A stretch of 64,000 bases of DNA. Source: Pseudomonadota bacterium (GTDB lineage Bacteria; Pseudomonadota; Gammaproteobacteria; Burkholderiales; Rhodocyclaceae). The position numbers were made by a program, and so were the translations under genes. The stretch lies in the NCBI GenBank assembly GCA_018241725.1, contig JAFEDI010000103.1:62001-126000 (forward strand), given 5' to 3'. Numbering within the stretch: position 1 is the stretch's first letter; each line of letters opens with the position of its first letter. The notes beneath the pieces are model-generated. The model ran no database searches, had not been told where the DNA came from, and worked only from the letters and a program-made list of their open reading frames with translations. Positions 1 through 64,000 of this stretch are shown here, piece by piece.

Positions 1-1427
1 CGCAGGCCGACCCAGACGATGCCGGCCCCTTCCAGCGCCCAGGCGGCCGAGGTCCAGCGGCCATCGAGGGCAAACGGAATGGCCAGGGTGCCGAACACGA
101 TGCCGAGGGCGAGGAAGGACTCGACCAGCAGCTTCAGCGTGTCGCCGCGGCGCCGCCACAGGGCCGCCGTCAGGCCGGTGTAGAACAGCCCCAGCGCCAG
201 CGCCGAGAAGGCCAGGCCGAAGGGCGTGTCGCGGACGATGCCGTATTGCAGGCCGAAGGCCAGCAAGGGCGTGCCGAAGACCAGCGTGCCATCCACATAG
301 TGCTTGAGGCGCGGCGCCTGGCGGCGGGCGTAGAGGATGGCGATGGCGACGTAGAAGACGAAGAACAGGATCAGGAAGCCCTGCACCGACAGATAGTTTT
401 CCGGCGTGTAGCGCAGCACGCCCCAGGCCGTTCCGATCACGAAGGTGAAGGCGAAGCCGAGCAGGTTGAGCAGGCGCCACGAGCGCTCGAGCGCGATGGC
501 CAGAATTCCGGCGTTGAGCAGCGCGTAGTACGAGAACAGGCCGATATGGCTGCCCTGCCCGGTGGACGTCAGGATCGGCGCCGCAAAGCCGCCGACGATG
601 CCGAACACCGCCAGCCAGACGGCATCCTGCAGGACGGCCAGGAGGCAGGTGAACAAGGTCAGCACGAACAGCAGCGCGAAGGCCAGGCCGCCCGGAATCA
701 GGTCGTACAGGCGGAAGGCGCCGAAGGTCACCAGCATCAGGATGCCGAGGGCCGTGCCCTGCACCGGCAGGCTGATCGACGCGCGGGTTTCCCGGATGCG
801 CCAGCCCCACAGCAGCAAGACAATGTCGGCGACCACGATGCCGGCCAGACGCAGCTCGATCGGCACCGAAACCCGCGCCGCGGCGTACTTGAGCAGGAAA
901 CTGATACCGAAGAAGAGAATCAGCAGGCCGGCCTTGGCAACCAGGTTGCCGCCGAACAGCCAGGCCTTGGCGGCCAGCAGCCAGGCCGGTGGCGGAGCCG
1001 GTTCGTAGGGTTCCGGCGGCGCGGCGGGGCGGACGGGATCGGGCTTGGCCGGCGCCTCCACGGGGCCAGGAATCATTGCCGGCTCCGGATCGTGCGCGGT
1101 CGCCGCTCCCACCAGCGGTGCCGGCTCCGGGCCCGGCAGCGTGCGCACGAACACCGGCCCGTAGTCGATCTCGACAGGGACGGCGGCAGCGGCGTCGCCG
1201 GGCGGCGGAGCAACGGACGCTTCGGCGGGCCAGGCGACGGGCACCTCGGACGGCTCAGCCGCGTGGGCTGCACTGGCTTGACGATAAAGCTGCTGGATCC
1301 GCTCCTCCTGCATCAGGACCTTTTGCTCCAGGTCCCCCAGCCGGCGGCGGGCGCCGATCACCAGGAACAGCAGCACGATGGGCGCAATGACAAAGGCAAA
1401 CGCCAGCAGGACGAGCAGGGATTCCAT
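1..1427 (-). CDS. DUF2339 family multi-pass membrane protein (3' end outside window)
   Basis: Reading the minus strand from an ATG at 1427 gives an open frame of more than 470 codons that runs off the left edge. The first 20 residues are a hydrophobic anchor (MESLLVLLAF start), followed by a short charged coiled segment with LGDLEQ and RIQQLY. A proline- and alanine-rich linker comes next (about residues 50-140). After that come repeated hydrophobic segments such as LLILFFGISFLLKYAA and LLFVLTLFTCLLAVL. This layout (N-terminal anchor, coil, Pro-rich linker, many membrane helices) is that of the DUF2339 family of inner-membrane proteins, whose function is unknown. The overlapping plus-strand open frames are shadows of its GC-rich codons. 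Confidence 0.8.
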   Translation of the reverse strand, partial: MESLLVLLAFAFVIAPIVLLFLVIGARRRLGDLEQKVLMQEERIQQLYRQASAAHAAEPSEVPVAWPAEASVAPPPGDAAAAVPVEIDYGPVFVRTLPGPEPAPLVGAATAHDPEPAMIPGPVEAPAKPDPVRPAAPPEPYEPAPPPAWLLAAKAWLFGGNLVAKAGLLILFFGISFLLKYAAARVSVPIELRLAGIVVADIVLLLWGWRIRETRASISLPVQGTALGILMLVTFGAFRLYDLIPGGLAFALLFVLTLFTCLLAVLQDAVWLAVFGIVGGFAAPILTSTGQGSHIGLFSYYALLNAGILAIALERSWRLLNLLGFAFTFVIGTAWGVLRYTPENYLSVQGFLILFFVFYVAIAILYARRQAPRLKHYVDGTLVFGTPLLAFGLQYGIVRDTPFGLAFSALALGLFYTGLTAALWRRRGDTLKLLVESFLALGIVFGTLAIPFALDGRWTSAAWALEGAGIVWVGL

Positions 1428-1560
1428 ACGGATCTTCCGTGCAAGAAAGTGGGCGGAATTATCACATGAGAGTAATTTCCGCCGTGTGCCGCGCGTCCTT
1501 CTCGCCGGCAGCCTTTAATCAGGTGCAGCACAATGCCTTTGGCAAGAGGTGACCAGAATC

Positions 1561-2112
1561 ATGAAGACCCAGTACTACACCGCCTCAAGCCTCGATGGCT
1601 TCATCGCCACCGAGGATGACTCACTGGAATGGCTGTTTCCGCTAGGCGACCTGAACGCGTCCAGCTATCCCGCCTTCATTGCCGAAGTCGGCGCGCTGGC
1701 CATGGGCTCCTCCACCTATGAATGGATGCTCCGCAACGCCGACCAGGTGGCCGCCGAAACCGGCTCCCCCTGGCCCTACACCCAGCCCGTCTGGGTATTC
1801 ACCACCCGCCAGCTCCCCAGCGTGGAAGGTTCGGACATCCGCTTCGTCAAAGGCGACGTGCGCGAGGTGCACGAGCAAATGCGCACCGCCGCCGGGCCCA
1901 AGAACATCTGGATCGTCGGCGGTGGAGACCTGGCCGGCCAGTTCCATGACGCCGGCCTGGTGGATGAGATCATCATCCAGATCGGCTCCGTGACCCTCGG
2001 CAAGGGAAAACAGGTCTTCCCACGCCGCGTGCTGAGCCCCAGGCTGCAACTGGTTTCGGTTCGCCAGATGGGGGCGGGGATGGTTGAACTGAGGTATGAG
2101 GTCGGAAAGTAG
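1561..2112 (+). CDS. Dihydrofolate reductase family protein (RibD C-terminal-like)
   Basis: A 183-residue protein beginning MKTQYYTASSLDGFIA, the usual first strand of the RibD_C/DHFR-like fold. GSSTYEWML and the glycine-rich IWIVGGGDLAGQF segment mark the NADPH-binding core. These stand-alone proteins (YyaP/YwjB type) are predicted NAD(P)H reductases with unassigned substrates. The ATG at 1561 is chosen over the in-frame GTG at 1549 because AAGAGGTGA lies at a good ribosome-binding distance upstream of it. It is monocistronic and divergent from the membrane protein on its left. Length fits the family and I see no defect. Confidence 0.8.
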   Translation: MKTQYYTASSLDGFIATEDDSLEWLFPLGDLNASSYPAFIAEVGALAMGSSTYEWMLRNADQVAAETGSPWPYTQPVWVFTTRQLPSVEGSDIRFVKGDVREVHEQMRTAAGPKNIWIVGGGDLAGQFHDAGLVDEIIIQIGSVTLGKGKQVFPRRVLSPRLQLVSVRQMGAGMVELRYEVGK

Positions 2113-2233
2113 CCGAACGCTCATCCTGGTAGAGCTTCCCAGCCCTTTATGGAGCAAGTGCGCCCTTACGACGCCAACCAGCACGACGTACGCAACGGCA
2201 GGGAACACCTGCCCCCCTGGCCAGGCCGATCCC

Positions 2234-2497
2234 CTAAGCGCGCCCCCGCGCCCGCAAGGCTTTGAACAACTCCTGGACCTCCTCCGCGATCATCGCGCAG
2301 GCCCACAGGTAATTGTCCTGATAGGTGGGACTGAGACGCCGGAAGGCATCGCCCGAACTGCCGAAAGTCACGGCAAGCAAGGCCTGGAGCTGGGCCTGAC
2401 GGGCGGAAAGCTGGTCGGTGAGGGCCAAAGTACCAACCTCGTCGTTGAGCAGGTAGAGCGGATCGGCCGTTGCGGGAAACTCCATCGGAGTGCTCAT
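2234..2497 (-). CDS. Small hypothetical protein downstream of C4-type RNA locus
   Basis: An 87-residue protein starting MSTPMEFPATADPLYLLNDE with a helical, charged second half ending EEVQELFKALRARGRA. I do not recognise a family. Its ATG overlaps the stop of the upstream Icd-like frame by an ATGA junction. The start is preceded by GGAAGGGGCG, a reasonable ribosome-binding site. Because it is the distal gene behind the C4 antisense RNA structure, it would be expressed only when transcription and translation get past that control region. It may therefore be a prophage- or satellite-derived effector. Function unknown. Confidence 0.55.
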   Translation of the reverse strand: MSTPMEFPATADPLYLLNDEVGTLALTDQLSARQAQLQALLAVTFGSSGDAFRRLSPTYQDNYLWACAMIAEEVQELFKALRARGRA

Positions 2498-2841
2498 GCG
2501 ACGCCCCTTCCGATGACGGCCGGATGACATGTCGGCATGGCGACGACGTTGCGCGGGCAGCATTGATAAGACGGGGCTCGGGCGACCGGGCCCGTTGCGC
2601 GGTGGTGCATGGTGTTGGCTCCTATGTCTGCGGTCTGAATTTCCACCACCCACTTCTCACGGTGGGTGGCGGAACCGTGCGGGGGTGAGAAACCGGGACA
2701 TAGGAACCGGCCAGCCTTGCGGCTGCCCCGCACGGCCCGCCATGGGGCGTAACCATGCGCCAATATGAAAAAACCGCGCACAACAGCGCGGCCTAATCGT
2801 ATCGGCCTATGTCGTTCCGGGTTCTCACACCCGGCCACCAT
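2494..2841 (-). CDS. Icd-like open frame overlapping the C4 RNA (prophage immunity type)
   Basis: A 115-codon frame starting MVAGCENPERH. From memory, its sequence style (GFSPPHGSATHREKWVVEIQ, then TADIGAN and MHH) is that of proteins annotated in prophages as host cell division inhibitor Icd-like. These frames read straight through a C4 antisense RNA and its target sites, as this one does between 2600 and 2832. In P1 the C4 RNA represses icd and ant by pairing with the leader. Much of this frame is dictated by RNA structure, so part of it may be untranslated leader. The stop overlaps the next ATG, suggesting translational coupling. Confidence 0.45.
   Translation of the reverse strand: MVAGCENPERHRPIRLGRAVVRGFFILAHGYAPWRAVRGSRKAGRFLCPGFSPPHGSATHREKWVVEIQTADIGANTMHHRATGPVARAPSYQCCPRNVVAMPTCHPAVIGRGVA
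2672..2745 (-). ncRNA. C4-type antisense RNA (phage P1/P4 immunity family)
   Basis: On the minus strand a perfect 10-bp outer stem (CCGTGCGGGG at 2735-2726 with CCCCGCACGG at 2684-2675) encloses a small hairpin CAGCC/GGCTG and the single-strand-prone elements CCTATGTCCC and GGTTTCTCACC. These elements are complementary to a copy upstream in the same transcript (2832-2806, containing GTGAGAA and ACATAGG) and to a second copy downstream (GTGAGAA near 2660, ACATAGG near 2615). One processed hairpin flanked by two complementary targets is the defining arrangement of P1 c4 and P4 CI RNA. Confidence 0.65.
2767..2793 (-). terminator. Intrinsic terminator inside the C4 control region
   Basis: On the minus strand CCGCGC-TGTTGT-GCGCGG is followed by TTTTTT. 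It lies between the first complementary target copy and the C4 hairpin, so it could end transcripts early, as in the P4 immunity region. Confidence 0.7.
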
Positions 2842-2938
2842 TGTTTAGGTGACAGCTGGAGTATCGGCCTGAGGTACGGCGGGGGTCAAGATTTGCGGCG
2901 ATCCCGGCCAACTGGCGATTCGCCCCAATTATCCGGTT

Positions 2939-3226
2939 TTATCCTGAACAAGATAAAACCGGATAAAACGCGCCTGACATGAACGCTCGCCCCTCCGACT
3001 GGAACCTTTGATGCCCGGAGCCGAACGCTTGATGCCGGGACTTGAACTCGCTTCCCTCGGAACCGAACTTTTGATCCTGTGATTGAAGCCCGCTTCCCTC
3101 AGCGCTGAACTTTTGATCCTGCGATTGAAGCCCACTTCCCTCAGAGCGGAGCGCTCGAGGCTGCGACATGGACTGGCTTCCCCCTGATGGAAACAAGTTC
3201 AGGTCCGGAGGAAGCGGGCTCCCCAA
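2939..3226. repeat. Degenerate tandem repeat block, about 42-bp period
   Basis: Two adjacent copies of a unit beginning GAACTTTTGATCCTG (at 3065 and 3107) are nearly identical over 42 bp. More degenerate copies lie on their left (for example near 3000 and 3025). Read on the minus strand, the block gives repeats of SGLQSQDQKF. There is no ribosome-binding site or recognisable product, so I treat it as a non-coding repeat. A related block, sharing the translated strings DLNLF and SEFKS, lies at 57541-57800. Confidence 0.6.
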
Positions 3227-3302
3227 AAATTGAAACCCGTGCCGCTCAGAGCAACACGGGTTTCAATCCGGGCTTCGCGCACTTCCCCCCGAGCGAGGAC
3301 CG

Positions 3303-3779
3303 TCAGGCTGGAACCGCACCCTCTTCATCGCGACGCCGACCCTGCCCCTTGAAACGCGTCGACGCCTGAGCGCGGAGTTCATCCAGTGCCGTACCCTTGC
3401 CCGCGAGCTTCGCAAAACGGTAAGCCTCCAAGGCCGCAGCGTAGATGTCGCTGCCCAGCGCCATCTCGGTGTCCTCCCCGCGCTGGGTCAGCGCGGTCAA
3501 CCGGGCCAGCACCGGACGCAGGCGATCCAGCGCCTGGATGTCCGCGCCAAATTCCTTGAGATCGAAAGTCCCCGGCAGGATCTCCGGAGACTGGGCGATC
3601 ACGTCATACGCCTTGCGCGCAAACATCTCCGACTTCGGCCCCATCTTGCTCAGCTCCCGCCGCTGATCCACCGACAGGGAAATCAAACCCGCCAACTGCT
3701 GCTCCAGCACCTCCAGGGCTTTCTGGACCAGGTCGATCTGCTCCGCGGACAGCTGCAGTGAAATCACATTCTGAGTCAT
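3303..3779 (-). CDS. Hypothetical protein, helical, 158 residues
   Basis: Begins MTQNVISLQLSAEQIDLVQK. The first 60 residues are predicted helical with heptad-like leucines (AEQIDLVQKALEVLEQQLAG). The middle holds SEMFARKAYDVIAQSPEILP and a helical DIQALDRLRPVLARLTAL segment. The basic C-terminus is RFKGQGRRRDEE. The ATG at 3779 is preceded by GGAGCGAGAGG. I do not recognise a named family. The composition matches the core chromosome rather than the island on its right, so it may be an ordinary lineage-specific gene. No operon partner is visible. Confidence 0.65.
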   Translation of the reverse strand: MTQNVISLQLSAEQIDLVQKALEVLEQQLAGLISLSVDQRRELSKMGPKSEMFARKAYDVIAQSPEILPGTFDLKEFGADIQALDRLRPVLARLTALTQRGEDTEMALGSDIYAAALEAYRFAKLAGKGTALDELRAQASTRFKGQGRRRDEEGAVPA

Positions 3780-4438
3780 CCTCTCGCTCCTTCTCGGCTT
3801 GCCGATTCATGACATTGGCACAAAATTGTGCGAAGGGGATTCTGGGAGAGGGGGCAGGAACATGTCAATTGGATTTTTCATCCCCACTGGACGCCATTGG
3901 GGATGTGAAGGGCACCACAGCGTTCGGGAGGGCGTTGTGGAAATATCCTCACAACGCATGTGCTTTGGATAAAGAAGGAGTGGTCATCGACAGCATCTCG
4001 GCCGGAGCGGACGGTCGACTCAACACGGCGGATGGCTGCTTTCGATGCGGGGCAGACGCTGGGTAAGACGAAAAGCGGATGTTCAGGGGTAGGTGGATTG
4101 CCGCAGGCTTAACCCGCGCGGAATAGGTGAATCCGCCTAGAAAGAAAGGTTTGTCTGCGCGGATCAGGTGACCAGCCCCACAAGGCCGTAGCTGCTTTTG
4201 AGCTAGACAAAAAACCTCAATAGACAACCTGTCCGACCGTCCGTATCGACGGCTTGGAGATCCGATATGCTATTCTCAATAAGCAACCGCCGAAGAATGG
4301 CAATCGGTAACCAGCTAGTTCGCAGCATGGGAGGCTCCTGGCTACGCTCGATCTTGCGGTCTTAATCGTGCGGTCTCGGCAGGCTAAGGTCAAAGTGGGC
4401 TGGCTGAGGCAATAAAAGCAAGTACAAGAGGACGTGAA
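3780..4438. other. Intergenic stretch, left boundary of the accessory region
   Basis: About 660 bp with only short conflicting open frames. GCACAA-AA-TTGTGC at 3818-3831, upstream of the 158-residue gene, is a small inverted repeat that could be an operator. GC content drops toward 4400. No RNA gene or integrase was recognised. Confidence 0.5.
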
Positions 4439-5275
4439 TTGAAGCCAAGGATTGTGGAGCAGGATGAAGGAAAGGCTGGTCACCGATGGACCGTCTGCAT
4501 AAATATCTGTGAATTACAGAATGCGGCCGATCCTACTGTGGCACATATGGTTAATGCCGTTCGCGATGCATACGGTGAAAACGAAATCCTAGCGGAAGTC
4601 GCGGCCATCGAAGCGGACCCTGCTGTCGCACAGAGCTTTGATATCGCGTCTATAATTACCGGCTTTCGTCGCGGGCTACCATCTCCCGACGGCGAAGCAA
4701 AGAAACCTGAGAATCTGAGGAATTACCGTTCGGAGACCTCAGAATTCGTTGCTCGTGAGACACTCAAATTAGTATTCAACGTTACCACGCCGCCAACGCT
4801 ACACGCGACGAAGGGGAACGCACTCCAACCTCTGCTTGGATACGATGGCTGGGGGCTTCTCTCTAACACGGACAGTACTCCTGCACTGGTACTCATACAA
4901 GTGAAGGGAAGTGATGAAGACGCATCTCCGCCTGCAGTTGCAACCGATTTGGCGGACGAATGCCTGCGTGTTGTCACGGAAGTAGACAAATTGGCGCATG
5001 CTTTGAGTGCATGTTTGCTCCGGGTGAAAACAACACCATTGGCTGGATATTTGCTCAAGATGCTTGAAGCGGTAGGTCGTAATGAGCTTCCTGCGATGGT
5101 AGTGGCGCCGGTCATTGTCCGGGGGCATGTGACAGCACAAATGTCGGATCTGCAGCCATTGAAAGACTCTCTATCGATGCAGGATCATCCAATTGCTCTA
5201 GGCGTCTCGATCACTATCGGCGCACCGCTGGAGAAGTTGGGTTACGCGGTTATGTCTAGGGCTCGCCAATCGTGA
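4439..5275 (+). CDS. Putative defence nuclease, HamA-like (Hachiman-like pair)
   Basis: A 278-residue protein read from a TTG preceded by AAGAGGAC at good spacing; the next in-frame ATG is 35 codons further in. The centre fits a PD-(D/E)xK nuclease core: a helix with E102 and E107, then GYDGWGL (D136), then a strand ALVLIQVKGS with Q154 and K156. The QxK version is known from Mrr-type nucleases. It overlaps the downstream helicase start by 4 bp (GTGA), so the two products are made together. Nuclease plus SF2 helicase in this order and size matches Hachiman (HamA/HamB). The assignment rests on context and motif; another nuclease-helicase system is possible. Confidence 0.55.
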   Translation: MKPRIVEQDEGKAGHRWTVCINICELQNAADPTVAHMVNAVRDAYGENEILAEVAAIEADPAVAQSFDIASIITGFRRGLPSPDGEAKKPENLRNYRSETSEFVARETLKLVFNVTTPPTLHATKGNALQPLLGYDGWGLLSNTDSTPALVLIQVKGSDEDASPPAVATDLADECLRVVTEVDKLAHALSACLLRVKTTPLAGYLLKMLEAVGRNELPAMVVAPVIVRGHVTAQMSDLQPLKDSLSMQDHPIALGVSITIGAPLEKLGYAVMSRARQS

Positions 5276-8200
5276 GCGCCGACTTCGCTTACCTCTACGA
5301 AGACAATAGTCTTCTCGCAATTCATAGCGAGATCGACTCTTCGTTGCTGTCTAAGCGTGTCAATCGCACCACGCAGACCACCAACGACACGCAGAAGCTA
5401 TTCGTTGCTGCAAGCATGGCCACGACCGTGTTTTTCGATGGCCTGACCCTGGACGAGTTCAGCCGAGATGGCTTTGATGCACAGGAGGACGGCACGCTGG
5501 AGCTGTGCACAGCTCACTGGCGTGCGTTTTTAGAGGCCACAGAGAACAACGACGGCGATCGTGTGTCATTAAATGATCTGCTTTTTTTTGCCGCCACAGG
5601 CATTTTGAACAAGCAGCAGACAGAGGTACGAACGACACTGCGCGCGAAGTTCCTACGCGAAATCGTCGATCGAGCCTATCGCAAGCGTACAGAGGAAAGG
5701 GATTGGCGTGAAATATGCCGTTCGCACGTTTCGTGTGCGATCCTCTTCCTAGTACGCCAATCCAATCACTCCGATTTGAGTCAGGCACGTGAAGCGGTCA
5801 ACGCCCTGATCGCGTTGCAGAACGAGTACCGGTCAGAGATCGAAGCGCTATCCGCAGGAGCCGCAAAGAACGGCCTCCAGGTGCTTGGCCTCTACCATAT
5901 CGCTCACGCGGCCACTCGAACCGCCCAGTATCTAATCGCAGGTCGCCTCGAAAGCGAGAACGGCAGGAGTACCAACTTCGAGCCTGAACTACGTCGGCTG
6001 CTGAGCAAGTCGGAGGAACTGATCGAAGCTAGCAATTCACCCGATTATCTAATTTGGGTCAGAGCAGTTGGCTCCGTGCTTTGGAAGATATTCGATGATT
6101 CGATTTGGCGACAAGCCACAGGACTGTCAAGCACGATTGACGGTTTGGTCGGTGAGCTAGCAAGGCGCGACCACCCGATCTTTAGTCTCTTACCATCGCA
6201 GCAAGAGGCGCTGGACATGCACTTGCTCGATAGCGCGCAAGTTGCCGTTGTACTACAAATGCCCACCAGCGCCGGCAAGACCTTACTTGCGGAATTCGCC
6301 ATACTGCAAGCATTTGAAGCCTATAAGGATGCAACCCGGGTCGTCTATATCGCACCGACAAGAGCACTGTGCACACAGACGTACAGAACACTCGCAACGG
6401 ATCTGGCAGATCTGGGAATTCAAGTTCAATTAGCAAGTAGCGCTTTTGAAGAGGACCCGTTTGAATCCTCGTTGATCTCCGAAATACAGAGCGGCGTCGT
6501 CGTCTCCACCCCGGAGAAAGTTGACCTTCTGCTGCGATCGAATCCTGCGTGGTTCAACACGGTTAAGCTTGTCGTCGTCGACGAGGCGCACCTACTGAGC
6601 GATAACGAACGCGGCGTTCGACTGGAACTGCTCTTGGCGAACTTGCGCCGTGAGCAAGCAACTGTTCGGTTCTTGCTCCTAACGCCGTTCGTTGACAATG
6701 CGGATCAGGTCGCCAAGTGGCTAGGGGGCAATCGCGGCGCCCCAATCCATATCAGGTGGCGTCCCGCAAGATTGTTGGTTGGCCTCGCACACACATCAAG
6801 AAAGAAGAAGCGCCCCCACTTCGAGATTCACTGGAAGGAGCCCCACGCGAGCCGTGCAAGTCACAAGCCGCTTCATATCGCTATTGACGAGGACGTACCC
6901 AGTAGCTCGACGCTGGATCGAGTCGTAGCCCTGCACTCCCGCTTCAGCCGACTTGGCCTTACTTTGGGGATGTTCCCCGCTTCTAGAGCGAAGGCAGAAG
7001 ACGCAGCGTTACGCATTGCCAAGACCACAGTCGCCAAGAAGACTGAAGCCTCCGATGAGAAACAATTTGCTATTGCTTTAGCACAAGCAGAGTTCGGCGA
7101 CGATAGCGCTTTGGCATGCTGCCTGAAGGAGAACGTGGCGTTCCATCACGCAGCGCTATCCCCTGAATTAAGGTACTTAATCGAAGAGCTTGGTCGATCA
7201 CGACAACTGGACTTTCTTGCAGCAACGACGACGCTTGCCCAGGGAATCAATTTTCCTGTTTCGACGGTGCTGGTCCACTCAATTAACAAGCCTTTTGGTG
7301 GCGGAGATCTCTCCTCCAGTGAGTTCTGGAACATTGCTGGCCGTGCGGGACGGGTCGGACTGGCCGACAAAGGCTTCATCGTATTTGCAAACAATAAGCA
7401 CAGCGACAAGTGGGAAAGATATACGCAGCAGCTTTCGGAATCTATTGTCTCAGCGCTATTGAAGGTGCTCGATGCCGCGATGCGTGAGCCTGACCTCAAG
7501 ACAGCCTACCGAAAATTTCCCCAACTTCGTCCTTTCTTGCAGTATCTGGCTCATGCGGCAGCGAACATGACTCCCCGAGTTGCACTCAGTTCCCTCGAGG
7601 AGATTCTGGAAGCCAGTTTTGCAAATACCATGGCCTCGGGTCGTGAGGAGCGGCGCGCCCTCCGTGAGCTTGCAGCACGTTATCTGTCAGCGATTGCACA
7701 TAAGTCCCCCGGCTATCTCAAGATTGCCGATACCACCGGTTTCAGTTCATTTAGCTTTGACGAGTTGTACGCGAAGATTCCAGGGGACGCCGTCTTAGCT
7801 GCGGGGCCGCACGCAGTCCTTCAGGGAGGCGCAGGTTCCTTGACGCACTTGGTAGAGGCGTTAGCATGGCTACCCGAATTGGATCTCGCACTGGGCAAGG
7901 GAACGGGGCCGATGGACACGCAGGCGGTAGCTCGTGTCGTCGAGGGATGGATCCGCGGCAAGACCGTTCAGGAAATCGCGCCGGAGTTTGTTGGTGCCAA
8001 TGAGAAAAGGCTGCGTGATGCAGGAACCTATCTCTTTACGAAGGTTTCCCAGACTATTTCTTGGGGCGCGCACGCTTATATTCGAGGTTGGAATCTTCAG
8101 GATAAAGCCAGGATCCCGGACGAACAAGATATGAACGCCGCCATGCTTCCTGCATACATTCAGCATGGAGTAAATACACCTGAGGCAGCCGTAGCGTCCC

Positions 8201-8430
8201 TGTTCTCTGTTCCAAGATTGATGGCGGAACCGTTGGGCAAATGTTTTCGCGACACTGCAGGTCCCCTCACGCCTAAAAACGTCCGTGAGTTCCGGAGTTT
8301 CATTGAGCAGGCAGACGAGAAAATTTGGGATGCGGCCTTGGCGAATTCCAAACTTGCAGGCAAGGTCACCCCGGCCCAAGCACGTTCGGTTTGGCGGCGC
8401 ATGCGTGGCTTGGAAGGCTTTAGCCGCTGA
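5272..8430 (+). CDS. Ski2-like DExH helicase, HamB-like
   Basis: A 1052-residue SF2 helicase starting at a GTG that overlaps the upstream stop. About 320 N-terminal residues without a recognised domain come first. Then follow Walker A MPTSAGKTLLAEF (about residue 330), motif Ia YIAPTRALC, STPEKVD, the DEAH box VVVDEAHLL (about 435), motif V TLAQGINFPV and motif VI FWNIAGRAGRVG (about 685). This set, with the GINFP and GRAGR signatures, is typical of Ski2/Hel308-type helicases. The C-terminal 350 residues are probably helical and may sense DNA structure. With its coupled nuclease-like partner it forms a likely anti-phage module in which the helicase controls the nuclease. Position and order resemble HamB. 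Confidence 0.65.
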   Translation: MSADFAYLYEDNSLLAIHSEIDSSLLSKRVNRTTQTTNDTQKLFVAASMATTVFFDGLTLDEFSRDGFDAQEDGTLELCTAHWRAFLEATENNDGDRVSLNDLLFFAATGILNKQQTEVRTTLRAKFLREIVDRAYRKRTEERDWREICRSHVSCAILFLVRQSNHSDLSQAREAVNALIALQNEYRSEIEALSAGAAKNGLQVLGLYHIAHAATRTAQYLIAGRLESENGRSTNFEPELRRLLSKSEELIEASNSPDYLIWVRAVGSVLWKIFDDSIWRQATGLSSTIDGLVGELARRDHPIFSLLPSQQEALDMHLLDSAQVAVVLQMPTSAGKTLLAEFAILQAFEAYKDATRVVYIAPTRALCTQTYRTLATDLADLGIQVQLASSAFEEDPFESSLISEIQSGVVVSTPEKVDLLLRSNPAWFNTVKLVVVDEAHLLSDNERGVRLELLLANLRREQATVRFLLLTPFVDNADQVAKWLGGNRGAPIHIRWRPARLLVGLAHTSRKKKRPHFEIHWKEPHASRASHKPLHIAIDEDVPSSSTLDRVVALHSRFSRLGLTLGMFPASRAKAEDAALRIAKTTVAKKTEASDEKQFAIALAQAEFGDDSALACCLKENVAFHHAALSPELRYLIEELGRSRQLDFLAATTTLAQGINFPVSTVLVHSINKPFGGGDLSSSEFWNIAGRAGRVGLADKGFIVFANNKHSDKWERYTQQLSESIVSALLKVLDAAMREPDLKTAYRKFPQLRPFLQYLAHAAANMTPRVALSSLEEILEASFANTMASGREERRALRELAARYLSAIAHKSPGYLKIADTTGFSSFSFDELYAKIPGDAVLAAGPHAVLQGGAGSLTHLVEALAWLPELDLALGKGTGPMDTQAVARVVEGWIRGKTVQEIAPEFVGANEKRLRDAGTYLFTKVSQTISWGAHAYIRGWNLQDKARIPDEQDMNAAMLPAYIQHGVNTPEAAVASLFSVPRLMAEPLGKCFRDTAGPLTPKNVREFRSFIEQADEKIWDAALANSKLAGKVTPAQARSVWRRMRGLEGFSR

Positions 8431-8640
8431 TCTAGACGTATTGCGTACTTACTGGATCGGCGAACTGGGGCGCACTCGGCCACCTCGAAGTTGGACTCGT
8501 TTGTATTCTGCTTGAGCGTAATCATCACAACACCGGTAATTGAAACTTGGGAGTAAAGGCCGCTTTCTGCCGGAAACAAGCCGCTGGTGCACCTTAAGCG
8601 GGATGGCTGTTATGGCCGACATCCCGCCCTTCAGCAAAAC

Positions 8641-9657
8641 CTAGCCATTCTCCCGCCCCTTCATTTCCTTCTCCACCGCTTCCAACAGGCGCAGATCCTC
8701 CCGATCTGCCTCTACAGCATCCTGATGCCTCCGTTGGGCATCAAACAGATCGTAGCGCTCAAAGGCGACGGTCTTGGCCCCTTCAGCCGAACGACTGCCG
8801 ACGCCTTCCAGTACCGGGTAATCGTTGAACTCCAGCAGGCGATCCACGTTCTTACGCCAGTAGTCCAACGTGAGTTGCTGCTTCTGCTTGGCGCGTAGTT
8901 CGGCCTGTTCGAGGAAGATGACGACGAGGCGGTTGAGGGTGTCGATTTCATCGGTGGAGAGGTAGTTCTTTGCCACGATGACGTCCTGCTTGCGCACCCG
9001 GTTGCCGCTCCAGGTCATCAGGCCCATGTTGGGGACGTCGACCTTTGCCCGGTCGATGATGATCTCCGCGGCGGTCTTCTGGGTCACGGCGTAGAGCAGC
9101 TTGTTCTGCACTTCGGCGAAGAACAGTTGGGCCTGGCTGTCGCTGGCCTGGTAATCGGCGCTGAGGGCGAAGAGGTCGCGGACTTTCTGATAGAAGCGCT
9201 TTTCGGAGGCCCGGATTTCGCGGATGCGGGCCAGCAGTTCGTCAAAGTAATCCCATCCACCGGGGTTCTTGAGGCGCTCGTCGTCCATGACGAAGCCTTT
9301 GACGAGGTATTCGGCGAGGTAGGTCGTGGCCCATTGGCGGAATTGGGTACCACGCGCGCCTTTGACCCGGTAGCCGACGGCCAGGATCATTTCGAGGCGA
9401 TAGAGCTGGGTTTTACGCTGAACCTGGCGCACGCCCTCGGTTTGAACTGTCAAGGATTCCTTGACGGTTGCTTCCAGGGTCAGCTCTCCCTCCGCAAGGA
9501 TGTTCTTGATATGCAGGCTGACGTTCTGCTTGGTGGTGGCGAACAGCTCAGCAATTTCGAGCTGAGTGAGCCAGACGCTGCCATCTTGGGCCCGCAGCTT
9601 GAGTTGGGCCTGTCCGTCGTCGGTCTGGTAGAGGATCAGTTCGCTCATCTCATGCAT
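8641..9657 (-). CDS. RhuM family protein (virulence RhuM-like)
   Basis: A 338-residue protein from the ATG at 9657 (MHEMSELILYQTDDGQ). The N-terminal half, with VWLTQLEIAELFATTKQNVSLHIKN and YRLEMILAVGYRVKGARGTQ, is the conserved RhuM signature and contains a probable helix-turn-helix. The second half has the usual Fic-like-adjacent helical segment FFAEVQNKLLYAVT. RhuM proteins were named in a Salmonella pathogenicity island. They are widespread in defence and mobile islands, with no proven activity. The start lies 10 bp after the stop of the AlbA_2 gene, so the two form one leftward operon. Confidence 0.85.
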   Translation of the reverse strand: MHEMSELILYQTDDGQAQLKLRAQDGSVWLTQLEIAELFATTKQNVSLHIKNILAEGELTLEATVKESLTVQTEGVRQVQRKTQLYRLEMILAVGYRVKGARGTQFRQWATTYLAEYLVKGFVMDDERLKNPGGWDYFDELLARIREIRASEKRFYQKVRDLFALSADYQASDSQAQLFFAEVQNKLLYAVTQKTAAEIIIDRAKVDVPNMGLMTWSGNRVRKQDVIVAKNYLSTDEIDTLNRLVVIFLEQAELRAKQKQQLTLDYWRKNVDRLLEFNDYPVLEGVGSRSAEGAKTVAFERYDLFDAQRRHQDAVEADREDLRLLEAVEKEMKGRENG

Positions 9658-9667
9658 GGCGTTGCGC

Positions 9668-11611
9668 TCACGTAACGGATATCTGGGCGAGCCAGGCCCG
9701 ACCTGCATCGGTAACGACGTAGGCTTGCTTAGGATGGTTCACCACCTCCGGGTGGGTGTATTGAAGCCAACCCTGCTGCTCACGCAGTGCGTTCAGATGC
9801 GAGGACTTAAGCGCATTGACCTGCCGCCCCAATCGGGATGCCAGCTGCTCGGCACTATGGGGTCTGATCGCGCACAGCCAGACGATCAGCGGCCAGAGCT
9901 TGTCCTTGCGTGCTTTAGGACCAAGGGCTGCGATGGCATCGCGAAGTTCCTGGGGAAGGTCACCTGTATTTGGTGGAAGGTCACCTGTATTTGGTGGAAG
10001 GTCACCTGTATTTGGTGGAAGGTCACCTGTATTTGGCGGAAGGTCACCCGTATTTGATGGAAGCTCACCTGCGTTTGGACCTTCAAACAGAGGCAAGTCG
10101 GGCAAATCCCGTAGCTGGTAGTACGTTGCAGACCCCGCACCTCCCTGTGCCAGCAGCTGACGCTGATGGTGCAGTCTGCGCAAGACCTGGCTTGCGGCCA
10201 GCGTATCCAGATCAGTAATGGCTCGCAAACCGGCATTGTCTACAGCACCGGTCTCCCGGGCCAATATCAGCGCCTTGGCTTCATCATCACTCAGATCCAG
10301 GTGGGTGAATTGCTGCAACCAGCGCAATTGATCGGCATCCAGCAACTGGTGAAGCAGATAGGTTGCCGTGAACTGATTGCTCTGGCTGCTGCTGGCAAAC
10401 ACGGGGGCTGTCAGCCCGGCCTTCTGAAGAAGGCGCCGCATGGTGCGGATACCTGATCCTTTGGTCTCCGCAAAGTCCAGGTCGTAGAGAACCGAGGCAA
10501 TGTATGGATTGCGCTGGATGGAGCCCATTTCACCCAATGTTGCCGTCGGCTTGAGCGAGTAGCCTGCATTGCGGACTTCCAGGCGGTTGCTGTAGCGCAC
10601 AACCAATATAGGCTGATTGACTTGGTAGTCCCGGTGCATCACTGCGTTGACGATGGCCTCCCGAATGACCTTTTGCGGCAGGAGAGGCTCGTCGCTGCGC
10701 TGTGTATCCCCCTCCCGCAGACGAAAATGCCTGGGCATGTCGTCGAGAATGCTGGCTTCCAGCTTGGGAATCAGCCGAATCAAGGGTTCGCGGATATCGA
10801 GTGTGGTGGCAAAACGTTGGTCCGGATCTTCCACCCACTGGGTACCATTGATCCGCACATAATCCACCCGCATGGCTGGCAATAAACGGCGCAAGGCCAG
10901 AGGCTTGCCGAGCAGCAGCAACCCGGCGACATTGGGCACCCATGTGCCGTCCTTTCGCCTTACCAAGTGGAGCGCATGCAGCATATCCGGGTCATCGGCA
11001 AGCAGCTCTTCAGCATGCGGCCGCACCTTTTGCCGGAGGGTTCGATACAGGCTGATGGCAGAAGGATCAAGGTCGTCCCATTCCGCATCTCCGGGCACGA
11101 GCTGTTCAAATCCCAGACCGCTTTTTGCAAGCAAAATGGGCCCCAACTCCAGCTGGCCGCACTCGTAATCGCCATTCAGACCGCGTCGCCAGATACCCGT
11201 TTTCTTCTTGTTCTTGCTGTCGAATTTGCCCTTGAAAGTACACGGCTTGGCCCCGGGCTCCAGTTCCGGGACAAAGATCACCAACACACGCTTACCCTCA
11301 AGCACAGCCGCCTTGGCTTTGACCGGAATAGGCTGTTCAAACTGATCCCGGCAATTAGCCTGGAGATCATTGAGCAGCTTGTCGCTATCCGTAACGCCTG
11401 CCACCCAAAATTCCGAATGAACCTCGTCCGGCTCTGCAATACCGAGCAGCAGATACCCACCACCCAGCCCAGGCTCATTTGCATAGGCGCAAACGGTCTG
11501 CATGGCAGATCCACCAATCTCACTTCCCCGCTTTGCCTCTATGCGCGGGTGTTCGTCCAGTTCGCGCAGCTGCTGCAAGAGCTCTTCCGGGGTAAATTCG
11601 AAATCGTTCAT
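9668..11611 (-). CDS. AlbA_2 (Schlafen-type) and ATP-binding domain protein
   Basis: A 647-residue protein from MNDFEFTPEELLQQL. The N-terminal 130 residues (EAKRGSEIGGSAMQT, GGGYLLLGI) are an AlbA_2/Schlafen-AlbA nucleic-acid domain. Residues about 300-420 (REAIVNAVMHRDY, GSGIRTMRRLL) form a GHKL-type ATPase_C4 fold. The C-terminus, after a 7-residue proline-rich tandem repeat, has a winged-helix-like segment ending in LAQISVT. Such proteins are annotated as predicted transcription regulators with HTH domain and recur in defence islands. It is the first gene of an operon with rhuM. Its own promoter must lie in 11612-11660, downstream of a terminator hairpin. Confidence 0.8.
   Translation of the reverse strand: MNDFEFTPEELLQQLRELDEHPRIEAKRGSEIGGSAMQTVCAYANEPGLGGGYLLLGIAEPDEVHSEFWVAGVTDSDKLLNDLQANCRDQFEQPIPVKAKAAVLEGKRVLVIFVPELEPGAKPCTFKGKFDSKNKKKTGIWRRGLNGDYECGQLELGPILLAKSGLGFEQLVPGDAEWDDLDPSAISLYRTLRQKVRPHAEELLADDPDMLHALHLVRRKDGTWVPNVAGLLLLGKPLALRRLLPAMRVDYVRINGTQWVEDPDQRFATTLDIREPLIRLIPKLEASILDDMPRHFRLREGDTQRSDEPLLPQKVIREAIVNAVMHRDYQVNQPILVVRYSNRLEVRNAGYSLKPTATLGEMGSIQRNPYIASVLYDLDFAETKGSGIRTMRRLLQKAGLTAPVFASSSQSNQFTATYLLHQLLDADQLRWLQQFTHLDLSDDEAKALILARETGAVDNAGLRAITDLDTLAASQVLRRLHHQRQLLAQGGAGSATYYQLRDLPDLPLFEGPNAGELPSNTGDLPPNTGDLPPNTGDLPPNTGDLPPNTGDLPQELRDAIAALGPKARKDKLWPLIVWLCAIRPHSAEQLASRLGRQVNALKSSHLNALREQQGWLQYTHPEVVNHPKQAYVVTDAGRAWLAQISVT
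9955..10062 (-). repeat. In-frame 21-bp tandem repeat inside the AlbA_2 gene
   Basis: Five copies of a 21-bp unit (GGAAGGTCACCTGTATTTGGT on the plus strand, minor variants at the ends) encode the 7-residue unit GDLPPNT between the ATPase and C-terminal domains. The central copies are identical, indicating recent slippage or selection for homogeneity. Confidence 0.9.
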
Positions 11612-11662
11612 GTCGGAAGCCTGGAAGCTAATCGCGGTGAATAGACGCTGGGTTTAATTATG

Positions 11663-11688
11663 AAAAAAGCTCCCTGAGGAGCTCTTTT
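11663..11688. terminator. Bidirectional intrinsic terminator
   Basis: AAAAAA, then AGCTCC-CTGA-GGAGCT, then CTTTT. The hairpin with A-run and T-run on opposite sides can work in both directions. It insulates the AlbA_2-rhuM operon from sequence on its right. Confidence 0.7.
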
Positions 11689-11751
11689 CATACTGACTTA
11701 CGCTGCGATGCTGGTATCACTCGGTGGTGATGTAGATGAACGCATAAGATG

Positions 11752-11781
11752 AAAAAAAGCCCCCTTACCACACAGGGCTTT
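11752..11781 (-). terminator. Intrinsic terminator, minus strand
   Basis: On the minus strand AAGCCC and GGGCTT form a stem around a short loop, followed by seven Ts. No gene is obvious upstream of it on that strand, so it may be a relic of a lost minus-strand gene in 11780-12050. Confidence 0.55.
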
Positions 11782-12049
11782 CCAGCCGATGGGGATGCAT
11801 AAGGCAATAAAACCTGATGCATAAGCCGGCAACTTCTCTCTTCGCCCTTGGAGAACCGGGTTGCGGAGGCGCGTCACATGATGCCGTCCCATCAGGGAGT
11901 GGTGTCACCCTCTAAGGATTCACACGAGAAAAACTGTCGGCTCTTCAACGTAATTTTAGTCAGATTTCCAAGCTGAAGGTAGTCGACTCGACGCAGCTTA
12001 CCTCCCCAAGCACAGCCTACATGGCTTAGGTAACTACATTGAAACCGGC

Positions 12050-12086
12050 CTGACGCAAGTCACACAACTACTATAATAATAGTGTT
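12050..12086 (+). promoter_or_regulatory. Promoter with small palindrome for the XRE regulator
   Basis: CTGACG, a 16-bp spacer, then TATAAT (12072-12077). ACTAT-AATA-ATAGT overlaps the -10 region and could be the binding site of the regulator encoded just downstream. Confidence 0.5.
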
Positions 12087-12119
12087 TATCTAAGATTTAA
12101 CCAACTTAGCATCAAAATA

Positions 12120-12419
12120 ATGGTATTTGAGCTATCAACTCCTTCCGAGGTTTCAAGCGCGTTGGCACAGCGCCTTCGGGAGCACCGACTGGCCCAGAAC
12201 CAGACTCAGTTGGAACTGGCAGAGCGTGCAGGCCTTTCGAAAGGAATGGTTGCCAACTTTGAGAAAACCGGCACAGCATCGTTGGAGAACTTCATCAAGC
12301 TAGTCATGGCATTAGGCTTGGTGGCAGAGCTCAATGACTTGCTAGTTTTCAAAGTACTTTCCATCAAGCAGATGGAGGCTGCAAGCCAGAAGCGGCAGCG
12401 TGCTCGGGGCACTCGCTGA
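12120..12419 (+). CDS. XRE-family regulator, orphan HipB-like antitoxin
   Basis: A 99-residue protein (MVFELSTPSEVSS) with a clear helix-turn-helix between residues 19 and 75: LREHRLAQNQTQLELAERAG, then LSKGMVANFEKTG, then SLENFIKLVMALGL. This is the HipB/Cro-C1 arrangement, with a basic tail SQKRQRARGTR. No Shine-Dalgarno sequence is obvious. It is followed directly by a short fragment resembling the first residues of HipA, so it appears to be the surviving antitoxin of a decayed hipBA locus. It may still regulate its own promoter. Confidence 0.75.
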   Translation: MVFELSTPSEVSSALAQRLREHRLAQNQTQLELAERAGLSKGMVANFEKTGTASLENFIKLVMALGLVAELNDLLVFKVLSIKQMEAASQKRQRARGTR

Positions 12420-12495
12420 GAACCTGTACGTCATCTACGCGGATTGGGACGAGCGGTTCCTGCTGGGCATGCTCGCGGATACCCGTATCCATTAG
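12415..12495 (+). pseudogene. HipA N-terminal relic
   Basis: Overlapping the end of the regulator, the frame reads ENLYVIYADWDERFLLGML and then soon a TAG. YADWD followed by a LLG(M/T)L strand is how many HipA toxins begin. Everything after the stop is unrecognisable. This supports loss of the toxin, but the fragment is only 26 codons long. Confidence 0.4.
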
Positions 12496-12722
12496 GTGGG
12501 CACCGCATAACCCACATCAACCATCCCCTGAGTCGGGCAAACCGGCGTGGGGTACGTCACTGCCTAGACAGTTGGACCGGGTGTCCCCCTCGCTTGGGTA
12601 CCCGCCGGCGTGTACACGGTCGAAGCAGCCATAATGAACGAGTGGGCCAGTCAGTTCCGGGCGTTCCGGAATGTCTCGAAGACACGCACAGCTTCGTCCG
12701 GCAATGGTCATCAAGCATCATC

Positions 12723-12776
12723 GACATAACATAAGATTTACTTTTATTGAGCTTGTAGCTATTTTTATGTTATGTC
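12723..12776 (+). promoter_or_regulatory. Perfect 12-bp inverted repeat around the hipB promoter and start codon
   Basis: GACATAACATAA (12723-12734) is repeated as its exact reverse complement at 12765-12776. The right arm contains the hipB ATG at 12772. Between the arms lie TTTACT (12737) and TATTTT (12760) with a 17-bp spacer, a good promoter whose transcript would start at or next to the ATG. No ribosome-binding site exists upstream, so the mRNA is probably leaderless. Binding of HipB to both arms would cover the promoter. Confidence 0.65.
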
Positions 12777-13140
12777 AAAACCTTCTTTAGCCCTAAGTTC
12801 CTTGCCGCCGGAAGTCTTGGTCTCCTTGCAGACGCTTGGAGAGAGACTGGCCGTGGCACGGCTTCGGCGCAAAGAGTCCCAGCGGCAGTGGGCCAGCCGT
12901 CTTGGGGTCTCTGTTCCCACACTGATTCGCCTGGAGAAAGGGGACCCGTCCGTGAGCATGGGGGTGTATGCCTCAGCCTTGTGGCTGCTCGGTTTGGCGG
13001 ACGGGCTCGGGGACTTGGCTGAACCGAGCAAGGATGTCCGGGCCCTCGAATCCGACGTGCGCCAGGCCAGCCGTCTGCGGGCCCGCAGAACGCGTACAAC
13101 GGCTGCGGCGAGCCGCGACAAGGAAGGCGGCGAGCCATGA
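12772..13140 (+). CDS. hipB: HipB-like antitoxin, XRE family
   Basis: A 122-residue DNA-binding protein. Residues about 20-80 form the helix-turn-helix (LGERLAVARLRRKESQRQWA, RLGVSVPTLIRLEKGDPSVS), followed by a helical linker and a strongly basic tail (RQASRLRARRTRTTAAASR). It overlaps the start of hipA by 4 bp (ATGA), the standard coupling in hipBA operons. It should both bind HipA and repress its own promoter through the perfect palindrome at 12723-12776. Base composition is GC-rich like the core genome, unlike several neighbours. Confidence 0.85.
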   Translation: MSKPSLALSSLPPEVLVSLQTLGERLAVARLRRKESQRQWASRLGVSVPTLIRLEKGDPSVSMGVYASALWLLGLADGLGDLAEPSKDVRALESDVRQASRLRARRTRTTAAASRDKEGGEP

Positions 13141-14354
13141 GTGCACCTGCCATGCCCGACACACTCTACCTGTGGTACCTCGGTATCCCGGAGGCCCCCA
13201 CGCTGGTAGGCGAACTCAATCTCGTCATGAATCGCCGCGCGGTCTCGCTGCGCTACGCGGACACTTGGCTCAAGAACGGCTTCGCACTCAGCGAGGACCT
13301 CCCCTTGAGCGACCAGGAGTTTTTCCCGAAAGACAAAGACCTCGCGGCCGGGGCCGTGGACGATGCGCGACCGGACCGATGGGGGGAGCGCGTTATCCGA
13401 TTGCTCGACCGCCCGCCACGCCTCTCACTCCTGGAGTATCTCTACTACGCGGGCGACGACCGCTTCGGTGCGTTGGGCGTGTCATCCTCCGCGCAAATCT
13501 ACTTGCCCCGGGAAATCGGCCCTTTACCCAAGGTGGGGGACGTCGAAATGATTGCCGAAATCGTTCGGCGGGTGCTGGCTAAGGAGCCCATCGATGAACG
13601 CCAAAAACGGCTGATTGCCCCCGGCGTCACGATGGGAGGGGCGCGTCCGAAAGCCTTGTTGCAACTCGATGGCGAGGAGTGGGTCCTCAAGTTTGCCGAG
13701 GAGGACCGCCCCGCGGAACCCTTGATTGAGCATGCCTCCCTGACGCTTGCGGCAAAGGCTGGGATTGCTGTGGTGGAAACACGGCCCATACCGTTTGCGC
13801 GGGGCGTCGCCCTGGCTATCAAGCGCTTCGACCGCACAGAAGGTCGACGACTTCACGCGTTGTCGGCCAACGTGGCCTTGAAGGCTGCAGGTGTCGAGCT
13901 GTCGTACCCGAATCTGGCTCAACTCCTGCGCCGCCGGGGAGACGTTGATACCCATCGTGCCCAAATGCATGAGCTTTTCCGGCGCATGGTGTTCAACATT
14001 CTCATCGACAATACGGACGACCACGAAAAGAACCACGTTCTCCTGGTCAGCCAGGCACAGCAGTACGCGCTCGCACCCGCTTTCGATGTGCTGCCGATGG
14101 GGCAGTCATTGGGCTATCAGGCAATGGCGGTGGGGACGCAAGGGGCTGAGTCCAGCATCGAGAACGCGCTCTCTGCAGCAGGGCAGTACTGGCTGACGCC
14201 TCAAGCCGCGAAGGCTGAAGTTCATCGGGTCGTAGAAGTGGTGAATGCATGGCGCGAGCACTTCCTGACCGCTGGCGTGCCGGCCGCCTCAGTCGAGGAG
14301 CTCGCTCAGCACATTGACCGTCCGTTCTTGGTACACCAACGCTCGGGACAGTAG
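13137..14354 (+). CDS. hipA: HipA family serine/threonine kinase toxin
   Basis: A 405-residue HipA homologue. N-terminal subdomain: LVGELNLV and DARPDRWGERVI. Phosphate-binding loop region: GVTMGGARPKA (about residue 165), followed by WVLKF, the ATP-contacting lysine. Catalytic loop: FNILIDNTDDHEKNHVLL (about 286), with the conserved Asp and Asn. Metal-binding DFG equivalent: APAFDVLPM (about 315). In E. coli HipA phosphorylates GltX and induces persistence; the target here is unknown. All catalytic motifs look intact. Length is slightly below the E. coli protein (440). Coupled to hipB. Confidence 0.88.
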   Translation: MSAPAMPDTLYLWYLGIPEAPTLVGELNLVMNRRAVSLRYADTWLKNGFALSEDLPLSDQEFFPKDKDLAAGAVDDARPDRWGERVIRLLDRPPRLSLLEYLYYAGDDRFGALGVSSSAQIYLPREIGPLPKVGDVEMIAEIVRRVLAKEPIDERQKRLIAPGVTMGGARPKALLQLDGEEWVLKFAEEDRPAEPLIEHASLTLAAKAGIAVVETRPIPFARGVALAIKRFDRTEGRRLHALSANVALKAAGVELSYPNLAQLLRRRGDVDTHRAQMHELFRRMVFNILIDNTDDHEKNHVLLVSQAQQYALAPAFDVLPMGQSLGYQAMAVGTQGAESSIENALSAAGQYWLTPQAAKAEVHRVVEVVNAWREHFLTAGVPAASVEELAQHIDRPFLVHQRSGQ

Positions 14355-14785
14355 TTATTCCGTCAAATATAGGGATGGCACCGCAGCGGGGATGCATATA
14401 CTTTGATGCAAGAACCTACATGCGCCACGCCGCATGCAATGCCGCCGAGGAGAAGGGCCGCCCCATCCAGTTGATGGGCTTCGGTGATGTCGCGATTGCC
14501 GCAGGCGCGGACGAGGTGCTAACCACCAGCACGCCGGGGAAACCGATTCTGGGGGGAAGCTCTGAGAAATCGGCACGCTGGCGAAGGCAGAGGCGTGGGA
14601 CGGAAAGTCTGTCGGGCGAGGCCGGCTCCATACCGAAGTGCATGGGTGGCGGTTGAGTGAAGGCGCATCCCGGGCAAACCTACCAGGGAGGGCTGGGCTC
14701 AGCCTTCACCACCCAAAGCTAGGCTGAAAAGTGTGCACCTGCTTGTCTGGCTGAGCCTTTCAGGGAGGCAGAAGAATGAGTCGCA
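14355..14785. other. Intergenic, no supported gene
   Basis: A 93-codon frame at 14375-14656 has no recognised domain, no good ribosome-binding site and an arginine-rich tail; I do not call it. The stretch separates the rightward hipBA operon from leftward genes. No clear terminator was found. Confidence 0.5.
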
Positions 14786-15289
14786 TCAGCGAATGGATTT
14801 CTTCGACGTTCGGGGCTCCGGAGCATCTCCCGTCATCACCCGCACGATTGAACGATTAGCTTCCGAAAGATGCTGAAGCTCCACCTTGTACCCGTAGAGC
14901 TGATGTAGCGCGGTGGCGATTGCGCACGAACGCGAATAGCCCCCTTCGCAATGGATAACCAACGAGGCTATCTCGTCCGGCAATGCTTCGACGAAGGAAC
15001 AAATAGCGTGGCCATGCTCTTTGGTAAATGCGTGGGACAGTTTTCCCTGTGCTTTCTCGGACAGGTCCGGATTGAGGAAATCAACGTCGGCAAAGCTCAA
15101 GCGCAGCACGTGAGCGAAGTCACGGATATTGGCAGGTGGCCGCTCCGGCGCGGTGATAGAGATGACCGCAATCGATGACAATTGAGGCAGTTTTTCCGCA
15201 TCAGACCTTGATAAAGTAAAAATCTGACGCGTCTCGTCAGTCGGCGGTCTGTACAGTTTGCTGAGAATGTCCTGCAGTCGCTGCACCAT
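14786..15289 (-). CDS. Tyrosine/dual-specificity phosphatase-like protein
   Basis: A 167-residue protein starting MVQRLQDILSKLYRPP, with AAAGG upstream of the ATG. VIHCEGGYSRSCAIA carries the CX5R catalytic loop (C114, R120). FADVDF may be the general-acid region. The layout resembles compact tyrosine-phosphatase-like proteins often encoded beside prophage and plasmid genes. The open frame extends a further 46 codons upstream, but that extension is a relic of tniQ (see 15313-15436), so it is not part of this protein. Substrate unknown; protein, nucleotide or RNA phosphatase are all possible. Confidence 0.65.
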   Translation of the reverse strand: MVQRLQDILSKLYRPPTDETRQIFTLSRSDAEKLPQLSSIAVISITAPERPPANIRDFAHVLRLSFADVDFLNPDLSEKAQGKLSHAFTKEHGHAICSFVEALPDEIASLVIHCEGGYSRSCAIATALHQLYGYKVELQHLSEANRSIVRVMTGDAPEPRTSKKSIR

Positions 15290-15312
15290 TCGATGCCTTT
15301 CAATAATTACAA

Positions 15313-15436
15313 ATGCGCTGCAGACACGCAGAGGTCTTGTCCGGCCCAAATCTACAATATGAATCAGCCCGCCACGAATCGCACCACTTGGTAGCTGCCA
15401 TGAACCGACCAGTTCAATGCCCTGCAACAGTCGGGG
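15313..15436 (-). pseudogene. Relic of the 3' end of a tniQ gene
   Basis: The minus strand reads LLQGIELVGSWQLPSGAIRG and then GLIHIVDL. The intact tniQ in this window ends LLPGIELVGAKQLPDGAMRG and then GLIRIVDL. DNA similarity extends past the point where the proteins diverge (GAGGTCTTGTCC matches CAGGTCTTGTCC), with about 25 bp deleted. A stop lies four codons upstream. It is the leftover of another Tn7-like element. Confidence 0.75.
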
Positions 15437-15732
15437 CTACGGACTCCCTAAAGTCAGCTTCTTGCAACCCCACAGCCTATCGGCAAGCAAGCCATAACAG
15501 GTCGCACAAAGACGCCGACAGTTGCTTGATTCGGCTTGGTCGCTGGACCGAAGGACAACACCCGACCCTCTGCGGACTGATGACATATGGGACAACGACC
15601 TCCGGTTCTTGCCCAAGCTGCCATAGAGCTTTATCTGAACCAGTCGGTCGGCAAAAGCTATTGTGGCGAGAATGGATAGGCTTGAACCCCACGTGGGCGC
15701 TGGCTATACAGCAATAAACAACCCAGCGTGAC
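15437..15732. other. Intergenic, no supported gene
   Basis: Low-coding-potential stretch upstream of the tniQ relic. Minus-strand reading gives cysteine-bearing fragments (NSFCRPTG, GCCPSVQ) that might be decayed transposition or DNA-binding sequence, but nothing certain. Confidence 0.35.
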
Positions 15733-16386
15733 TTAGCTACTATTCCTTTGGCCGTCGGCGGTAACGAATATTGTTCGAGCTCGTTCAGTATAACCATCAC
15801 CCGGATTGCTCCAATATTTGTCTTGCTCAATGAATCGCTGGTTCCCAGTGGCTCGGGTGGCAATATCGAAAAAGGCTTTTTCTGGGCCGCTGTACAACGA
15901 TTCCTCGCTAGACCAAAAACTGGTACTCCGTTCGCTGTACTGAATGCCCGCTGCGCCGAGTTTCTGCAATGTAAGCGTCATCAATTCTTTTATCGTGGGC
16001 AGTCGCCAGCCTGACAACCCGGCGTACTGAACCGCATTCATCACGACACTGCCGCTGCATGGATGCTCTTTACTCCAACTCTCATGTAGTAGCTGGGATA
16101 CGTCCCAGCAGAGGTTGCTATCAGGGTCGTACCAAGCAAGGGAGCTTAGTGAGAATTCGGATGTGTCAACGTAATCAAGCAGGGCTAGCCTGCCCTCATC
16201 CGGTGGCCCAAACAAATGAACCATGCGAGAGAAATGTTTAATATCTGGTATCCGCATGCGCTCGGGAATGTAGACAACAAACCGGTTTCCAGAGACGCGA
16301 ATATCCACGCTCACGTTAAGCGTAGTGGCAAAATTACTCGCAATTCGCTTCGCTGCATCGAATGTATCAACCACTTTTTCTATCAT
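15733..16386 (-). CDS. DUF1566 (Lcl C-terminal domain) protein
   Basis: A 217-residue protein. The C-terminal half has the DUF1566 pattern: CWDVSQLL, NAVQYAGLSGWRLPTIKEL, TSFWSSEES and a final beta segment with TIFVTADG. GWRLPT(I)KEL and WSS are diagnostic of this lectin-like fold, seen in surface and phage-associated proteins. The first 90 residues (MIEKVVDTFDAAKRIASNFA) have no signal peptide, so it is probably cytoplasmic. Function is unknown. It is monocistronic, of moderate GC, and lies between decayed mobile pieces. Confidence 0.75.
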   Translation of the reverse strand: MIEKVVDTFDAAKRIASNFATTLNVSVDIRVSGNRFVVYIPERMRIPDIKHFSRMVHLFGPPDEGRLALLDYVDTSEFSLSSLAWYDPDSNLCWDVSQLLHESWSKEHPCSGSVVMNAVQYAGLSGWRLPTIKELMTLTLQKLGAAGIQYSERSTSFWSSEESLYSGPEKAFFDIATRATGNQRFIEQDKYWSNPGDGYTERARTIFVTADGQRNSS

Positions 16387-16474
16387 GGGTAACGTCTCTT
16401 TCCAATTCCTTCCGACTTCGAGGCCCGAGTCAGTTTGATAAGGCCACGTATTCTTAATCCATTAAATGGCATGC

Positions 16475-16888
16475 TTATTCTGCCGCGTGAAGCCCTATTG
16501 TGTCGTAGTGGGGTGAGTCCAGAGTTGCCAACCAGATGCGCACCTGACGCTTCGCGTCGTCATAGAACATGCCTGTCACGTTGACCAGTTCTTCAACAGC
16601 GTGCACCTCTGCGGCGGCCCTGAAGATGTCGTCTTTTTGCATTTTCCCGAATAGCGCGAGCCGTGCAATGATTGGGGCAAATCGTGTGTCCTCGATGTCC
16701 CAGTATTGGAATGACCCAGCGTTAGTTATTACATATCGTTCTGTGCCAACGCGTGGACAAGAGCTTGCTCGAACATCTTTTGGCCTACCCCCACTGGCTT
16801 TGGCGATGGCTTCAGTTCGGCTAAGTGCCACGATAGTCGTCCAAGTACCCGTCGGATTGCCAACGAGATTCAGTCGGTATTCGGGCAT
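16475..16888 (-). CDS. Hypothetical protein, 137 residues
   Basis: Starts MPEYRLNLVGNPTGTWTTIV with GGAAAA upstream. Contains ALSRTEAIAKASGGRPKDVR, WDIEDTRFAPIIARLALFGK and RQVRIWLATLDSPHYDTI. I do not recognise the family. The mix of beta-strand and helix and the absence of signal or membrane segments suggest a small soluble protein. Codon use is typical of the island. It is 90 bp from the DUF1566 gene on the same strand, so a two-gene unit is possible. The upstream GTG-extended frame is not favoured. Confidence 0.5.
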   Translation of the reverse strand: MPEYRLNLVGNPTGTWTTIVALSRTEAIAKASGGRPKDVRASSCPRVGTERYVITNAGSFQYWDIEDTRFAPIIARLALFGKMQKDDIFRAAAEVHAVEELVNVTGMFYDDAKRQVRIWLATLDSPHYDTIGLHAAE

Positions 16889-17271
16889 GAGAAGTTTTCC
16901 ACAAGTGTGTTCGCCGGAGGTATAAATGTATGCCAAACAAGAGCTCGATGTCCGCTGTTGGGCCAGAAGCCGACATCATAGCGACATGCCCAGAGGATGG
17001 CGACAGGCAGCTTCTGGCCGTTTTCGGTCACCACCTCATCGCTTCTACGCGCCCAGAAGGTACTGCTCTGCTTGGTAGCCAAGGATGGTGTGGCGGGAAT
17101 AAATGGGCTGTCGTTTCGGTATTCCCTGAGCGCTTAGACCTGATTACCTCCTCAAAACAAAGCCTCGGATGCGTTGTTTTTGTAGTTTAAGTCTATAATT
17201 TTATTTGACAAAACGGCAGCCATCTAAGATGGTGACTATACGGGTTAATCATGGCTGAGGAGATGATAATC
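16889..17271. other. Intergenic, divergent promoters
   Basis: Between a leftward and a rightward gene. The plus-strand frame at 16930-17190 lacks coding character. AT-rich sequence at 17170-17215 (TATAATTTTATTTGAC) probably holds the promoter of the DUF6088 gene. Confidence 0.45.
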
Positions 17272-17685
17272 ATGAAACTGGAAGACCGGATGAAGCGCTC
17301 GATTACGCAGCGAGCTGGGTTGGTCGTCTTGTCATCTGACTTTGCCGCAATGGGTAGCCCCTCCCAGGTGGGGCGAGTAATCGCTCGGTTGGTAGAGGCC
17401 GGTCGGCTTGTGAAGGTGAGCAAGGGAGCTTATGCGAAAGCTCGAATCAACCGATTCACGGGAGAACCCACCCCTGCGGGCACCCTCGAAGCTATTACAG
17501 GAGAGCTGTTTAAGAAATTGGGTATCGCGGTGGCGCCGAGTTCCTTGGTGAATGAGTACAACAATGGGAAGTCTACCCAGCTTCCGATGCGAGCTACTGT
17601 GAGCACAGGTAGCCGCAGAATTACTCGTAATGTGACCGTTGGCAATCGAACCTTGGCTTATGAAAACAATTCCAAGCGAGCTTAA
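17272..17685 (+). CDS. DUF6088 family protein (AbiEi-like antitoxin)
   Basis: A 137-residue protein from the ATG at 17272, with GAGGAG at 9-nt spacing. MKLEDRMKRSITQRAGLVV, then SPSQVGRVIARLVEAGRLV form a winged-helix domain of the AbiEi antitoxin type. KVSKGAYAKARINRFTGE and the C-terminal TRNVTVGNRTLAY strand fit DUF6088. In this class the partner is usually a nucleotidyltransferase toxin (AbiEii type) directly downstream. Here only 18 codons of a possible partner (MKTIPSELKLDIEDAANA, from 17660) remain before an IS5 relic, so the antitoxin appears orphaned. Confidence 0.75.
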   Translation: MKLEDRMKRSITQRAGLVVLSSDFAAMGSPSQVGRVIARLVEAGRLVKVSKGAYAKARINRFTGEPTPAGTLEAITGELFKKLGIAVAPSSLVNEYNNGKSTQLPMRATVSTGSRRITRNVTVGNRTLAYENNSKRA

Positions 17686-17754
17686 ATTAGACATTGAGGA
17701 CGCTGCTAACGCCTGACTCCTCGACAATCTTCCTCCGGCTGTCGCTGAAAAAGA

Positions 17755-18045
17755 TATATCCCGCCACGCAAGAACGCTAAAGCCTGGAAAAGCACGCAGA
17801 CCCGCGTGGCATCGCGCAATGAGGCTCTGCGGGCCTGCCAGCGATTCGGGCGTCGAATCTGGAAGAAGTGGAGCGGCTACCACCGACGGAGTCAGGTGGA
17901 AACCAAAATGAACTGCTTCAAACGACTGGGCGAACGGGTCATGGTCAAGACGTTTGAGCGTGAAGTGACGGAACTGCATGTCCGCGTAGCGCTGCTCAAC
18001 CGGTTCAGCCAACTCGGATGCCCGGTAACGGTGGCTGTGGCGTAA
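17755..18045 (+). mobile_element. IS5-family transposase C-terminal relic
   Basis: The frame reads IPPRKNAKAWK, then RNEALRACQRFGRRIWKKWS, then GYHRRSQVETKMNCFKRLGE and VTELHVRVALLNRFSQLG. This is the C-terminal DDE region of IS5-group transposases, including the YhRRs-ET-M catalytic glutamate block. The N-terminal two thirds and the terminal repeats are absent, so it is a dead fragment. It probably removed the toxin partner of the DUF6088 gene. Confidence 0.8.
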
Positions 18046-18139
18046 ATCCGTCCGGGGCTGGGGGCATCACGCTCGCAAGCCCATTTGTGCAACAAGACCA
18101 GGTTGCCCGCTCTTGGGAGTGAAGCCTCGCTGGCTGGAC

Positions 18140-19201
18140 TCAGCCATTCCGCCCTTGCACTTTCTCCACGCTGAATGGGCACGTATCTGGCAAGCGGACG
18201 GGATGTCCTTCAAGGGACAAGGATGCCTCAAGGAGTGCTTTGGTCTGAAGCCAGGCGGCAGCTAGCTGGCTGGCTATCACGCTCGGTTTAACCTTCTCCA
18301 AGTGCCATTGCAGGGCGTCAAGCTGCTTTCTGGCCTCCACATTCCAGGGGGCGTATTCGAGAAGAATGAGGCGCTCAAGAGCTTGACGTAGCTGACTGTG
18401 AAAGAGGAGGCCCGCCTGCGGGCAGGTCTTCGACCGAGCTTTTTCGGGTTCAACAGGCTGCTTTGAGGGAGCCTCGGATTCGTAGCATGGCCATACCTCA
18501 AGGCCGACCTCATGAAGGTTCTCCCACTCCGTGTCTCGTGGGTAGCCCTCGCTATCCGCTGGCATCTCAAGCAGCCCCTTTGCCTGACCAATCCTGCGGG
18601 CAATCCGCTGGTTCGAGTCTATTTTAAATTGGGCCGCCTCTTCCGGAGAAAAACCAAGGTCCAAGAACACATTGCCGTCGGCTGGCACGGCACGCGCCAC
18701 GCTGTGGTTGTTCGCAAGCAAGGCTTTGGGTACCGGTAGCAGCTCTACGGTTTCCCCTTGACTATCGGCGAACTCAACCAGCACGGTGGACTCGTCCAGT
18801 AGCTCAACCACGGTGCCGAAATGCGGCAGGTCTCGACGAAGTTGAACCACGGAAAGAAGGCCAATGGCCTCAGGCTCTTCAGCTTCCTCTTGGTAATCTG
18901 GAACTTCTGGGGCTACATCAGCGGCAGTCTCCGGGATTGACTTTTCATAGAGCAGCTCTGGGTCCAAGTCAGCCCCATTTGGCCAGGCCACCGTGCCGTT
19001 GGCGAGATTGGCCTGTTTGAAGAGAGCCATTTTCCTCAAGGAGACGAACACCCCTCCAGCTCTGGCCAGAAAGTTTGCCATTGCAAAACGGCGAACCTCT
19101 CCGTTCTCAAACGTGAGCCTTAGGATAAATCCTGGCAGTGGCTCGACGGCAACAACATCAAGTAAGGGTTTGGGGCCCAACGGTGAGCTTGGAGGGTTCA
19201 T
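18140..19201 (-). CDS. DUF2442-DUF4926-DUF29 multidomain fusion protein
   Basis: A 353-residue protein. Residues 12-85 (LLDVVAVEPLPGFILRLTFE, FLARAGGVFVSL) match DUF2442. Residues 115-160 (VQLRRDLPHFGTVVELLDES, VLVEFADSQGET) match DUF4926. VFLDLGFSPEEAAQFKI resembles the first helix of HigA-like antitoxins. The C-terminal 90 residues (ERLILLEYAPWNVEARKQLD, LPDTCPFSVEKV) match DUF29. These are normally separate small proteins in toxin-antitoxin-like neighbourhoods. The frame is uninterrupted across all joints. Assignments are by pattern memory; the DUF29 call is the least certain. Confidence 0.6.
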   Translation of the reverse strand: MNPPSSPLGPKPLLDVVAVEPLPGFILRLTFENGEVRRFAMANFLARAGGVFVSLRKMALFKQANLANGTVAWPNGADLDPELLYEKSIPETAADVAPEVPDYQEEAEEPEAIGLLSVVQLRRDLPHFGTVVELLDESTVLVEFADSQGETVELLPVPKALLANNHSVARAVPADGNVFLDLGFSPEEAAQFKIDSNQRIARRIGQAKGLLEMPADSEGYPRDTEWENLHEVGLEVWPCYESEAPSKQPVEPEKARSKTCPQAGLLFHSQLRQALERLILLEYAPWNVEARKQLDALQWHLEKVKPSVIASQLAAAWLQTKALLEASLSLEGHPVRLPDTCPFSVEKVQGRNG

Positions 19202-19559
19202 TACAAAACCATAACGGGGACTGAGGGGCGACGCAAGGGGGAGCAGGATAGAGTCTGGCTTCAGGGCTGCCGGTAGCTCAGGCTCTGCAGGAGGGAGGGG
19301 GCGACATTCGATTGCCGCGTGCCGCGGTTCAAATCAGCCACGTGGTATGGCAAGCAGTCCACGGCGGACTCCCCTTGATTCCGGCTTCTTGCCTTCCCAC
19401 TCCGGCACAAGTCGTCGCCTTTCGGCCACAACCGGACCTTGCCACAATATCCCGATTGCAGACATTCCCGCGCCATGTGGCTATGCTTATGACTTGGTGC
19501 GTGATTTCCGCCTCAGCTTCGGGACGGGGAAGTCCCTTTCATTCGTTAGGCCATGTTCT
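19202..19559. other. Intergenic, divergent promoters
   Basis: Contains the 5' sides of the leftward fusion gene and the rightward FRG gene. Open frames extend through it, but none has a ribosome-binding site or known domain. Confidence 0.4.
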
Positions 19560-20417
19560 ATGCCGGACATAACCGTTACTTCAGTTGCAGAATTTGCGAA
19601 GGCCCTCGCGGACATTCCGTTGGCGCCCGGACGCACTAGGTTCTTTCGGGGGCATTCCGATTACAGGAAATACAAGCTTGAGCCAAGCGTTTTTCGGAAA
19701 CCGCACTTAATTGAAAATGAAGAATTACTGATTCAAGAAGCGAAGATTCGCTGCCCATCAGACCTTCCCTCATCCCTTTCATTCATTGAGGTACTCGTTC
19801 GCCTTCAGCACTATGGCCTGCCCACCCGACTGCTTGACTTGACTGCCAATTCCCTCGTTGCCCTGTATTTTGCCTGCAAGCATAAAGAGAAGACCGAAGG
19901 TGAGGTACTGGTTTTGGATATTCCGAACGACCAAGTCAAATTTTACGACAGCGACACAGTTACCGTTTTGGCTAATACTGCCCGCCGTCCAAAAGGGTTC
20001 GATGTTGAAGCTCTGCCAGCTGGTAAGCACGAATTCAATGAAGACCCTGAAGTTGGTAAATTACTGCATGACATTCGGAGTGATAAGCCAGCTTTCAGAA
20101 GTATAATTGAGCCGCTAGACTTACGGCGTGTCGTGGCTGTTCGCACCCGTCTTGACAACGCACGTATCGCACGTCAAGAAGGTGCTTTCCTCTTATTCGG
20201 CGCTGACGGAAGCAAGTTGAAGCCTGCGAAAGTGCCAACCGATTGGCTGGCATGTGGAACCAATGCCCAACGAATCATTTTCTCTAACAAACATAAGCTC
20301 AAGCGTGAGCTCTTGTCATTCGGCGTATCGGAACAGTCGCTGTTTCCTGAGTTGGAATCACAGGCTGCTGCAATCGTTGAGCGTTACCGAAACAAGTATT
20401 CGCGCAAAAAAATATGA
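19560..20417 (+). CDS. FRG domain-containing protein
   Basis: A 285-residue protein starting MPDITVTSVAEFAKAL. RTRFFRGHSDYRKYKLEPSV carries the name-giving FRG motif (about residue 25). EVLVRLQHYGLPTRLLDLTA with LYFACKH completes the conserved core. ARIARQEGAFLLFG is the typical distal block. FRG proteins are common in defence islands and prophages; biochemical activity is not established. The frame is open a further 71 codons upstream, but homology begins at this ATG. The next gene starts 150 bp downstream on the same strand and may be co-expressed. Confidence 0.8.
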   Translation: MPDITVTSVAEFAKALADIPLAPGRTRFFRGHSDYRKYKLEPSVFRKPHLIENEELLIQEAKIRCPSDLPSSLSFIEVLVRLQHYGLPTRLLDLTANSLVALYFACKHKEKTEGEVLVLDIPNDQVKFYDSDTVTVLANTARRPKGFDVEALPAGKHEFNEDPEVGKLLHDIRSDKPAFRSIIEPLDLRRVVAVRTRLDNARIARQEGAFLLFGADGSKLKPAKVPTDWLACGTNAQRIIFSNKHKLKRELLSFGVSEQSLFPELESQAAAIVERYRNKYSRKKI

Positions 20418-20567
20418 CTTAGCCATTGGTTGGCGCTCTTTCAATAGATTACTCAGAGAGGTAATTAATGCGCGTCTATTACAACCAATAGCTCTGATGT
20501 TTCTATATGCAAAATACGGGTTGAGCCAACAAAAATAAGTTACGGCTTTAGAAATTGAGAGAATTAT

Positions 20568-21521
20568 ATGCCAAAGAAAACACAATTGTTTTTAGGTGTG
20601 CGGCGTAATAATGGACAGATAGGTTATTTGTCTGAAAGCCTAACTATTCCAGAGTTCTTTGAACTTATTCGCCCAAGCAGAGAAGGCGGATTAGGTCTTA
20701 TTGATTTTTCGCCAGTAATTGAGGCCCTTCACGCCAAGCACGCCAAACTTGCCGAGCAGTCCATTCTTGAAAAATACAACGCCGTGTTTAATTATTGGCA
20801 GGAGTCGAAGTCTTACTCAAATATACAAATTAAGTTGCCAAAATTTGAAAGCCTGTCTTTATTGGCCAATGAATTAATAACCTCTCTGCATTTCATAATC
20901 GACGAATCTAAGACTGCTTACTCGCACAGGAGAACATCTGAACCGGGGAAAAATCTAGCCACTGTTAAATCACTTGAGAATTACTGCAATATCTATATTG
21001 ATGCGCTGCTTTGCTTTATTCACTCCAAAGCATCATTGGAAATTGAGTCATTTCAAAACGACGTAACCTTGGGTGGATATTGCGACTATTTGCATAGTGT
21101 TTTTTCAGAATTATTCAATAGGGTTGTTGAATACTCGACGTTTGAAAATCGTTTCATGTTAGATGGTTCGTCTTTGCTTTATTATATTGCTTTTAAAGAC
21201 AACGAGGCAATCAAAGACTACACTAAACTATTACCATCATTTGACATGAATCAGGACTTGAGATTGCACCTCTTGACGAATAGCTGCTCAGAGCAATCCT
21301 ACAATTGGCATAATGAGCCAGCAACTAAAATTGAAGTTGAATACAGAAATCCTGATTATCAGGAGCTAGAAGCGGCAAGAATACTTCGAGATTTATTGTG
21401 CAAGATTAAATCACTGTCGGATTTGATTAAACTGCTTAAAAAAGGTGGAGTTGATTGGGAACCAAGTCAAGACTCTGTTGATGCACTAAAACAATTAGTG
21501 TCGAATCAGAACGCCTTGTAG
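20568..21521 (+). CDS. Hypothetical protein, 317 residues, AT-rich gene
   Basis: MPKKTQLFLGVRRNNGQIGY opens a mostly helical protein with several leucine-rich helices (SLSLLANELITSLHFIIDES, AARILRDLLCKIKSLSDLIK). There are no membrane segments and no recognised catalytic motif. The gene is clearly AT-richer than its neighbours, a sign of recent acquisition. GAGAG lies upstream of the ATG. It follows the FRG gene by 150 bp in the same direction, so a two-gene defence-type unit is plausible but unproven. Confidence 0.6.
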   Translation: MPKKTQLFLGVRRNNGQIGYLSESLTIPEFFELIRPSREGGLGLIDFSPVIEALHAKHAKLAEQSILEKYNAVFNYWQESKSYSNIQIKLPKFESLSLLANELITSLHFIIDESKTAYSHRRTSEPGKNLATVKSLENYCNIYIDALLCFIHSKASLEIESFQNDVTLGGYCDYLHSVFSELFNRVVEYSTFENRFMLDGSSLLYYIAFKDNEAIKDYTKLLPSFDMNQDLRLHLLTNSCSEQSYNWHNEPATKIEVEYRNPDYQELEAARILRDLLCKIKSLSDLIKLLKKGGVDWEPSQDSVDALKQLVSNQNAL

Positions 21522-22630
21522 CAGACAAGTCCATGTGGCGCATATGGCAGACCCGATTTAAGTGTTGAATGCCCGCTTACCGAAAGGCCAATGAGCGCTG
21601 AGGTCATTGATATCCGTGCCCTCCTTATTAATACGCAGCTGACAGCCCCGGCCACAACCGGCAATGGACATGTCCCACTTAGCTGACCTTCAGGGCTGTG
21701 TTCCGACATCCGTATTGTTGGAGTTGTTATGCGGCCCCCAAGACGGCGCTTTTTTTTGTACGGCGGTCTATTTCCTTGGCATAGTTAATTAGTATTAGTT
21801 CAGATACGGCTCCTTTAGACTTTACGCATACCGGAGCGCTATATGGCTAAATTAAGCTGAAATTCCTTCGTCTCGAAGCATCAAAATCCATATGGCATAT
21901 TAGCGGCAATATCTTTGGTATCGCCGATACAGCCCTCACTTTGACAAGGGTGGCAAGAAACTGCCTACACCGTATAGCCTCTTTCTTGAGTAGGCCTCGC
22001 GTCCATTGTCAGGTGACTGGTCTTCTACGAAGTTCAATGGAGGCTTCATCATTTGCGTCGAATCCAAAAATGACGTAGAGCAAATTACAAAAGCATTTTG
22101 AGCCTCCGGACCATTTAGGAGTATCCCCGCGTGCGCGCGTACCGTAACGCTTGGATACAAGAACGTCGACTACCGCGGTTTGGCAACAAAGCTTGGCTAC
22201 AAACTCTAGTGGCTAGGCCCTCTCCATCATTAGAGCGGACTGGTGCAAAAGGCCGTGCAGGCCGCTCAATTCAGACGTTTCTGAACGACAGCTTTCTCAA
22301 ACAGCCAATGTCCGCAACGGGTCGAGCGCTGCCATCGGTTGCTGCATCGAACAGGCATCAGCCAGTAGCCGACCAGAGGCCGCCGCTGAGCCTCGTGCGG
22401 AAGGCATCGTCACTATGATGCCTGCGGCCGTGTACGCTTTTTGGCTGCATCGAGCCAATTCTACTGGGGCGACAGAGTTTGCCGAGATGGTCATTCATGC
22501 CTGCGTATCTTATCCTGGGACCGGCTTGCTCTCGCAAGGCTCCGACTACCTTCGGTAGGTTGCGGCAGATGCAGGCGACAAGAGAATTTGCAGTATTCTT
22601 TTGTACTATCCTAAGTGGCAGAGGGCCACC
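21522..22630. other. Non-coding or decayed stretch, 1.1 kb
   Basis: No frame here shows a domain or consistent coding character. GGCATC-GTCACTAT-GATGCC near 22398 is a short hairpin. TTGCAG near 22589 and TACTAT near 22605 are a plausible promoter for the HTH gene that follows. The rest looks like decayed accessory DNA. Confidence 0.5.
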
Positions 22631-22882
22631 ATGGCACCCAAGAAGCCTACCCTACGGTTCAAAGACCCGGAAACCATCCGGGAGTACCGGCGCAAGCACC
22701 ATCTGAATCAGTCTGAGTTCTGGTCGCGTGTTGGCGTCACCCAGAGCGGCGGGTCGCGCTATGAGGGCGGGCGCAACATCCCGCGGCCCGTGCAATTACT
22801 GCTGCAGCTAGCTTATGGCACGCCAAAGCAGGTTGATGACATGATGGCTTGGCTGCGAGAGTGGAATGGAGAACAAGCCTGA
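22631..22882 (+). CDS. Helix-turn-helix protein (XRE-like)
   Basis: An 83-residue protein from the ATG at 22631 (AGAGGG upstream). FKDPETIREYRRKHHLNQSE, then FWSRVGVTQSGGSRYEGGRN form a compact helix-turn-helix like those of phage and toxin-antitoxin regulators; PVQLLLQLAYGTP follows. A TTG-extended start at 22601 is possible but would overlap the promoter. The end overlaps the start of the next gene by 17 bp, so both are translated from one message. It probably regulates that pair. Confidence 0.7.
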   Translation: MAPKKPTLRFKDPETIREYRRKHHLNQSEFWSRVGVTQSGGSRYEGGRNIPRPVQLLLQLAYGTPKQVDDMMAWLREWNGEQA

Positions 22883-23849
22883 AACGCCCGACTCTATGAG
22901 CAAAAATCAATTTAGTATGACTGCGGTCCTCGACGCAGAGAAACTCCGACTCATGAGTGAAGAGGGCTCACCGCTGCCTAGGTTATCTACCCTCATGGCA
23001 GAGTTGCCAGAGCGCTTCATCGAGGCAATCGAAGAAGCGCTTTTGCCCACGCCCAGTTATGAAATTGGGTACCGGTTTGAACGCATACTCCGATGGGTTG
23101 CCGACATCTTGTATCAATTGCCGCTGACTCAGTCATCGTACACCGTGACCGCGGAGTCATCTCGGCAGAAAGCCCTTGAGGTTACTGAGCTCATCATGCA
23201 TGAACTCAGCACTTTTGCTGAATACCTCAGTAAGGTCCTTAGGACACTTGCGGCTGGAGACGAACAATTGGAGAAAGCAGCTCAAACTACAGGAAGAAGA
23301 CTTACCAACGAAGTCGTCCATCTTTTTAAGCTCCCTATTAACAAGGTCAAACATGATGGATATAAGCTGACCTGGTGCGAAGCGAAGTACAACGAAACTG
23401 TGATTTTGGGCTTTTCTGTTTATGGTCCGGTTGCAGCCCGAACAGCAGGCCCAGCCACATTCCACCCGAAATCGCCCGATATTGCGGAGGGCTACTCCTT
23501 CGCCTTGTTCTTGCGGAATACAGTGCGAGGCCTCTATCGGTTATGCGAAATAGCGGAATCTGGAGTTCCCTCTGCGCTCACGCGGGAAAATACTCAGCCT
23601 AGTGCTCTTTACCCCGGAGTGCTTGAGCCGATGAGAGCAGTCATGCCAATGTTGGCTACGCTTCCTCGCATGGGCTTTCCAGGTGAGAATCGGCACGAGC
23701 TTTGTGAACTAATTTTAGACGGTCAGACTGTACGAGTATTGCGGACCTTTCGGTTAGCTCCTCTCAAACCAACGGCACACATCACTGCTTACCTCTCGGT
23801 AGTTGCCCCTGGGCACAGCTACAAGCTCCCATTCTGGTCCAAAAAGTAG
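22866..23849 (+). CDS. Hypothetical protein co-transcribed with HTH regulator
   Basis: A 327-residue protein (MENKPETPDSMSKNQFSMTA) overlapping the HTH gene. First half helical (ELPERFIEAIEEALLPTPSY, RILRWVADILYQLPLTQSSY). Second half has alternating strands (KLTWCEAKYNETVILGFSVY, HITAYLSVVAPGHSYKLPFW). A conserved-looking NKVKHDGYKL sits between. No signal peptide or membrane helix. I do not recognise a family. Regulator plus unknown large protein in overlap resembles a toxin-antitoxin or defence pair, but that is inference from arrangement only. Confidence 0.55.
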   Translation: MENKPETPDSMSKNQFSMTAVLDAEKLRLMSEEGSPLPRLSTLMAELPERFIEAIEEALLPTPSYEIGYRFERILRWVADILYQLPLTQSSYTVTAESSRQKALEVTELIMHELSTFAEYLSKVLRTLAAGDEQLEKAAQTTGRRLTNEVVHLFKLPINKVKHDGYKLTWCEAKYNETVILGFSVYGPVAARTAGPATFHPKSPDIAEGYSFALFLRNTVRGLYRLCEIAESGVPSALTRENTQPSALYPGVLEPMRAVMPMLATLPRMGFPGENRHELCELILDGQTVRVLRTFRLAPLKPTAHITAYLSVVAPGHSYKLPFWSKK

Positions 23850-24172
23850 ACCACCTCCAGCCGCGGACGACACCTCACCCAGCACCGTGTGTGTCATTCC
23901 TAATTGCTGATGACGCTCTGCAACCAAGGCCCCGGTCCATACGTAGGTGGGACCTGTTATTCATCATTTGGCCCTCCCAAGAATATTTGGCTGCAACTGT
24001 CGATGTGTTCTAGACTAGCGGCTCGGGCCGCTACGCCGGCCTGCCCGCCCACAAGGCGAAGTCGTATCGACAGCGTGAAACATCAACTTCGAGTCTTGCC
24101 TTGACCTTTCAAGGTCGCGACTGACTGGGTGTGTGGGCGCATCGAAGTCACTGCGACCGTGGAGTTCAAGAC
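23850..24172. other. Intergenic, no supported gene
   Basis: Contains CCTTGA-CCTT-TCAAGG near 24101, a small palindrome that could belong to the promoter of the next gene. Nothing else recognised. Confidence 0.45.
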
Positions 24173-25093
24173 ATGGCTATCTCATTCACCCCAGTGCAGC
24201 TTGAGCGCTTCCGGCGTGAAGCAAAAAAACTCGGCCGGAAATTGTCTATCACGCATAGTGAGGCATTGGACCGTATTGCGGTAGAGCACGGCTTCACAAA
24301 CTGGTCGTTGCTCGTTAAACACAGCGATGCTCCGCGGGCACTCGCCGTGACCGAAGCACCATCAACACCCCGTAACGCTCGCAACCGCTTTTATCTGCAC
24401 GGTGATGTGGTGGAAGGCGAGGTGGGAAAGTGCTACTGCGCCCGCTGTGACCTATTCTGTGACCTGAACCACTTCCGGCCTACGAGTTGGCACGAAGACG
24501 GGGAAGACGGCGAGCGATTCTTGTCGTCGCTGGCAAGGTGGAACAAGCTGACGTCCTCCGAGAAGGGCCGCCGCTATCGCCCCGCTGACGCTCCAAACGT
24601 CCTGCAACAGGCGGCTGAAGCCGCGCGAACGGCCCGTGAGGCATCCCGTTCAATGTTCCACAAGTGGCTTGAAAGCCAGCGCGACCGCAACGACCCAGTT
24701 GGGGACCTCGCCGGTGACGTGCTCAGTGATAAGCACTTCCCACTCGATGCTTCTACTCTCCGCGAGGTAGAGCAGTACCTGTCGCGGTACGGTGACCACA
24801 TTATTCGCGCAGCGCAGCAGGCTTGGCGTGAGTACCAGGCTCCCCACAAAAAGACGCTCGCGCAGGCTCTGGCCGGTGAGCTTGGCATTAGCGAGACCGA
24901 AGCTGAAGAGCTTGTGGATGCGGAACCGCAAGAACGGACCGGCCACAGTGGGGAGATGACCTACGGTTACCTCTTCGACTTCGCGAAGCATGCTTCACCG
25001 AAGCTTAGCGCCAAGCTGCTGAAGAAGCGTGGCTCCTTGCAACTGGAAGTCGGACCTTGGTTCTTCGACGCTGTCCATAATCAAGTCGTTTGA
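24173..25093 (+). CDS. Glyoxalase-related N-domain plus YozE SAM-like protein
   Basis: A 306-residue protein from the ATG at 24173 (GGAG upstream). Residues 1-45 (LERFRREAKKLGRKLSITHS, ALDRIAVEHGFTNWSLL) match the short domain annotated as glyoxalase-related (Glyoxalase_8), common at the N-terminus of plasmid and island proteins. A Cys pair CYCARCDLFCD follows. Residues about 155-215 (SMFHKWLESQRDRNDPVGDL, SDKHFPLDASTLREVEQYLS) match the YozE SAM-like fold. The C-terminus is GSLQLEVGPWFFDAV. Function unknown. It ends at a very strong hairpin (25105-25154). Confidence 0.65.
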   Translation: MAISFTPVQLERFRREAKKLGRKLSITHSEALDRIAVEHGFTNWSLLVKHSDAPRALAVTEAPSTPRNARNRFYLHGDVVEGEVGKCYCARCDLFCDLNHFRPTSWHEDGEDGERFLSSLARWNKLTSSEKGRRYRPADAPNVLQQAAEAARTAREASRSMFHKWLESQRDRNDPVGDLAGDVLSDKHFPLDASTLREVEQYLSRYGDHIIRAAQQAWREYQAPHKKTLAQALAGELGISETEAEELVDAEPQERTGHSGEMTYGYLFDFAKHASPKLSAKLLKKRGSLQLEVGPWFFDAVHNQVV

Positions 25094-25104
25094 CCAGAAA
25101 CCAC

Positions 25105-25154
25105 GCCCTCAGCGTGTCACCGGGGTCACCGGCCCCTGGTGACACGCTGAGGGC
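25105..25154. repeat. Perfect 17-bp inverted repeat (hairpin) at the SRAP breakpoint
   Basis: GCCCTCAGCGTGTCACC (25105-25121) is repeated as its exact complement at 25138-25154. The inner GGGG and CCCC extend the stem further. There is no T-run. It sits 12 bp after the stop of the YozE-domain gene and exactly where homology to SRAP ends on the other strand, so it could be a terminator-like insertion or an element end. Confidence 0.8.
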
Positions 25155-25379
25155 TATCGTTGCACCCTTCGACCAATGGGGGATGAGGCCAAAAGAGCCA
25201 GGCATCAACTCGCGGAAGGGAACCGCATTGTCGTCGACGTCTGTGAACTCATACTTGAGGATGAACGGACCGTGGTAGCCAGGCCACAGGTCCGTCTTGA
25301 AACCAGGTGGGAGGTTGGACACATCAAAATGAAGTCTGAGGCACTCTGGCTTGATGGCCGGCTCGTAGTGGGCGCACAT
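25152..25379 (-). pseudogene. SOS-response-associated peptidase (SRAP/YedK) 5' fragment
   Basis: The minus strand starts MCAHYEPAI with the catalytic Cys2 of SRAP proteins. It continues LWPGYHGPFIL and GSFGLIPHWSKGATIA, about 76 residues of the normal 220. It then runs into the hairpin, and the remaining frame is unrelated. The active-site HMCES/YedK core needs later residues, so this copy should be inactive. It diverges from the SOS operon and shares its promoter region. Confidence 0.75.
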
Positions 25380-25455
25380 GTCGGAAGCTCATACTGTTTT
25401 CGTAGACCGCCACAACATACAACACCAACCGGAAAGACTTGCGAATCATTCGGCG

Positions 25456-25471
25456 CTGTATAAAATTACAG
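25456..25471 (+). promoter_or_regulatory. LexA box
   Basis: CTGTATAAAATTACAG is a perfect CTGT-N8-ACAG operator, differing little from the E. coli consensus. It lies 16 bp before the first ATG of the umuDC operon and 76 bp from the SRAP fragment, so both directions could be SOS-controlled. Confidence 0.88.
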
Positions 25472-25487
25472 CATTGAGGAGCCTGCC

Positions 25488-25667
25488 ATGATTCGCATTG
25501 TCTGTCCGTTTTGCCACGCCCCTTTGAGCCTGAACGAGCTGATTCAGGCTGAGATGGGAGAGCGTTCCTGCCTGCTTTGTCCAGAATGCTTGTGCATGCT
25601 GGTGACTAAAGTGGATGCTGATAAGCACAAGGACGCAGTGAGCGTGGAGGCGCTGACGCATGCTTGA
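25488..25667 (+). CDS. Small zinc-ribbon protein, first gene of the SOS operon
   Basis: A 59-residue protein starting MIRIVCPFCHAPLSLNELIQ with two Cys pairs: CPFC (6-9) and CLLCPEC (28-34). This spacing suggests one treble-clef or ribbon zinc site. AGGAGCC precedes the ATG, and its stop overlaps the umuD start by 8 bp, so it is translated with umuDC. I know no such partner in classical umuDC operons. It may modulate the polymerase or bind DNA; this is inference from position only. Confidence 0.7.
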   Translation: MIRIVCPFCHAPLSLNELIQAEMGERSCLLCPECLCMLVTKVDADKHKDAVSVEALTHA

Positions 25668-26124
25668 AGCTTGGTATTGTGCTCCTGGTGAAGTTGGGCC
25701 CGGCGTGTTTGTTCCGTTGCTCGAGGCGCCCAAACTCGCGTTGCCAATCGACATGGTCAAGGTATCGGCCGGTTTTCCGTCGCCCGCCGCCGACTACGAG
25801 GACAACCGCCTCGATATCAACGATTACCTCATCCGCAACCCAGTCAGTACCTTTTTCTTCCCAGTCGAAGGGGACTCCATGCAAGGGGCTGAGATTTTCG
25901 ACGGGGACATCTTGGTCGTTGACAAGAGCATCCGGCCGCAGCATGGGCACATCGTTGTCGCTTTCATCGACGGTCTGCGGCTGGTCAAGCGTCTGTACCG
26001 ACAGGCTGGTCGTGTAGCGCTGGTTGCCGAGAACCCCAACTATCCAACCCTCGACATCCAAGAGGGGATGGAGCTTGTCGTCTGGGGAGTGGTTGTCGGC
26101 AAATTTAAGCGCCTCACGGCCTGA
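25660..26124 (+). CDS. umuD: UmuD-like S24 peptidase, polymerase V subunit
   Basis: A 154-residue protein. SAGFPSPAADYED contains the Ala37-Gly38 self-cleavage site (Cys-Gly in E. coli). FFPVEGDSMQGAEI holds the catalytic Ser73 and RLVKRLYRQ the Lys110 of the Ser-Lys dyad. RecA filaments stimulate cleavage to UmuD', which joins UmuC. Length is slightly above E. coli UmuD (139) because of a longer N-terminus (CAPGEVGPGVFVPLLEAP). It is preceded by the overlapping zinc-ribbon gene and a LexA box. Confidence 0.9.
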   Translation: MLEAWYCAPGEVGPGVFVPLLEAPKLALPIDMVKVSAGFPSPAADYEDNRLDINDYLIRNPVSTFFFPVEGDSMQGAEIFDGDILVVDKSIRPQHGHIVVAFIDGLRLVKRLYRQAGRVALVAENPNYPTLDIQEGMELVVWGVVVGKFKRLTA

Positions 26125-26131
26125 CATAGCC

Positions 26132-27412
26132 ATGCCGGTGTTTGCGCTTGTCGACTGCAATAACTTTTATGCCAGTTGCGAAAAGCTGTTTGACCCGAAA
26201 CTGCGAGACCGACCCGTCGTTGTCTTGTCGAACAACGACGGTTGCGTCGTCGCTCGCTCTGCTGAGGCGAAGGCCCTCGGGATTCCGATGGGGGCACCTT
26301 GGTTCAAGCTGAAAGAGGAGGCCAGACGGTATGGCGTCGTAGCATTCAGCTCGAACTATGCTCTCTACGCGGACATGAGCAACCGCGTGGTGGAGGTCCT
26401 GTCGGCATTCTCGCCAAGCATCGAGGTCTACAGCATCGATGAGAGCTTCCTGGACCTGTCCGGATTTGAGCGGCAGGGCTATGAAGCCTGCGGCGCCGAG
26501 ATTCGCCAGAGAGTCGGGGACTGGCTGGGGCTTGCCGTGTGCGTGGGCATCGCGCCAACCAAAACACTGGCCAAGCTTGCTAACCATGTGGCCAAGAAAG
26601 CTCTGGCTGGGCGTGCGGGGGTGTGCGACTTGACTACGATGCGGAAGGAGGACCTGACCCAGTTGTTTGCTCGTATCGAGGTTGGTGAAGTCTGGGGTGT
26701 CGGTCGCAAGATTGCAGGTCGCCTGAATGAGATGGGTATCCGTACCGTCCGGCAACTGCGAGATGCCGACGCGGACACACTCCGTGCCAAGTTCTCGGTG
26801 GTTCTCGAACGGACCGTGCGTGAGCTGCGTGGTCTGTCGTGTCTGGAGATTGAGGAACTGGTGCCCGACCGGCAACAAATCATGGCCAGTCGCTCCTTTG
26901 GAACCCTCGTCTATGAGTTGCCAGACTTGGAGGAGGCTGTTGCCAGCCACATCGCGAGGGCGGCGGAAAAACTAAGGGCTCAAGCATCCTTGGCTGGCGC
27001 GGTGCAGGTCTACATCCGCACCAACATCTTCAAACCAGAGGTTCCGCAGTACCAGCGAGCCATCACGGTGCCGCTCCGGGAGGCAACCGCGGATACTCGG
27101 GTGCTGACCGGCTGGGCCTTGCGAATACTCCGGGATATCTTCCGTCCCGGGTATGGCTACCACAAGGCAGGTGTGATGCTAGCGAATATTGTGCCCGAGG
27201 AAAATCGGCAATTCACACTTCTAGGGGGCTGTGAGGATGTGAAGACTGCTTTGCTGATGAAGGCGCTCGATGGCATCAACGAGCGCTATGGCCGAGGGAC
27301 TTTGCGACTGGCTGCTGAGGGTGTCGACAAGGCCTGGCAGATGCGACGGGGAAATCTGTCGCCGGGCTACACAACTAGCTGGAATGGACTGGCCAAGGTA
27401 CGTGCAATTTAG
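26132..27412 (+). CDS. umuC: UmuC, Y-family DNA polymerase V catalytic subunit
   Basis: A 426-residue protein starting MPVFALVDCNNFYASCEKLF (catalytic Asp8), with VVLSNNDGCVVARS, EVYSIDESFLDLSG (catalytic Asp-Glu) and the helix-hairpin-helix GVGRKIAGRLNEMGI. The little-finger domain ends with RMRRGNLSPGYTTSWNGL-like sequence characteristic of UmuC C-termini. The start lies 7 bp after umuD. It performs error-prone translesion synthesis in the SOS response. All catalytic residues are present. Confidence 0.93.
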   Translation: MPVFALVDCNNFYASCEKLFDPKLRDRPVVVLSNNDGCVVARSAEAKALGIPMGAPWFKLKEEARRYGVVAFSSNYALYADMSNRVVEVLSAFSPSIEVYSIDESFLDLSGFERQGYEACGAEIRQRVGDWLGLAVCVGIAPTKTLAKLANHVAKKALAGRAGVCDLTTMRKEDLTQLFARIEVGEVWGVGRKIAGRLNEMGIRTVRQLRDADADTLRAKFSVVLERTVRELRGLSCLEIEELVPDRQQIMASRSFGTLVYELPDLEEAVASHIARAAEKLRAQASLAGAVQVYIRTNIFKPEVPQYQRAITVPLREATADTRVLTGWALRILRDIFRPGYGYHKAGVMLANIVPEENRQFTLLGGCEDVKTALLMKALDGINERYGRGTLRLAAEGVDKAWQMRRGNLSPGYTTSWNGLAKVRAI

Positions 27413-27610
27413 GCCTGCGGTAACTTGGGAACAGTTCTATGCGGCACGTGTCTGCAGCCGACAGTGCATCAGCCAGTTGGCGTCATCGGCATCTTACGGC
27501 CAACACCAGCCAGTCGTCGATTACGAAATATCTGGAAACGAATGTCTGGTCATCCGCTGACAAGAGTCATTATTCGTAGAAAGGCCTCAGCTAAATTTGC
27601 TTCATGCCGG

Positions 27611-28870
27611 CTACCAATATGCATAATTGAACAATGCATCAAGTTCTGTGAAATCCTTTAGGCCAAGTCCCTCCCTAATCGACTCAGCTTTGGTGCAAAA
27701 ATCTTGATATCGCTTGGCGTTGAATGTTTTTTTACTTGGGGATGCAGGAAAACTCTTGAAGTGCGCCATCGTCATTCCAGAGACAGAGTTTTTATTCACG
27801 ATAGCAAACCGTGTGCTGTCGTACGTATGCAAAATCTCAGTCATTACATTGGGACCAACCTGGCCTGTCCCCTGCAGGTAGGTCAATAGCATCTCGTAAG
27901 CATCGCCTGCGGTTGTATCGAGTTTGATGTTTTTGTCCAGGTGCTTTAAAGCATCCTGAATTTCGGAGTACCCCTCGGAGAGGGTCTTCCGCCGCCGATG
28001 AAGGTTCCCCGAGTGCCATGCATGGATGGGTTTACACACCAACCCTTCATAGAGCTGAAGGAAGGCTTGGCTAGTAAGGCCAGTGCTGGTGCGAATTCGG
28101 TCCAGGATTTTACGAGCCTCATGCCTACTACTCGAGCGGAGACTTTTTTGAGAGTCGAAACCATCTTGGCTATCGTCGTTCTGCATCAGCTCGAGCACAG
28201 CACGCAGGTCATCCAGGTAGGGCTTCGTGGATGCCACCGGCTTGCTCTTTGCCTGCTGGCAGGCGGCCTTCGCTCGAAGTTCAGCGGCCCTTCGGTGAAG
28301 GGCGTAATAACGAAATTTTTCGTCATACTCAGCAATCAATTCATCGGTCGCCGGTACTATTTCACCCGAGCTTTGGAGCGTTTGGAACATTCGCTCGAGT
28401 TGTCTCAACAACTTGGCATCTTCTTCCCCGGTCTCAAATTCGTAGAACAGGGAGATTTCATGGTTGCCAGAAAAACCGCCGTGGGTTAGGTTGGCCGAGC
28501 CAATAACAACGCGGCAGGTACCATCTTCGTACTTGAATACGTACACCTTGGGGTGGAATATGAACTTTCTGCCCTCTCCCGAGATGTGCAAGCTGACGCG
28601 GCCTTTGTAGTAATCCACCAGGCTTTTTAAGCTATCTAGCGCACCAGGGTGGGTTTGGTAGAAGTCAAGCCCAACAACGAACCGAGCGGTCATTCCCGCT
28701 TCCAAGGCTAGCTCCAAGTCATTCCATATACCGTCGACACCATTATCGCTAGCGAAAGCAACATAGCAATGAAATTCAACTGCTCCTTTAAGAAACGCTG
28801 AGAATTGGGCTGCGTGGTCCGTCTTCGGGTTTCCGTTTTTGAACAGCATGGCGTAAGGCAACGTGGGCAT
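27611..28870 (-). CDS. Phospholipase D-like nuclease domain protein
   Basis: A 419-residue protein from the ATG at 28870 (MPTLPYAMLFKNGNPKTDHA). FHPKVYVFKYED and then VVIGSANLTHGG form one HKD-type active site (H106, K108, D116), the NgoFVII/PLD-nuclease version. The C-terminal 250 residues are mainly helical (LRSSSRHEARKILDRIRTST). One HKD motif means it would act as a dimer. Such proteins occur as stand-alone restriction or defence nucleases. The open frame extends 68 codons further upstream, but that part has no domain and weak start signals. Confidence 0.7.
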   Translation of the reverse strand: MPTLPYAMLFKNGNPKTDHAAQFSAFLKGAVEFHCYVAFASDNGVDGIWNDLELALEAGMTARFVVGLDFYQTHPGALDSLKSLVDYYKGRVSLHISGEGRKFIFHPKVYVFKYEDGTCRVVIGSANLTHGGFSGNHEISLFYEFETGEEDAKLLRQLERMFQTLQSSGEIVPATDELIAEYDEKFRYYALHRRAAELRAKAACQQAKSKPVASTKPYLDDLRAVLELMQNDDSQDGFDSQKSLRSSSRHEARKILDRIRTSTGLTSQAFLQLYEGLVCKPIHAWHSGNLHRRRKTLSEGYSEIQDALKHLDKNIKLDTTAGDAYEMLLTYLQGTGQVGPNVMTEILHTYDSTRFAIVNKNSVSGMTMAHFKSFPASPSKKTFNAKRYQDFCTKAESIREGLGLKDFTELDALFNYAYW

Positions 28871-29504
28871 GTTGCAACTCTTGGACTGGAAAAGTTTAAG
28901 TTTATGATTTTTTCGCCTCTCATGTCTCCATGACAGTAGAGATGCACCCTGAGTTACCTTCTTTGGACGTTCTATCGGTCGCTGAGTTGGTCGAGCGCCA
29001 GTGAGTGATGGTGCTCCATCGGTAGCATCTATGATTCGCCATCGATAGTCTGCTGTATATTGAGCTGAGGTCATTCATCTTTCGTGACGGCCAATGACCG
29101 GATAGGGTCGAAAAGCGACAACCAGTGCCAGCGTGAGAAGGCAAACCGCCGAAATCAGCAGCCGGCCGTCGAAGGGTGCCGGCCCCCTCGCAGCTGGTTT
29201 GAACCCGAGAACCGGTAGCTGGTTTTGGCCGCAACATGCACGTTGTTAGACGATAAAGGTACGCGGTCGCTCAAGGCCGAGATGGAAGCCGATGCCATTT
29301 AGCAGGTCCCGGGAGCTCGATGTCCACAGCGATGCCCATCTAGCGCGTGAACATTTTTCGAGAAAACCTCAGAAAACAGGCAAAAAATTAATAAATTTCG
29401 ATGAGCGTTAACAGATTTCGATAGCCATGCGTTCGCCGTCTGTCGAAGCGGTCCAGTCAGACCCAGCAGCCTCCCCACCCAGCACCGCAAGCAACATCGG
29501 CAGG
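28871..29504. other. Intergenic with a small tniQ relic
   Basis: No intact gene. At 29266-29312 the plus strand reads TCAAGGCCGAGATGGAAGCC and then AGCAGGTC. This matches the intact tniQ near 31940-31985 with a short deletion, so it is another piece of a Tn7-like element. Short minus-strand frames here lack any domain. Confidence 0.55.
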
Positions 29505-30470
29505 TCACCGTTCCAGAACGAAGAGGTCCCGTTTCCGGTCCAAGTGACTTCCGGGTTTGAACGCCCCCACAGCAATCGCCGCATCCAACGCTTTTTGAGC
29601 TAAACGACGAAATTCCGGCACTGTCGACTCTGAGCGAGCAGCTCTGTGCACAGACTCCAAGGTGATTGGAAATCCCTGCTTGTGCGTGTATCCAACGGTC
29701 ACTAGGAGTTGTGCTAGCGGTCTACCGCCCAGTCGTTGCCTGAGCGTCAGCAATTGAGCCGACCAGTCGCCTACCCCCAGAAGCCGCGCCCACGTTGGCC
29801 CCAGCCAAAATCTCAATCTCATCCCATCATCCGAGGGCGTCAGCTCATACGTCAAAATGCGCTCGTTCAGGCTGTACTCAGCTCGGCCTCGTCGAACAGT
29901 CAGCAGCAGTAAAGCCAAACGGGTTAACGACTCCCTAAGAAGGAGGTACGTCTTGGTTCCGTGCGTTTTTCCCATGCGCACCCGGAACGCATACTCACTG
30001 ATTTCCACCATCCCGGTCAGGTTGCCTTCAGCCAGTTTCAGGCACGTCAGCCACACATCCAGGTCTGCTTGACTGAGAAACTCTCCCGAAACAAGTACCT
30101 CGAGGTCGCCTTCGCGAGCAATGGGATGTCGGAATAAACGCTCCCCACCGCCAGCGCTCAGCCCGAAGAGCGGTGAGCGCGCAATCACATTGGGGTACGC
30201 AACTTTATCGGCGGCAACACGCGGCAGCTGAATCAGTTCGCCAACCTGAACAGCCGAACGCTTTCTACGCTCAACAACCGCGCCATCATTCAGCGGGGTT
30301 CCCTCAAGAAATAGCCCAATTTTGCCGCGCTGCTCCAGTCTCTCGATGATAGTGTTTCGTTGTGCCGTGAGGCGACGAATCGAGTCACCCAGCGGCAAGT
30401 CCGCTCGAGCAATGAGATGTTCTAACTCAGCAATTTGCTCATCAATCGCGTCAAGCCTCTTTTTTGCCAT
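29505..30470 (-). CDS. TrfA-like plasmid replication initiator
   Basis: A 321-residue protein from the ATG at 30470 (GGAG upstream; an ATG 12 bp earlier is possible). VIARSPLFGLS, then GEFLSQADLDVWLTCLKLAE, YAFRVRMGKTHGTKTYLLLR and LTYELTPSDDGMRLRFWLGP follow the two-winged-helix order of TrfA-type initiators of broad-host-range plasmids. The N-terminal 45 residues are a coiled coil (AIDEQIAELEHLIARADLPL). TrfA binds iterons to open a plasmid origin; iterons lie 260 bp upstream of this gene. Its presence in an oriC region points to an integrated plasmid or plasmid-derived element. Confidence 0.65.
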   Translation of the reverse strand: MAKKRLDAIDEQIAELEHLIARADLPLGDSIRRLTAQRNTIIERLEQRGKIGLFLEGTPLNDGAVVERRKRSAVQVGELIQLPRVAADKVAYPNVIARSPLFGLSAGGGERLFRHPIAREGDLEVLVSGEFLSQADLDVWLTCLKLAEGNLTGMVEISEYAFRVRMGKTHGTKTYLLLRESLTRLALLLLTVRRGRAEYSLNERILTYELTPSDDGMRLRFWLGPTWARLLGVGDWSAQLLTLRQRLGGRPLAQLLVTVGYTHKQGFPITLESVHRAARSESTVPEFRRLAQKALDAAIAVGAFKPGSHLDRKRDLFVLER

Positions 30471-30731
30471 ACGTCTCCCCATCTATTGTTTGGTTCAGAC
30501 ATATAGCGACCCGCCAAAATCTACCGGTGCGTGGACTTTGCACTTGTTCGTAATCGAGGCACCCACTCCAAACGATAGATAGCCCACCGCCCAGGAGGCG
30601 GCAAAAGCAGAATAAAGGGAGGAGGTACATCTTGAATCGATGTCAATTAACGCCATTCCCTCACTGGTCATCCTGGATGATGACCAGTGGCCTGATACTA
30701 TCTGGAGGCCATCGCTGCACTTGGCTATTTG

Positions 30732-30837
30732 GCATACTCCGACGAGGACCTCGCACACGAAAACACGTGGACCTCACACATCGAATACGTGGACGCCACA
30801 CATATTTGACGTGGACGTTACACATATTAAATTGGCC
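30732..30837 (+). repeat. Iteron array, 22-bp direct repeats
   Basis: Units starting CACACGAAAACACGTGGAC (30754), CACACATCGAATACGTGGAC (30775), CACACATATTTGACGTGGAC (30797) and a degenerate TACACATATTAAATTGGCC (30819) are spaced 21-22 bp, two helical turns apart. A weak copy lies at 30732. They lie upstream of the TrfA-like gene, as in iteron plasmids. Confidence 0.75.
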
Positions 30838-31338
30838 GAAACCCTTGCCCCGTAAGGACTCCAGAGGGCGGAATAGATTTAATAATCGTCTCTCGCTAGC
30901 GCTCGTGCTGTACGACAGCATCGCCTCACTCCGAGCTGCTGCCTATAACGGCTACCACCTCCCTCGTCAGGCCCGTCATCTGCATCCATCTCTCACAGAA
31001 ATAGCACAGGAGATGACAGAAACTACCGTGGGCTCATGCCTTGCCCCCATCCCCTTCAGAACTCAATCCCCAGAACTTGGATATCTGTGCTGGTAGCAAT
31101 CCCTCCTGGCTGACTTCGTACCCAAAACTTGATTCATCTTTGACGGTCGTATTGGGCCCGGTGCTGATAGGTATCGGTGTCGAGGTTATCTCTGCCTCAA
31201 GGTTATCCTTAATAAGGAGAAGCTTAAATCAGCGAGCGCCCAGCATCTGGTCGACAAGCAGAACGCACCATCGCCCTCCTCTACAACCAGGTGGTTAATT
31301 AATTGAGGATGGCCGGAGCTTTACTCCAGCCCCCCACT
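30838..31338. other. Intergenic, possible origin flank
   Basis: Holds AT-rich GATTTAATAATCG near 30878, a direct repeat AGGTTATC (31191 and 31208) and TTATCCTTA, a weak DnaA-box variant. This fits an origin flank, but no gene and no clear transposon end could be fixed here. Confidence 0.4.
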
Positions 31339-33183
31339 TCACCCTGCCGCGGACGGCACGAACAGGTCTTGTCCAGCCCGCGCGCCAATCATCGCGAGCC
31401 GACACAAATCCACGATACGTATCAGACCGCCACGCATCGCCCCATCCGGCAGTTGCTTGGCACCGACCAGTTCGATTCCTGGCAAGAGTTTTGTCAGTGC
31501 CGAGGATTTGCTCCCCATCCCCCGCGCCAAGTCCGCAAGCGGGACATAGGTTTGCCGAAACGCGAGCAGTTGATGGGGCAGCACAACTCGGCAGGGCTTG
31601 CCACGCAGCTGAATACTTTCAGATGCCAATAGGCCCGTATCAATCCAATGCGCAATGCTCTCCCACTTCCAGCCGGTGTGCTTGGCGAGTTGCTGAATCG
31701 ACATTCCCGCTTCGAGCAAGGGGGTGCCGAAATATTCGGTCACGTCGGCTCGCCGGAACACCATGTCCCCGAGTCGGCGCCCTAGCGCAATGGCCTTCAC
31801 CTTGCCCTCCGCGACGGCCCGCATCACAGACTGGATGGCTCGCTTATCGCCCATGCGGCGACTGGTCAACCCGGCCCAGGTAAGCGTTTCCTCGTTGCTG
31901 TTGGAAGCAGGCTCCGCTGCCGCACGAATATGGTCGACCAAGGCCGAGATGGAAGCCGACGCCACCAGACCGCCCTTCAGCAGGTCTTGGCGCCAGTTCA
32001 CATCGGCGCGAATAACGCCGGTCGCCATCATGTGCTCAAGCACCGCCGGCGACACGCCTGCCAGCTCACAGGCGGCTTCGCCGCTTATCCATTCGCTGCG
32101 CTGTTGCTGGATGCGGGTGACCTCCTCACGCGGAATTTCGTAGACCTGACCGCGGGTACCAGTACGACGCGTACGGTAGACACACTCCCCAGCCCGGAAG
32201 GCTTTGAGCAAACGGTCAACACTGACGCCGATGGCCTTGGCGGCATCCGGTGCCCGCATGTGGTCTGTCGCTGCCTCGGCGATTGCTTTGGCCGAGTCGA
32301 GCCCGAGCAGGCCGTCGAACTGCTCAGCCGCGACATCGATGATGACCTGCAGAAATGGCTCAAGTGCCGTGCGCTGACAGAGTTTGCGCAATCCGATATA
32401 CCAGGGACCGAGCAGGGTATTGAGCGTCCGTGCGTCCGGCTTACCGGCAGCTATCCGACTCGCCACATGGGTCCGGAACCCGGTTGGCCAGTCCGCCAGC
32501 AGTGACTCTAACGGCGCCAGAAAATTCACCGCGGCGGACACGGACTGCGGGAACGCCGCAGCGCGCGGAGACATCGGCTGCGTCGGGTCGGCCGAGAGGC
32601 AGAGCGTCGCCACGACCTGCGCCAACGTGCCGAGGTCCACGCCCTGTAGCCCCGGTTCGACACGCCCGGTGTGCTGGCCGCCACTGGCAATCAGCGTCGA
32701 CAACCAGAGTTGAGTCAGCGTGGCAGCCCGGCGCGGCAGCCGGCGGAGGTCTCGGCCGCACTCGCACTGGTCGAGATAGAGGCGATGCGGTGACAAGCGC
32801 TCGCCGCACTCATCGCAGTGGTCGACCAACTGAATGTGGTGCTCAGGACAGGCCGTGACATAGGCATGTCCCCAATGCTGTCGCAGATACCCCTCCTCGG
32901 CCAGACACACCGGGCAGACCGCGTCGGCCTGGGTGCGATACAAGCGCCCCCAGCTTCGCCTGGCCACGTCCTGCTGTCGTGCACATTGAGTCCATTCACG
33001 CTCGAGCCCGAGTTGCCCTGCAACATGGTCCGCCTGTTCCAGCAATGCACCGGGGCTACGCGATACCCCGGCCAGACCTGCCAGCTCACGCCAACCGGAC
33101 AGCACATTATCGGCCGCCAGCCGTCGGTAATAGCCCAGTCCCGATTCGTCGTGATGCGGGGCATAGGTCACCAACAAACTCAT
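31339..33183 (-). CDS. tniQ: TniQ/TnsD family target-selection protein
   Basis: A 614-residue protein from the ATG at 33183, which overlaps the tnsC stop (ATGA). N-terminal TniQ region with MSLLVTYAPHHDESGLGYYR, then a zinc-finger set: CPVC (90-93), C112, CDEC (123-126) and CEC (140-142). The longer C-terminal half has several helix-turn-helix-like segments (DAAKAIGVSVDRLLKAFRAG, ISGEAACELAGVSPAVLEHM), as in DNA-binding TnsD-like proteins. It would recognise the target site and recruit TnsC. Last gene of the leftward transposition operon. A decayed homologue lies at 15313. Confidence 0.88.
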   Translation of the reverse strand: MSLLVTYAPHHDESGLGYYRRLAADNVLSGWRELAGLAGVSRSPGALLEQADHVAGQLGLEREWTQCARQQDVARRSWGRLYRTQADAVCPVCLAEEGYLRQHWGHAYVTACPEHHIQLVDHCDECGERLSPHRLYLDQCECGRDLRRLPRRAATLTQLWLSTLIASGGQHTGRVEPGLQGVDLGTLAQVVATLCLSADPTQPMSPRAAAFPQSVSAAVNFLAPLESLLADWPTGFRTHVASRIAAGKPDARTLNTLLGPWYIGLRKLCQRTALEPFLQVIIDVAAEQFDGLLGLDSAKAIAEAATDHMRAPDAAKAIGVSVDRLLKAFRAGECVYRTRRTGTRGQVYEIPREEVTRIQQQRSEWISGEAACELAGVSPAVLEHMMATGVIRADVNWRQDLLKGGLVASASISALVDHIRAAAEPASNSNEETLTWAGLTSRRMGDKRAIQSVMRAVAEGKVKAIALGRRLGDMVFRRADVTEYFGTPLLEAGMSIQQLAKHTGWKWESIAHWIDTGLLASESIQLRGKPCRVVLPHQLLAFRQTYVPLADLARGMGSKSSALTKLLPGIELVGAKQLPDGAMRGGLIRIVDLCRLAMIGARAGQDLFVPSAAG

Positions 33184-34172
33184 TGGACACCTCCTGCCCA
33201 CTCAGGGATGAGCGGTACCGACAGGTCATTGTCGTGCATGACCTGCACGAACGCTTGGTGCAGCGCAGCCGGGGCGATGTCCGCCTGCACTTCCTCGGGC
33301 CGCTCAAACGCTCGGCAGTGACGGGAACCGGCGGCTTCAATGGCCCGGGCCGCAGACTGGCAGTCCGCGAAGGTCAGCATCCGTGGTGATTCGTACGCCA
33401 GCTGACTTGCCAGCTCCTGCATGAACCGGCTGAGCACCCCAATCAGGCCACCAGTGAGCAGGTAGCACTGATAGGTCAGCACTCGCGCCGGCAGCTCAAT
33501 CGGAAAACCGCTTTCCCGAAAGAGATTCGCATAGGTTGCCACGCAACCATGAAACGCCTGCAGGTTATCCGGGATACGGGAATCGTAAGGCATCAGCCAA
33601 CGCGGCGCCGATGCCCGCATGCGGAGTTGCTCGTTGTGCTCGAACAGGCGCTCGAGCCGGGGTACGCCGAACAGTAGTAAGGTCAGGTTGAGCGAATCCG
33701 CCAGCGCTTTGAACCAGTCGCCGGCAGCGCGCGGCGGCACCCGCGCCCCCAACTCCACCAGATGGCTCGCCTCCTCGAACAGCACGACGCGGGTGCCAGC
33801 CAGTTTCAACTGGTCCAGCATGCGATTGCCCATGGCGCCGGACGTGATGTTGCGTTGCACGGGCAAGCCCAGTGCCGTGAGCACACTCGACGGCAGGAGC
33901 AAGGGGGATACCGGCGTCGGTACCGGTACCACCAGCACGGGAACCCGGCGCCGGCCTTCGACCTTCGCTTCGGGGAAATCGCGGCGCAGTGCCCGGATGA
34001 GCATGGATTTGCCGACGCGGGACGGTCCCACCACATGCTCGATACGACTGGCGGCGCCGTCCAGCGCATCGTCGATACGCTGGCACAGCGGCTTCAACTG
34101 CTTGAGGAACAGCGGATGGGGGAGTTCACAGTTCTCGATGGCGATGCGTAACTGCTTGGCGGGGGTCATCAC
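33180..34172 (-). CDS. tnsC: TnsC/TniB AAA+ ATPase of Tn7-like transposon
   Basis: A 330-residue ATPase. Walker A GPSRVGKS (49-56), Walker B VVLFEEASH (about 130-136), sensor-like LTLLLFGVPRLERLF and an arginine-rich LRMRASAPRW segment. TnsC links target-bound TniQ to the transposase and licenses insertion. The start overlaps the tnsB stop and the stop overlaps the tniQ start, so all four genes are translationally coupled. Size matches TniB/short TnsC proteins rather than the 555-residue Tn7 TnsC. Confidence 0.9.
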   Translation of the reverse strand: MMTPAKQLRIAIENCELPHPLFLKQLKPLCQRIDDALDGAASRIEHVVGPSRVGKSMLIRALRRDFPEAKVEGRRRVPVLVVPVPTPVSPLLLPSSVLTALGLPVQRNITSGAMGNRMLDQLKLAGTRVVLFEEASHLVELGARVPPRAAGDWFKALADSLNLTLLLFGVPRLERLFEHNEQLRMRASAPRWLMPYDSRIPDNLQAFHGCVATYANLFRESGFPIELPARVLTYQCYLLTGGLIGVLSRFMQELASQLAYESPRMLTFADCQSAARAIEAAGSRHCRAFERPEEVQADIAPAALHQAFVQVMHDNDLSVPLIPEWAGGVQ

Positions 34173-36178
34173 AGCAGGCCTCCACTGTCACGGTCCAGCA
34201 CAGGTAACAGCATTACCTCGTCTAGCAACGCGTCGGTAGCGGGCGTCGCCGCAGTCGATGGCGGCTTGCCGGACGTAGTCGATGGCGGCATGGGCCCTGG
34301 CTGCCTGGCCGCGCGGGCAATCGCTTGCGCCTCCTTCTCCCGCTGGGCAGTTTCGCGGTTGCGGTCATGCTTGCTGGGTCGCTTGAGCTTGGGAGGACGC
34401 GAGTCAGCGACATTCTGCGCGTGCAGGTCGCGGTCGAATTGCTCGGCCTGCTGCGAGGGCTTGAATTTGGACTGCTGCTTCTTGAGCTGCTCCTTCGCCT
34501 CCGTGAACGACCACGCCGGCGTCTCGGGCCGCAGATGCTCATGCGACAGGACAACGAGCGGCAACTCGTCACCCTCATAGACATAGATATGTCGAAAGTC
34601 GTCGGGGTTGTACAGTACCTTGAGCGGCTGCTGTTCCCCGTACTTCTCCAGCAAGGGCCCAATGTTGTCGCCCTTATAATGCAGGCCGTCTATCGTGACG
34701 CCGGTTTTTCTGTTTACGCGGCGCTCGGTGTGCTCGTACAGGGCCGCCAGCCATTCAGCGCGCGATGGCGGCAGCGAAATCGCGAAGCACGACTCCTCGA
34801 AATATGCCCAGCGTTCGGCCGGGGTGCCTCCCTTTGTTTCGGTCGTGAGGATGAGGTCCCATTGCAGCCGCTGCAGTGGGGTATGCACCCATTTCTCGTA
34901 GTACCAACGGACAATCCAGCGCTCAAGCTGCTCGACCGTCATGAGTTCGTCACCCAGAGCGACCGGGTCGCGTTGCCCGTCCTTGCCGTCTAGCCGGGTA
35001 CAGCCTGACAGCGCCTCGAGGGCTTCTTTGAGCGAGCGGTTCAGCCGCTCGATGAACGGTTTTTCTTGTCCGGCACGGGCCCTGCAGTGCTTAACGTCCA
35101 CTCCGAGTCGCTCAAGATTTTGGATGCGACTCCCTTTGGCCTCAGGACCGTTGTCAAACACCAGCTCACCGGGAGTGCCGCACACATTCATTGCGTGGTT
35201 GATACCAAGCTCCTGGAAGCGCTGCTGCTTTATCGGCGCCATGTACAGTTCCGCACAGGCAAGCGAGTCGGTATCAGTCACTCCGCCGACCACCAGCTGC
35301 CAGCCCAGCGGGTAGCCCGTGCAGCAGTCAATGGCATGCACCAGGTAGAGCTGGCTCGTCACGCCGCCAGGTGTCTGGACGACAAACGGCAGGTGCAGCG
35401 CATCCTGTTCAACGCGTTCGAAGGGCAGTTCGGCGCGAATGCGCTTCTTCGCGAAGGACTTGCCGGCAATCGCATCCGTTGGAAGCATCCGTGCGTGGTC
35501 GGGGTCAGGACTCAGAATGCGCTGCACGACATGCTTCACGTACTTGTTGCTTATCGGGGGACGGTCGACCGGATGCGCACTGCCATACACCTCGAGGTTC
35601 GCCGCCTCTGTCAATCGCGTCAGCGTCCACCGGGATTGAGGTTGTAAGTAGTGCCGCTCGGCTAACAGGCAAATTGTGCTGATGACGTCCTGGGAATAGC
35701 GCGGTCCCCTGTTGCCCTTGTTCTTGTCGCCCCTCAAAGCAGGCAGACCGGCCACATCAGCTCGTCGGTAGCGATATATCGCCGACTGGGACGGAAAGGG
35801 TGGTGACTGCGGGGTCGCGGTTTGCGCATACTCTTCTGCCGCGTATCGATAGGCCTGCAGAAAGCTGATGCCGAGCTTTTCCCGGAAGTCGCGGATACGC
35901 AGCATCACCGACCGGATGAAGGCGCTACGCTCATGAAGCGCGGTGTCCTCGGGCTGGGCGGCATGGCTGAAGCGCGGCTTGCCGGTCCGCAATACGGTCA
36001 GCTTGCCCGCGTGGAGGTCAGCGACCAGACGTTGTACGTCGACATACCGCTCTTCCCGTTTCTCGGCATCGAAGACTTTGATACAGCCGGCGCGCGGGTG
36101 TGGGTCGAGCACTTCGAAGTAGGCTGCATGGTTTTCCGGCGGCGCGAGCCGGTCTTGCTGGAGCAAGGTATGGTTCAT
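34169..36178 (-). CDS. tnsB: TnsB/TniA DDE transposase of Tn7-like transposon
   Basis: A 669-residue transposase. N-terminal DNA-binding helices (AIYRYRRADVAGLP) precede the RNase-H core with D259 (RVEQDALHLPF), D342 (LVFDNGPE) and E377 (KPFIERLNRSL), the catalytic DDE triad. A beta-barrel and a basic C-terminal tail (LKRPSKHDRNRETAQREKEA) follow; the tail probably contacts TnsC. TnsB binds the element ends and joins 3' ends to target DNA. Overlaps tnsA by 4 bp. No defects are visible. Confidence 0.92.
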   Translation of the reverse strand: MNHTLLQQDRLAPPENHAAYFEVLDPHPRAGCIKVFDAEKREERYVDVQRLVADLHAGKLTVLRTGKPRFSHAAQPEDTALHERSAFIRSVMLRIRDFREKLGISFLQAYRYAAEEYAQTATPQSPPFPSQSAIYRYRRADVAGLPALRGDKNKGNRGPRYSQDVISTICLLAERHYLQPQSRWTLTRLTEAANLEVYGSAHPVDRPPISNKYVKHVVQRILSPDPDHARMLPTDAIAGKSFAKKRIRAELPFERVEQDALHLPFVVQTPGGVTSQLYLVHAIDCCTGYPLGWQLVVGGVTDTDSLACAELYMAPIKQQRFQELGINHAMNVCGTPGELVFDNGPEAKGSRIQNLERLGVDVKHCRARAGQEKPFIERLNRSLKEALEALSGCTRLDGKDGQRDPVALGDELMTVEQLERWIVRWYYEKWVHTPLQRLQWDLILTTETKGGTPAERWAYFEESCFAISLPPSRAEWLAALYEHTERRVNRKTGVTIDGLHYKGDNIGPLLEKYGEQQPLKVLYNPDDFRHIYVYEGDELPLVVLSHEHLRPETPAWSFTEAKEQLKKQQSKFKPSQQAEQFDRDLHAQNVADSRPPKLKRPSKHDRNRETAQREKEAQAIARAARQPGPMPPSTTSGKPPSTAATPATDALLDEVMLLPVLDRDSGGLL

Positions 36179-36948
36179 CGCTCCACGGCCTCCAGCAGGC
36201 TGAGATGGCTCAGGTCCCCATAGGCAAGGGATAGTGTGAACGCGCCGCAGACCGCGTGATGAGCGAGGTCACCGCTGAGCACCCCGCTAACGAGCAAGAG
36301 CGGAATCAGACCCGGCAATAGCTGCAGGTCCCTGCACAGGCCACCTACGGTGACAGAACCCTGTTCACACCGACGCGTGACGCGTTCGACCAACCCGTCG
36401 TTCAGATAGTCCGAGACACGGTGAATGGCTTGCTTGAGCACCCGTGCATTCAGCCGAACCGGATGAGCGGAATTCGCCGGATAGACCACGGTGCGTAAGG
36501 GGTAGCCATTCGCCGCCAGAATCCGACGTGCACGCCCGACCTTTTCCCAGTAAATATCGTCGCCCTCGAAACCTTCGGCTTTGACCTCGAAGGCATGATG
36601 CAGACCGTCATGCCAGTCGACACCGAAGTCAGGCGTATAGAATTTTGGGCCCGGCACATCACGATGCAGGTGCCACGCCTCGCTTACGGCTTCTCGCGTA
36701 AACAGCAGGCGCTCGTCTATCAAGTCGACGGTAAAGGGCTGAGGCTGGAATGCGGCCACCTGCGGGTCCAGCGTGAGCAGATGTGCAACGAACCGCTCCG
36801 ATTCTGATTCGACGTTGAGGTGACCATTTCCCTTCGCACTGTAGGTGCCGATTTTTGCCTTGCCATAGGTAGACGCCGTATGGCGGATACCGGTGTTTGC
36901 GGCGTTCAGGCGGCCACGGCGGCCGTAAGCAGGGGCGACTCGGCTCAC
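36175..36948 (-). CDS. tnsA: TnsA endonuclease of Tn7-like transposon
   Basis: A 257-residue protein from a GTG. VESESERFVAHLL (E49/E51), KFYTPDFGVDW (D107) and HHAFEVKAEG (E121, K123) form the PD-(D/E)xK nuclease of TnsA. The C-terminal region (LLPGLIPLLLVSGVLSGDLA) is the usual TnsA_C-like helical domain. TnsA cuts the 5' ends, so this element should move by cut-and-paste rather than by cointegrate formation, unlike Tn5053 relatives that lack TnsA. First of the four coupled genes. Confidence 0.88.
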   Translation of the reverse strand: MSRVAPAYGRRGRLNAANTGIRHTASTYGKAKIGTYSAKGNGHLNVESESERFVAHLLTLDPQVAAFQPQPFTVDLIDERLLFTREAVSEAWHLHRDVPGPKFYTPDFGVDWHDGLHHAFEVKAEGFEGDDIYWEKVGRARRILAANGYPLRTVVYPANSAHPVRLNARVLKQAIHRVSDYLNDGLVERVTRRCEQGSVTVGGLCRDLQLLPGLIPLLLVSGVLSGDLAHHAVCGAFTLSLAYGDLSHLSLLEAVER

Positions 36949-37172
36949 AATGAACCTCCATCGCGCAGGCAGTGGTGGGTTTCAATGAGCCGCGTCTGGG
37001 CAGCCGGGAGTCCAAGACCGTCGAGCAGGCGCTCGACGGAAGCTGCGGAGGATTGGCAAAAACCTTGCCTTTGACGCAAGCGATGTGCAGGGCAGCGGCT
37101 GAAAAGCCTTGTCCCGCAAGGGATTCGAAGAGAATCAACCCTCTTCGCCGCTGACTTTTTGCTGCTGTACAT
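36945..37172 (-). CDS. Possible short leader frame upstream of tnsA
   Basis: A 75-codon frame (MYSSKKSAAKRVDSL) with GGAGG seven bases before its ATG. Its stop overlaps the tnsA GTG (GTGA). It lies just downstream of a perfect palindrome at 37183. The protein sequence is basic and has no domain, so it may be a short regulator, a leader peptide or chance. Confidence 0.3.
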   Translation of the reverse strand: MYSSKKSAAKRVDSLRIPCGTRLFSRCPAHRLRQRQGFCQSSAASVERLLDGLGLPAAQTRLIETHHCLRDGGSL

Positions 37173-37182
37173 CTCCGAGCCT

Positions 37183-37209
37183 CCATTTTGTGGTCCGTTC
37201 ACAAAATGG
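37183..37209. promoter_or_regulatory. Perfect 10-bp inverted repeat upstream of the tns operon
   Basis: CCATTTTGTG, seven bases, CACAAAATGG. It sits 11 bp upstream of the leader frame start. It could be an operator for transposition control or a transposase-binding site; the sequence alone does not decide. Confidence 0.55.
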
Positions 37210-37408
37210 CGCCCACAGGGGCACTGAGCTCCCTGGCAAAGCAAAAGTCTTGTTCGGTCGCGGTCGAAGCCGTACGGTTGACGATATAACAACCATTCCT
37301 GGAATGGAACGGACGGCACCGTCAAGTTACTGGCGGTACAGCCAGTGTGTTGTGTCGATGTTGGCTGAGCGCCCGCAGTCCTCTGCCTGAGCATCGCGTT
37401 CCTCAAAG

Positions 37409-37437
37409 GTGGTTAAAGTCAGTCCACCTTATCGACA
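37409..37437. mobile_element. Candidate right terminus of the Tn7-like transposon
   Basis: Read leftward from 37437, the minus strand begins TGTCGATAAGGTGGACTGAC. TGT...ACA termini are universal in Tn7-like elements and TGTCG also begins Tn5053-type ends. To its right the sequence immediately becomes an HNH nuclease gene lacking its 5' end. No matching left terminus or target duplication was found. Confidence 0.4.
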
Positions 37438-37440
37438 AGT

Positions 37441-37960
37441 AAAAAAATCAACTATTTTTGGCGGCTTCAGGCGTGCGCGGTGGCTCTGCCAGCAGTTGGC
37501 TCGCACGCACTGGATTGCCCACATCAAGCAGAACGCACGCAATCAGGGCATCCCTGGGCAACCAAACGACCTGGAAGCCTTCAGGTTTCGGCAGTCCTTG
37601 GAAGTCATGGCAATCGAATTGCATAAGCTGGATGGCGCCCGCTGCTTTTACTGCGGATGTAGACCACTACATCCCGTTTTCACGGCCCCCACGAGACCTC
37701 ACCCACAACTTCGTGCTAGCGCCGCCCGTCGTGTAACCGAAACCAATCCGCCCCTGGCAGCCTTACCGCATCTGGAGCACTGGCTGGCGCCCGACGGCAC
37801 AACAAGTACGCTGCGCTCGCAGCGATTGGCTACGAAGCCGGAGTACAAGCTGGCCACACCCTGCCTCGACAGGTCAGAGGATGGACATACACGAGCGGAC
37901 AGACAGGTGGTGGAAAGGCGTAGCTTTACGCCGATACCGACACCCCCACTGATGAGGCAT
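37441..37960 (+). pseudogene. HNH endonuclease pseudogene, 5' truncated and frameshifted
   Basis: Frame one reads WIAHIKQNARNQGIPGQPND, then DGARCFYCG (first Cys pair). Frame two continues DVDHYIPFSRPPRDLTHNFV, the HNH core with DH and N. Frame one resumes with LPHLEHWL. Intact relatives carry these blocks in one frame. At least two frameshifts and the missing N-terminus make it dead. The missing part coincides with the candidate transposon end. Confidence 0.75.
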
Positions 37961-38463
37961 ACGCAGCCTAGATTGCATGCCCCACACAAGGCTCTACCCC
38001 CTAGTCGGCATCCCCCGACGCAGTGCTCGAGCCACTGCTCGCGAAGGGAGGTCAGGTGCAACGGTCAGGCAACCTGAAGAAACCGCATGAGGTCTGTCGT
38101 CGCCAGCACGATAGCAGTCGCGACTTCTCGGTCGCGGCAATCGGCTGCAGCTACAACACGGAGGGGGATGAAGGGCCACGCGCTCCACAACGCGACGTCA
38201 GCAGACTACAGAGCACGGTTTCCCCATGGGGTAATCGTTACTGATGGCAGTCGCCTCCTCCTTCGGGCGTCGGCAGGTGAGCGGAGAGACGCCGCATGGT
38301 CTTACTCGGCGACGATTCTAAGTTCGAGCGCGGCCTTGCCTTCATGACTGCGGCGGCGTGCGCTGGTACCCTCGGTTCGTTGCAGAGCGGCCAAGTGCCT
38401 GCTAAGAGCAAGCCGTCCCGCCGAGCTTCATGGTTTGTGCATTAATAAACTTGATTGACATAA
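37961..38463. other. Intergenic, decayed
   Basis: No supported gene. The sequence is GC-rich up to 38420, then AT-rich. TTGACA at 38455-38460 is a probable -35 element for hsdM. Confidence 0.45.
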
Positions 38464-38503
38464 GCACGGCGGATAGCATTGCTTTCGATGCTATCCGCCG
38501 TGC
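38464..38503. promoter_or_regulatory. Perfect 16-bp inverted repeat upstream of hsdM
   Basis: GCACGGCGGATAGCAT, eight bases (TGCTTTCG), then ATGCTATCCGCCGTGC. It starts 3 bp after a TTGACA box and ends 43 bp before the hsdM ATG, so it overlaps the expected promoter. It could be a regulator site or a hairpin in the leader. No T-run follows. Confidence 0.7.
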
Positions 38504-38546
38504 AGCTTTGAACGCGCTGTAAAACAGAAACAACAGGAAAGACTCA

Positions 38547-40085
38547 ATGCTGACTGGCGAACTTCGTAGCCAAATCGACGCGGTATGGAACGCCTTCTGG
38601 TCGGGCGGGATTTCGAACCCGATGGAGGTGCTGGAGCAGATTACCTACCTCTTGTTCATCCGCCGGCTGGACGACGCCCATACCCTGGAGGAGAGCAAGG
38701 CCACAGTCTTCAAGCGGCCGATGGCGAACTGCATCTTCCCCGAAGGCAATGACTCGAAGGGCCGGGCGTACGACGACCTGCGCTGGTCGCGGTTCAAGAA
38801 CTTCGCGCCAGCGGACATGTTTGAGGTGGTGGATGGGCACGTCTTCCCGTTCATCCGCGCTATGGGCAGTGACGGCTCGACCTACAGCCAGCACATGAAG
38901 GACGCCCGCTTCACCATCCCGACGGCCGGCCTGCTGTCCAAGGTGGTGGACATGCTCGACCACGTGCCGATGGAGGACCGCGACACCAAGGGCGACCTCT
39001 ACGAGTACATGCTCGGCAAGATTGCCGCCGCTGGTCAGAACGGCCAGTTCCGTACGCCTCGTCACATCATCAAGCTGATGGTGGAGCTCACGGCGCCGAC
39101 GCCCAAGGATGTCATCTGCGACCCGGCCAGCGGCACCTGTGGCTTCCTGGTTGCGGCGGGGGAATACCTGCGCGAGAAGCATCCGGCGCTGTTCAACGAC
39201 GCAACAGCCCGCGAGCACTTCCACCACGGCATGTTCCACGGCTACGACTTCGACAACACCATGCTGCGTATCGGCAGCATGAACATGGCGCTGCACGGCG
39301 TCGATAACCCGGACATCCGCTACAAGGATTCCCTCGCCCAGGACCACGCCGGTGACGAGGAGAAATACTCCCTCATCCTCGCCAATCCGCCCTTCGCCGG
39401 TTCGCTGGACTACGAGAACACTGCCAAGGACCTGCTGGCGTTGGTCAAGACGAAGAAGACCGAGCTGCTGTTCCTGGCACTCTTCCTGCGCCTATTGAAG
39501 CCCGGCGGCCGCGCGGCAGTCATCGTGCCGGACGGCGTGCTCTTCGGCTCGAGCAAGGCACACAAGGAGCTGCGCCGGATGATTGTCGAGGAGCAGAAGC
39601 TCGATGCGGTCATCTCGCTGCCGTCGGGCTGCTTCAAGCCTTATGCGGGCGTCTCGACAGCGATTCTGGTTTTTACGAAGACAAACTCGGGCGGTACCGA
39701 CCACGTGTGGTTCTACGACATGCAGGCGGACGGGTGGAGCCTGGACGACAAGCGTCAGCCTCTGTTGCCCGAGGACCAGCTTGGCGTGGCCCCGCTGCAG
39801 CCGCTTTCCGAGGCGGAGCACCCCAAGAACAACCTGCCAGATGTACTGGCGCGCTGGAAACAGCGGGACGGGGCCGAACGGCAGCGCTCGCGTACCGAGC
39901 AGAGTTTCTGCGTGCCGAAGGCTGGCATTGCCGAGCAGGGCTACGACCTCTCCATCAACCGCTACAAGGAAGTGGTACATGAGGCGGTCGAGCATCTGCC
40001 ACCGAAGGAGATTCTCGCCAAGCTCGCCAAGCTGGAAAATGAGATTCAGGAGGGGATGAAGGTGCTTGAGGGGATGTTGCTGTGA
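38547..40085 (+). CDS. hsdM: Type I restriction-modification DNA methyltransferase subunit
   Basis: A 512-residue N6-adenine methylase. N-terminal HsdM helical domain (MLTGELRSQIDAVWNAFWSG, LEQITYLLFIRRLDD), SAM-binding VICDPASGTCGFLVAA (motif I) and catalytic LILANPPFAGSL (NPPF, motif IV). Two copies join HsdS to methylate the recognition sequence and protect the host. AGGAAA lies before the ATG. Start of the hsdMSR operon, 4-bp overlap with hsdS. No defects visible. Confidence 0.93.
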   Translation: MLTGELRSQIDAVWNAFWSGGISNPMEVLEQITYLLFIRRLDDAHTLEESKATVFKRPMANCIFPEGNDSKGRAYDDLRWSRFKNFAPADMFEVVDGHVFPFIRAMGSDGSTYSQHMKDARFTIPTAGLLSKVVDMLDHVPMEDRDTKGDLYEYMLGKIAAAGQNGQFRTPRHIIKLMVELTAPTPKDVICDPASGTCGFLVAAGEYLREKHPALFNDATAREHFHHGMFHGYDFDNTMLRIGSMNMALHGVDNPDIRYKDSLAQDHAGDEEKYSLILANPPFAGSLDYENTAKDLLALVKTKKTELLFLALFLRLLKPGGRAAVIVPDGVLFGSSKAHKELRRMIVEEQKLDAVISLPSGCFKPYAGVSTAILVFTKTNSGGTDHVWFYDMQADGWSLDDKRQPLLPEDQLGVAPLQPLSEAEHPKNNLPDVLARWKQRDGAERQRSRTEQSFCVPKAGIAEQGYDLSINRYKEVVHEAVEHLPPKEILAKLAKLENEIQEGMKVLEGMLL

Positions 40086-41131
40086 GCTTCACTCGCCTGC
40101 CATTTGAAGAGGTTTTCGCCGATGAGTCAGGTGGAAACGTCAAGACGCCCCAAGGCGAATACTTACTGACGGGGTCTTTTCCAGTGGTCGACCAAGGGAA
40201 GTCGCTCATTGGTGGATACGTAAATGATGCTTCACGCCTTTGCGGTGGAGGTCGACCAGCGATAGTTTTCGGTGACCATACTCGCTGTGTTAAATATGTG
40301 GACTTCCCATTTTGCATGGGAGCTGACGGAGTCAAGGTCTTGCGTCCAAAGATTGACGCAGACCTGAAGTATCTCTATCACTACCTTCAAACAATAAAAT
40401 TGCCGGATGGCGGGTATGACCGGCATTACAAATATCTAAAGCGGACCGAGGTAGTCATACCCCCGGTATCAGAGCAACGCCGCATCGCAGCCATCCTTGA
40501 CCAAGCCCATGCGCTGCGTGTCAAGCGGCGGGAAGCCTTAGCGCTGTTGGATGAGCTGCAGCGGGGGATTTTCATCGAGATGTTTGGTGACCCATTGAGT
40601 AACCCCAAGAACTGGCCTGTTCAGACGCTTGAAAATTTCTTTCGATTTAGAACTGGAAAACTTGATTCGAATGCGGCTGTCGCTGGGGGAGAATATCCTT
40701 TCTTTACTTGTGCCAAAGAGGATTTGTGGATTGATACCTATGCGTTTGATTGCGAGGCATTACTTCTAGCCGGGAATAATGCCAATGCCGACTACTCAGT
40801 TAAGCATTTCAACGGGAAGTTCAATGCGTACCAGCGCACATATGTCATAACCCTTAAAAGTGAAGAGTATTCGTATAAATACGCCGCGTTTTTCCTTGAG
40901 CACCACTTGTCAGAATTAAAGCGCATGTCGAAGGGGTCCAGTACAAAATACCTCACCTTAGGGCTGCTCAATAAAATACGTATCCCTGTACCGCCGTCAA
41001 GCCTGCAGCGTATATTTGAGGAGCGGGTTGAGATTGTTGCTCATGCGAAAAGCGTCCAATTGGCGTCACAGCGGGGGCTGGATGGACTTTTTAATGCTCT
41101 TCAGTACCGAGCTTTCCGTGGAGAGCTATAA
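40082..41131 (+). CDS. hsdS: Type I restriction-modification specificity subunit
   Basis: A 349-residue protein from a GTG overlapping the hsdM stop. First target-recognition half (about 1-135: LTGSFPVVDQGKSLIGGYVN) ends in the conserved helix IPPVSEQRRIAAILDQAHAL. The second half (about 180-330) ends with VPPSSLQRIFEERVEIVAHA, so two recognition domains are separated by coiled coils as in normal HsdS. Lower GC than hsdM and hsdR fits the frequent exchange of this gene. Somewhat short for the family (about 400), but both halves are present. Confidence 0.9.
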   Translation: MSFTRLPFEEVFADESGGNVKTPQGEYLLTGSFPVVDQGKSLIGGYVNDASRLCGGGRPAIVFGDHTRCVKYVDFPFCMGADGVKVLRPKIDADLKYLYHYLQTIKLPDGGYDRHYKYLKRTEVVIPPVSEQRRIAAILDQAHALRVKRREALALLDELQRGIFIEMFGDPLSNPKNWPVQTLENFFRFRTGKLDSNAAVAGGEYPFFTCAKEDLWIDTYAFDCEALLLAGNNANADYSVKHFNGKFNAYQRTYVITLKSEEYSYKYAAFFLEHHLSELKRMSKGSSTKYLTLGLLNKIRIPVPPSSLQRIFEERVEIVAHAKSVQLASQRGLDGLFNALQYRAFRGEL

Positions 41132-44100
41132 GTGAGCAACTTCGCCTTCCTCAGCCTTCCCGAGTGGGCCTTTCTCTTCGAGTCGGCGTCGAAGGCGGAG
41201 CAATTGGCGAATACGGATGCGCGGGCATCCTGCTTCTACGCGCGGCGCACTTTGGAGTTGGGCGTCGCCTGGCTCTACAAGCACGACAAGACGCTGAAGC
41301 TGCCCTATCAGGACAACCTCAGCGCGCTGATACACGAACCGACCTTCCGCCAGACGGTCGGCGATGCGCTCTTTACCAAGGCCCGGCTCATCAAGGACCT
41401 GGGCAATATGGCGGTGCACAGTGCCAAGAAGATGGCACCCGCTGATGCGGTGAGCACCACCCGCGAACTCTTCCACTTCTGCTATTGGCTTGCCCGCACC
41501 TACGGTCGCACGGCTCGCCCGGACCCGAGCCAGCTTTTCGACAGCAAGCGGCTGCCGACCGTCTCCGCGCTGCCCGCCCAAACCGTCGAGCAACTACAAA
41601 AGCTTGAGGGCGAGCTGCGGGCCAAGGACGAGAAGCTGTCCTCGCTGCTGTCTGAACGGGCCGCCCTGGATGAGGAGCTGCGTCGCCTGCGCGAGGAGTT
41701 TGCTGCGATACGGCAGGCCAACACCGCTCAGCCCGACACGCACGACTATTCCGAAGCCGAAACCCGCAAGCTCTTCATCGACACACTGCTGAAAGAGGCG
41801 GGCTGGCATCTCGACCCGGACAAGAACTTCGAAGTCGAAGTGACCGGTATGCCCAATGCGGAGAACAAGGGGTATGTCGATTACGTGCTGTGGGGGGACG
41901 ACGGCAAGCCGCTTGGCTTGATTGAAGCAAAACGGACGACCAAGAGCCCGACGGTGGGCCAACAGCAGGCCAAGCTCTACGCAGATTGCCTGGAGGCGCA
42001 GTACGGCCAACGCCCGGTCATCTTCTATTCGAATGGCTACGAGCACTGGATGTGGGACGACAAATCCTATCCGCCGCGGGCCGTGCAGGGGTTCTACAAG
42101 AAACCTGAGCTCGAACTCCTCATCCAGCGGCGCAGTAGCCGCAAGAAACTCTCGGAAGCCGTCATCAACAGCGCCATCATCGAGCGCTACTACCAGACGC
42201 GGGCGGTCCGCCGCGTCGGAGAGAGCTTCGAGGTCGACAAGCTGCGCAAGTCCCTGCTGGTGATGGCGACTGGTGCCGGCAAGACCCGGACGGTGATTGC
42301 GATGGCCGACGTGCTGATGCGTTGCAACTGGGCCAAGCGCGTGCTGTTCCTGGCCGACCGGGTCGCGCTGGTCAATCAGGCCGTGAATGCCTTCAAGGTG
42401 CACCTACCGGACTCCGCACCGGTCAACCTGGTCACCGACAAGGCCACCGAAGGCCGCGTGTACGTCTCCACCTATCCGACGATGATGGGTCTAATTGACG
42501 AAGCCTTGAGTAGGGAAAATGCCGGTCAGCGCCGCTTTGGCGTCGGGCACTTCGACCTCATCGTCATCGACGAGGCACACCGGTCCGTCTATCAGAAGTA
42601 CCGCGCCATCTTCGACTACTTCGACTCGCTGCTAGTCGGTCTCACCGCTACGCCCAAGGACGAAATCGACCACAACACCTACGGCCTGTTCGACCTTGAA
42701 ACCGGGGTGCCGACCGACGCTTATGGCCTTGATGAAGCCGTCGCCGACAAGCATCTGGTGCCGCCGGTTGCCATCTCCGTTCCGCTGAAATTCCAGCGCG
42801 AGGGCATCAAGTACAACGACCTTTCCGAGGAAGAGAAGGAAGCCTGGGACGCGCTGGAGTGGAGCGACGACGGCACGGTGCCCGATGAAGTGAACGCTGA
42901 GGCGGTGAACAAATGGCTGTTCAACACCGACACCGTCGACAAGGTGCTTGAGACCCTGATGACCAAGGGGCAGAAAGTGGCGGGCGGGGACCGGCTGGGC
43001 AAGACCATCATCTTCGCCAAGAACAACGACCACGCCGACTTCATCGCCCAGCGCTTTAACATCAACTACCCGCACTACAAGGGCCACTTTGCGCGGGTCG
43101 TTACTTACAAGACCGAATACGCCCAGAGCCTCATCGACGATTTCTCCAAGAAGGACAAGATGCCGCACATCGCCATCTCGGTGGATATGCTCGATACTGG
43201 CATCGATGTCCCGGAAGTCGTCAATCTGGTGTTCTTCAAGATTGTCCGCTCCAAGACCAAGTTCTGGCAGATGGTCGGGCGCGGCACACGCCTGTGCAAA
43301 GACTTGTTCGGGCCGGGAGAGGATAAGCAGAACTTCTTCATCTTCGACTTTTGCCAGAACCTGGAATTCTTCAGCCAAAATCCGAACTTCTCAGAGGGTT
43401 CGGCCGCTGAACCGCTTGGCAAGCGGTTGTTTATGGCTCGACTGCAGCTTATCTCCAGTCTCGACAGCAAGTTGGTTCAGGGAAACATAGTCGGTGAGCC
43501 GGTTGCAGCACCGTACGGTGGCGGTCTGACGGAGGCACAACTTCGCGCCGAGACGGCGGAGATGCTGCATCAGAGCATCGTCGCGATGAATCAGGATAAC
43601 TTCGTCGTCCGGCCACATCGGCAATATGTCGAGAAGTACGGTAAGCCTGAGGCTTGGCAGGTTCTGGGACCCGACGACTATGCAGTACTGAACGCTCGGG
43701 TTGCAGGCCTTCCGACTGAACTCGTCGATGAGGACGAAGAAGCCAAGCGCTTCGACATGCTGGTGCTGCGCACGCAGCTCTCGATACTCCAGGCGCTGCC
43801 CGCCTTCACGGGATTGAAGGAGAAAATTCAAGCCTTAGCCAGCGCGCTGGAAGAGCAGTCCGCTATTCCCGCCATCAACGCCGAGATGGTGCTCATTCAG
43901 GCCGTGGCCAGCGATGAGTGGTGGGAGGACGTCACCGCGCCAATGCTGGAAACGGTTCGTCGCCGGCTTAGGGCGTTGGTCAAGCTCATCCCCAAGGGCG
44001 AGAAGCAGGTCGTCTACACTAACTTCGAAGACGAGATTGGTGAGGCCGCCACCATTGACCTCCCGCAGGTGACGGCAGGCTTGAACATGGCGAAGTTCAA

Positions 44101-44551
44101 GGACAAGGCGCGGGCGTTTCTACGGGCCCACCAATCGCACCTGTCGCTGCAACGTCTGCGCCGCAATCAGCCACTCACCCCGACCGACCTCGGTGAGCTC
44201 GAAAAGATGCTGCTGGAGGCCGGCGGCTCGCCGGAACTCATCAACGAAGCCAGAGAGAAAAGCCACGGGCTCGGTATCTTCGTCCGCACCCTGGTAGGCC
44301 TGGACCGCGAAGCGGCGATGCAAGCCTTCAGCGATTTCATCGGCGGGACGACCGTAACGCCGAATCAGATTGAGTTTATCAATCTGGTGGTGGAGGAGCT
44401 GACGCAGAACGGGGTGATGGAGCCGGCGCGGCTTTTTGAGTCGCCATATACCGACATCAATGCACAGGGGCCACTGGGCGTTTTTCCACCGGCGACCGTT
44501 ACACAGATTGTGGAAGTGCTGGAGGGGGTTCGGGAGCGTGCAGTGGCCTAG
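41132..44551 (+). CDS. hsdR: Type I restriction-modification motor/nuclease subunit
   Basis: A 1139-residue protein from a GTG right after hsdS. Residues 1-130 (LLFESASKAEQL-like start, RRTLELGVAWLYKHD, DLGNMAVHS) are a DUF4145-type domain, then a coiled coil (EGELRAKDEKLSSLLSERAA). Nuclease: VDYVLWGDDGKPLGLIEAKR (D...EAK). Helicase: MATGAGKTRT, VIDEAHRS and MVGRGTRLC (motif VI). The C-terminus resembles the EcoEI R family. It translocates DNA and cuts unmethylated DNA. All motor and nuclease motifs are intact, so the system should be functional. Confidence 0.93.
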   Translation: MSNFAFLSLPEWAFLFESASKAEQLANTDARASCFYARRTLELGVAWLYKHDKTLKLPYQDNLSALIHEPTFRQTVGDALFTKARLIKDLGNMAVHSAKKMAPADAVSTTRELFHFCYWLARTYGRTARPDPSQLFDSKRLPTVSALPAQTVEQLQKLEGELRAKDEKLSSLLSERAALDEELRRLREEFAAIRQANTAQPDTHDYSEAETRKLFIDTLLKEAGWHLDPDKNFEVEVTGMPNAENKGYVDYVLWGDDGKPLGLIEAKRTTKSPTVGQQQAKLYADCLEAQYGQRPVIFYSNGYEHWMWDDKSYPPRAVQGFYKKPELELLIQRRSSRKKLSEAVINSAIIERYYQTRAVRRVGESFEVDKLRKSLLVMATGAGKTRTVIAMADVLMRCNWAKRVLFLADRVALVNQAVNAFKVHLPDSAPVNLVTDKATEGRVYVSTYPTMMGLIDEALSRENAGQRRFGVGHFDLIVIDEAHRSVYQKYRAIFDYFDSLLVGLTATPKDEIDHNTYGLFDLETGVPTDAYGLDEAVADKHLVPPVAISVPLKFQREGIKYNDLSEEEKEAWDALEWSDDGTVPDEVNAEAVNKWLFNTDTVDKVLETLMTKGQKVAGGDRLGKTIIFAKNNDHADFIAQRFNINYPHYKGHFARVVTYKTEYAQSLIDDFSKKDKMPHIAISVDMLDTGIDVPEVVNLVFFKIVRSKTKFWQMVGRGTRLCKDLFGPGEDKQNFFIFDFCQNLEFFSQNPNFSEGSAAEPLGKRLFMARLQLISSLDSKLVQGNIVGEPVAAPYGGGLTEAQLRAETAEMLHQSIVAMNQDNFVVRPHRQYVEKYGKPEAWQVLGPDDYAVLNARVAGLPTELVDEDEEAKRFDMLVLRTQLSILQALPAFTGLKEKIQALASALEEQSAIPAINAEMVLIQAVASDEWWEDVTAPMLETVRRRLRALVKLIPKGEKQVVYTNFEDEIGEAATIDLPQVTAGLNMAKFKDKARAFLRAHQSHLSLQRLRRNQPLTPTDLGELEKMLLEAGGSPELINEAREKSHGLGIFVRTLVGLDREAAMQAFSDFIGGTTVTPNQIEFINLVVEELTQNGVMEPARLFESPYTDINAQGPLGVFPPATVTQIVEVLEGVRERAVA

Positions 44552-44607
44552 CGTCTGTGAGGATGGATGATTGCCGACATTCCAAAGCCTTCGACTAAGG
44601 AAAGTTT

Positions 44608-44727
44608 ATGCCATTAAGGGGCATTGTCGGCGACAACGAAATCTATGCGTTCGACCTCGTGTATGGCAGGCAATCAAGCCGACACATCCTCTATGTCGAT
44701 GCGCTATTTTTCCTCTCTGACTGGTAG
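44608..44727 (+). CDS. Possible small protein downstream of hsdR
   Basis: A 39-codon frame (MPLRGIVGDNEIYAFDLV) with AAGGA five bases before its ATG and a TAG stop. No domain is recognised. It may be a real small gene or the 5' remainder of a lost one. Confidence 0.3.
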   Translation: MPLRGIVGDNEIYAFDLVYGRQSSRHILYVDALFFLSDW

Positions 44728-44788
44728 ACTACTTATGTCAAAAAGCAGGATTGACCTGCCAAGCCGCATCCTGAAAGACGGGTAAATT

Positions 44789-45262
44789 ATGACAAAGCGT
44801 TACGTTGGTTTCGTCGTTGTAGGGGAGGCCGTAACTGTAGTTGATGCAGAAGTGCCAAATGATAAAGATTTGCCCATTACGATTATTTCTGACACATCCT
44901 GGAACCTACAGAACGGTGACAGAGGACCTGCCCTCGCCGTACTTCATCAGCGTTGCGCTGATTACCTTCGCGAGAATGAGATTGGGTTTGTTGTAGTAAA
45001 AGCAAGTGCGCTACCCACTGGCTCGGCGAAACTGGCACTTCTAGAGAGTGCAGAGGTGAGAGGTGTAATTATTGCTGGTGCAGCGTCAACATCTGACGTA
45101 AAAATTCTTTCAAAGGCTGTTATCAGCCGGACTTACGGCGAGCGAAAGGTAGACGAGTACTTGAAAGATGATAGCTTCTGGAATGAACACACCGAAGGCG
45201 GGAAGTTACGCAAAACCAGTCGCGAGGCGGCAATGCTCATTATCGCTGCGAGGAATCGTTGA
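44789..45262 (+). CDS. Hypothetical protein paired with Ser/Thr kinase
   Basis: A 157-residue protein starting MTKRYVGFVVVGEAVTVVDA. Alternating strands and helices (VGFVVVGEAVTVVDAEV, IGFVVVKAS, VRGVIIAGAAST) suggest a RNase-H/actin-like or Rossmann-type fold, perhaps DUF3010-like, but I cannot confirm this. A conserved-looking C-terminus has SREAAMLIIAARNR. The stop overlaps the kinase start (TGATG), so the pair is translated together. That coupling suggests it is the kinase partner or substrate. Confidence 0.55.
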   Translation: MTKRYVGFVVVGEAVTVVDAEVPNDKDLPITIISDTSWNLQNGDRGPALAVLHQRCADYLRENEIGFVVVKASALPTGSAKLALLESAEVRGVIIAGAASTSDVKILSKAVISRTYGERKVDEYLKDDSFWNEHTEGGKLRKTSREAAMLIIAARNR

Positions 45263-46293
45263 TGGCAGGTGTCGTTCCCGAACTGCATGTTGGCAAAAAA
45301 CTAGGTAATGGCCATTTCGGCGAAGTTTTTCTTGGTGAAGATGGCGTTCATGGCACAGTAGCTGTGAAAGTTTTATCCCGAAAACTTGCGCACACAGATG
45401 CGGAATGGCTTGCGTACAAAGCGGGCTTTCTGGCTGAAGCTCAGCATCTTTCGAAAGCACGCCATCGAAATGTCGTTCAGGTGTTCCATATTGAAGAGCT
45501 GCCAGATGGAAATAGCATCCGCTTTTGCATGGCTTTTTGCCCAGGAGGTTCACTCCAACAAGCCTTTGAGGCAGGGCCAATGCCACTACTTGATGTACGC
45601 AAAGTTGCAACGGATGTGTCGTTAGGTCTTGATGCACTGCACGCGCGCGGAATGCTTCATCGGGACATTAAGCCAGGCAACATTCTGATTGATGGTGCTG
45701 GCGTAGCCCAACTAGGTGACTTTGGGCTAGTCACCGACAGGTTAATCATGGGCTACGGTTCGCAGGCGGGCTACAGCGACCACATCGCTTATGAAGTTTG
45801 GATTGGGCACGGTACAAGCGTTAGAACTGACATCTGGGCTCTCGGGATGACCCTTTACCGCTTATTGCATGGAAAGGCTTGGTATGAGGCGACTCCGTCG
45901 CCACGTCACATAATTCGTGATGGTGGATTCGTCGATACGCTTTGCTGGCTTCCACATATACCGAAAGCTTGGCGCAGAGCAATCCGGAAAATGCTTAATG
46001 ACGACTCAACCCTTCGCTACCAGTCCGCCGGACAAGTTCTAAATGCGTTGTCGGCACTTCCTACTCCAAACTGGTCGGTTGCCGTAACGCCAAATTTAGT
46101 CAGATGGGAACAAACTTCGGCCACTAGGCTAAAGGTAGCCGAATGGACTTGGCTTTCCCCACGAAAGCATGAATGGCAAGCGTGGAGTGAGCCTATCGGA
46201 AAAGTTGGGCGAAAAAAGGCACTCGGAGGGACTACTGCCCCCATTAGTAAGGGGCAAGCGATAAAAGAGTTAGAAGCCTTCTTTGAAATCTAG
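45262..46293 (+). CDS. Serine/threonine protein kinase (Hanks type)
   Basis: A 343-residue kinase. Glycine loop KKLGNGHFGEVFLG, ATP lysine in VAVKVLSRKL, helix-C glutamate region FLAEAQHLSKARHRNVVQVF, catalytic loop MLHRDIKPGNILI, DFG in QLGDFGLV, and DIWALGMTLYRLL. All kinase subdomains are present and there is no membrane helix, so it is soluble. The last 80 residues (SATRLKVAEWTWLSPRKHEW) form a small extra domain. It lies directly behind a restriction system and a coupled unknown protein, so a role in phage sensing or abortive infection is possible but unproven. Confidence 0.88.
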   Translation: MAGVVPELHVGKKLGNGHFGEVFLGEDGVHGTVAVKVLSRKLAHTDAEWLAYKAGFLAEAQHLSKARHRNVVQVFHIEELPDGNSIRFCMAFCPGGSLQQAFEAGPMPLLDVRKVATDVSLGLDALHARGMLHRDIKPGNILIDGAGVAQLGDFGLVTDRLIMGYGSQAGYSDHIAYEVWIGHGTSVRTDIWALGMTLYRLLHGKAWYEATPSPRHIIRDGGFVDTLCWLPHIPKAWRRAIRKMLNDDSTLRYQSAGQVLNALSALPTPNWSVAVTPNLVRWEQTSATRLKVAEWTWLSPRKHEWQAWSEPIGKVGRKKALGGTTAPISKGQAIKELEAFFEI

Positions 46294-46297
46294 AGGC

Positions 46298-46519
46298 TTA
46301 TACTAAACGTAGCGAGCGCGGCAGTAGATACTGTCCATCACTATCTATCTGTGTTAAAGGCTTGAGCATAAGATGCTTGGTTGCAATAGAGCGTCGCAAT
46401 TCCGAGCAGGATGGGCAATACGACTTGCTAGCTACCACGCCCTCTCCAGGCTGCCAGTAGCTTTGGCAGAAACGGCAACGAGGAAGTGCCGCGGAGAGGT
46501 TCGCAGATTTCTTGCTCAT
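46298..46519 (-). CDS. Small zinc-ribbon protein convergent with the kinase
   Basis: A 73-residue protein from the ATG at 46519 (GAGAGGAC upstream). CRFC and CPSC pairs, 19 residues apart, form a probable zinc ribbon. Then follows an RRSIATKHLMLKPL helix and a basic tail. It is transcribed toward the kinase and ends 4 bp from it, so the two transcripts would overlap. Family and function unknown. Confidence 0.55.
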   Translation of the reverse strand: MSKKSANLSAALPRCRFCQSYWQPGEGVVASKSYCPSCSELRRSIATKHLMLKPLTQIDSDGQYLLPRSLRLV

Positions 46520-47274
46520 CGCGTCCTCTCCCGTTGACGTCCTTGTCAAAACCGCACAGAGTAGGTTTCACAAAAAACTATACGTTTGTTCAGTATAAAT
46601 CTCTAATACCCATTAGACAAGCGCTAATTCCATCGTCTTGATTTTTCAATGCACGTCTAACGACATATAGCAGTTTGCACCTTGATGGGGCTTGCCGAGG
46701 GATTCTCAGTCGGCCCAGACTCTATACGACTTCTCCGCTCGGAAACCTGCCACTGGACCATTGAGACGATGACGGTCGCGGGACTAGAGAGTTCGGCAGC
46801 CATGGACGAGCAGTCGAATCGACTGGCGAGGAATGGCATGTGTTGGCCAACTGCTGCAGGGCAGTGTTTCCGCAGACCAGCCATTTGCGGGTCCGTTCTG
46901 GCCAGTTCCCCCCGTTAAACTTCGGCAACGCCGATTGGTAGCAGTGGCAGGCAGAGCACCCAGGGACAATGACCCGCGTGCCCTGACCGATGCGCCTAGC
47001 GAAAGTCCATCGAAAGCATATTCTGAACCTTGCTGGTGCCCAGGAAGAGAGCCGATACGGCACGCCCAGTTCGTTCGCTGCGGACACGAGCAAGGTAAGC
47101 AGTGATTAAAACGTAATGGCGAGTTTTCCATGTTCGTCGACCCACAAGCCCACCGTGAGCATGCGCAATCCCGTGGCGTCGTAGTTCATACACCGCGTAC
47201 TGCAGCACGCGGTTAGCTCTCCCAAAAAACAAAAAGAGCCTTAAAAAACCATCAATATCTTATAACTATGAACA
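46520..47274. other. Intergenic, right edge of the accessory region
   Basis: About 750 bp of short conflicting frames. Nothing is identified; possible small relics only. GC rises to the core level near 46700. No tRNA or integrase attachment site is seen. Confidence 0.5.
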
Positions 47275-47309
47275 CAAAAATGCCCATAAATTTCTCAATT
47301 TATGGGCAT
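47275..47309 (-). terminator. gyrB intrinsic terminator
   Basis: On the minus strand ATGCCCATAAA, a short loop and TTTATGGGCAT (perfect 11-bp stem) are followed by TTTTTG. It lies 36 bp after the gyrB stop. Confidence 0.85.
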
Positions 47310-47345
47310 TGGATTCTCAGCTTATGCGTTCATCTACAGGTGATA

Positions 47346-49832
<2,487 letters not shown>

Positions 49833-49893
49833 TCAGCGGGTACAGCAGGACGCCCCCTTGCGGGGGCTCGCAGTCGGACGGTGTTTTGACGGA

Positions 49894-51000
49894 TCAGATC
49901 CGCATGGGCATCACGACATACTTGAAGTCGGTGTTGTCGGCGAGGCCGAAGAGGGCGCTGGCGTTGCCGTCGTTGAAGCGGATTTCGATCTCGTTGGCTG
50001 CGACGTTGGTCAGCACGTCGAGCAGGTAGGTGACGTTGAAGCCGATGTCGAGGCTGTCGCCGGCGTAGTCGACTTCGAGTTCTTCGAGGGCTTCTTCCTG
50101 CTCGGCGTTGGTGGACACGAGCTTGAGGCTGCCTTCGGAGAGCATCAGGCGCACGCCGCGGAACTTCTCGTTGGTGAGAATGGCGGCACGCTGCAGGGAC
50201 TGCAGCAGGGCCAGGCGGCTGGCCTTGACCAGCTTGGGGTGGCCTTGCGGGATGACGCGCTCGTAGTCGGGGAACTTGCCGTCGATGAGCTTGGAGATCA
50301 GTTCGATGTGGCCGAAGCGGAAGACGATCTGATTGCCGACGATGGTGACCTCGAGGGCTTCGTCGGAGTCGGCCAGCTGGCGGGCCAGCTCGACGACGGT
50401 CTTGCGCGGCAGGATCACGTCGGTGCGAGCAAAGTCGCCAACCAGCGGGGAGGCGGCGTAGGCGAGGCGGTGGCCGTCGGTGGCGACCATGCGCAGGGTG
50501 TCGCCGGCAACGACGAGCAGCAGGCCGTTGAGGTAGTAGCGGATGTCCTGCTGGGCCATGGCGTACTGCACCAGCGCCAGCTGCTTCTTGAAAGCCTTTT
50601 GGGTGGTGGTGAAGTGGATGCCTTCGCCTTCCGGCGGAGCCAGGCGCGGGTAGTCGGCGGCGGGCAGGGTCTGCAGCTGGAAGCGGCTCTTGCCGGCCTT
50701 GAGGGTGATGCGCTTGTCGTCGAGCGTGAGGCTGACGTCGGCGGTGTCGGGCAGGGCGCGCAGGATGTCCTGCAGCTTGCGGGCACCGACGGTGATCGCC
50801 ACGTCGTCGGCGCCATCGGCCGCGGTGGTGCTGTTGCGGATCTGGATTTCGATGTCGGTGGCGAGGAGGGTGAGGGACTCACCCTTCTTCTCGATCAGCA
50901 CGTTCGAGAGGATCGGCAGGGTGTGACGCTTCTCGACGATGCCGGATACCGATTGCAGCGGGGCGAGAAGGGCGTCGCGGGGCGCGGTGAAGAGCAGCAT
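49894..51000 (-). CDS. dnaN: DNA polymerase III beta subunit (sliding clamp)
   Basis: A 368-residue clamp starting MLLFTAPRDALLAPLQSVSG with the three repeated domains of DnaN. LTLLATDIEIQIRNS ends domain one. The C-terminus KYVVMPMRI is the canonical DnaN ending that forms part of the partner-binding pocket. It encircles DNA and tethers Pol III and other polymerases. It lies 88 bp downstream of dnaA on the same strand, so it is probably co-transcribed. Length matches E. coli (366). Confidence 0.98.
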   Translation of the reverse strand: MLLFTAPRDALLAPLQSVSGIVEKRHTLPILSNVLIEKKGESLTLLATDIEIQIRNSTTAADGADDVAITVGARKLQDILRALPDTADVSLTLDDKRITLKAGKSRFQLQTLPAADYPRLAPPEGEGIHFTTTQKAFKKQLALVQYAMAQQDIRYYLNGLLLVVAGDTLRMVATDGHRLAYAASPLVGDFARTDVILPRKTVVELARQLADSDEALEVTIVGNQIVFRFGHIELISKLIDGKFPDYERVIPQGHPKLVKASRLALLQSLQRAAILTNEKFRGVRLMLSEGSLKLVSTNAEQEEALEELEVDYAGDSLDIGFNVTYLLDVLTNVAANEIEIRFNDGNASALFGLADNTDFKYVVMPMRI

Positions 51001-51088
51001 GGACTGAGGTCTCCGAATCGTTTTTACAGGGGCAGGTGCCCGGCGGCGGGCACCCGGCCTTCAATCTTGATGGCAAAAGGTTTCATCA

Positions 51089-52552
51089 TCATCCGCGCAG
51101 AACCTGGGTCAGGACGTGCAGATCATGGTTGAGCTGGGTGTCGCCGAGGCGCAGCTCGGCGATGGTGCGGCAGGCGTGCAGCACGGTGGTGTGGTCGCGG
51201 CCGCCGAAGGCTTCGCCGATGGCCGGCAGGCTCATCGGGGTGAGGTCCTTGGCGAGGAACATGGCCACCTGGCGCGGCCGCGCGATGACGCGGGTGCGCT
51301 TCTTGGAGTGCATGTCGGCGACCTTGATCTTGTAGTAGTCGGCGACAGTTTTCTGGATGAACTCCGCGGTGAGCTGCCGGTTGTGCGCGTTGAGCAGGTC
51401 CTTGAGGGCTTCCTTGGCCACTTCGAGGCTGACGTCGCGGCCGTGGAAGCGGGCGAAGGCGAGCACCTTCTTGAGGGCACCCTCAAGCTCGCGCACGTTG
51501 GAGCGCAGGTTCTTGGCGATCAGGAAGGCGACGTCCTCGTTGAGGTCGATGCGCTCGGCTTCGGCTTTCTTCTTGAGAATGGCGACGCGCATCTCGAGCT
51601 CGGGCGGCTCGATCTGCACCGTCAGGCCCCAGTCGAAGCGCGAGATCAGGCGGTCTTCCAGCCCCTGGACGTCCTTGGGGTAGGTGTCGCTGGTGATGAT
51701 GATCTGCTTCTTGGCCTCGGTGAGGGCGTTGAATGCGTGGAAGAACTCTTCCTGGGTCCGGTTCTTGTTGTTGAAGAACTGGATGTCGTCGATGATCAGC
51801 ACGTCCAGCGAGCGGTAGTAGCGCTTGAAGACGTCGAAGGATTTTTGCTGGTAGGCGCGCACCACGTCGGCGTAGTAGTCCTCGGCGTGCACGTAGCGGA
51901 TGACCTTTTTCGGGTCGTGCTTGAAGACGTAGTTGCCCAGCGCGTGGATCAAGTGGGTCTTGCCGAGGCCGACGCCGCCGTAGATGAACAGCGGGTTGTA
52001 GGACACGCCGGGGTTCTGGGCCACCTGCAGGGCGGCGGCGCGGGCCAGATCGTTGGCGCGGCCGGTGACCAACGTGTCGAAGGTGAAATCGGGGTTGAGA
52101 CGCGACTTGTCGTAGTTGACGACTTCGGCGGAAGTGCCTGCCTCCGGGGCGGCCGGACGCAGGCCTGCCGGAGTGGCGATGGCAGGCGCCGCCGTGGCCG
52201 CAGGGGAGGGCGTAGCCGCCGCAGCCGATGCAGCGGCTAAGGGCGCACCAGCCGGCACGGGAGGGCGGCGCAGGCCGCCCGCGGGCGCCAGGCTGATCTC
52301 GATGGTCGGCAGGCCACCAAAATACTCCTCGCCCAATTCCTCGATGCGCCGCAGGTAGCGGTCACGCAGCCACTGGCGATGGAAGTTGGACGGAGCGACC
52401 AGACGCAGCCCCACCCCGTCGTCGCTCAGCTCTTCGACGCGCAGGGGAAGGATCCAGGTCTTGAACTGCTGGGCGGGCAACTCCTGTTCCAGGCAGCTCA
52501 GGCAATGCGTCCAGAACGCGGCGCATTGGGACGACGATGAGGCTTCGGGCAC
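51089..52552 (-). CDS. dnaA: Chromosomal replication initiator DnaA
   Basis: A 487-residue protein from a GTG. Domain I ([20 protein letters not shown]), a long Ala/Pro-rich domain II (about 90-150), domain III AAA+ with Walker [22 protein letters not shown] (Walker B) and [20 protein letters not shown], and domain IV with [15 protein letters not shown] and [11 protein letters not shown], the DnaA-box-reading signature. It opens oriC. One perfect DnaA box lies upstream at 52693, allowing autoregulation. Complete. Confidence 0.98.
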
Positions 52553-52692
52553 GATCTACGGGTGGGTTTGGTAAACAGCGGAATGCGCGCGGATTCTCGT
52601 TATACGGGGGCGCTCCGACCTGGGATCGGGGCAGCCGGACATGCGCGCAAGGGGGTCCGGCCAAACGCGTATTGTACCCTCCCGGCGTAGAC

Positions 52693-52701
52693 TTATCCAC
52701 A
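52693..52701 (+). promoter_or_regulatory. DnaA box
   Basis: TTATCCACA, a perfect R1-type DnaA box, 141 bp upstream of the dnaA start. Confidence 0.8.
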
Positions 52702-52785
52702 GCTTGTACAGACCGACAGCCGGGCGGCGCACGCCATCCTCACCCCAGGCCCGCAGGGGGCTTGCGCGGGGATATCGAAACGTGC

Positions 52786-52814
52786 TTGACAAACAGTGGG
52801 TTAACGTATCAAAT
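52786..52814 (+). promoter_or_regulatory. rpmH promoter
   Basis: TTGACA (52786-52791), a 17-bp spacer, then TCAAAT (52809-52814). The -35 is consensus. It lies 33 bp before the rpmH ATG. Confidence 0.6.
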
Positions 52815-52847
52815 TGCGCGTTTGACTCAACTTTTCGGGCACGAAAA

Positions 52848-52982
52848 ATGAAACGTACTTACCAACCTTCCGTCGTCCGTCGCAAGCGCACCCACGGCTT
52901 CCTGGTTCGCATGGCCACCCGTGGCGGCCGTAAGGTCATCGCCGCTCGCCGCGCCAAGGGCCGTCATCGCCTCGCCGTCTAA
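52848..52982 (+). CDS. rpmH: 50S ribosomal protein L34
   Basis: A 44-residue, highly basic protein starting [20 protein letters not shown] and ending [11 protein letters not shown], identical in layout to bacterial L34. It binds 23S rRNA in the large subunit. First gene of the rightward rpmH-rnpA-yidD-yidC-mnmE cluster that faces dnaA in most proteobacteria. Its ATG lies close behind a TTGACA promoter. The 3' part overlaps the favoured start of rnpA in another frame. Confidence 0.98.
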
Positions 52983-53412
52983 GGCCGCAGAGGCCACTTC
53001 CCCTGTCGGCAGCGACAACCGCGCGACAGAGGAAGCGACACCCCCGGCAGGATTCGGCTTCGGCTCGTCCTTGCGACTGCACAAAACGGATGAGTTCTCA
53101 TCCGTTTTTGCTTTTCGGCGTGTGCTTCGCGGAAAGTACTTCGCATTGCACTACTGTCCGAACGAAGTCGGGAGCGCCCGCCTCGGTCTCGTTGTCGCCA
53201 AGAAGCTCGCCAAGCGCGCCGTGTTGCGCAACCTGGTGAAGCGGATCGGTCGCGACGTGTTTCGTCATGCCCGCGCAAGCTTGCCGGACTACGATCTGGT
53301 GTTACGATTGTCGGCTAAGGTTGGCGACGTAACGAGACGCACCATGCGCGAAGACATGCTCGCTCTGTTCGAGCGATTGCCCAAGACAGGCCGCGAGAGC
53401 AAAGCAAAGTGA
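52921..53412 (+). CDS. rnpA: Ribonuclease P protein component
   Basis: RnpA core: [20 protein letters not shown], then [20 protein letters not shown] and VKRIGRD, which includes the RNR-type motif (RNLVKR), plus [10 protein letters not shown]. It aids the M1 RNA in tRNA 5' processing. Start choice is uncertain. Homology begins before the TTG at 53071, because residues equivalent to the E. coli N-terminus (GFGFGSS) lie upstream of it. The only other canonical start in frame is the GTG at 52921, inside rpmH. The extra 45 residues are low-complexity. The stop overlaps the yidD start (TGATG). Confidence 0.9.
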
Positions 53413-53621
53413 TGAAACGCGCCGTGCTGGCCCTGCTGCAGGTCTATCGCTACGCCATCAGCCCCATGCTGGGACGCAACTGCCGCTTCGTTCCGTCCTG
53501 TTCGGAGTACGCCGTGGAGGCCGTGGAACGTCATGGAGCCTTGAAGGGCTCGTGGCTCGCCGCACGCCGGGTGTGCCGTTGCCATCCCTTCAGTGGCGGC
53601 GGTTTCGACCCCGTGCCCTGA
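53412..53621 (+). CDS. yidD: Membrane protein insertion efficiency factor YidD
   Basis: A 69-residue protein with the invariant YidD pattern: [20 protein letters not shown], then [12 protein letters not shown] and [17 protein letters not shown]. It is a peripheral inner-membrane protein with an amphipathic N-terminal helix that assists YidC-dependent insertion. The ATG overlaps the rnpA stop, and yidC follows 46 bp later. The conserved cysteines are all present. Confidence 0.96.
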
Positions 53622-53667
53622 TCCACCTCCTCCAGTCCGCCTCAACCCCTTCCTGACACTGACACCG

Positions 53668-55302
53668 ATGGACAACCGTCGCCTGATCCTCCTTCTCGTC
53701 TTCTCGTTCTCGCTGGTCATGCTGTGGGACGGCTGGCAGAAGCACAACCAGCCCAAGGTTCCGCCCGTGGCCGCTGGCGCAGCCTCCGGCGTACCGACGC
53801 CTACCGCCACCGCAGCACCTGGTGCCGCTGCAGTGCCCGGCCAGGTTGCCGTGCCCACTGCGGCGCCCGCCGAGATCGCCACCGTGCGCACCGACCTGCT
53901 GGTGGCTGAAATCTCCGCCCAGGGTGGCGACATCATTCGCCTGGAGCTGACCCAGCACAAGGCAACCGACGACCCCAGCCGCAACTACGTGCTCTTCGAC
54001 AACGGCGAGAAACACAATTACGCCGCCCAGACGGGCCTGATCGGCAACGGACTGCCGAACCACAAGACCCTGTTCACACTGAGCAGCAAGAATGTCGCGC
54101 TGAAGGACGGTGAAGATGCCGTCACCCTGCGCCTCGACGCAGCGCCGACCGCCGACGGCGTGAAGGTGAGCAAGCTGATCACCTTCCACCGCGGCAGCTA
54201 CGTGGCCGACGTGAGCTACGAGATCACCAACGGCAGCGCCGCACCGCTGGCACCGCACGCCTACTTCCAGTTCACCCGCGACGGCAAACCGGCCGAGCAG
54301 CCCGGCGGCTTCGGCGTGCAGACCTTCACCGGCCCGGCCTTCTACACAGAGGCCGAGAAGTACCAGAAGGTTAAGTTCACGGACATCGCCGAGAAGAAGG
54401 CCAAGTTCGTCACCAAGGCCGCCGACGGCTGGGCCGCGATGGTCCAGCACTATTTTGTCGCCGGCTGGGCGCCGAAGGACGGGGAACGCGAGTTCTTCGC
54501 CAACCAGATCAACTCCGACCTGTACTCGGCCGGTGTGATCGTGCCGGTCGCCAGCATCGCCCCGGGCCAGACCGGCAAGCTCGACGTGCCGCTGTACGCC
54601 GGCCCGCAGGAGCAGAGCCGCCTCGACCAGTTCGCCAAGGGCTTCGACCTGGTGGTGGACTACGGCTGGCTGACCATCATCGCTGCACCGCTGTTCTGGG
54701 TCCTGCAATCGCTGCACAAGCTCACCGGCAACTGGGGTTGGGCCATCATCCTGGTGACCATCGGGCTGAAGGCACTGTTCTTCCCGCTGTCCGCTGCCAG
54801 CTACAAGTCGATGGCCAAGATGAAGACCCTCGGCCCGCGCCTGCAGCGCCTGAAGGAGCAGTACGGCGACGACAAGATGAAGCTGCAGCAGGCCATGATG
54901 GACCTCTACAAGCGCGAGAAGGTCAATCCGCTCGGCGGCTGCCTGCCCATCCTGATCCAGATCCCGGTGTTCATCGCCCTGTACTGGGTGCTGCTCGGTG
55001 TCGTCGAGATGCGCGGCGCGCCGTGGTTGGGCTGGATCCACGATCTGTCCGTGAAGGATCCGTTCTACATCCTGCCGCTCATCATGGGCGCCACCAGCCT
55101 GATCCAGACCCGCCTGAACCCGGCTCCGCCCGATCCGATCCAGGCCAAGGTGATGATGCTGATGCCGATCCTGTTCACCTTCATGTTCCTGTGGTTCCCG
55201 GCCGGCCTCGTGCTGTACTGGGTGGTGAACAACTCCCTGTCGATCGCCCAGCAATGGCAGATCAACCGGATGATCGCGGCCGGTGGCAAGACCGCCGAGT
55301 GA
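53668..55302 (+). CDS. yidC: Membrane protein insertase YidC
   Basis: A 544-residue insertase. N-terminal anchor [20 protein letters not shown], an Ala/Pro/Thr-rich linker (about 35-75), the large periplasmic beta-sandwich (80-340) and the conserved five-helix core from [20 protein letters not shown] to [40 protein letters not shown] is the cytoplasmic C1 loop. It inserts proteins alone or with SecYEG. The ATG at 53668 is chosen because it begins the anchor. Overlaps mnmE by 20 bp. Confidence 0.97.
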
Positions 55303-56629
55303 CACCATCGCGGCGATTGCCACTGCGCCCGGGCGCGGTGGCATCGGCGTGGTCCGGATCTCCGGGCCGAAGCTCTCTGCGCTCGTGGCCACCTTCTCCG
55401 GCCGCGAGCCGCAAGCCCGGGTCGCCCAGTTCGCCCGCTTCCATGACGGCAGTGGGCAGCTGATCGACGAAGGCCTCCTCCTCTACTTCCCGGCTCCCTA
55501 CTCCTTCACCGGCGAAGACGTCATCGAATTGCAGGGCCACGGCGGCCCGGTGGTCATGCAGATGCTGCTGGCCCGTTGTCTGGAGCTCGGCGCCCGTCTG
55601 GCCGAGCCCGGCGAATTCACCCGCCGTGCCTTCCTCAACGGCAAGCTCGATCTCGCCCAGGCGGAAAGCGTCGCCGACCTCATCGAAGCCTCCACCGCTG
55701 CTGCCGCCCGTTCGGCCGTCCGCTCGCTGACCGGCAGCTTCTCGCAGGAAGTCCACGGTCTGTGCGATCGCCTCATCGACCTGCGCATGCTGGTGGAAGC
55801 CACGCTGGACTTCCCCGACGAGGACGTGGACTTCCTCGTCGAAGCGCGGGCCTTCGAGCGCGTCGCGACCATCGTCGACGAACTGTCGGCCATCCTCGAC
55901 CGTGCCGCCCAAGGCAGCCTGCTGCGCAACGGCCTGCACGTGGTGCTGGTCGGCCAGCCCAATGTAGGAAAGTCCAGCCTGTTGAACCGCCTCGCCGGCG
56001 AGGAGCGCGCGATCGTCACCGACATCGCCGGCACCACCCGCGACGCGCTGCGCGAGACGATCCAGATCGAAGGCATTCCACTCCACATCACCGACACCGC
56101 GGGTCTACGCGACACCACCGACGAGGTCGAGAAGATCGGCATCGCCCGCACCTGGCAGGAGATCGACCGGGCCGATGTCATCGTGCGGCTGGTAGATGTG
56201 CGCGCCGGCGTAACCGATGCCGACGCGGCCATCGACGCACGCCTGCCTGCCGGCGTCGAACGGATCACCGTCTTCAACAAGGTCGACCTGGTAGAGCGTC
56301 AGCCCGAACGGCTCGAAGGCCCGGAAGGCGTCCAGCTCTTCCTGTCCGCCAAGGCCGGCCAGGGCGTCGACCTGCTGCGCAGCGAGTTGCTGCGCGTGGC
56401 AGGCTGGCATCGTCACGGGGAGGACGTCATCCTGGCCCGCGAGCGCCATCTGGTGGCGCTACGCACCGCCCTCGCCCACACCCAGGCCGCACTGGAAAAT
56501 CGCCTGGCCCTCGAACTGATGGCCGAGGAGCTTCGCCTTGCCCAGGAGGCCATCAACGAGATTACTGGCGAGTTCACGCCCGACGACCTGCTCGGGGTCA
56601 TCTTCTCGCGCTTCTGCATTGGAAAATAG
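55283..56629 (+). CDS. mnmE: tRNA uridine-5-carboxymethylaminomethyl synthesis GTPase MnmE
   Basis: A 448-residue protein from a GTG inside the yidC end. N-terminal formyl-THF-binding domain ([40 protein letters not shown]), G domain with [10 protein letters not shown] (G1), DIAGTTRD (G2), DTAGLRDT (G3) and NKVD (G4), and the C-terminal FCIGK whose cysteine is essential. With MnmG it modifies wobble U34. mnmG is not next to it here; a decayed IS5-type element follows instead. Confidence 0.97.
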
Positions 56630-56672
56630 CGAGCCTTCCGCAGCGTTCCGATACGACCCACAGAACCCCCTC

Positions 56673-56699
56673 AAGCCCGCATAAATGTGGGCTTTTTTG
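56673..56699 (+). terminator. Intrinsic terminator after mnmE
   Basis: AAGCCCGCA-TAAA-TGTGGGCTT followed by TTTTT, 44 bp after the mnmE stop. It ends the rpmH-mnmE transcript. Confidence 0.85.
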
Positions 56700-56849
56700 T
56701 TCCGCAGCGTGCTTGTATACGCCGGGTGAATCCGGTAAATCGTGTCCCCATCGCCTAATTGGTTGGCCCTGAAATATTCACTCCACCGCGGCCAGCCATC
56801 CCCTGGTGAGCTGCGAGTCGTGTGACTGAGCCTCTGCCCAAGCATCCCA

Positions 56850-57537
56850 ACCGGAAGCCAAAGCCCCCCCAGACGGGCAACCGCTCGCATCAACCAGCGC
56901 AGGTTGTAGCCGGCCACACACAGCACCGGGTTCAATACATTCCCTTCGGAGCCTTTCAGCCAGTTCCGCCGTAGGCCGCAATCGTCTTTCAGGTGTCCGA
57001 TCACCGGTTCGACGGCCTGGTGTCGTTTGAGCAGGCGGGGGCCTTGGTGCTCAGGCTTTTGATCCGGCCGCGGTGGATGATCCCGCCCCCAGGCACTTCG
57101 ACACCCCGATAGCCCAGATCAACGATGGTGGTGTGGGGCTTCGGGGCGCCTTTGACGTCCTGCATCAGGATCGTTGCCCGCTCGATCTGCTCGGCAAGGG
57201 TATGGCCGTCGTAGGGCTGCCGGGCGTCCCCCTTGCCGATGCACTCCACCTCCGGCGCGTGCAGGGCATGCAGCTTGTGCCTGTCCTTTGGGGCGATGGG
57301 CTTCATGCCCTCGGCCATTTCCGGCAGACGACGTTCCAGGTCCCGCATCACCCGGCCCAGGATCGTGCGCTGACGCTTGAGCACCTTTTTCATCCGTCGG
57401 TACTGTTTGGCATGGGCGTAGCCACCGGCCCGGCTCACCCCCGCACCGGCCACCTGCAGCGTCGGGCCGAACAGGTCCAGCCCTTTGCGATCCTGGCGAA
57501 TAAGATTTCTGACACGTCCGAGTCCGGAGCGAAGCAC
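56850..57537 (-). mobile_element. IS5-family transposase pseudogene
   Basis: The first frame reads GGYAHAKQYRRMKKVLKRQR and KLHALHAPEVECIGKGDARQ, then jumps to PYDGHTLAEQIERATILMQD. About 30 residues are lost between two PY motifs, probably by recombination there. After VDLGYRGV the frame shifts and continues IGHLKDDCGLRRNWLKGSEG, then NVLNPVLCVAGYNLRWLMRA. The DDE core is therefore broken. Terminal inverted repeats were not found. Confidence 0.85.
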
Positions 57538-57540
57538 TCA

Positions 57541-57800
57541 GCCCTCCGATTTGAACTGTCCAAGCCTGGACTTGGACTTGTTCAGCTCAGACGTGGACTC
57601 GAGATCCCCGGACTTGAACTTTTGATGCGGCGAGCTGGGTGCGAGATCCTCGGAGATGAGCTATCGATGCTCGGAGGGAGGCCGGCTCAACGTTGATTTG
57701 AACTCGCTCAGCTCGGAGCTGAACAAGTTCAAATCGGAGCATCGACGGCGGGGCTCAGAGGGAAGTGAACGCGGCTGGGAGAGAAGCGGGTTCAGCGTGG
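57541..57800. repeat. Degenerate repeat block related to the one near 3 kb
   Basis: Many imperfect copies of CNNACTTGAACTT/GTTCAAATC-type words in both orientations (for example GGACTTGAACTTTTGATG near 57610, AGTTCAAATCGGAGC near 57730). GAACTTTTGAT is shared with the block at 2939-3226. No gene fits it. Confidence 0.55.
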
Positions 57801-58186
57801 AGTGAGCTGCACTGCATGAAGAGCTCCGATTGTTGGGCGCGGAGCTCAGTGGGAGCAATGTTCTGGTCGGTAAGTGCTGTTTGGCCCAACGACATCGGGT
57901 CCGGCGGTTGAAGTGCGTGGAGAAGGAGCGATTCGCGATCCGCGGGATTTTGCGTTCGCTTTCCCTCGTGGCCGACCCTCCAGCCTTCAGGTACGACCGC
58001 TGAGCTTCGCCAATGCAACTTCCCCCTCTCTGCCACTGACGAAAGGATCGGAAGCCAGTTGTTCCGCCAATTTGACCGCCCGGTGCCGGGCGGACTTACA
58101 AATTGAGACGAAAGATAAATGAGCAAGCGCTAATGTTCTGACCCATAGGCACCGTGAACACAGCCGTTCCCTAAAAGGAGAAGTCC
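57801..58186. other. Intergenic, no supported gene
   Basis: Frames on both strands are short and lack any domain. AAAGGAG at 58173 belongs to the following gene. Confidence 0.45.
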
Positions 58187-58390
58187 ATGAGTGTTGGTTC
58201 AGTTGGTGGCGCATCGAGCGCCGCCTACACCCAGGCATTGCAGCGCCAGCCGGAAGCGACGGAATCGAAGAAGGCGGGTTCAGATCAGGATGGCGATTCG
58301 GACGATAGCAGCAAGGTGCAGTCTGCCCCGGCGCCTGTCTCCAACTCCAGCGGTCAGGTCATCGGACAGAACATCAACGTCACAGCCTGA
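58187..58390 (+). CDS. Small hypothetical protein, Ser/Gln-rich
   Basis: A 67-residue hydrophilic protein (MSVGSVGGASSAAYTQALQR) with an excellent AAGGAG site and a terminator right after it, so it is a genuine monocistronic gene. The DQDGDSDDSSK middle is acidic and probably disordered. SSGQVIGQNINVTA ends it. No family recognised, no signal peptide. Confidence 0.7.
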   Translation: MSVGSVGGASSAAYTQALQRQPEATESKKAGSDQDGDSDDSSKVQSAPAPVSNSSGQVIGQNINVTA

Positions 58391-58414
58391 CGATTCCTTG
58401 CACCCAATTCTGCA

Positions 58415-58435
58415 CCCGCCTCACGGCGGGTTTTT
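58415..58435 (+). terminator. Intrinsic terminator
   Basis: CCCGCC-TCAC-GGCGGG followed by TTTTT, 25 bp after the stop of the small gene. Confidence 0.88.
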
Positions 58436-58623
58436 CATACCTCGAGGGGACACCTTCATCTGGTACTCCCAGATGTGCCCATCTTCGATTTCGGATTTTC
58501 AGAACCCCGGTAACGGCAAGGTACCCAAGCCATTCGCTGGATTCTGCATTGGCTCCGACTACATCCGGGCGCGTCGGATAGCGGCCAGACGAATCAATTC
58601 AGCCGCAATACGGGGCTGCATCA

Positions 58624-58824
58624 TTAGTGCAGCCACGCCTTCTGCAGAATTTCCCATTCCGGTTCGGTGAGGTACAACTCGGTGACCTCGATTTCCCGTT
58701 GCTCCACCTGGTAACGACGTTCGTAGCCGGTGGGAGATCGCCCCTCCCCTTGTCGCCGGTCTTGGCCGGAGCGTCGCTCGAATCCGCTCCAGTTCCTTCC
58801 GCGGGAGATAAGCAGCTTTTCCAT
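58624..58824 (-). CDS. Small hypothetical protein, Arg-rich
   Basis: A 66-residue protein from the ATG at 58824, with AGGTGAGG upstream. RNWSGFERRSGQDRRQGEGR is an RSG-DRR-type segment seen in small regulators of unknown role. EVTELYLTEPEWEILQKAWL ends it. An alternative longer frame on the same strand (to 58906) lacks this signature. Function unknown. Confidence 0.55.
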   Translation of the reverse strand: MEKLLISRGRNWSGFERRSGQDRRQGEGRSPTGYERRYQVEQREIEVTELYLTEPEWEILQKAWLH

Positions 58825-59036
58825 TTTCCTCACCTGTTTGTGTACTCACCACAAGCATCGGCTCGCCCAGCCAAAACCTGTGATAACTAGTTCTCAGCCG
58901 GGGCATCGGTCGGGGCGTCCAAATGCGACATAATTCTCAGCATTCGCTATCCGGTTGATGCGCTCTCCCCAAGATCGAACGAACATCGATTGGCCGCATC
59001 TGATGCACACTGCTCTTCACTTTCAGGACTTTCGCC

Positions 59037-59267
59037 ATGCGCACTCCAGCTCTCTGTATCTCCCTGTTCGCCACGGTTTTGGCGGCCTGCTCAGGTGAGG
59101 CACCCCTCTCACTCGCCGACAAGGTGAAGGCCACCAGCGAGCTGATTGCAGAGCGTCCGGAATGCACCGAATATGCCCGCAAGATCGGCGGCGCATCCAA
59201 CAGTAAGCAGGTGGACCAGACCTACCAGGCCGCCAAGGGTGCCCACTGCATCAAGCCCGACGTATGA
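59037..59267 (+). CDS. Small lipoprotein
   Basis: A 76-residue protein with a signal peptide MRTPALCISLFATVLAACSG. LAAC is a lipobox, so Cys18 would be lipidated. The mature part is charged and helical (LADKVKATSELIAERPECTE) with two further cysteines that could form a disulfide. Destined for the outer membrane or periplasm. Function unknown. Confidence 0.7.
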   Translation: MRTPALCISLFATVLAACSGEAPLSLADKVKATSELIAERPECTEYARKIGGASNSKQVDQTYQAAKGAHCIKPDV

Positions 59268-59343
59268 GCATCGCCGTGCGGGTGGGCGCTATTCCTACCC
59301 GCATCGAACCGTATTCCATCGCAAGCACAAAGGAGACACGACG

Positions 59344-60105
59344 ATGACCTGGGAGCCGGACCGTTATCTGCAGTTTTCCGACGAGCGCCTGCGCCCTGCG
59401 CTCGATTTGCTTGGACACATTCCGCCGATCCGCCCCGCCCGCGTCGTCGACCTCGGCTGCGGAGCCGGCAATGTCACCCGTCTGCTCGCGGAACGTTGGC
59501 CAAACGCGGAATTGGTCGGCCTCGACAGTTCCCCCGAGATGCTGGAGCGGGCACGCAATGCGCTGCCGAGTGCGCGCTTCGAACTGACGGGCGTCGAGCA
59601 GTGGGATTCCGAGGATGCGCCGGACCTGCTGTTCTCCAATGCCGCCCTGCATTGGGTTGGTCAGCATGAAGCCCTCTTCCCTCGTTTGCTCGACAGGTTG
59701 TCACCCGGCGGCGTACTGGCCGTACAGATGCCCGGCAACTTCGACGCGCCATCCCATCGCCTGGTCCGCGAGCTAGCCACATCCTCCGTCTGGTCTGGCA
59801 AGGTCGGCGCCGGACGCATGGGAAACATCCTCGGCATGGCGGATTACCACCGCCTGCTCGCCCCACGCAGCACCCGCCTGTCCCTGTGGGAAACAACCTA
59901 CTGGCAGGCCCTGCACGGGGCCAGCCCAGTTCTCGACTGGCTGCGCGGCACCACCCTGCTGCCCTACATCGCGCCGATGGACGAGGCTACCCGCCAAGCC
60001 TTCTTCGGTGAGTTGGGCTCCTTGCTCGCCGACGCCTATCCAGCCGACGAAAACGGCACCACCCTCTTCCCGTTCCGCCGGATCTTCATCGTCGCCCAGC
60101 GATGA
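59344..60105 (+). CDS. tam: Trans-aconitate 2-methyltransferase
   Basis: A 253-residue SAM methyltransferase starting MTWEPDRYLQFSDERLRPAL, the Tam signature start. VVDLGCGAGNVTRLL is motif I and VGLDSSPEML motif II. DLLFSNAALHWVGQH and GVLAVQMPGNFDAPSHRLVR are typical Tam blocks. It methylates trans-aconitate, a spontaneous inhibitor of aconitase. AAAGGAG lies before the ATG. The stop overlaps the sirtuin start by ATGA, so both are co-translated. Confidence 0.9.
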   Translation: MTWEPDRYLQFSDERLRPALDLLGHIPPIRPARVVDLGCGAGNVTRLLAERWPNAELVGLDSSPEMLERARNALPSARFELTGVEQWDSEDAPDLLFSNAALHWVGQHEALFPRLLDRLSPGGVLAVQMPGNFDAPSHRLVRELATSSVWSGKVGAGRMGNILGMADYHRLLAPRSTRLSLWETTYWQALHGASPVLDWLRGTTLLPYIAPMDEATRQAFFGELGSLLADAYPADENGTTLFPFRRIFIVAQR

Positions 60106-60944
60106 GCGGCATCGACCACAGCGCCATACATGCCGAGGCAGCACGCCTGATTGCGGCCGCAGATGGGCTGATCGTCGCGGCCGGGGCTGGCATGGGCGTG
60201 GATTCAGGATTGCCCGACTTCCGCGGCAACAGCGGGTTCTGGCGTGCCTACCCGGCCCTCGCCGAGGCACGCATCGCATTCGAGGACATCGCCAACCCGG
60301 CGGCCTTCCGACGCGATCCCGTGCTTGCCTGGGGCTTCTACGGCCACCGGCTGAATCTTTATCGCAGCACCCGCCCCCATCGCGGCTTCACGATCCTCCG
60401 CGAGATCGCCTGTCGATTGCCCAAAGGCGCCTTCGTGTTCACGTCGAACGTGGACGGCCAGTTCCAGCAAGCCGGCTACGACGAGGAAAGAATCTGCGAG
60501 GTGCACGGCTCCATCCATCACCTCCAATGTGTGGATGGGTGCGAAGGCTGGATCGGTCCGGCAGACAACTTCGCCCCCGAGGTGGACGACCGTACCTGCC
60601 GGCTCCTCTCACCGCTTCCGCGCTGTTCGCACTGCAATAGCCTCCTGCGTCCCAACATCCTGATGTTCGGAGATGGTGACTGGCTGGGCCGACGCAGCGA
60701 CGCCCAGCACCGCCGCCTGGAAGCCTGGCTGCGAGACGTGCGCAAGCCAGTCATCGTCGAGATCGGAGCCGGCAATCACGTTCCTACGGTCCGCTGGTTC
60801 AGCGAGACGCTTGGCGAGCCCCTGGTACGCATCAACCCGACGGAACCGGAAATTCCTGGGCGTGGCGTCAGTCTTCCGCAGGGCGGCCTGGCCGCCCTCG
60901 CCGACATTCACGCGGTACTGAGTGCCCAGCATTTCTTCGCCTGA
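60102..60944 (+). CDS. Sirtuin family NAD-dependent protein deacetylase
   Basis: A 280-residue sirtuin. VAAGAGMGVDSGLPDFRG is the NAD-binding motif, TSNVDGQFQQAG the TxNID-like motif and CEVHGSIHHLQC the catalytic His block with one zinc Cys; more cysteines follow (CEGW, CSHC). Asn replaces little in the core, so it should be active. The atypical GMGVDSG and TSNVD place it among divergent bacterial sirtuins rather than CobB. Co-translated with tam. Substrate unknown. Confidence 0.85.
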   Translation: MSGIDHSAIHAEAARLIAAADGLIVAAGAGMGVDSGLPDFRGNSGFWRAYPALAEARIAFEDIANPAAFRRDPVLAWGFYGHRLNLYRSTRPHRGFTILREIACRLPKGAFVFTSNVDGQFQQAGYDEERICEVHGSIHHLQCVDGCEGWIGPADNFAPEVDDRTCRLLSPLPRCSHCNSLLRPNILMFGDGDWLGRRSDAQHRRLEAWLRDVRKPVIVEIGAGNHVPTVRWFSETLGEPLVRINPTEPEIPGRGVSLPQGGLAALADIHAVLSAQHFFA

Positions 60945-60952
60945 GCAGCCCT

Positions 60953-60968
60953 TGTTCCACGTGAAACA
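60953..60968. promoter_or_regulatory. parS centromere site 1
   Basis: TGTTCCACGTGAAACA, a perfect match to the bacterial parS consensus. It lies in the 30-bp gap between the sirtuin and TSUP genes. ParB would load here for chromosome segregation. It is about 8 kb from dnaA, the expected distance range. Confidence 0.95.
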
Positions 60969-60974
60969 CGCCCC

Positions 60975-61739
60975 ATGGATTTAGCGCTTCCACTCCTGGC
61001 TGTCGGTGCCTTCTTTGCCGGTACCGTCGATGCCGTCGTCGGAGGCGGCGGTCTGATCCAGATCCCGCTTCTCTTCTCGACCTTTCCACAGGCAAGCCCC
61101 GGCACGTTGTTTGGCACCAACAAGCTGGCCAGCGTGCTGGGCACCACCAGCGCCGCCGTTCAGTACAGCCGACGGCTGACGATCCCCTGGCGGGCAGCAG
61201 GGCCGGCTGCGATCGCTGCTGCCACCGGATCCTGGCTCGGGGCGCGGACCGTCGTGCTCTTTCCGCCCGCAGCACTTCGTCCATTGATCCTCATCCTGCT
61301 GACCGCGGTTGCGGTCTATACCTTCATCCGCAAGGACTTCGGCACCCAGCATCAACGTCTTACCAATGCATCCCGCGAGCAGCGGCGAGCACTTGCCATC
61401 GGCGCGGCAGTCGGCTTTTACGACGGCTTCTTCGGCCCAGGCACCGGCAGCTTCCTGATCTTCCTGTTCATCAGATTCCTGGGGATGGATTTCCTGCATG
61501 CCTCGGTGTCTGCCAAGATCATCAATGTGGCGACCAATCTCGCGGCCATCGCTGTATTCGTTTCCCACGGCGAAGTGTTCTGGCAGGTGGCAGCCATCAT
61601 GGGCGCCTGCAATCTGCTCGGTTCCCGTGTCGGTACCGCGCTTGCGCTGCGCCATGGGGCGGTCTTCGTCCGCAAGGCCTTCTTGTTCGTCGTCATCGTG
61701 CTGATCCTGCGCTTCAGCTACGACACCTTCCTGACCTGA
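60975..61739 (+). CDS. TSUP family sulfite/organosulfonate exporter-like permease
   Basis: A 254-residue membrane protein with about eight hydrophobic segments. AGTVDAVVGGGGLIQIPLLF and GAAVGFYDGFFGPGTGSFLI are the two repeated TSUP (TauE/SafE, DUF81) signatures. It probably moves sulfur oxyanions or related small anions across the inner membrane. The start lies 6 bp after parS site 1, so ParB bound there could reduce its transcription. Confidence 0.9.
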   Translation: MDLALPLLAVGAFFAGTVDAVVGGGGLIQIPLLFSTFPQASPGTLFGTNKLASVLGTTSAAVQYSRRLTIPWRAAGPAAIAAATGSWLGARTVVLFPPAALRPLILILLTAVAVYTFIRKDFGTQHQRLTNASREQRRALAIGAAVGFYDGFFGPGTGSFLIFLFIRFLGMDFLHASVSAKIINVATNLAAIAVFVSHGEVFWQVAAIMGACNLLGSRVGTALALRHGAVFVRKAFLFVVIVLILRFSYDTFLT

Positions 61740-61745
61740 AGGAGT

Positions 61746-61761
61746 TGTTCCACGTGAAACA
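61746..61761. promoter_or_regulatory. parS centromere site 2, overlapping a start codon
   Basis: TGTTCCACGTGAAACA again, perfect, 793 bp from site 1. The GTG at 61754, best placed behind AAGGAG, lies inside the site. Confidence 0.95.
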
Positions 61762-62614
61762 TCCGCCCTTCCATGTCTCGCTGGCGCCTGACACTGGGCT
61801 CTCCATCGAACCCACACGCAACCTGGTGGAGACATGCAGTCCATTCCAGCACATCGCCATCGAGCAGTCCGCCACCTTCGGACGTCTGTACCGTCTGGAC
61901 GGCGACCTGATGGCCAGCGAGGCCGACGAGTTCATCATCCACGAAAGCCTGGCCCACATCCCGGCCCTGGCGCACCCGGCCCCGCGTAGCGCCCTGATCC
62001 TCGGCGGCGGGGACGGCGCCACAGCCCGGGAGCTGCTCAAACACCCAAGCCTTGAACGAATCGTCGTGGCCGAGCTCGACGCAGAGGTCGTGCGTCTTGT
62101 CGGACAGTTCATTCCCACCCTCCCCGCCCTGGCCTTCACTTCACCCCGCGTGCACCTGCAGATTGGCGACGCCGCCGCAAGCCTTCGCCAACACCATGCC
62201 AGAGGCGAGCGCTTCGACCTCATCCTCTTTGATCTCACGGCCAGCGACAATCCGGCCTGCGCGCATCTTCATCACGAAGAATTCATTCGCCTTTGTGCTG
62301 CCAGCCTGAACGCAGGCGGTATCATCCACGTCCAGTTGGGATCACCCTTTTATCAACCGGTGCAGACTGCGGCCCTGTGGCAACACATGCGCAGCGTATT
62401 TACCGGCCTGTGCCCCACGCTCATCAGCGTTCCGTCCTACGGCGGTCCCTGGCTGCTGGCCCGCGCCACCGCCGACACAGGAACAGACCCGGCCCCTACC
62501 ATACTGAACGCACGCCTCAGCGAGCGCGGCATCACAGGTCTGCGCCACTACAATCCGGATCTGCACCACGCCTGCCAGGCCCTGCCCAACCACATTAGCC
62601 AATTGCTCGCCTGA
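61754..62614 (+). CDS. speE: Spermidine synthase-like aminopropyltransferase
   Basis: A 286-residue protein with the spermidine-synthase order: FQHIAIEQSATFGRLYRLDG, DEFIIHESLAHIPAL, the SAM-like motif LILGGGDGATARELLKH, VVAELDAEVVRLV and IILVQLGSPF-like IIHVQLGSPFYQPVQT. It would transfer aminopropyl groups to a diamine. GTG at 61754 is chosen because AAGGAG lies 9 nt before it; a TTG at 61745 gives MFHVKH and includes the whole parS. Divergent second half (DLTASDNPA) leaves the exact substrate open. Confidence 0.8.
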   Translation: MKHPPFHVSLAPDTGLSIEPTRNLVETCSPFQHIAIEQSATFGRLYRLDGDLMASEADEFIIHESLAHIPALAHPAPRSALILGGGDGATARELLKHPSLERIVVAELDAEVVRLVGQFIPTLPALAFTSPRVHLQIGDAAASLRQHHARGERFDLILFDLTASDNPACAHLHHEEFIRLCAASLNAGGIIHVQLGSPFYQPVQTAALWQHMRSVFTGLCPTLISVPSYGGPWLLARATADTGTDPAPTILNARLSERGITGLRHYNPDLHHACQALPNHISQLLA

Positions 62615-62618
62615 ACCC

Positions 62619-63935
62619 ATGCCCCACGCTTTTACCTCCACGCCCCCCAAATCTCTACCGGAAGACAGCCTGGGCTACGCCATCCTCACCGCAGCCCAGC
62701 TGATTGCCGACGTTGTCGCCGGAACCACCCTCACCGACAGTCTGGCCGCCCTGTGGGCCGCACGTACGCAGACGCCGGCCAGCGTGCGGGGTGCGGTGCT
62801 CGACCTCACCTACGGGACCCTGCGGGACTATGGTCGCCAGGACTTCATCCTTGGCCGCCTGCTGCAAAAGCCCTTGCCAGAGCCGATCCAGTCCATCCTG
62901 CGCGTGGCGCTGCACCGCTTGGACAGCCATGCCGACACCGCCCATACCGTCGTCAACCAGGCGGTCGGCGCTGCGGCCACGTGCATCGAGGGCAAGTTCA
63001 AGGGCGTCGTAAACGGCGTGCTGCGCAATGCCCTGCGGCAGATGGATGCGTTGAACAAGGCCGCCGATTCAGACATGGTTGCAGAGCACCGCCACCCGCC
63101 CTGGTGGATCCGCCGCCTGAAGGCTCAGTACCCCGCCGAGTGGCGTGACATCCTTCGAGCCGGCAACACCCATCCCCCGATGGCGCTACGCATCAACGTA
63201 CTGCGCAGCAACCTCGAGGACACTCTGGCCAGCTTCGCCGAAGCGGACTTGCCGGTTCGCCAACTCACCAACGGTGCCCTGCTGCTGGCGCGCCCAGTCC
63301 CCGTTTCCCGTGTGCCCGGCTTTGCCGAAGGCTGCATCAGCGTGCAGGATGCAGGCGCCCAGTTTGCCGCCCAGTACCTGGATGTGGACGATGGACAGCG
63401 CGTCCTCGACGCCTGTGCCGCCCCAGGCGGTAAGGCCGCCCATGTCCTCGAGATCGCCGATGTAGAACTCACCGCCATCGACGCCGATCCACTGCGGGCC
63501 AGACGCATTACAGAGAACCTGCAGCGCCTCGGCCTCGACGCCACCGTCAAGCATGCCGACTGCCGCGATCTCGCCGGTTGGTGGGACGGCCGCCCTTTCG
63601 ATCGCATTCTGGCCGACGTGCCCTGCTCCGCCTCCGGCGTAGTACGCCGCAACCCGGACATCAAATGGCTGCGCCGCGCCAGCGATATTGCCCACTTCGC
63701 GGCCCAGCAGGCCGAGATCGTCGATGCCCTGTGGCAGGTCCTCGCCCCGGGTGGCAAAATGCTCTATGCCACCTGCTCGGTATTCGCCGAGGAAAACCGT
63801 GAGCAGATGGCCGGCTTCGCTGCCCGTCATCCCGATTGCCGCCGGCTGCCCCTGAACGGCCAGCTCGACTGCCAATACCTGCCCAGCTCCGAACATGACG
63901 GATTCTTCTACGCCCTGCTCGAGAAAATCGCCTGA
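62619..63935 (+). CDS. rsmB: 16S rRNA m5C967 methyltransferase RsmB
   Basis: A 438-residue protein. N-terminal NusB-like RNA-binding domain (SVRGAVLDLTYGTLRDYGRQ, RVALHRLDSHADTAHTVVNQ, KGVVNGVLRN). C-terminal methyltransferase: DACAAPGGKAAHVLEIA (motif I), DRILADVPCSASGVVRRNPD (motif IV, Cys) and MLYATCSVFAEENREQ (motif VI, catalytic Cys). Methylates C967 of 16S rRNA. It starts 4 bp after the preceding gene. Length is normal. Confidence 0.96.
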   Translation: MPHAFTSTPPKSLPEDSLGYAILTAAQLIADVVAGTTLTDSLAALWAARTQTPASVRGAVLDLTYGTLRDYGRQDFILGRLLQKPLPEPIQSILRVALHRLDSHADTAHTVVNQAVGAAATCIEGKFKGVVNGVLRNALRQMDALNKAADSDMVAEHRHPPWWIRRLKAQYPAEWRDILRAGNTHPPMALRINVLRSNLEDTLASFAEADLPVRQLTNGALLLARPVPVSRVPGFAEGCISVQDAGAQFAAQYLDVDDGQRVLDACAAPGGKAAHVLEIADVELTAIDADPLRARRITENLQRLGLDATVKHADCRDLAGWWDGRPFDRILADVPCSASGVVRRNPDIKWLRRASDIAHFAAQQAEIVDALWQVLAPGGKMLYATCSVFAEENREQMAGFAARHPDCRRLPLNGQLDCQYLPSSEHDGFFYALLEKIA

Positions 63936-64000
63936 GCGCCGCCGCTTCCTGCTCCACACCCTCGGCATCACCGCCGGTGTGCTATTTGCACTTAAAGCCG
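63895..64000 (+). CDS. Start of a secreted or membrane protein (3' end outside window)
   Basis: An ATG inside the rsmB end opens a frame MTDSSTPCSRKSPERRRFLL and then HTLGITAGVLFALKA to the window edge. The basic RRRFLL followed by a hydrophobic stretch is a signal peptide, with a twin-arginine flavour. Too little is visible to name it. DUF4390 proteins often follow rsmB in betaproteobacteria. Confidence 0.5.
   Translation, partial: MTDSSTPCSRKSPERRRFLLHTLGITAGVLFALKA

Follow-up and report, generated by a model that had tools for sequence, protein, structure and literature searches.

A C4-type antisense RNA, found in a 64,000-nt stretch of DNA (the window) from a genome (G000, the source genome) congeneric with Zoogloea sp. 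LCSB751, is probably part of a domesticated, self-contained C4/isrK-type switch that belongs to a dispersed family and stands ahead of a gene for an 87-residue protein. This reading draws on features taken directly from the sequences, namely the C4 fold, the complementary words in loops and targets, the overlap of two open reading frames, copy number, a low dN/dS of the protein, changes of words in three places in step, and an empty site in a relative. A preliminary description of this DNA had reported a C4 RNA with two flanking complementary targets, an observation confirmed here as a whole. Its interpretation was partly supported: the C4 class, the two-sided targets, and the placement ahead of the gene stand, but the idea of a lone survivor does not, and a reading frame called Icd-like is so by position only.

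Layout of the cassette

All coordinates of the switch are on the minus strand, and its parts are as follows.

2124..2911, no strand assigned: whole cassette, 788 bp in place of 27 bp at the empty site of G021 (taken as MAG SZAS-78)
2860..2889, minus: sigma-70-like promoter, TTGACC - 18 nt - GATACT (sequence)
2769..2853, minus: isrK-like leader RNA with 5′ hairpin, b1 hairpin, a1, and terminator (Rfam isrK, below cut-off)
2822..2828, minus: upstream target b1, GTGAGAA, shown in a hairpin loop and exactly complementary to C4 loop B
2806..2813, minus: upstream target a1, GACATAGG; exact complement of C4 loop A
2767..2793, minus: intrinsic terminator, GGCCGCGCTGTTGTGCGCGGTTTTTTC, a GC hairpin followed by T6
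2662..2747, minus: C4 antisense RNA (Rfam RF01695)
2697..2704, minus: C4 loop A word, CCTATGTC, an anti-Shine-Dalgarno plus a private part (sequence, word parsing)
2685..2691, minus: C4 loop B word, TTCTCAC, private (sequence, word parsing)
2653..2660, minus: downstream target b2, GTGAGAAG (sequence, word parsing)
2619..2628, minus: downstream target a2, GACATAGGAG, containing the Shine-Dalgarno of the leader ORF (sequence, word parsing)
2494..2610, minus: 38-codon leader ORF in the position of icd or orf45, with a GGAG Shine-Dalgarno and then ATG at 2610
2234..2497, minus: gene for the 87-aa helical protein (15 full-length copies in the source genome; no library family at or near cut-off)

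The Rfam C4 model (RF01695), which had been suggested as a check of the minus strand, gave a match at 2747-2662 (-) with 72.8 bits against a gathering cut-off of 45 (E 2.8e-12, whole-window search). The 10-bp stem described earlier, CCGTGCGGGG (2735-2726) with CCCCGCACGG (2684-2675), is perfect as read from the sequence, and both loops are, as claimed, perfectly complementary to the upstream segment (2828-2806) and to the split downstream site (2660-2653 and 2628-2619). The two loops have their targets, one of them on a ribosome-binding site, and a second target pair (a1 b1) lies upstream with exact words at 2828-2822 and 2813-2806. Within 2400-2900, GACATAGG, the exact complement of the loop A word, is found only twice, starting upstream at 2813 and downstream at 2628, and GTGAGAA, that of the loop B word, likewise only twice, starting at 2828 and 2660. 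Genome-wide, the spaced pair GTGAGAA-N5..34-GACATAGG occurs three times—at the upstream site, at the downstream site, and, on the other strand, at C4 itself—with no exact copy elsewhere in G000 and none of a reversed control pattern (0). The C4 loop segment was predicted to fold with each target at about -40 kcal/mol.

The intrinsic terminator that had been proposed between leader and C4 is borne out by the sequence; the promoter was absent from the preliminary description. Patterns of the TTGACC-N18-GATACT type were found ahead of C4 in 38 of 46 gene-bearing cassettes from seven genomes (spacer 18 in 37, 17 in one), compared with 5 of 1646 background windows of equal length. The leader in the window matches isrK (RF01394) with 35.3 bits (E 5.7e-6 in a 601-base search), below the cut-off of 50, and c4-a1b1 (RF03163) with 24.6 bits, below the cut-off of 46.7. 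Matches to isrK were obtained in 9 of the 10 G000 loci searched (E 5.3e-4 or better), with only L005 over the cut-off (51.5 bits). In 68 aligned, related loci, compared without a shuffle control, pairing in the 5′ hairpin and in the stem enclosing the terminator was kept through two-sided changes, and the b1 hairpin showed little variation.

Downstream, the frame of 115 residues at 2841-2494 that had been called Icd-like is unlikely to serve as the ORF, as GGAG followed by ATG at 2610 gives one of 38 codons. The name holds for position only, as the frame follows the C4 target and runs into the next gene; homology of the longer frame to Icd was rejected, with no PHROG family matched in a scan of the full 115 residues. 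The TGA of the 38-codon ORF overlaps the ATG of the 87-aa gene (ATGA), so that by position and overlap the target frame is coupled to the next gene as in icd-ant. Such an ATGA-coupled leader lies behind GGAG in 41 of the 46 cassettes and is absent ahead of five genes, in four of which the ATG directly follows the a2 site; leader peptides differ between orthologs. The suggestion that C4 may control the 87-residue gene fits this placement, and control would run through the coupled leader ORF.

C4 antisense RNAs as a class are processed to about 77 nt by RNase P. How the cassette would be expressed, processed, and repressed, its decoy role, and the function of its protein we infer from the arrangement described above. 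A transcript from the single promoter would partly end at the intrinsic terminator and give the isrK-like leader RNA carrying b1 and a1, and read-through would carry transcription on through C4, the b2 and a2 targets, the 38-codon ORF, and the 87-aa gene, RNase P presumably then releasing the C4 RNA. By pairing of loop B with b2 and of loop A with a2, C4 would hide the Shine-Dalgarno of the leader ORF; this, together with translational coupling (ATGA) and polarity, would keep the 87-aa protein off. Because the leader RNA holds the same words as the target, it could bind C4 as a decoy, setting the level and permitting switching on. With words of its own, each cassette would act mainly on itself.

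Copies and private words across genomes

The source genome was found to contain 18 C4 matches, every one over the cut-off, on 15 contigs. Comparable numbers were obtained for G016 (taken as Zoogloea sp. LCSB751; 15 matches, 14 over the cut-off) and G020 (taken as MAG SZAS-77; 17 matches, 16 over), and the remaining members of the genus have 0 to 6 each. A C4 match is present in 23 of 60 relatives and, class-wide, in 24 of 369 genomes with G000 included; the latter search scored 11 candidates per genome, so its copy numbers are lower bounds, and in a fuller search of eight genomes the members of the class that ranked next had 10, 6, and 6 copies. No match was found in 14 well-known control genomes. 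A search for the protein family returned 19 matches in G000, 15 full-length and 4 partial, and all 15 full-length genes lie behind a C4; the three remaining C4 copies precede other, partly phage-like ORFs or nothing. The family is present in 8 of 23 genomes of the genus, one of which has just a 50-residue piece, and in 7 of 199 genomes of the taxonomic family, G000 included. No relatives were found in phage, plasmid, and viral (IMG/VR) contig collections. A lone relic, as the preliminary description had it, is at odds with these counts, since 15 of the 18 C4 copies in G000 precede one protein family and two related genomes are similar.

The C4 loops of each copy were compared with all downstream targets in the same genome (2 of 91 loci were left unparsed, and the automatic a word of C29 and its G020 partner has only four letters). 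The best-pairing downstream target was the copy's own in 17 of 18 cases in G000, 14 of 15 in G016, 14 of the 16 parsed among 17 in G020, and all six in G320, which belongs to another family and has six C4 copies; the observed sum was reached by 0, 0, 0, and 21 of 10000 permutations, respectively. The G000 copy C128:44628 lacks both a matching a2 and a gene, and in G016 and G020 a non-cognate target outscores the own one for two copies and equals it for one. Among the 46 gene-bearing cassettes, exact copies of the 7-nt b word stand upstream as well as downstream in 45, the remaining cassette having lost its leader, and up to six letters from the start of the a word recur upstream in 39.

Within the three rich genomes, none of 276 within-genome pairs has both words in common. 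This outcome was also frequent when b words were shuffled against a words (P 0.91, 0.85, and 0.61), and uniqueness was therefore rejected as proof of selection; selection for insulation is suggested rather than shown. Where protein identity is at least 75%, both words are shared in 0 of 9 pairs within and 15 of 47 between these genomes (Fisher P 0.094), and this lower sharing within than between genomes is only a lead. The tandem pair on contig C4, with 98% protein identity, differs in both words, and C66 and C18 of G020, with 100% identity over 79 residues before the contig end, differ in b.

Changes of words were followed between species at loci in the same place. The window cassette lies in the same place in G016 and G020 with both flanks shared, and ten G000 cassettes have a syntenic partner by one or both flanks. 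The syntenic set comprised these 10 loci in 13 pairs, leaving out short or cross-locus flank matches (254-826 nt) of C4:22231, C140, and C120. Across the 13 comparisons, the a word was unchanged (0 of 320 sites), and changes were found at 50 of 271 b sites and 339 of 3526 other sites; the 50 changes in b are not independent, since the three places change jointly and some species enter more than one comparison. All three occurrences of the b word differ together at 5 of the 10 loci (8 of the 13 comparisons), with perfect pairing in each species. The window locus, with GTGAGAA versus TTGGAAC, is among the five. At another of them, C47, the dS of the gene is 0.86-0.96, compared with 0.17-0.45 at the other switched loci, and there the whole cassette may thus have been replaced rather than the word rewritten.

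Two further sets of copies were observed outside these comparisons. Positions 1700-3092 of locus L169, in the small genome G320, hold four C4 copies in 1.4 kb, no two sharing a b word and three having the a word in common. Loci L162-L167 of G425 hold six C4 copies with varied upstream words, four of which, judged by eye, seem to have lost the downstream match.

The protein, the origin of the cassette, and its neighbours

Searches of Pfam, PHROGs, and NCBIfam with the 87-aa protein gave no family at or close to a cut-off. The dN/dS of the protein lies at 0.03-0.21 across the 13 syntenic comparisons and is at most 0.2 in 22 of the 26 closest between-genome pairs (maximum 0.31), values by which the protein looks to be under purifying selection. 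An AlphaFold model predicts three helices (mean pLDDT 83, pTM 0.68). Assignment of a function by fold was tried and dropped, as none of 175 PDB matches with E up to 10 reached E <= 0.001. A link to DUF3077 (PF11275), an idea that came from neighbouring C4-led ORFs that do match DUF3077, was likewise rejected, with no profile match in any of the 15 family members and a profile-profile probability of 0.9%. C4-led ORFs at L102 (G020) and L135 (G012), both of the two tested, exceed the DUF3077 cut-off and constitute a second uncharacterised family behind C4.

A small protein under a cis antisense layout, in many dispersed copies with private pairing, is also what would be expected of an RNA-only toxin-antitoxin or addiction unit, in which the 87-aa protein would be harmful and C4 would be the antisense antitoxin. 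This is an unlikely reading: the window protein matched no toxin family, either in Pfam and NCBIfam searched up to E 1 or in PADLOC searched up to E 0.01, and the 15 family members gave matches at chance level only (OmdA in two members, best E 0.074; VapB antitoxin in one, E 0.11).

The 788-bp unit was delimited by the empty site of G021, where both flanks of the window cassette are shared and 27 bp stand in its place; the unit gained or lost therefore runs from promoter to gene. No target-site duplication was seen by eye at this site. Since the flanks are shared with a relative lacking the cassette, no phage genes came along at the window site, and an intact prophage, with phage genes brought in together with C4, was not found there. 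The neighbours at 1549-2112, 3303-3779, and 4439-8430 have no phage structural or integrase match in Pfam, PHROGs, and NCBIfam (1549-2112 in Pfam and NCBIfam); the helicase at 5272-8430 matches phage helicase families. A conserved operon of the cassette and the following gene was considered and rejected, as the gene behind varies from locus to locus. The stand-alone survivor of the preliminary description is apt insofar as the 788-bp unit has no phage genes, but not insofar as it is one of 18 C4 copies in G000.

In G018, G009, and G004, family members lie behind C4 in elements with DUF3987, DUF927/Toprim, RadC, resolvase, or tape-measure genes. This phage or satellite context in sister species suggests a phage or satellite ancestry, followed by spread and retention as stand-alone cassettes. 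The term immunity RNA may thus describe the likely origin rather than an established present function, and an old phage immunity RNA seems to have been turned into a family of separately addressed chromosomal switches. The same context, together with the partial gene copies (4 of the 19 matches in G000), would also fit prophage or satellite relics, that is, leftovers of many lost P4-like elements retained by chance with no present role. That reading is quite unlikely, given the low dN/dS of the protein, the preservation of three-site pairing through word switches, the positions shared among related species, and the C4 ahead of every one of the 15 full-length genes.

Defence genes were sought near the cassettes with PADLOC in 71 of 73 flank proteins of 15 G000 cassettes and 100 of 110 control proteins from 20 stretches, leaving out two ORFs over a cassette and ten short control ORFs. 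A clear defence gene, as judged by eye, lies within about 4 kb of 6 of the 15 cassettes (the window; C16; C128:98451; C9; and the pair C4:22231 and C4:24311). At a plain limit of E 1e-10, C110 (PDC-S02, 86 bits) and C29 and C120 (RtcR-type regulators, probably generic) are also included. PADLOC families matched numbered 160 for cassette flanks versus 47 for controls; the P value for enrichment, 0.03 to 0.27, is based on assumed counts of 1 to 4 of the 20 control stretches, and enrichment beside defence genes is a lead only. A bolder version of the switch is conceivable, though we regard it as doubtful: a lineage of Zoogloea would carry a dozen or more insulated C4 switches per genome, with private two-word codes, selected non-interference, and b rewritten in three places after duplication or speciation, tending to lie near defence systems and maybe coupling small helical regulators to phage attack.

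Very unlikely is a chromosomal immunity repertoire, in which C4 RNAs would act in trans on incoming phages or satellites with the same words and the gene would be incidental or a sensor: C4 is part of P1 immunity in the available text of PMC8198154, trans immunity is one option named by the Acinetobacter baumannii authors (available text of PMC5320573), the pair CTACAGGA/TTGGAAG is common to one G004 C4 and cassettes of G016 and G020, and there are the defence genes near the 6 cassettes, but shared pairs are expected by chance because few words are in use, the defence link is without per-locus control, and co-switching of own targets and a selected protein point to cis control.

Individual defence loci were also noted. 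In the window, 4439-8430 (+) holds a two-gene candidate defence system, PDC-M23, with a Hachiman-like helicase, about 1.5 kb from the cassette promoter (PADLOC scores of 628 bits for the helicase and 13 bits for the first gene). The G000 cassettes L013, L015, L016, and L021 adjoin PDC-S02 + PtuA, HEC-01, Drt2 + pAgo, and Lamassu genes, and an Rfam RT-12 RNA lies near the Drt2 gene (L006).

Relation to known systems

The C4/isrK-type switch proposed here is of a kind already known; new are its stand-alone, many-copy, privately addressed form and its three-site switching. The logic of P1 c4/icd/ant, as far as the available texts describe it, is the same repression scheme as that proposed for the cassette (PMC8198154; PMC5320573), and the specificities of the P1 and P7 C4 RNAs are set apart by a 4-nt difference (as cited in the available text of PMC5320573). 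The window cassette and the P1/P7 C4 (RF01695) with icd-ant have in common a fold over the cut-off, two loops facing upstream and downstream sites, a covered Shine-Dalgarno, and coupled ORFs; unlike these, the cassette lies outside a prophage, its gene is not ant, and the genome holds 18 copies, each with its own word pair. The P4 CI RNA, with seqA and seqC, is similarly an antisense RNA between two copies of its target, but acts by transcription termination (as cited in the available text of PMC4825925), whereas the downstream site in the window covers a Shine-Dalgarno.

The Gifsy-1 locus isrK - STnc1160 - orf45 - anrP likewise has a leader ending at a terminator, a stable RNA behind it, and a short ORF overlapping the next gene as AUGA, and IsrK acting in trans switches orf45-anrP on, according to the available text (PMC4825925). 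There, the locus is prophage-borne and the next gene is an antirepressor, and the isrK score of the window is below the cut-off. In Burkholderia cenocepacia, isrK followed by C4 forms one transcription unit (ncS23/ncS24), listed as one locus only in the table of the source (PMC4603805). A weak resemblance of the window (19.5 bits, cut-off 53 missed) was found to sRNA-Xcc1 (RF02221), a small RNA described, in the available text, upstream of symE in movable Xanthomonas integron cassettes (PMC12444791); neither an integron cassette nor symE was seen in the Zoogloea case.

A further close precedent is the Group 1 sRNAs of A. baumannii, with 21 C4-like copies that are expressed and apparently processed, dispersed in one chromosome and variable in their loops; phage or other bacterial RNAs are proposed as targets, and the available text names no cis targets (PMC5320573). 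In the literature found, only this Acinetobacter set was described as a large chromosomal set of C4-like RNAs, with targets unknown in the texts available, and no report was found of C4 copies with private cis targets in Zoogloea, in a search mostly of paper records, drawn largely from outside subscription journals. In the Zoogloea cassettes, by contrast with Group 1, every copy is accompanied by cis targets of its own, and a single gene family lies behind most copies. As each RNA comes with its own target, promoter, and gene, the targets are known from the sequence. With the three-site co-switching, the natural set of 46 related gene-bearing cassettes lends itself to direct tests of specificity, of crosstalk, and of how RNA-RNA pairing evolves; these cassettes also form a ready set of separately addressed RNA switches, and a small-protein family absent from every library searched here is brought to light.

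Two repeated or structured elements were observed in passing. A repeat of about 280 bp, at about 4340-4625 of L024, has many copies across Zoogloea genomes; 73 matches were counted for G012 and, among the matches listed, most are to this stretch. An Rfam Betaproteobacteria-1 RNA is located at 14500-14617 (+) of the window, with 76.8 bits.
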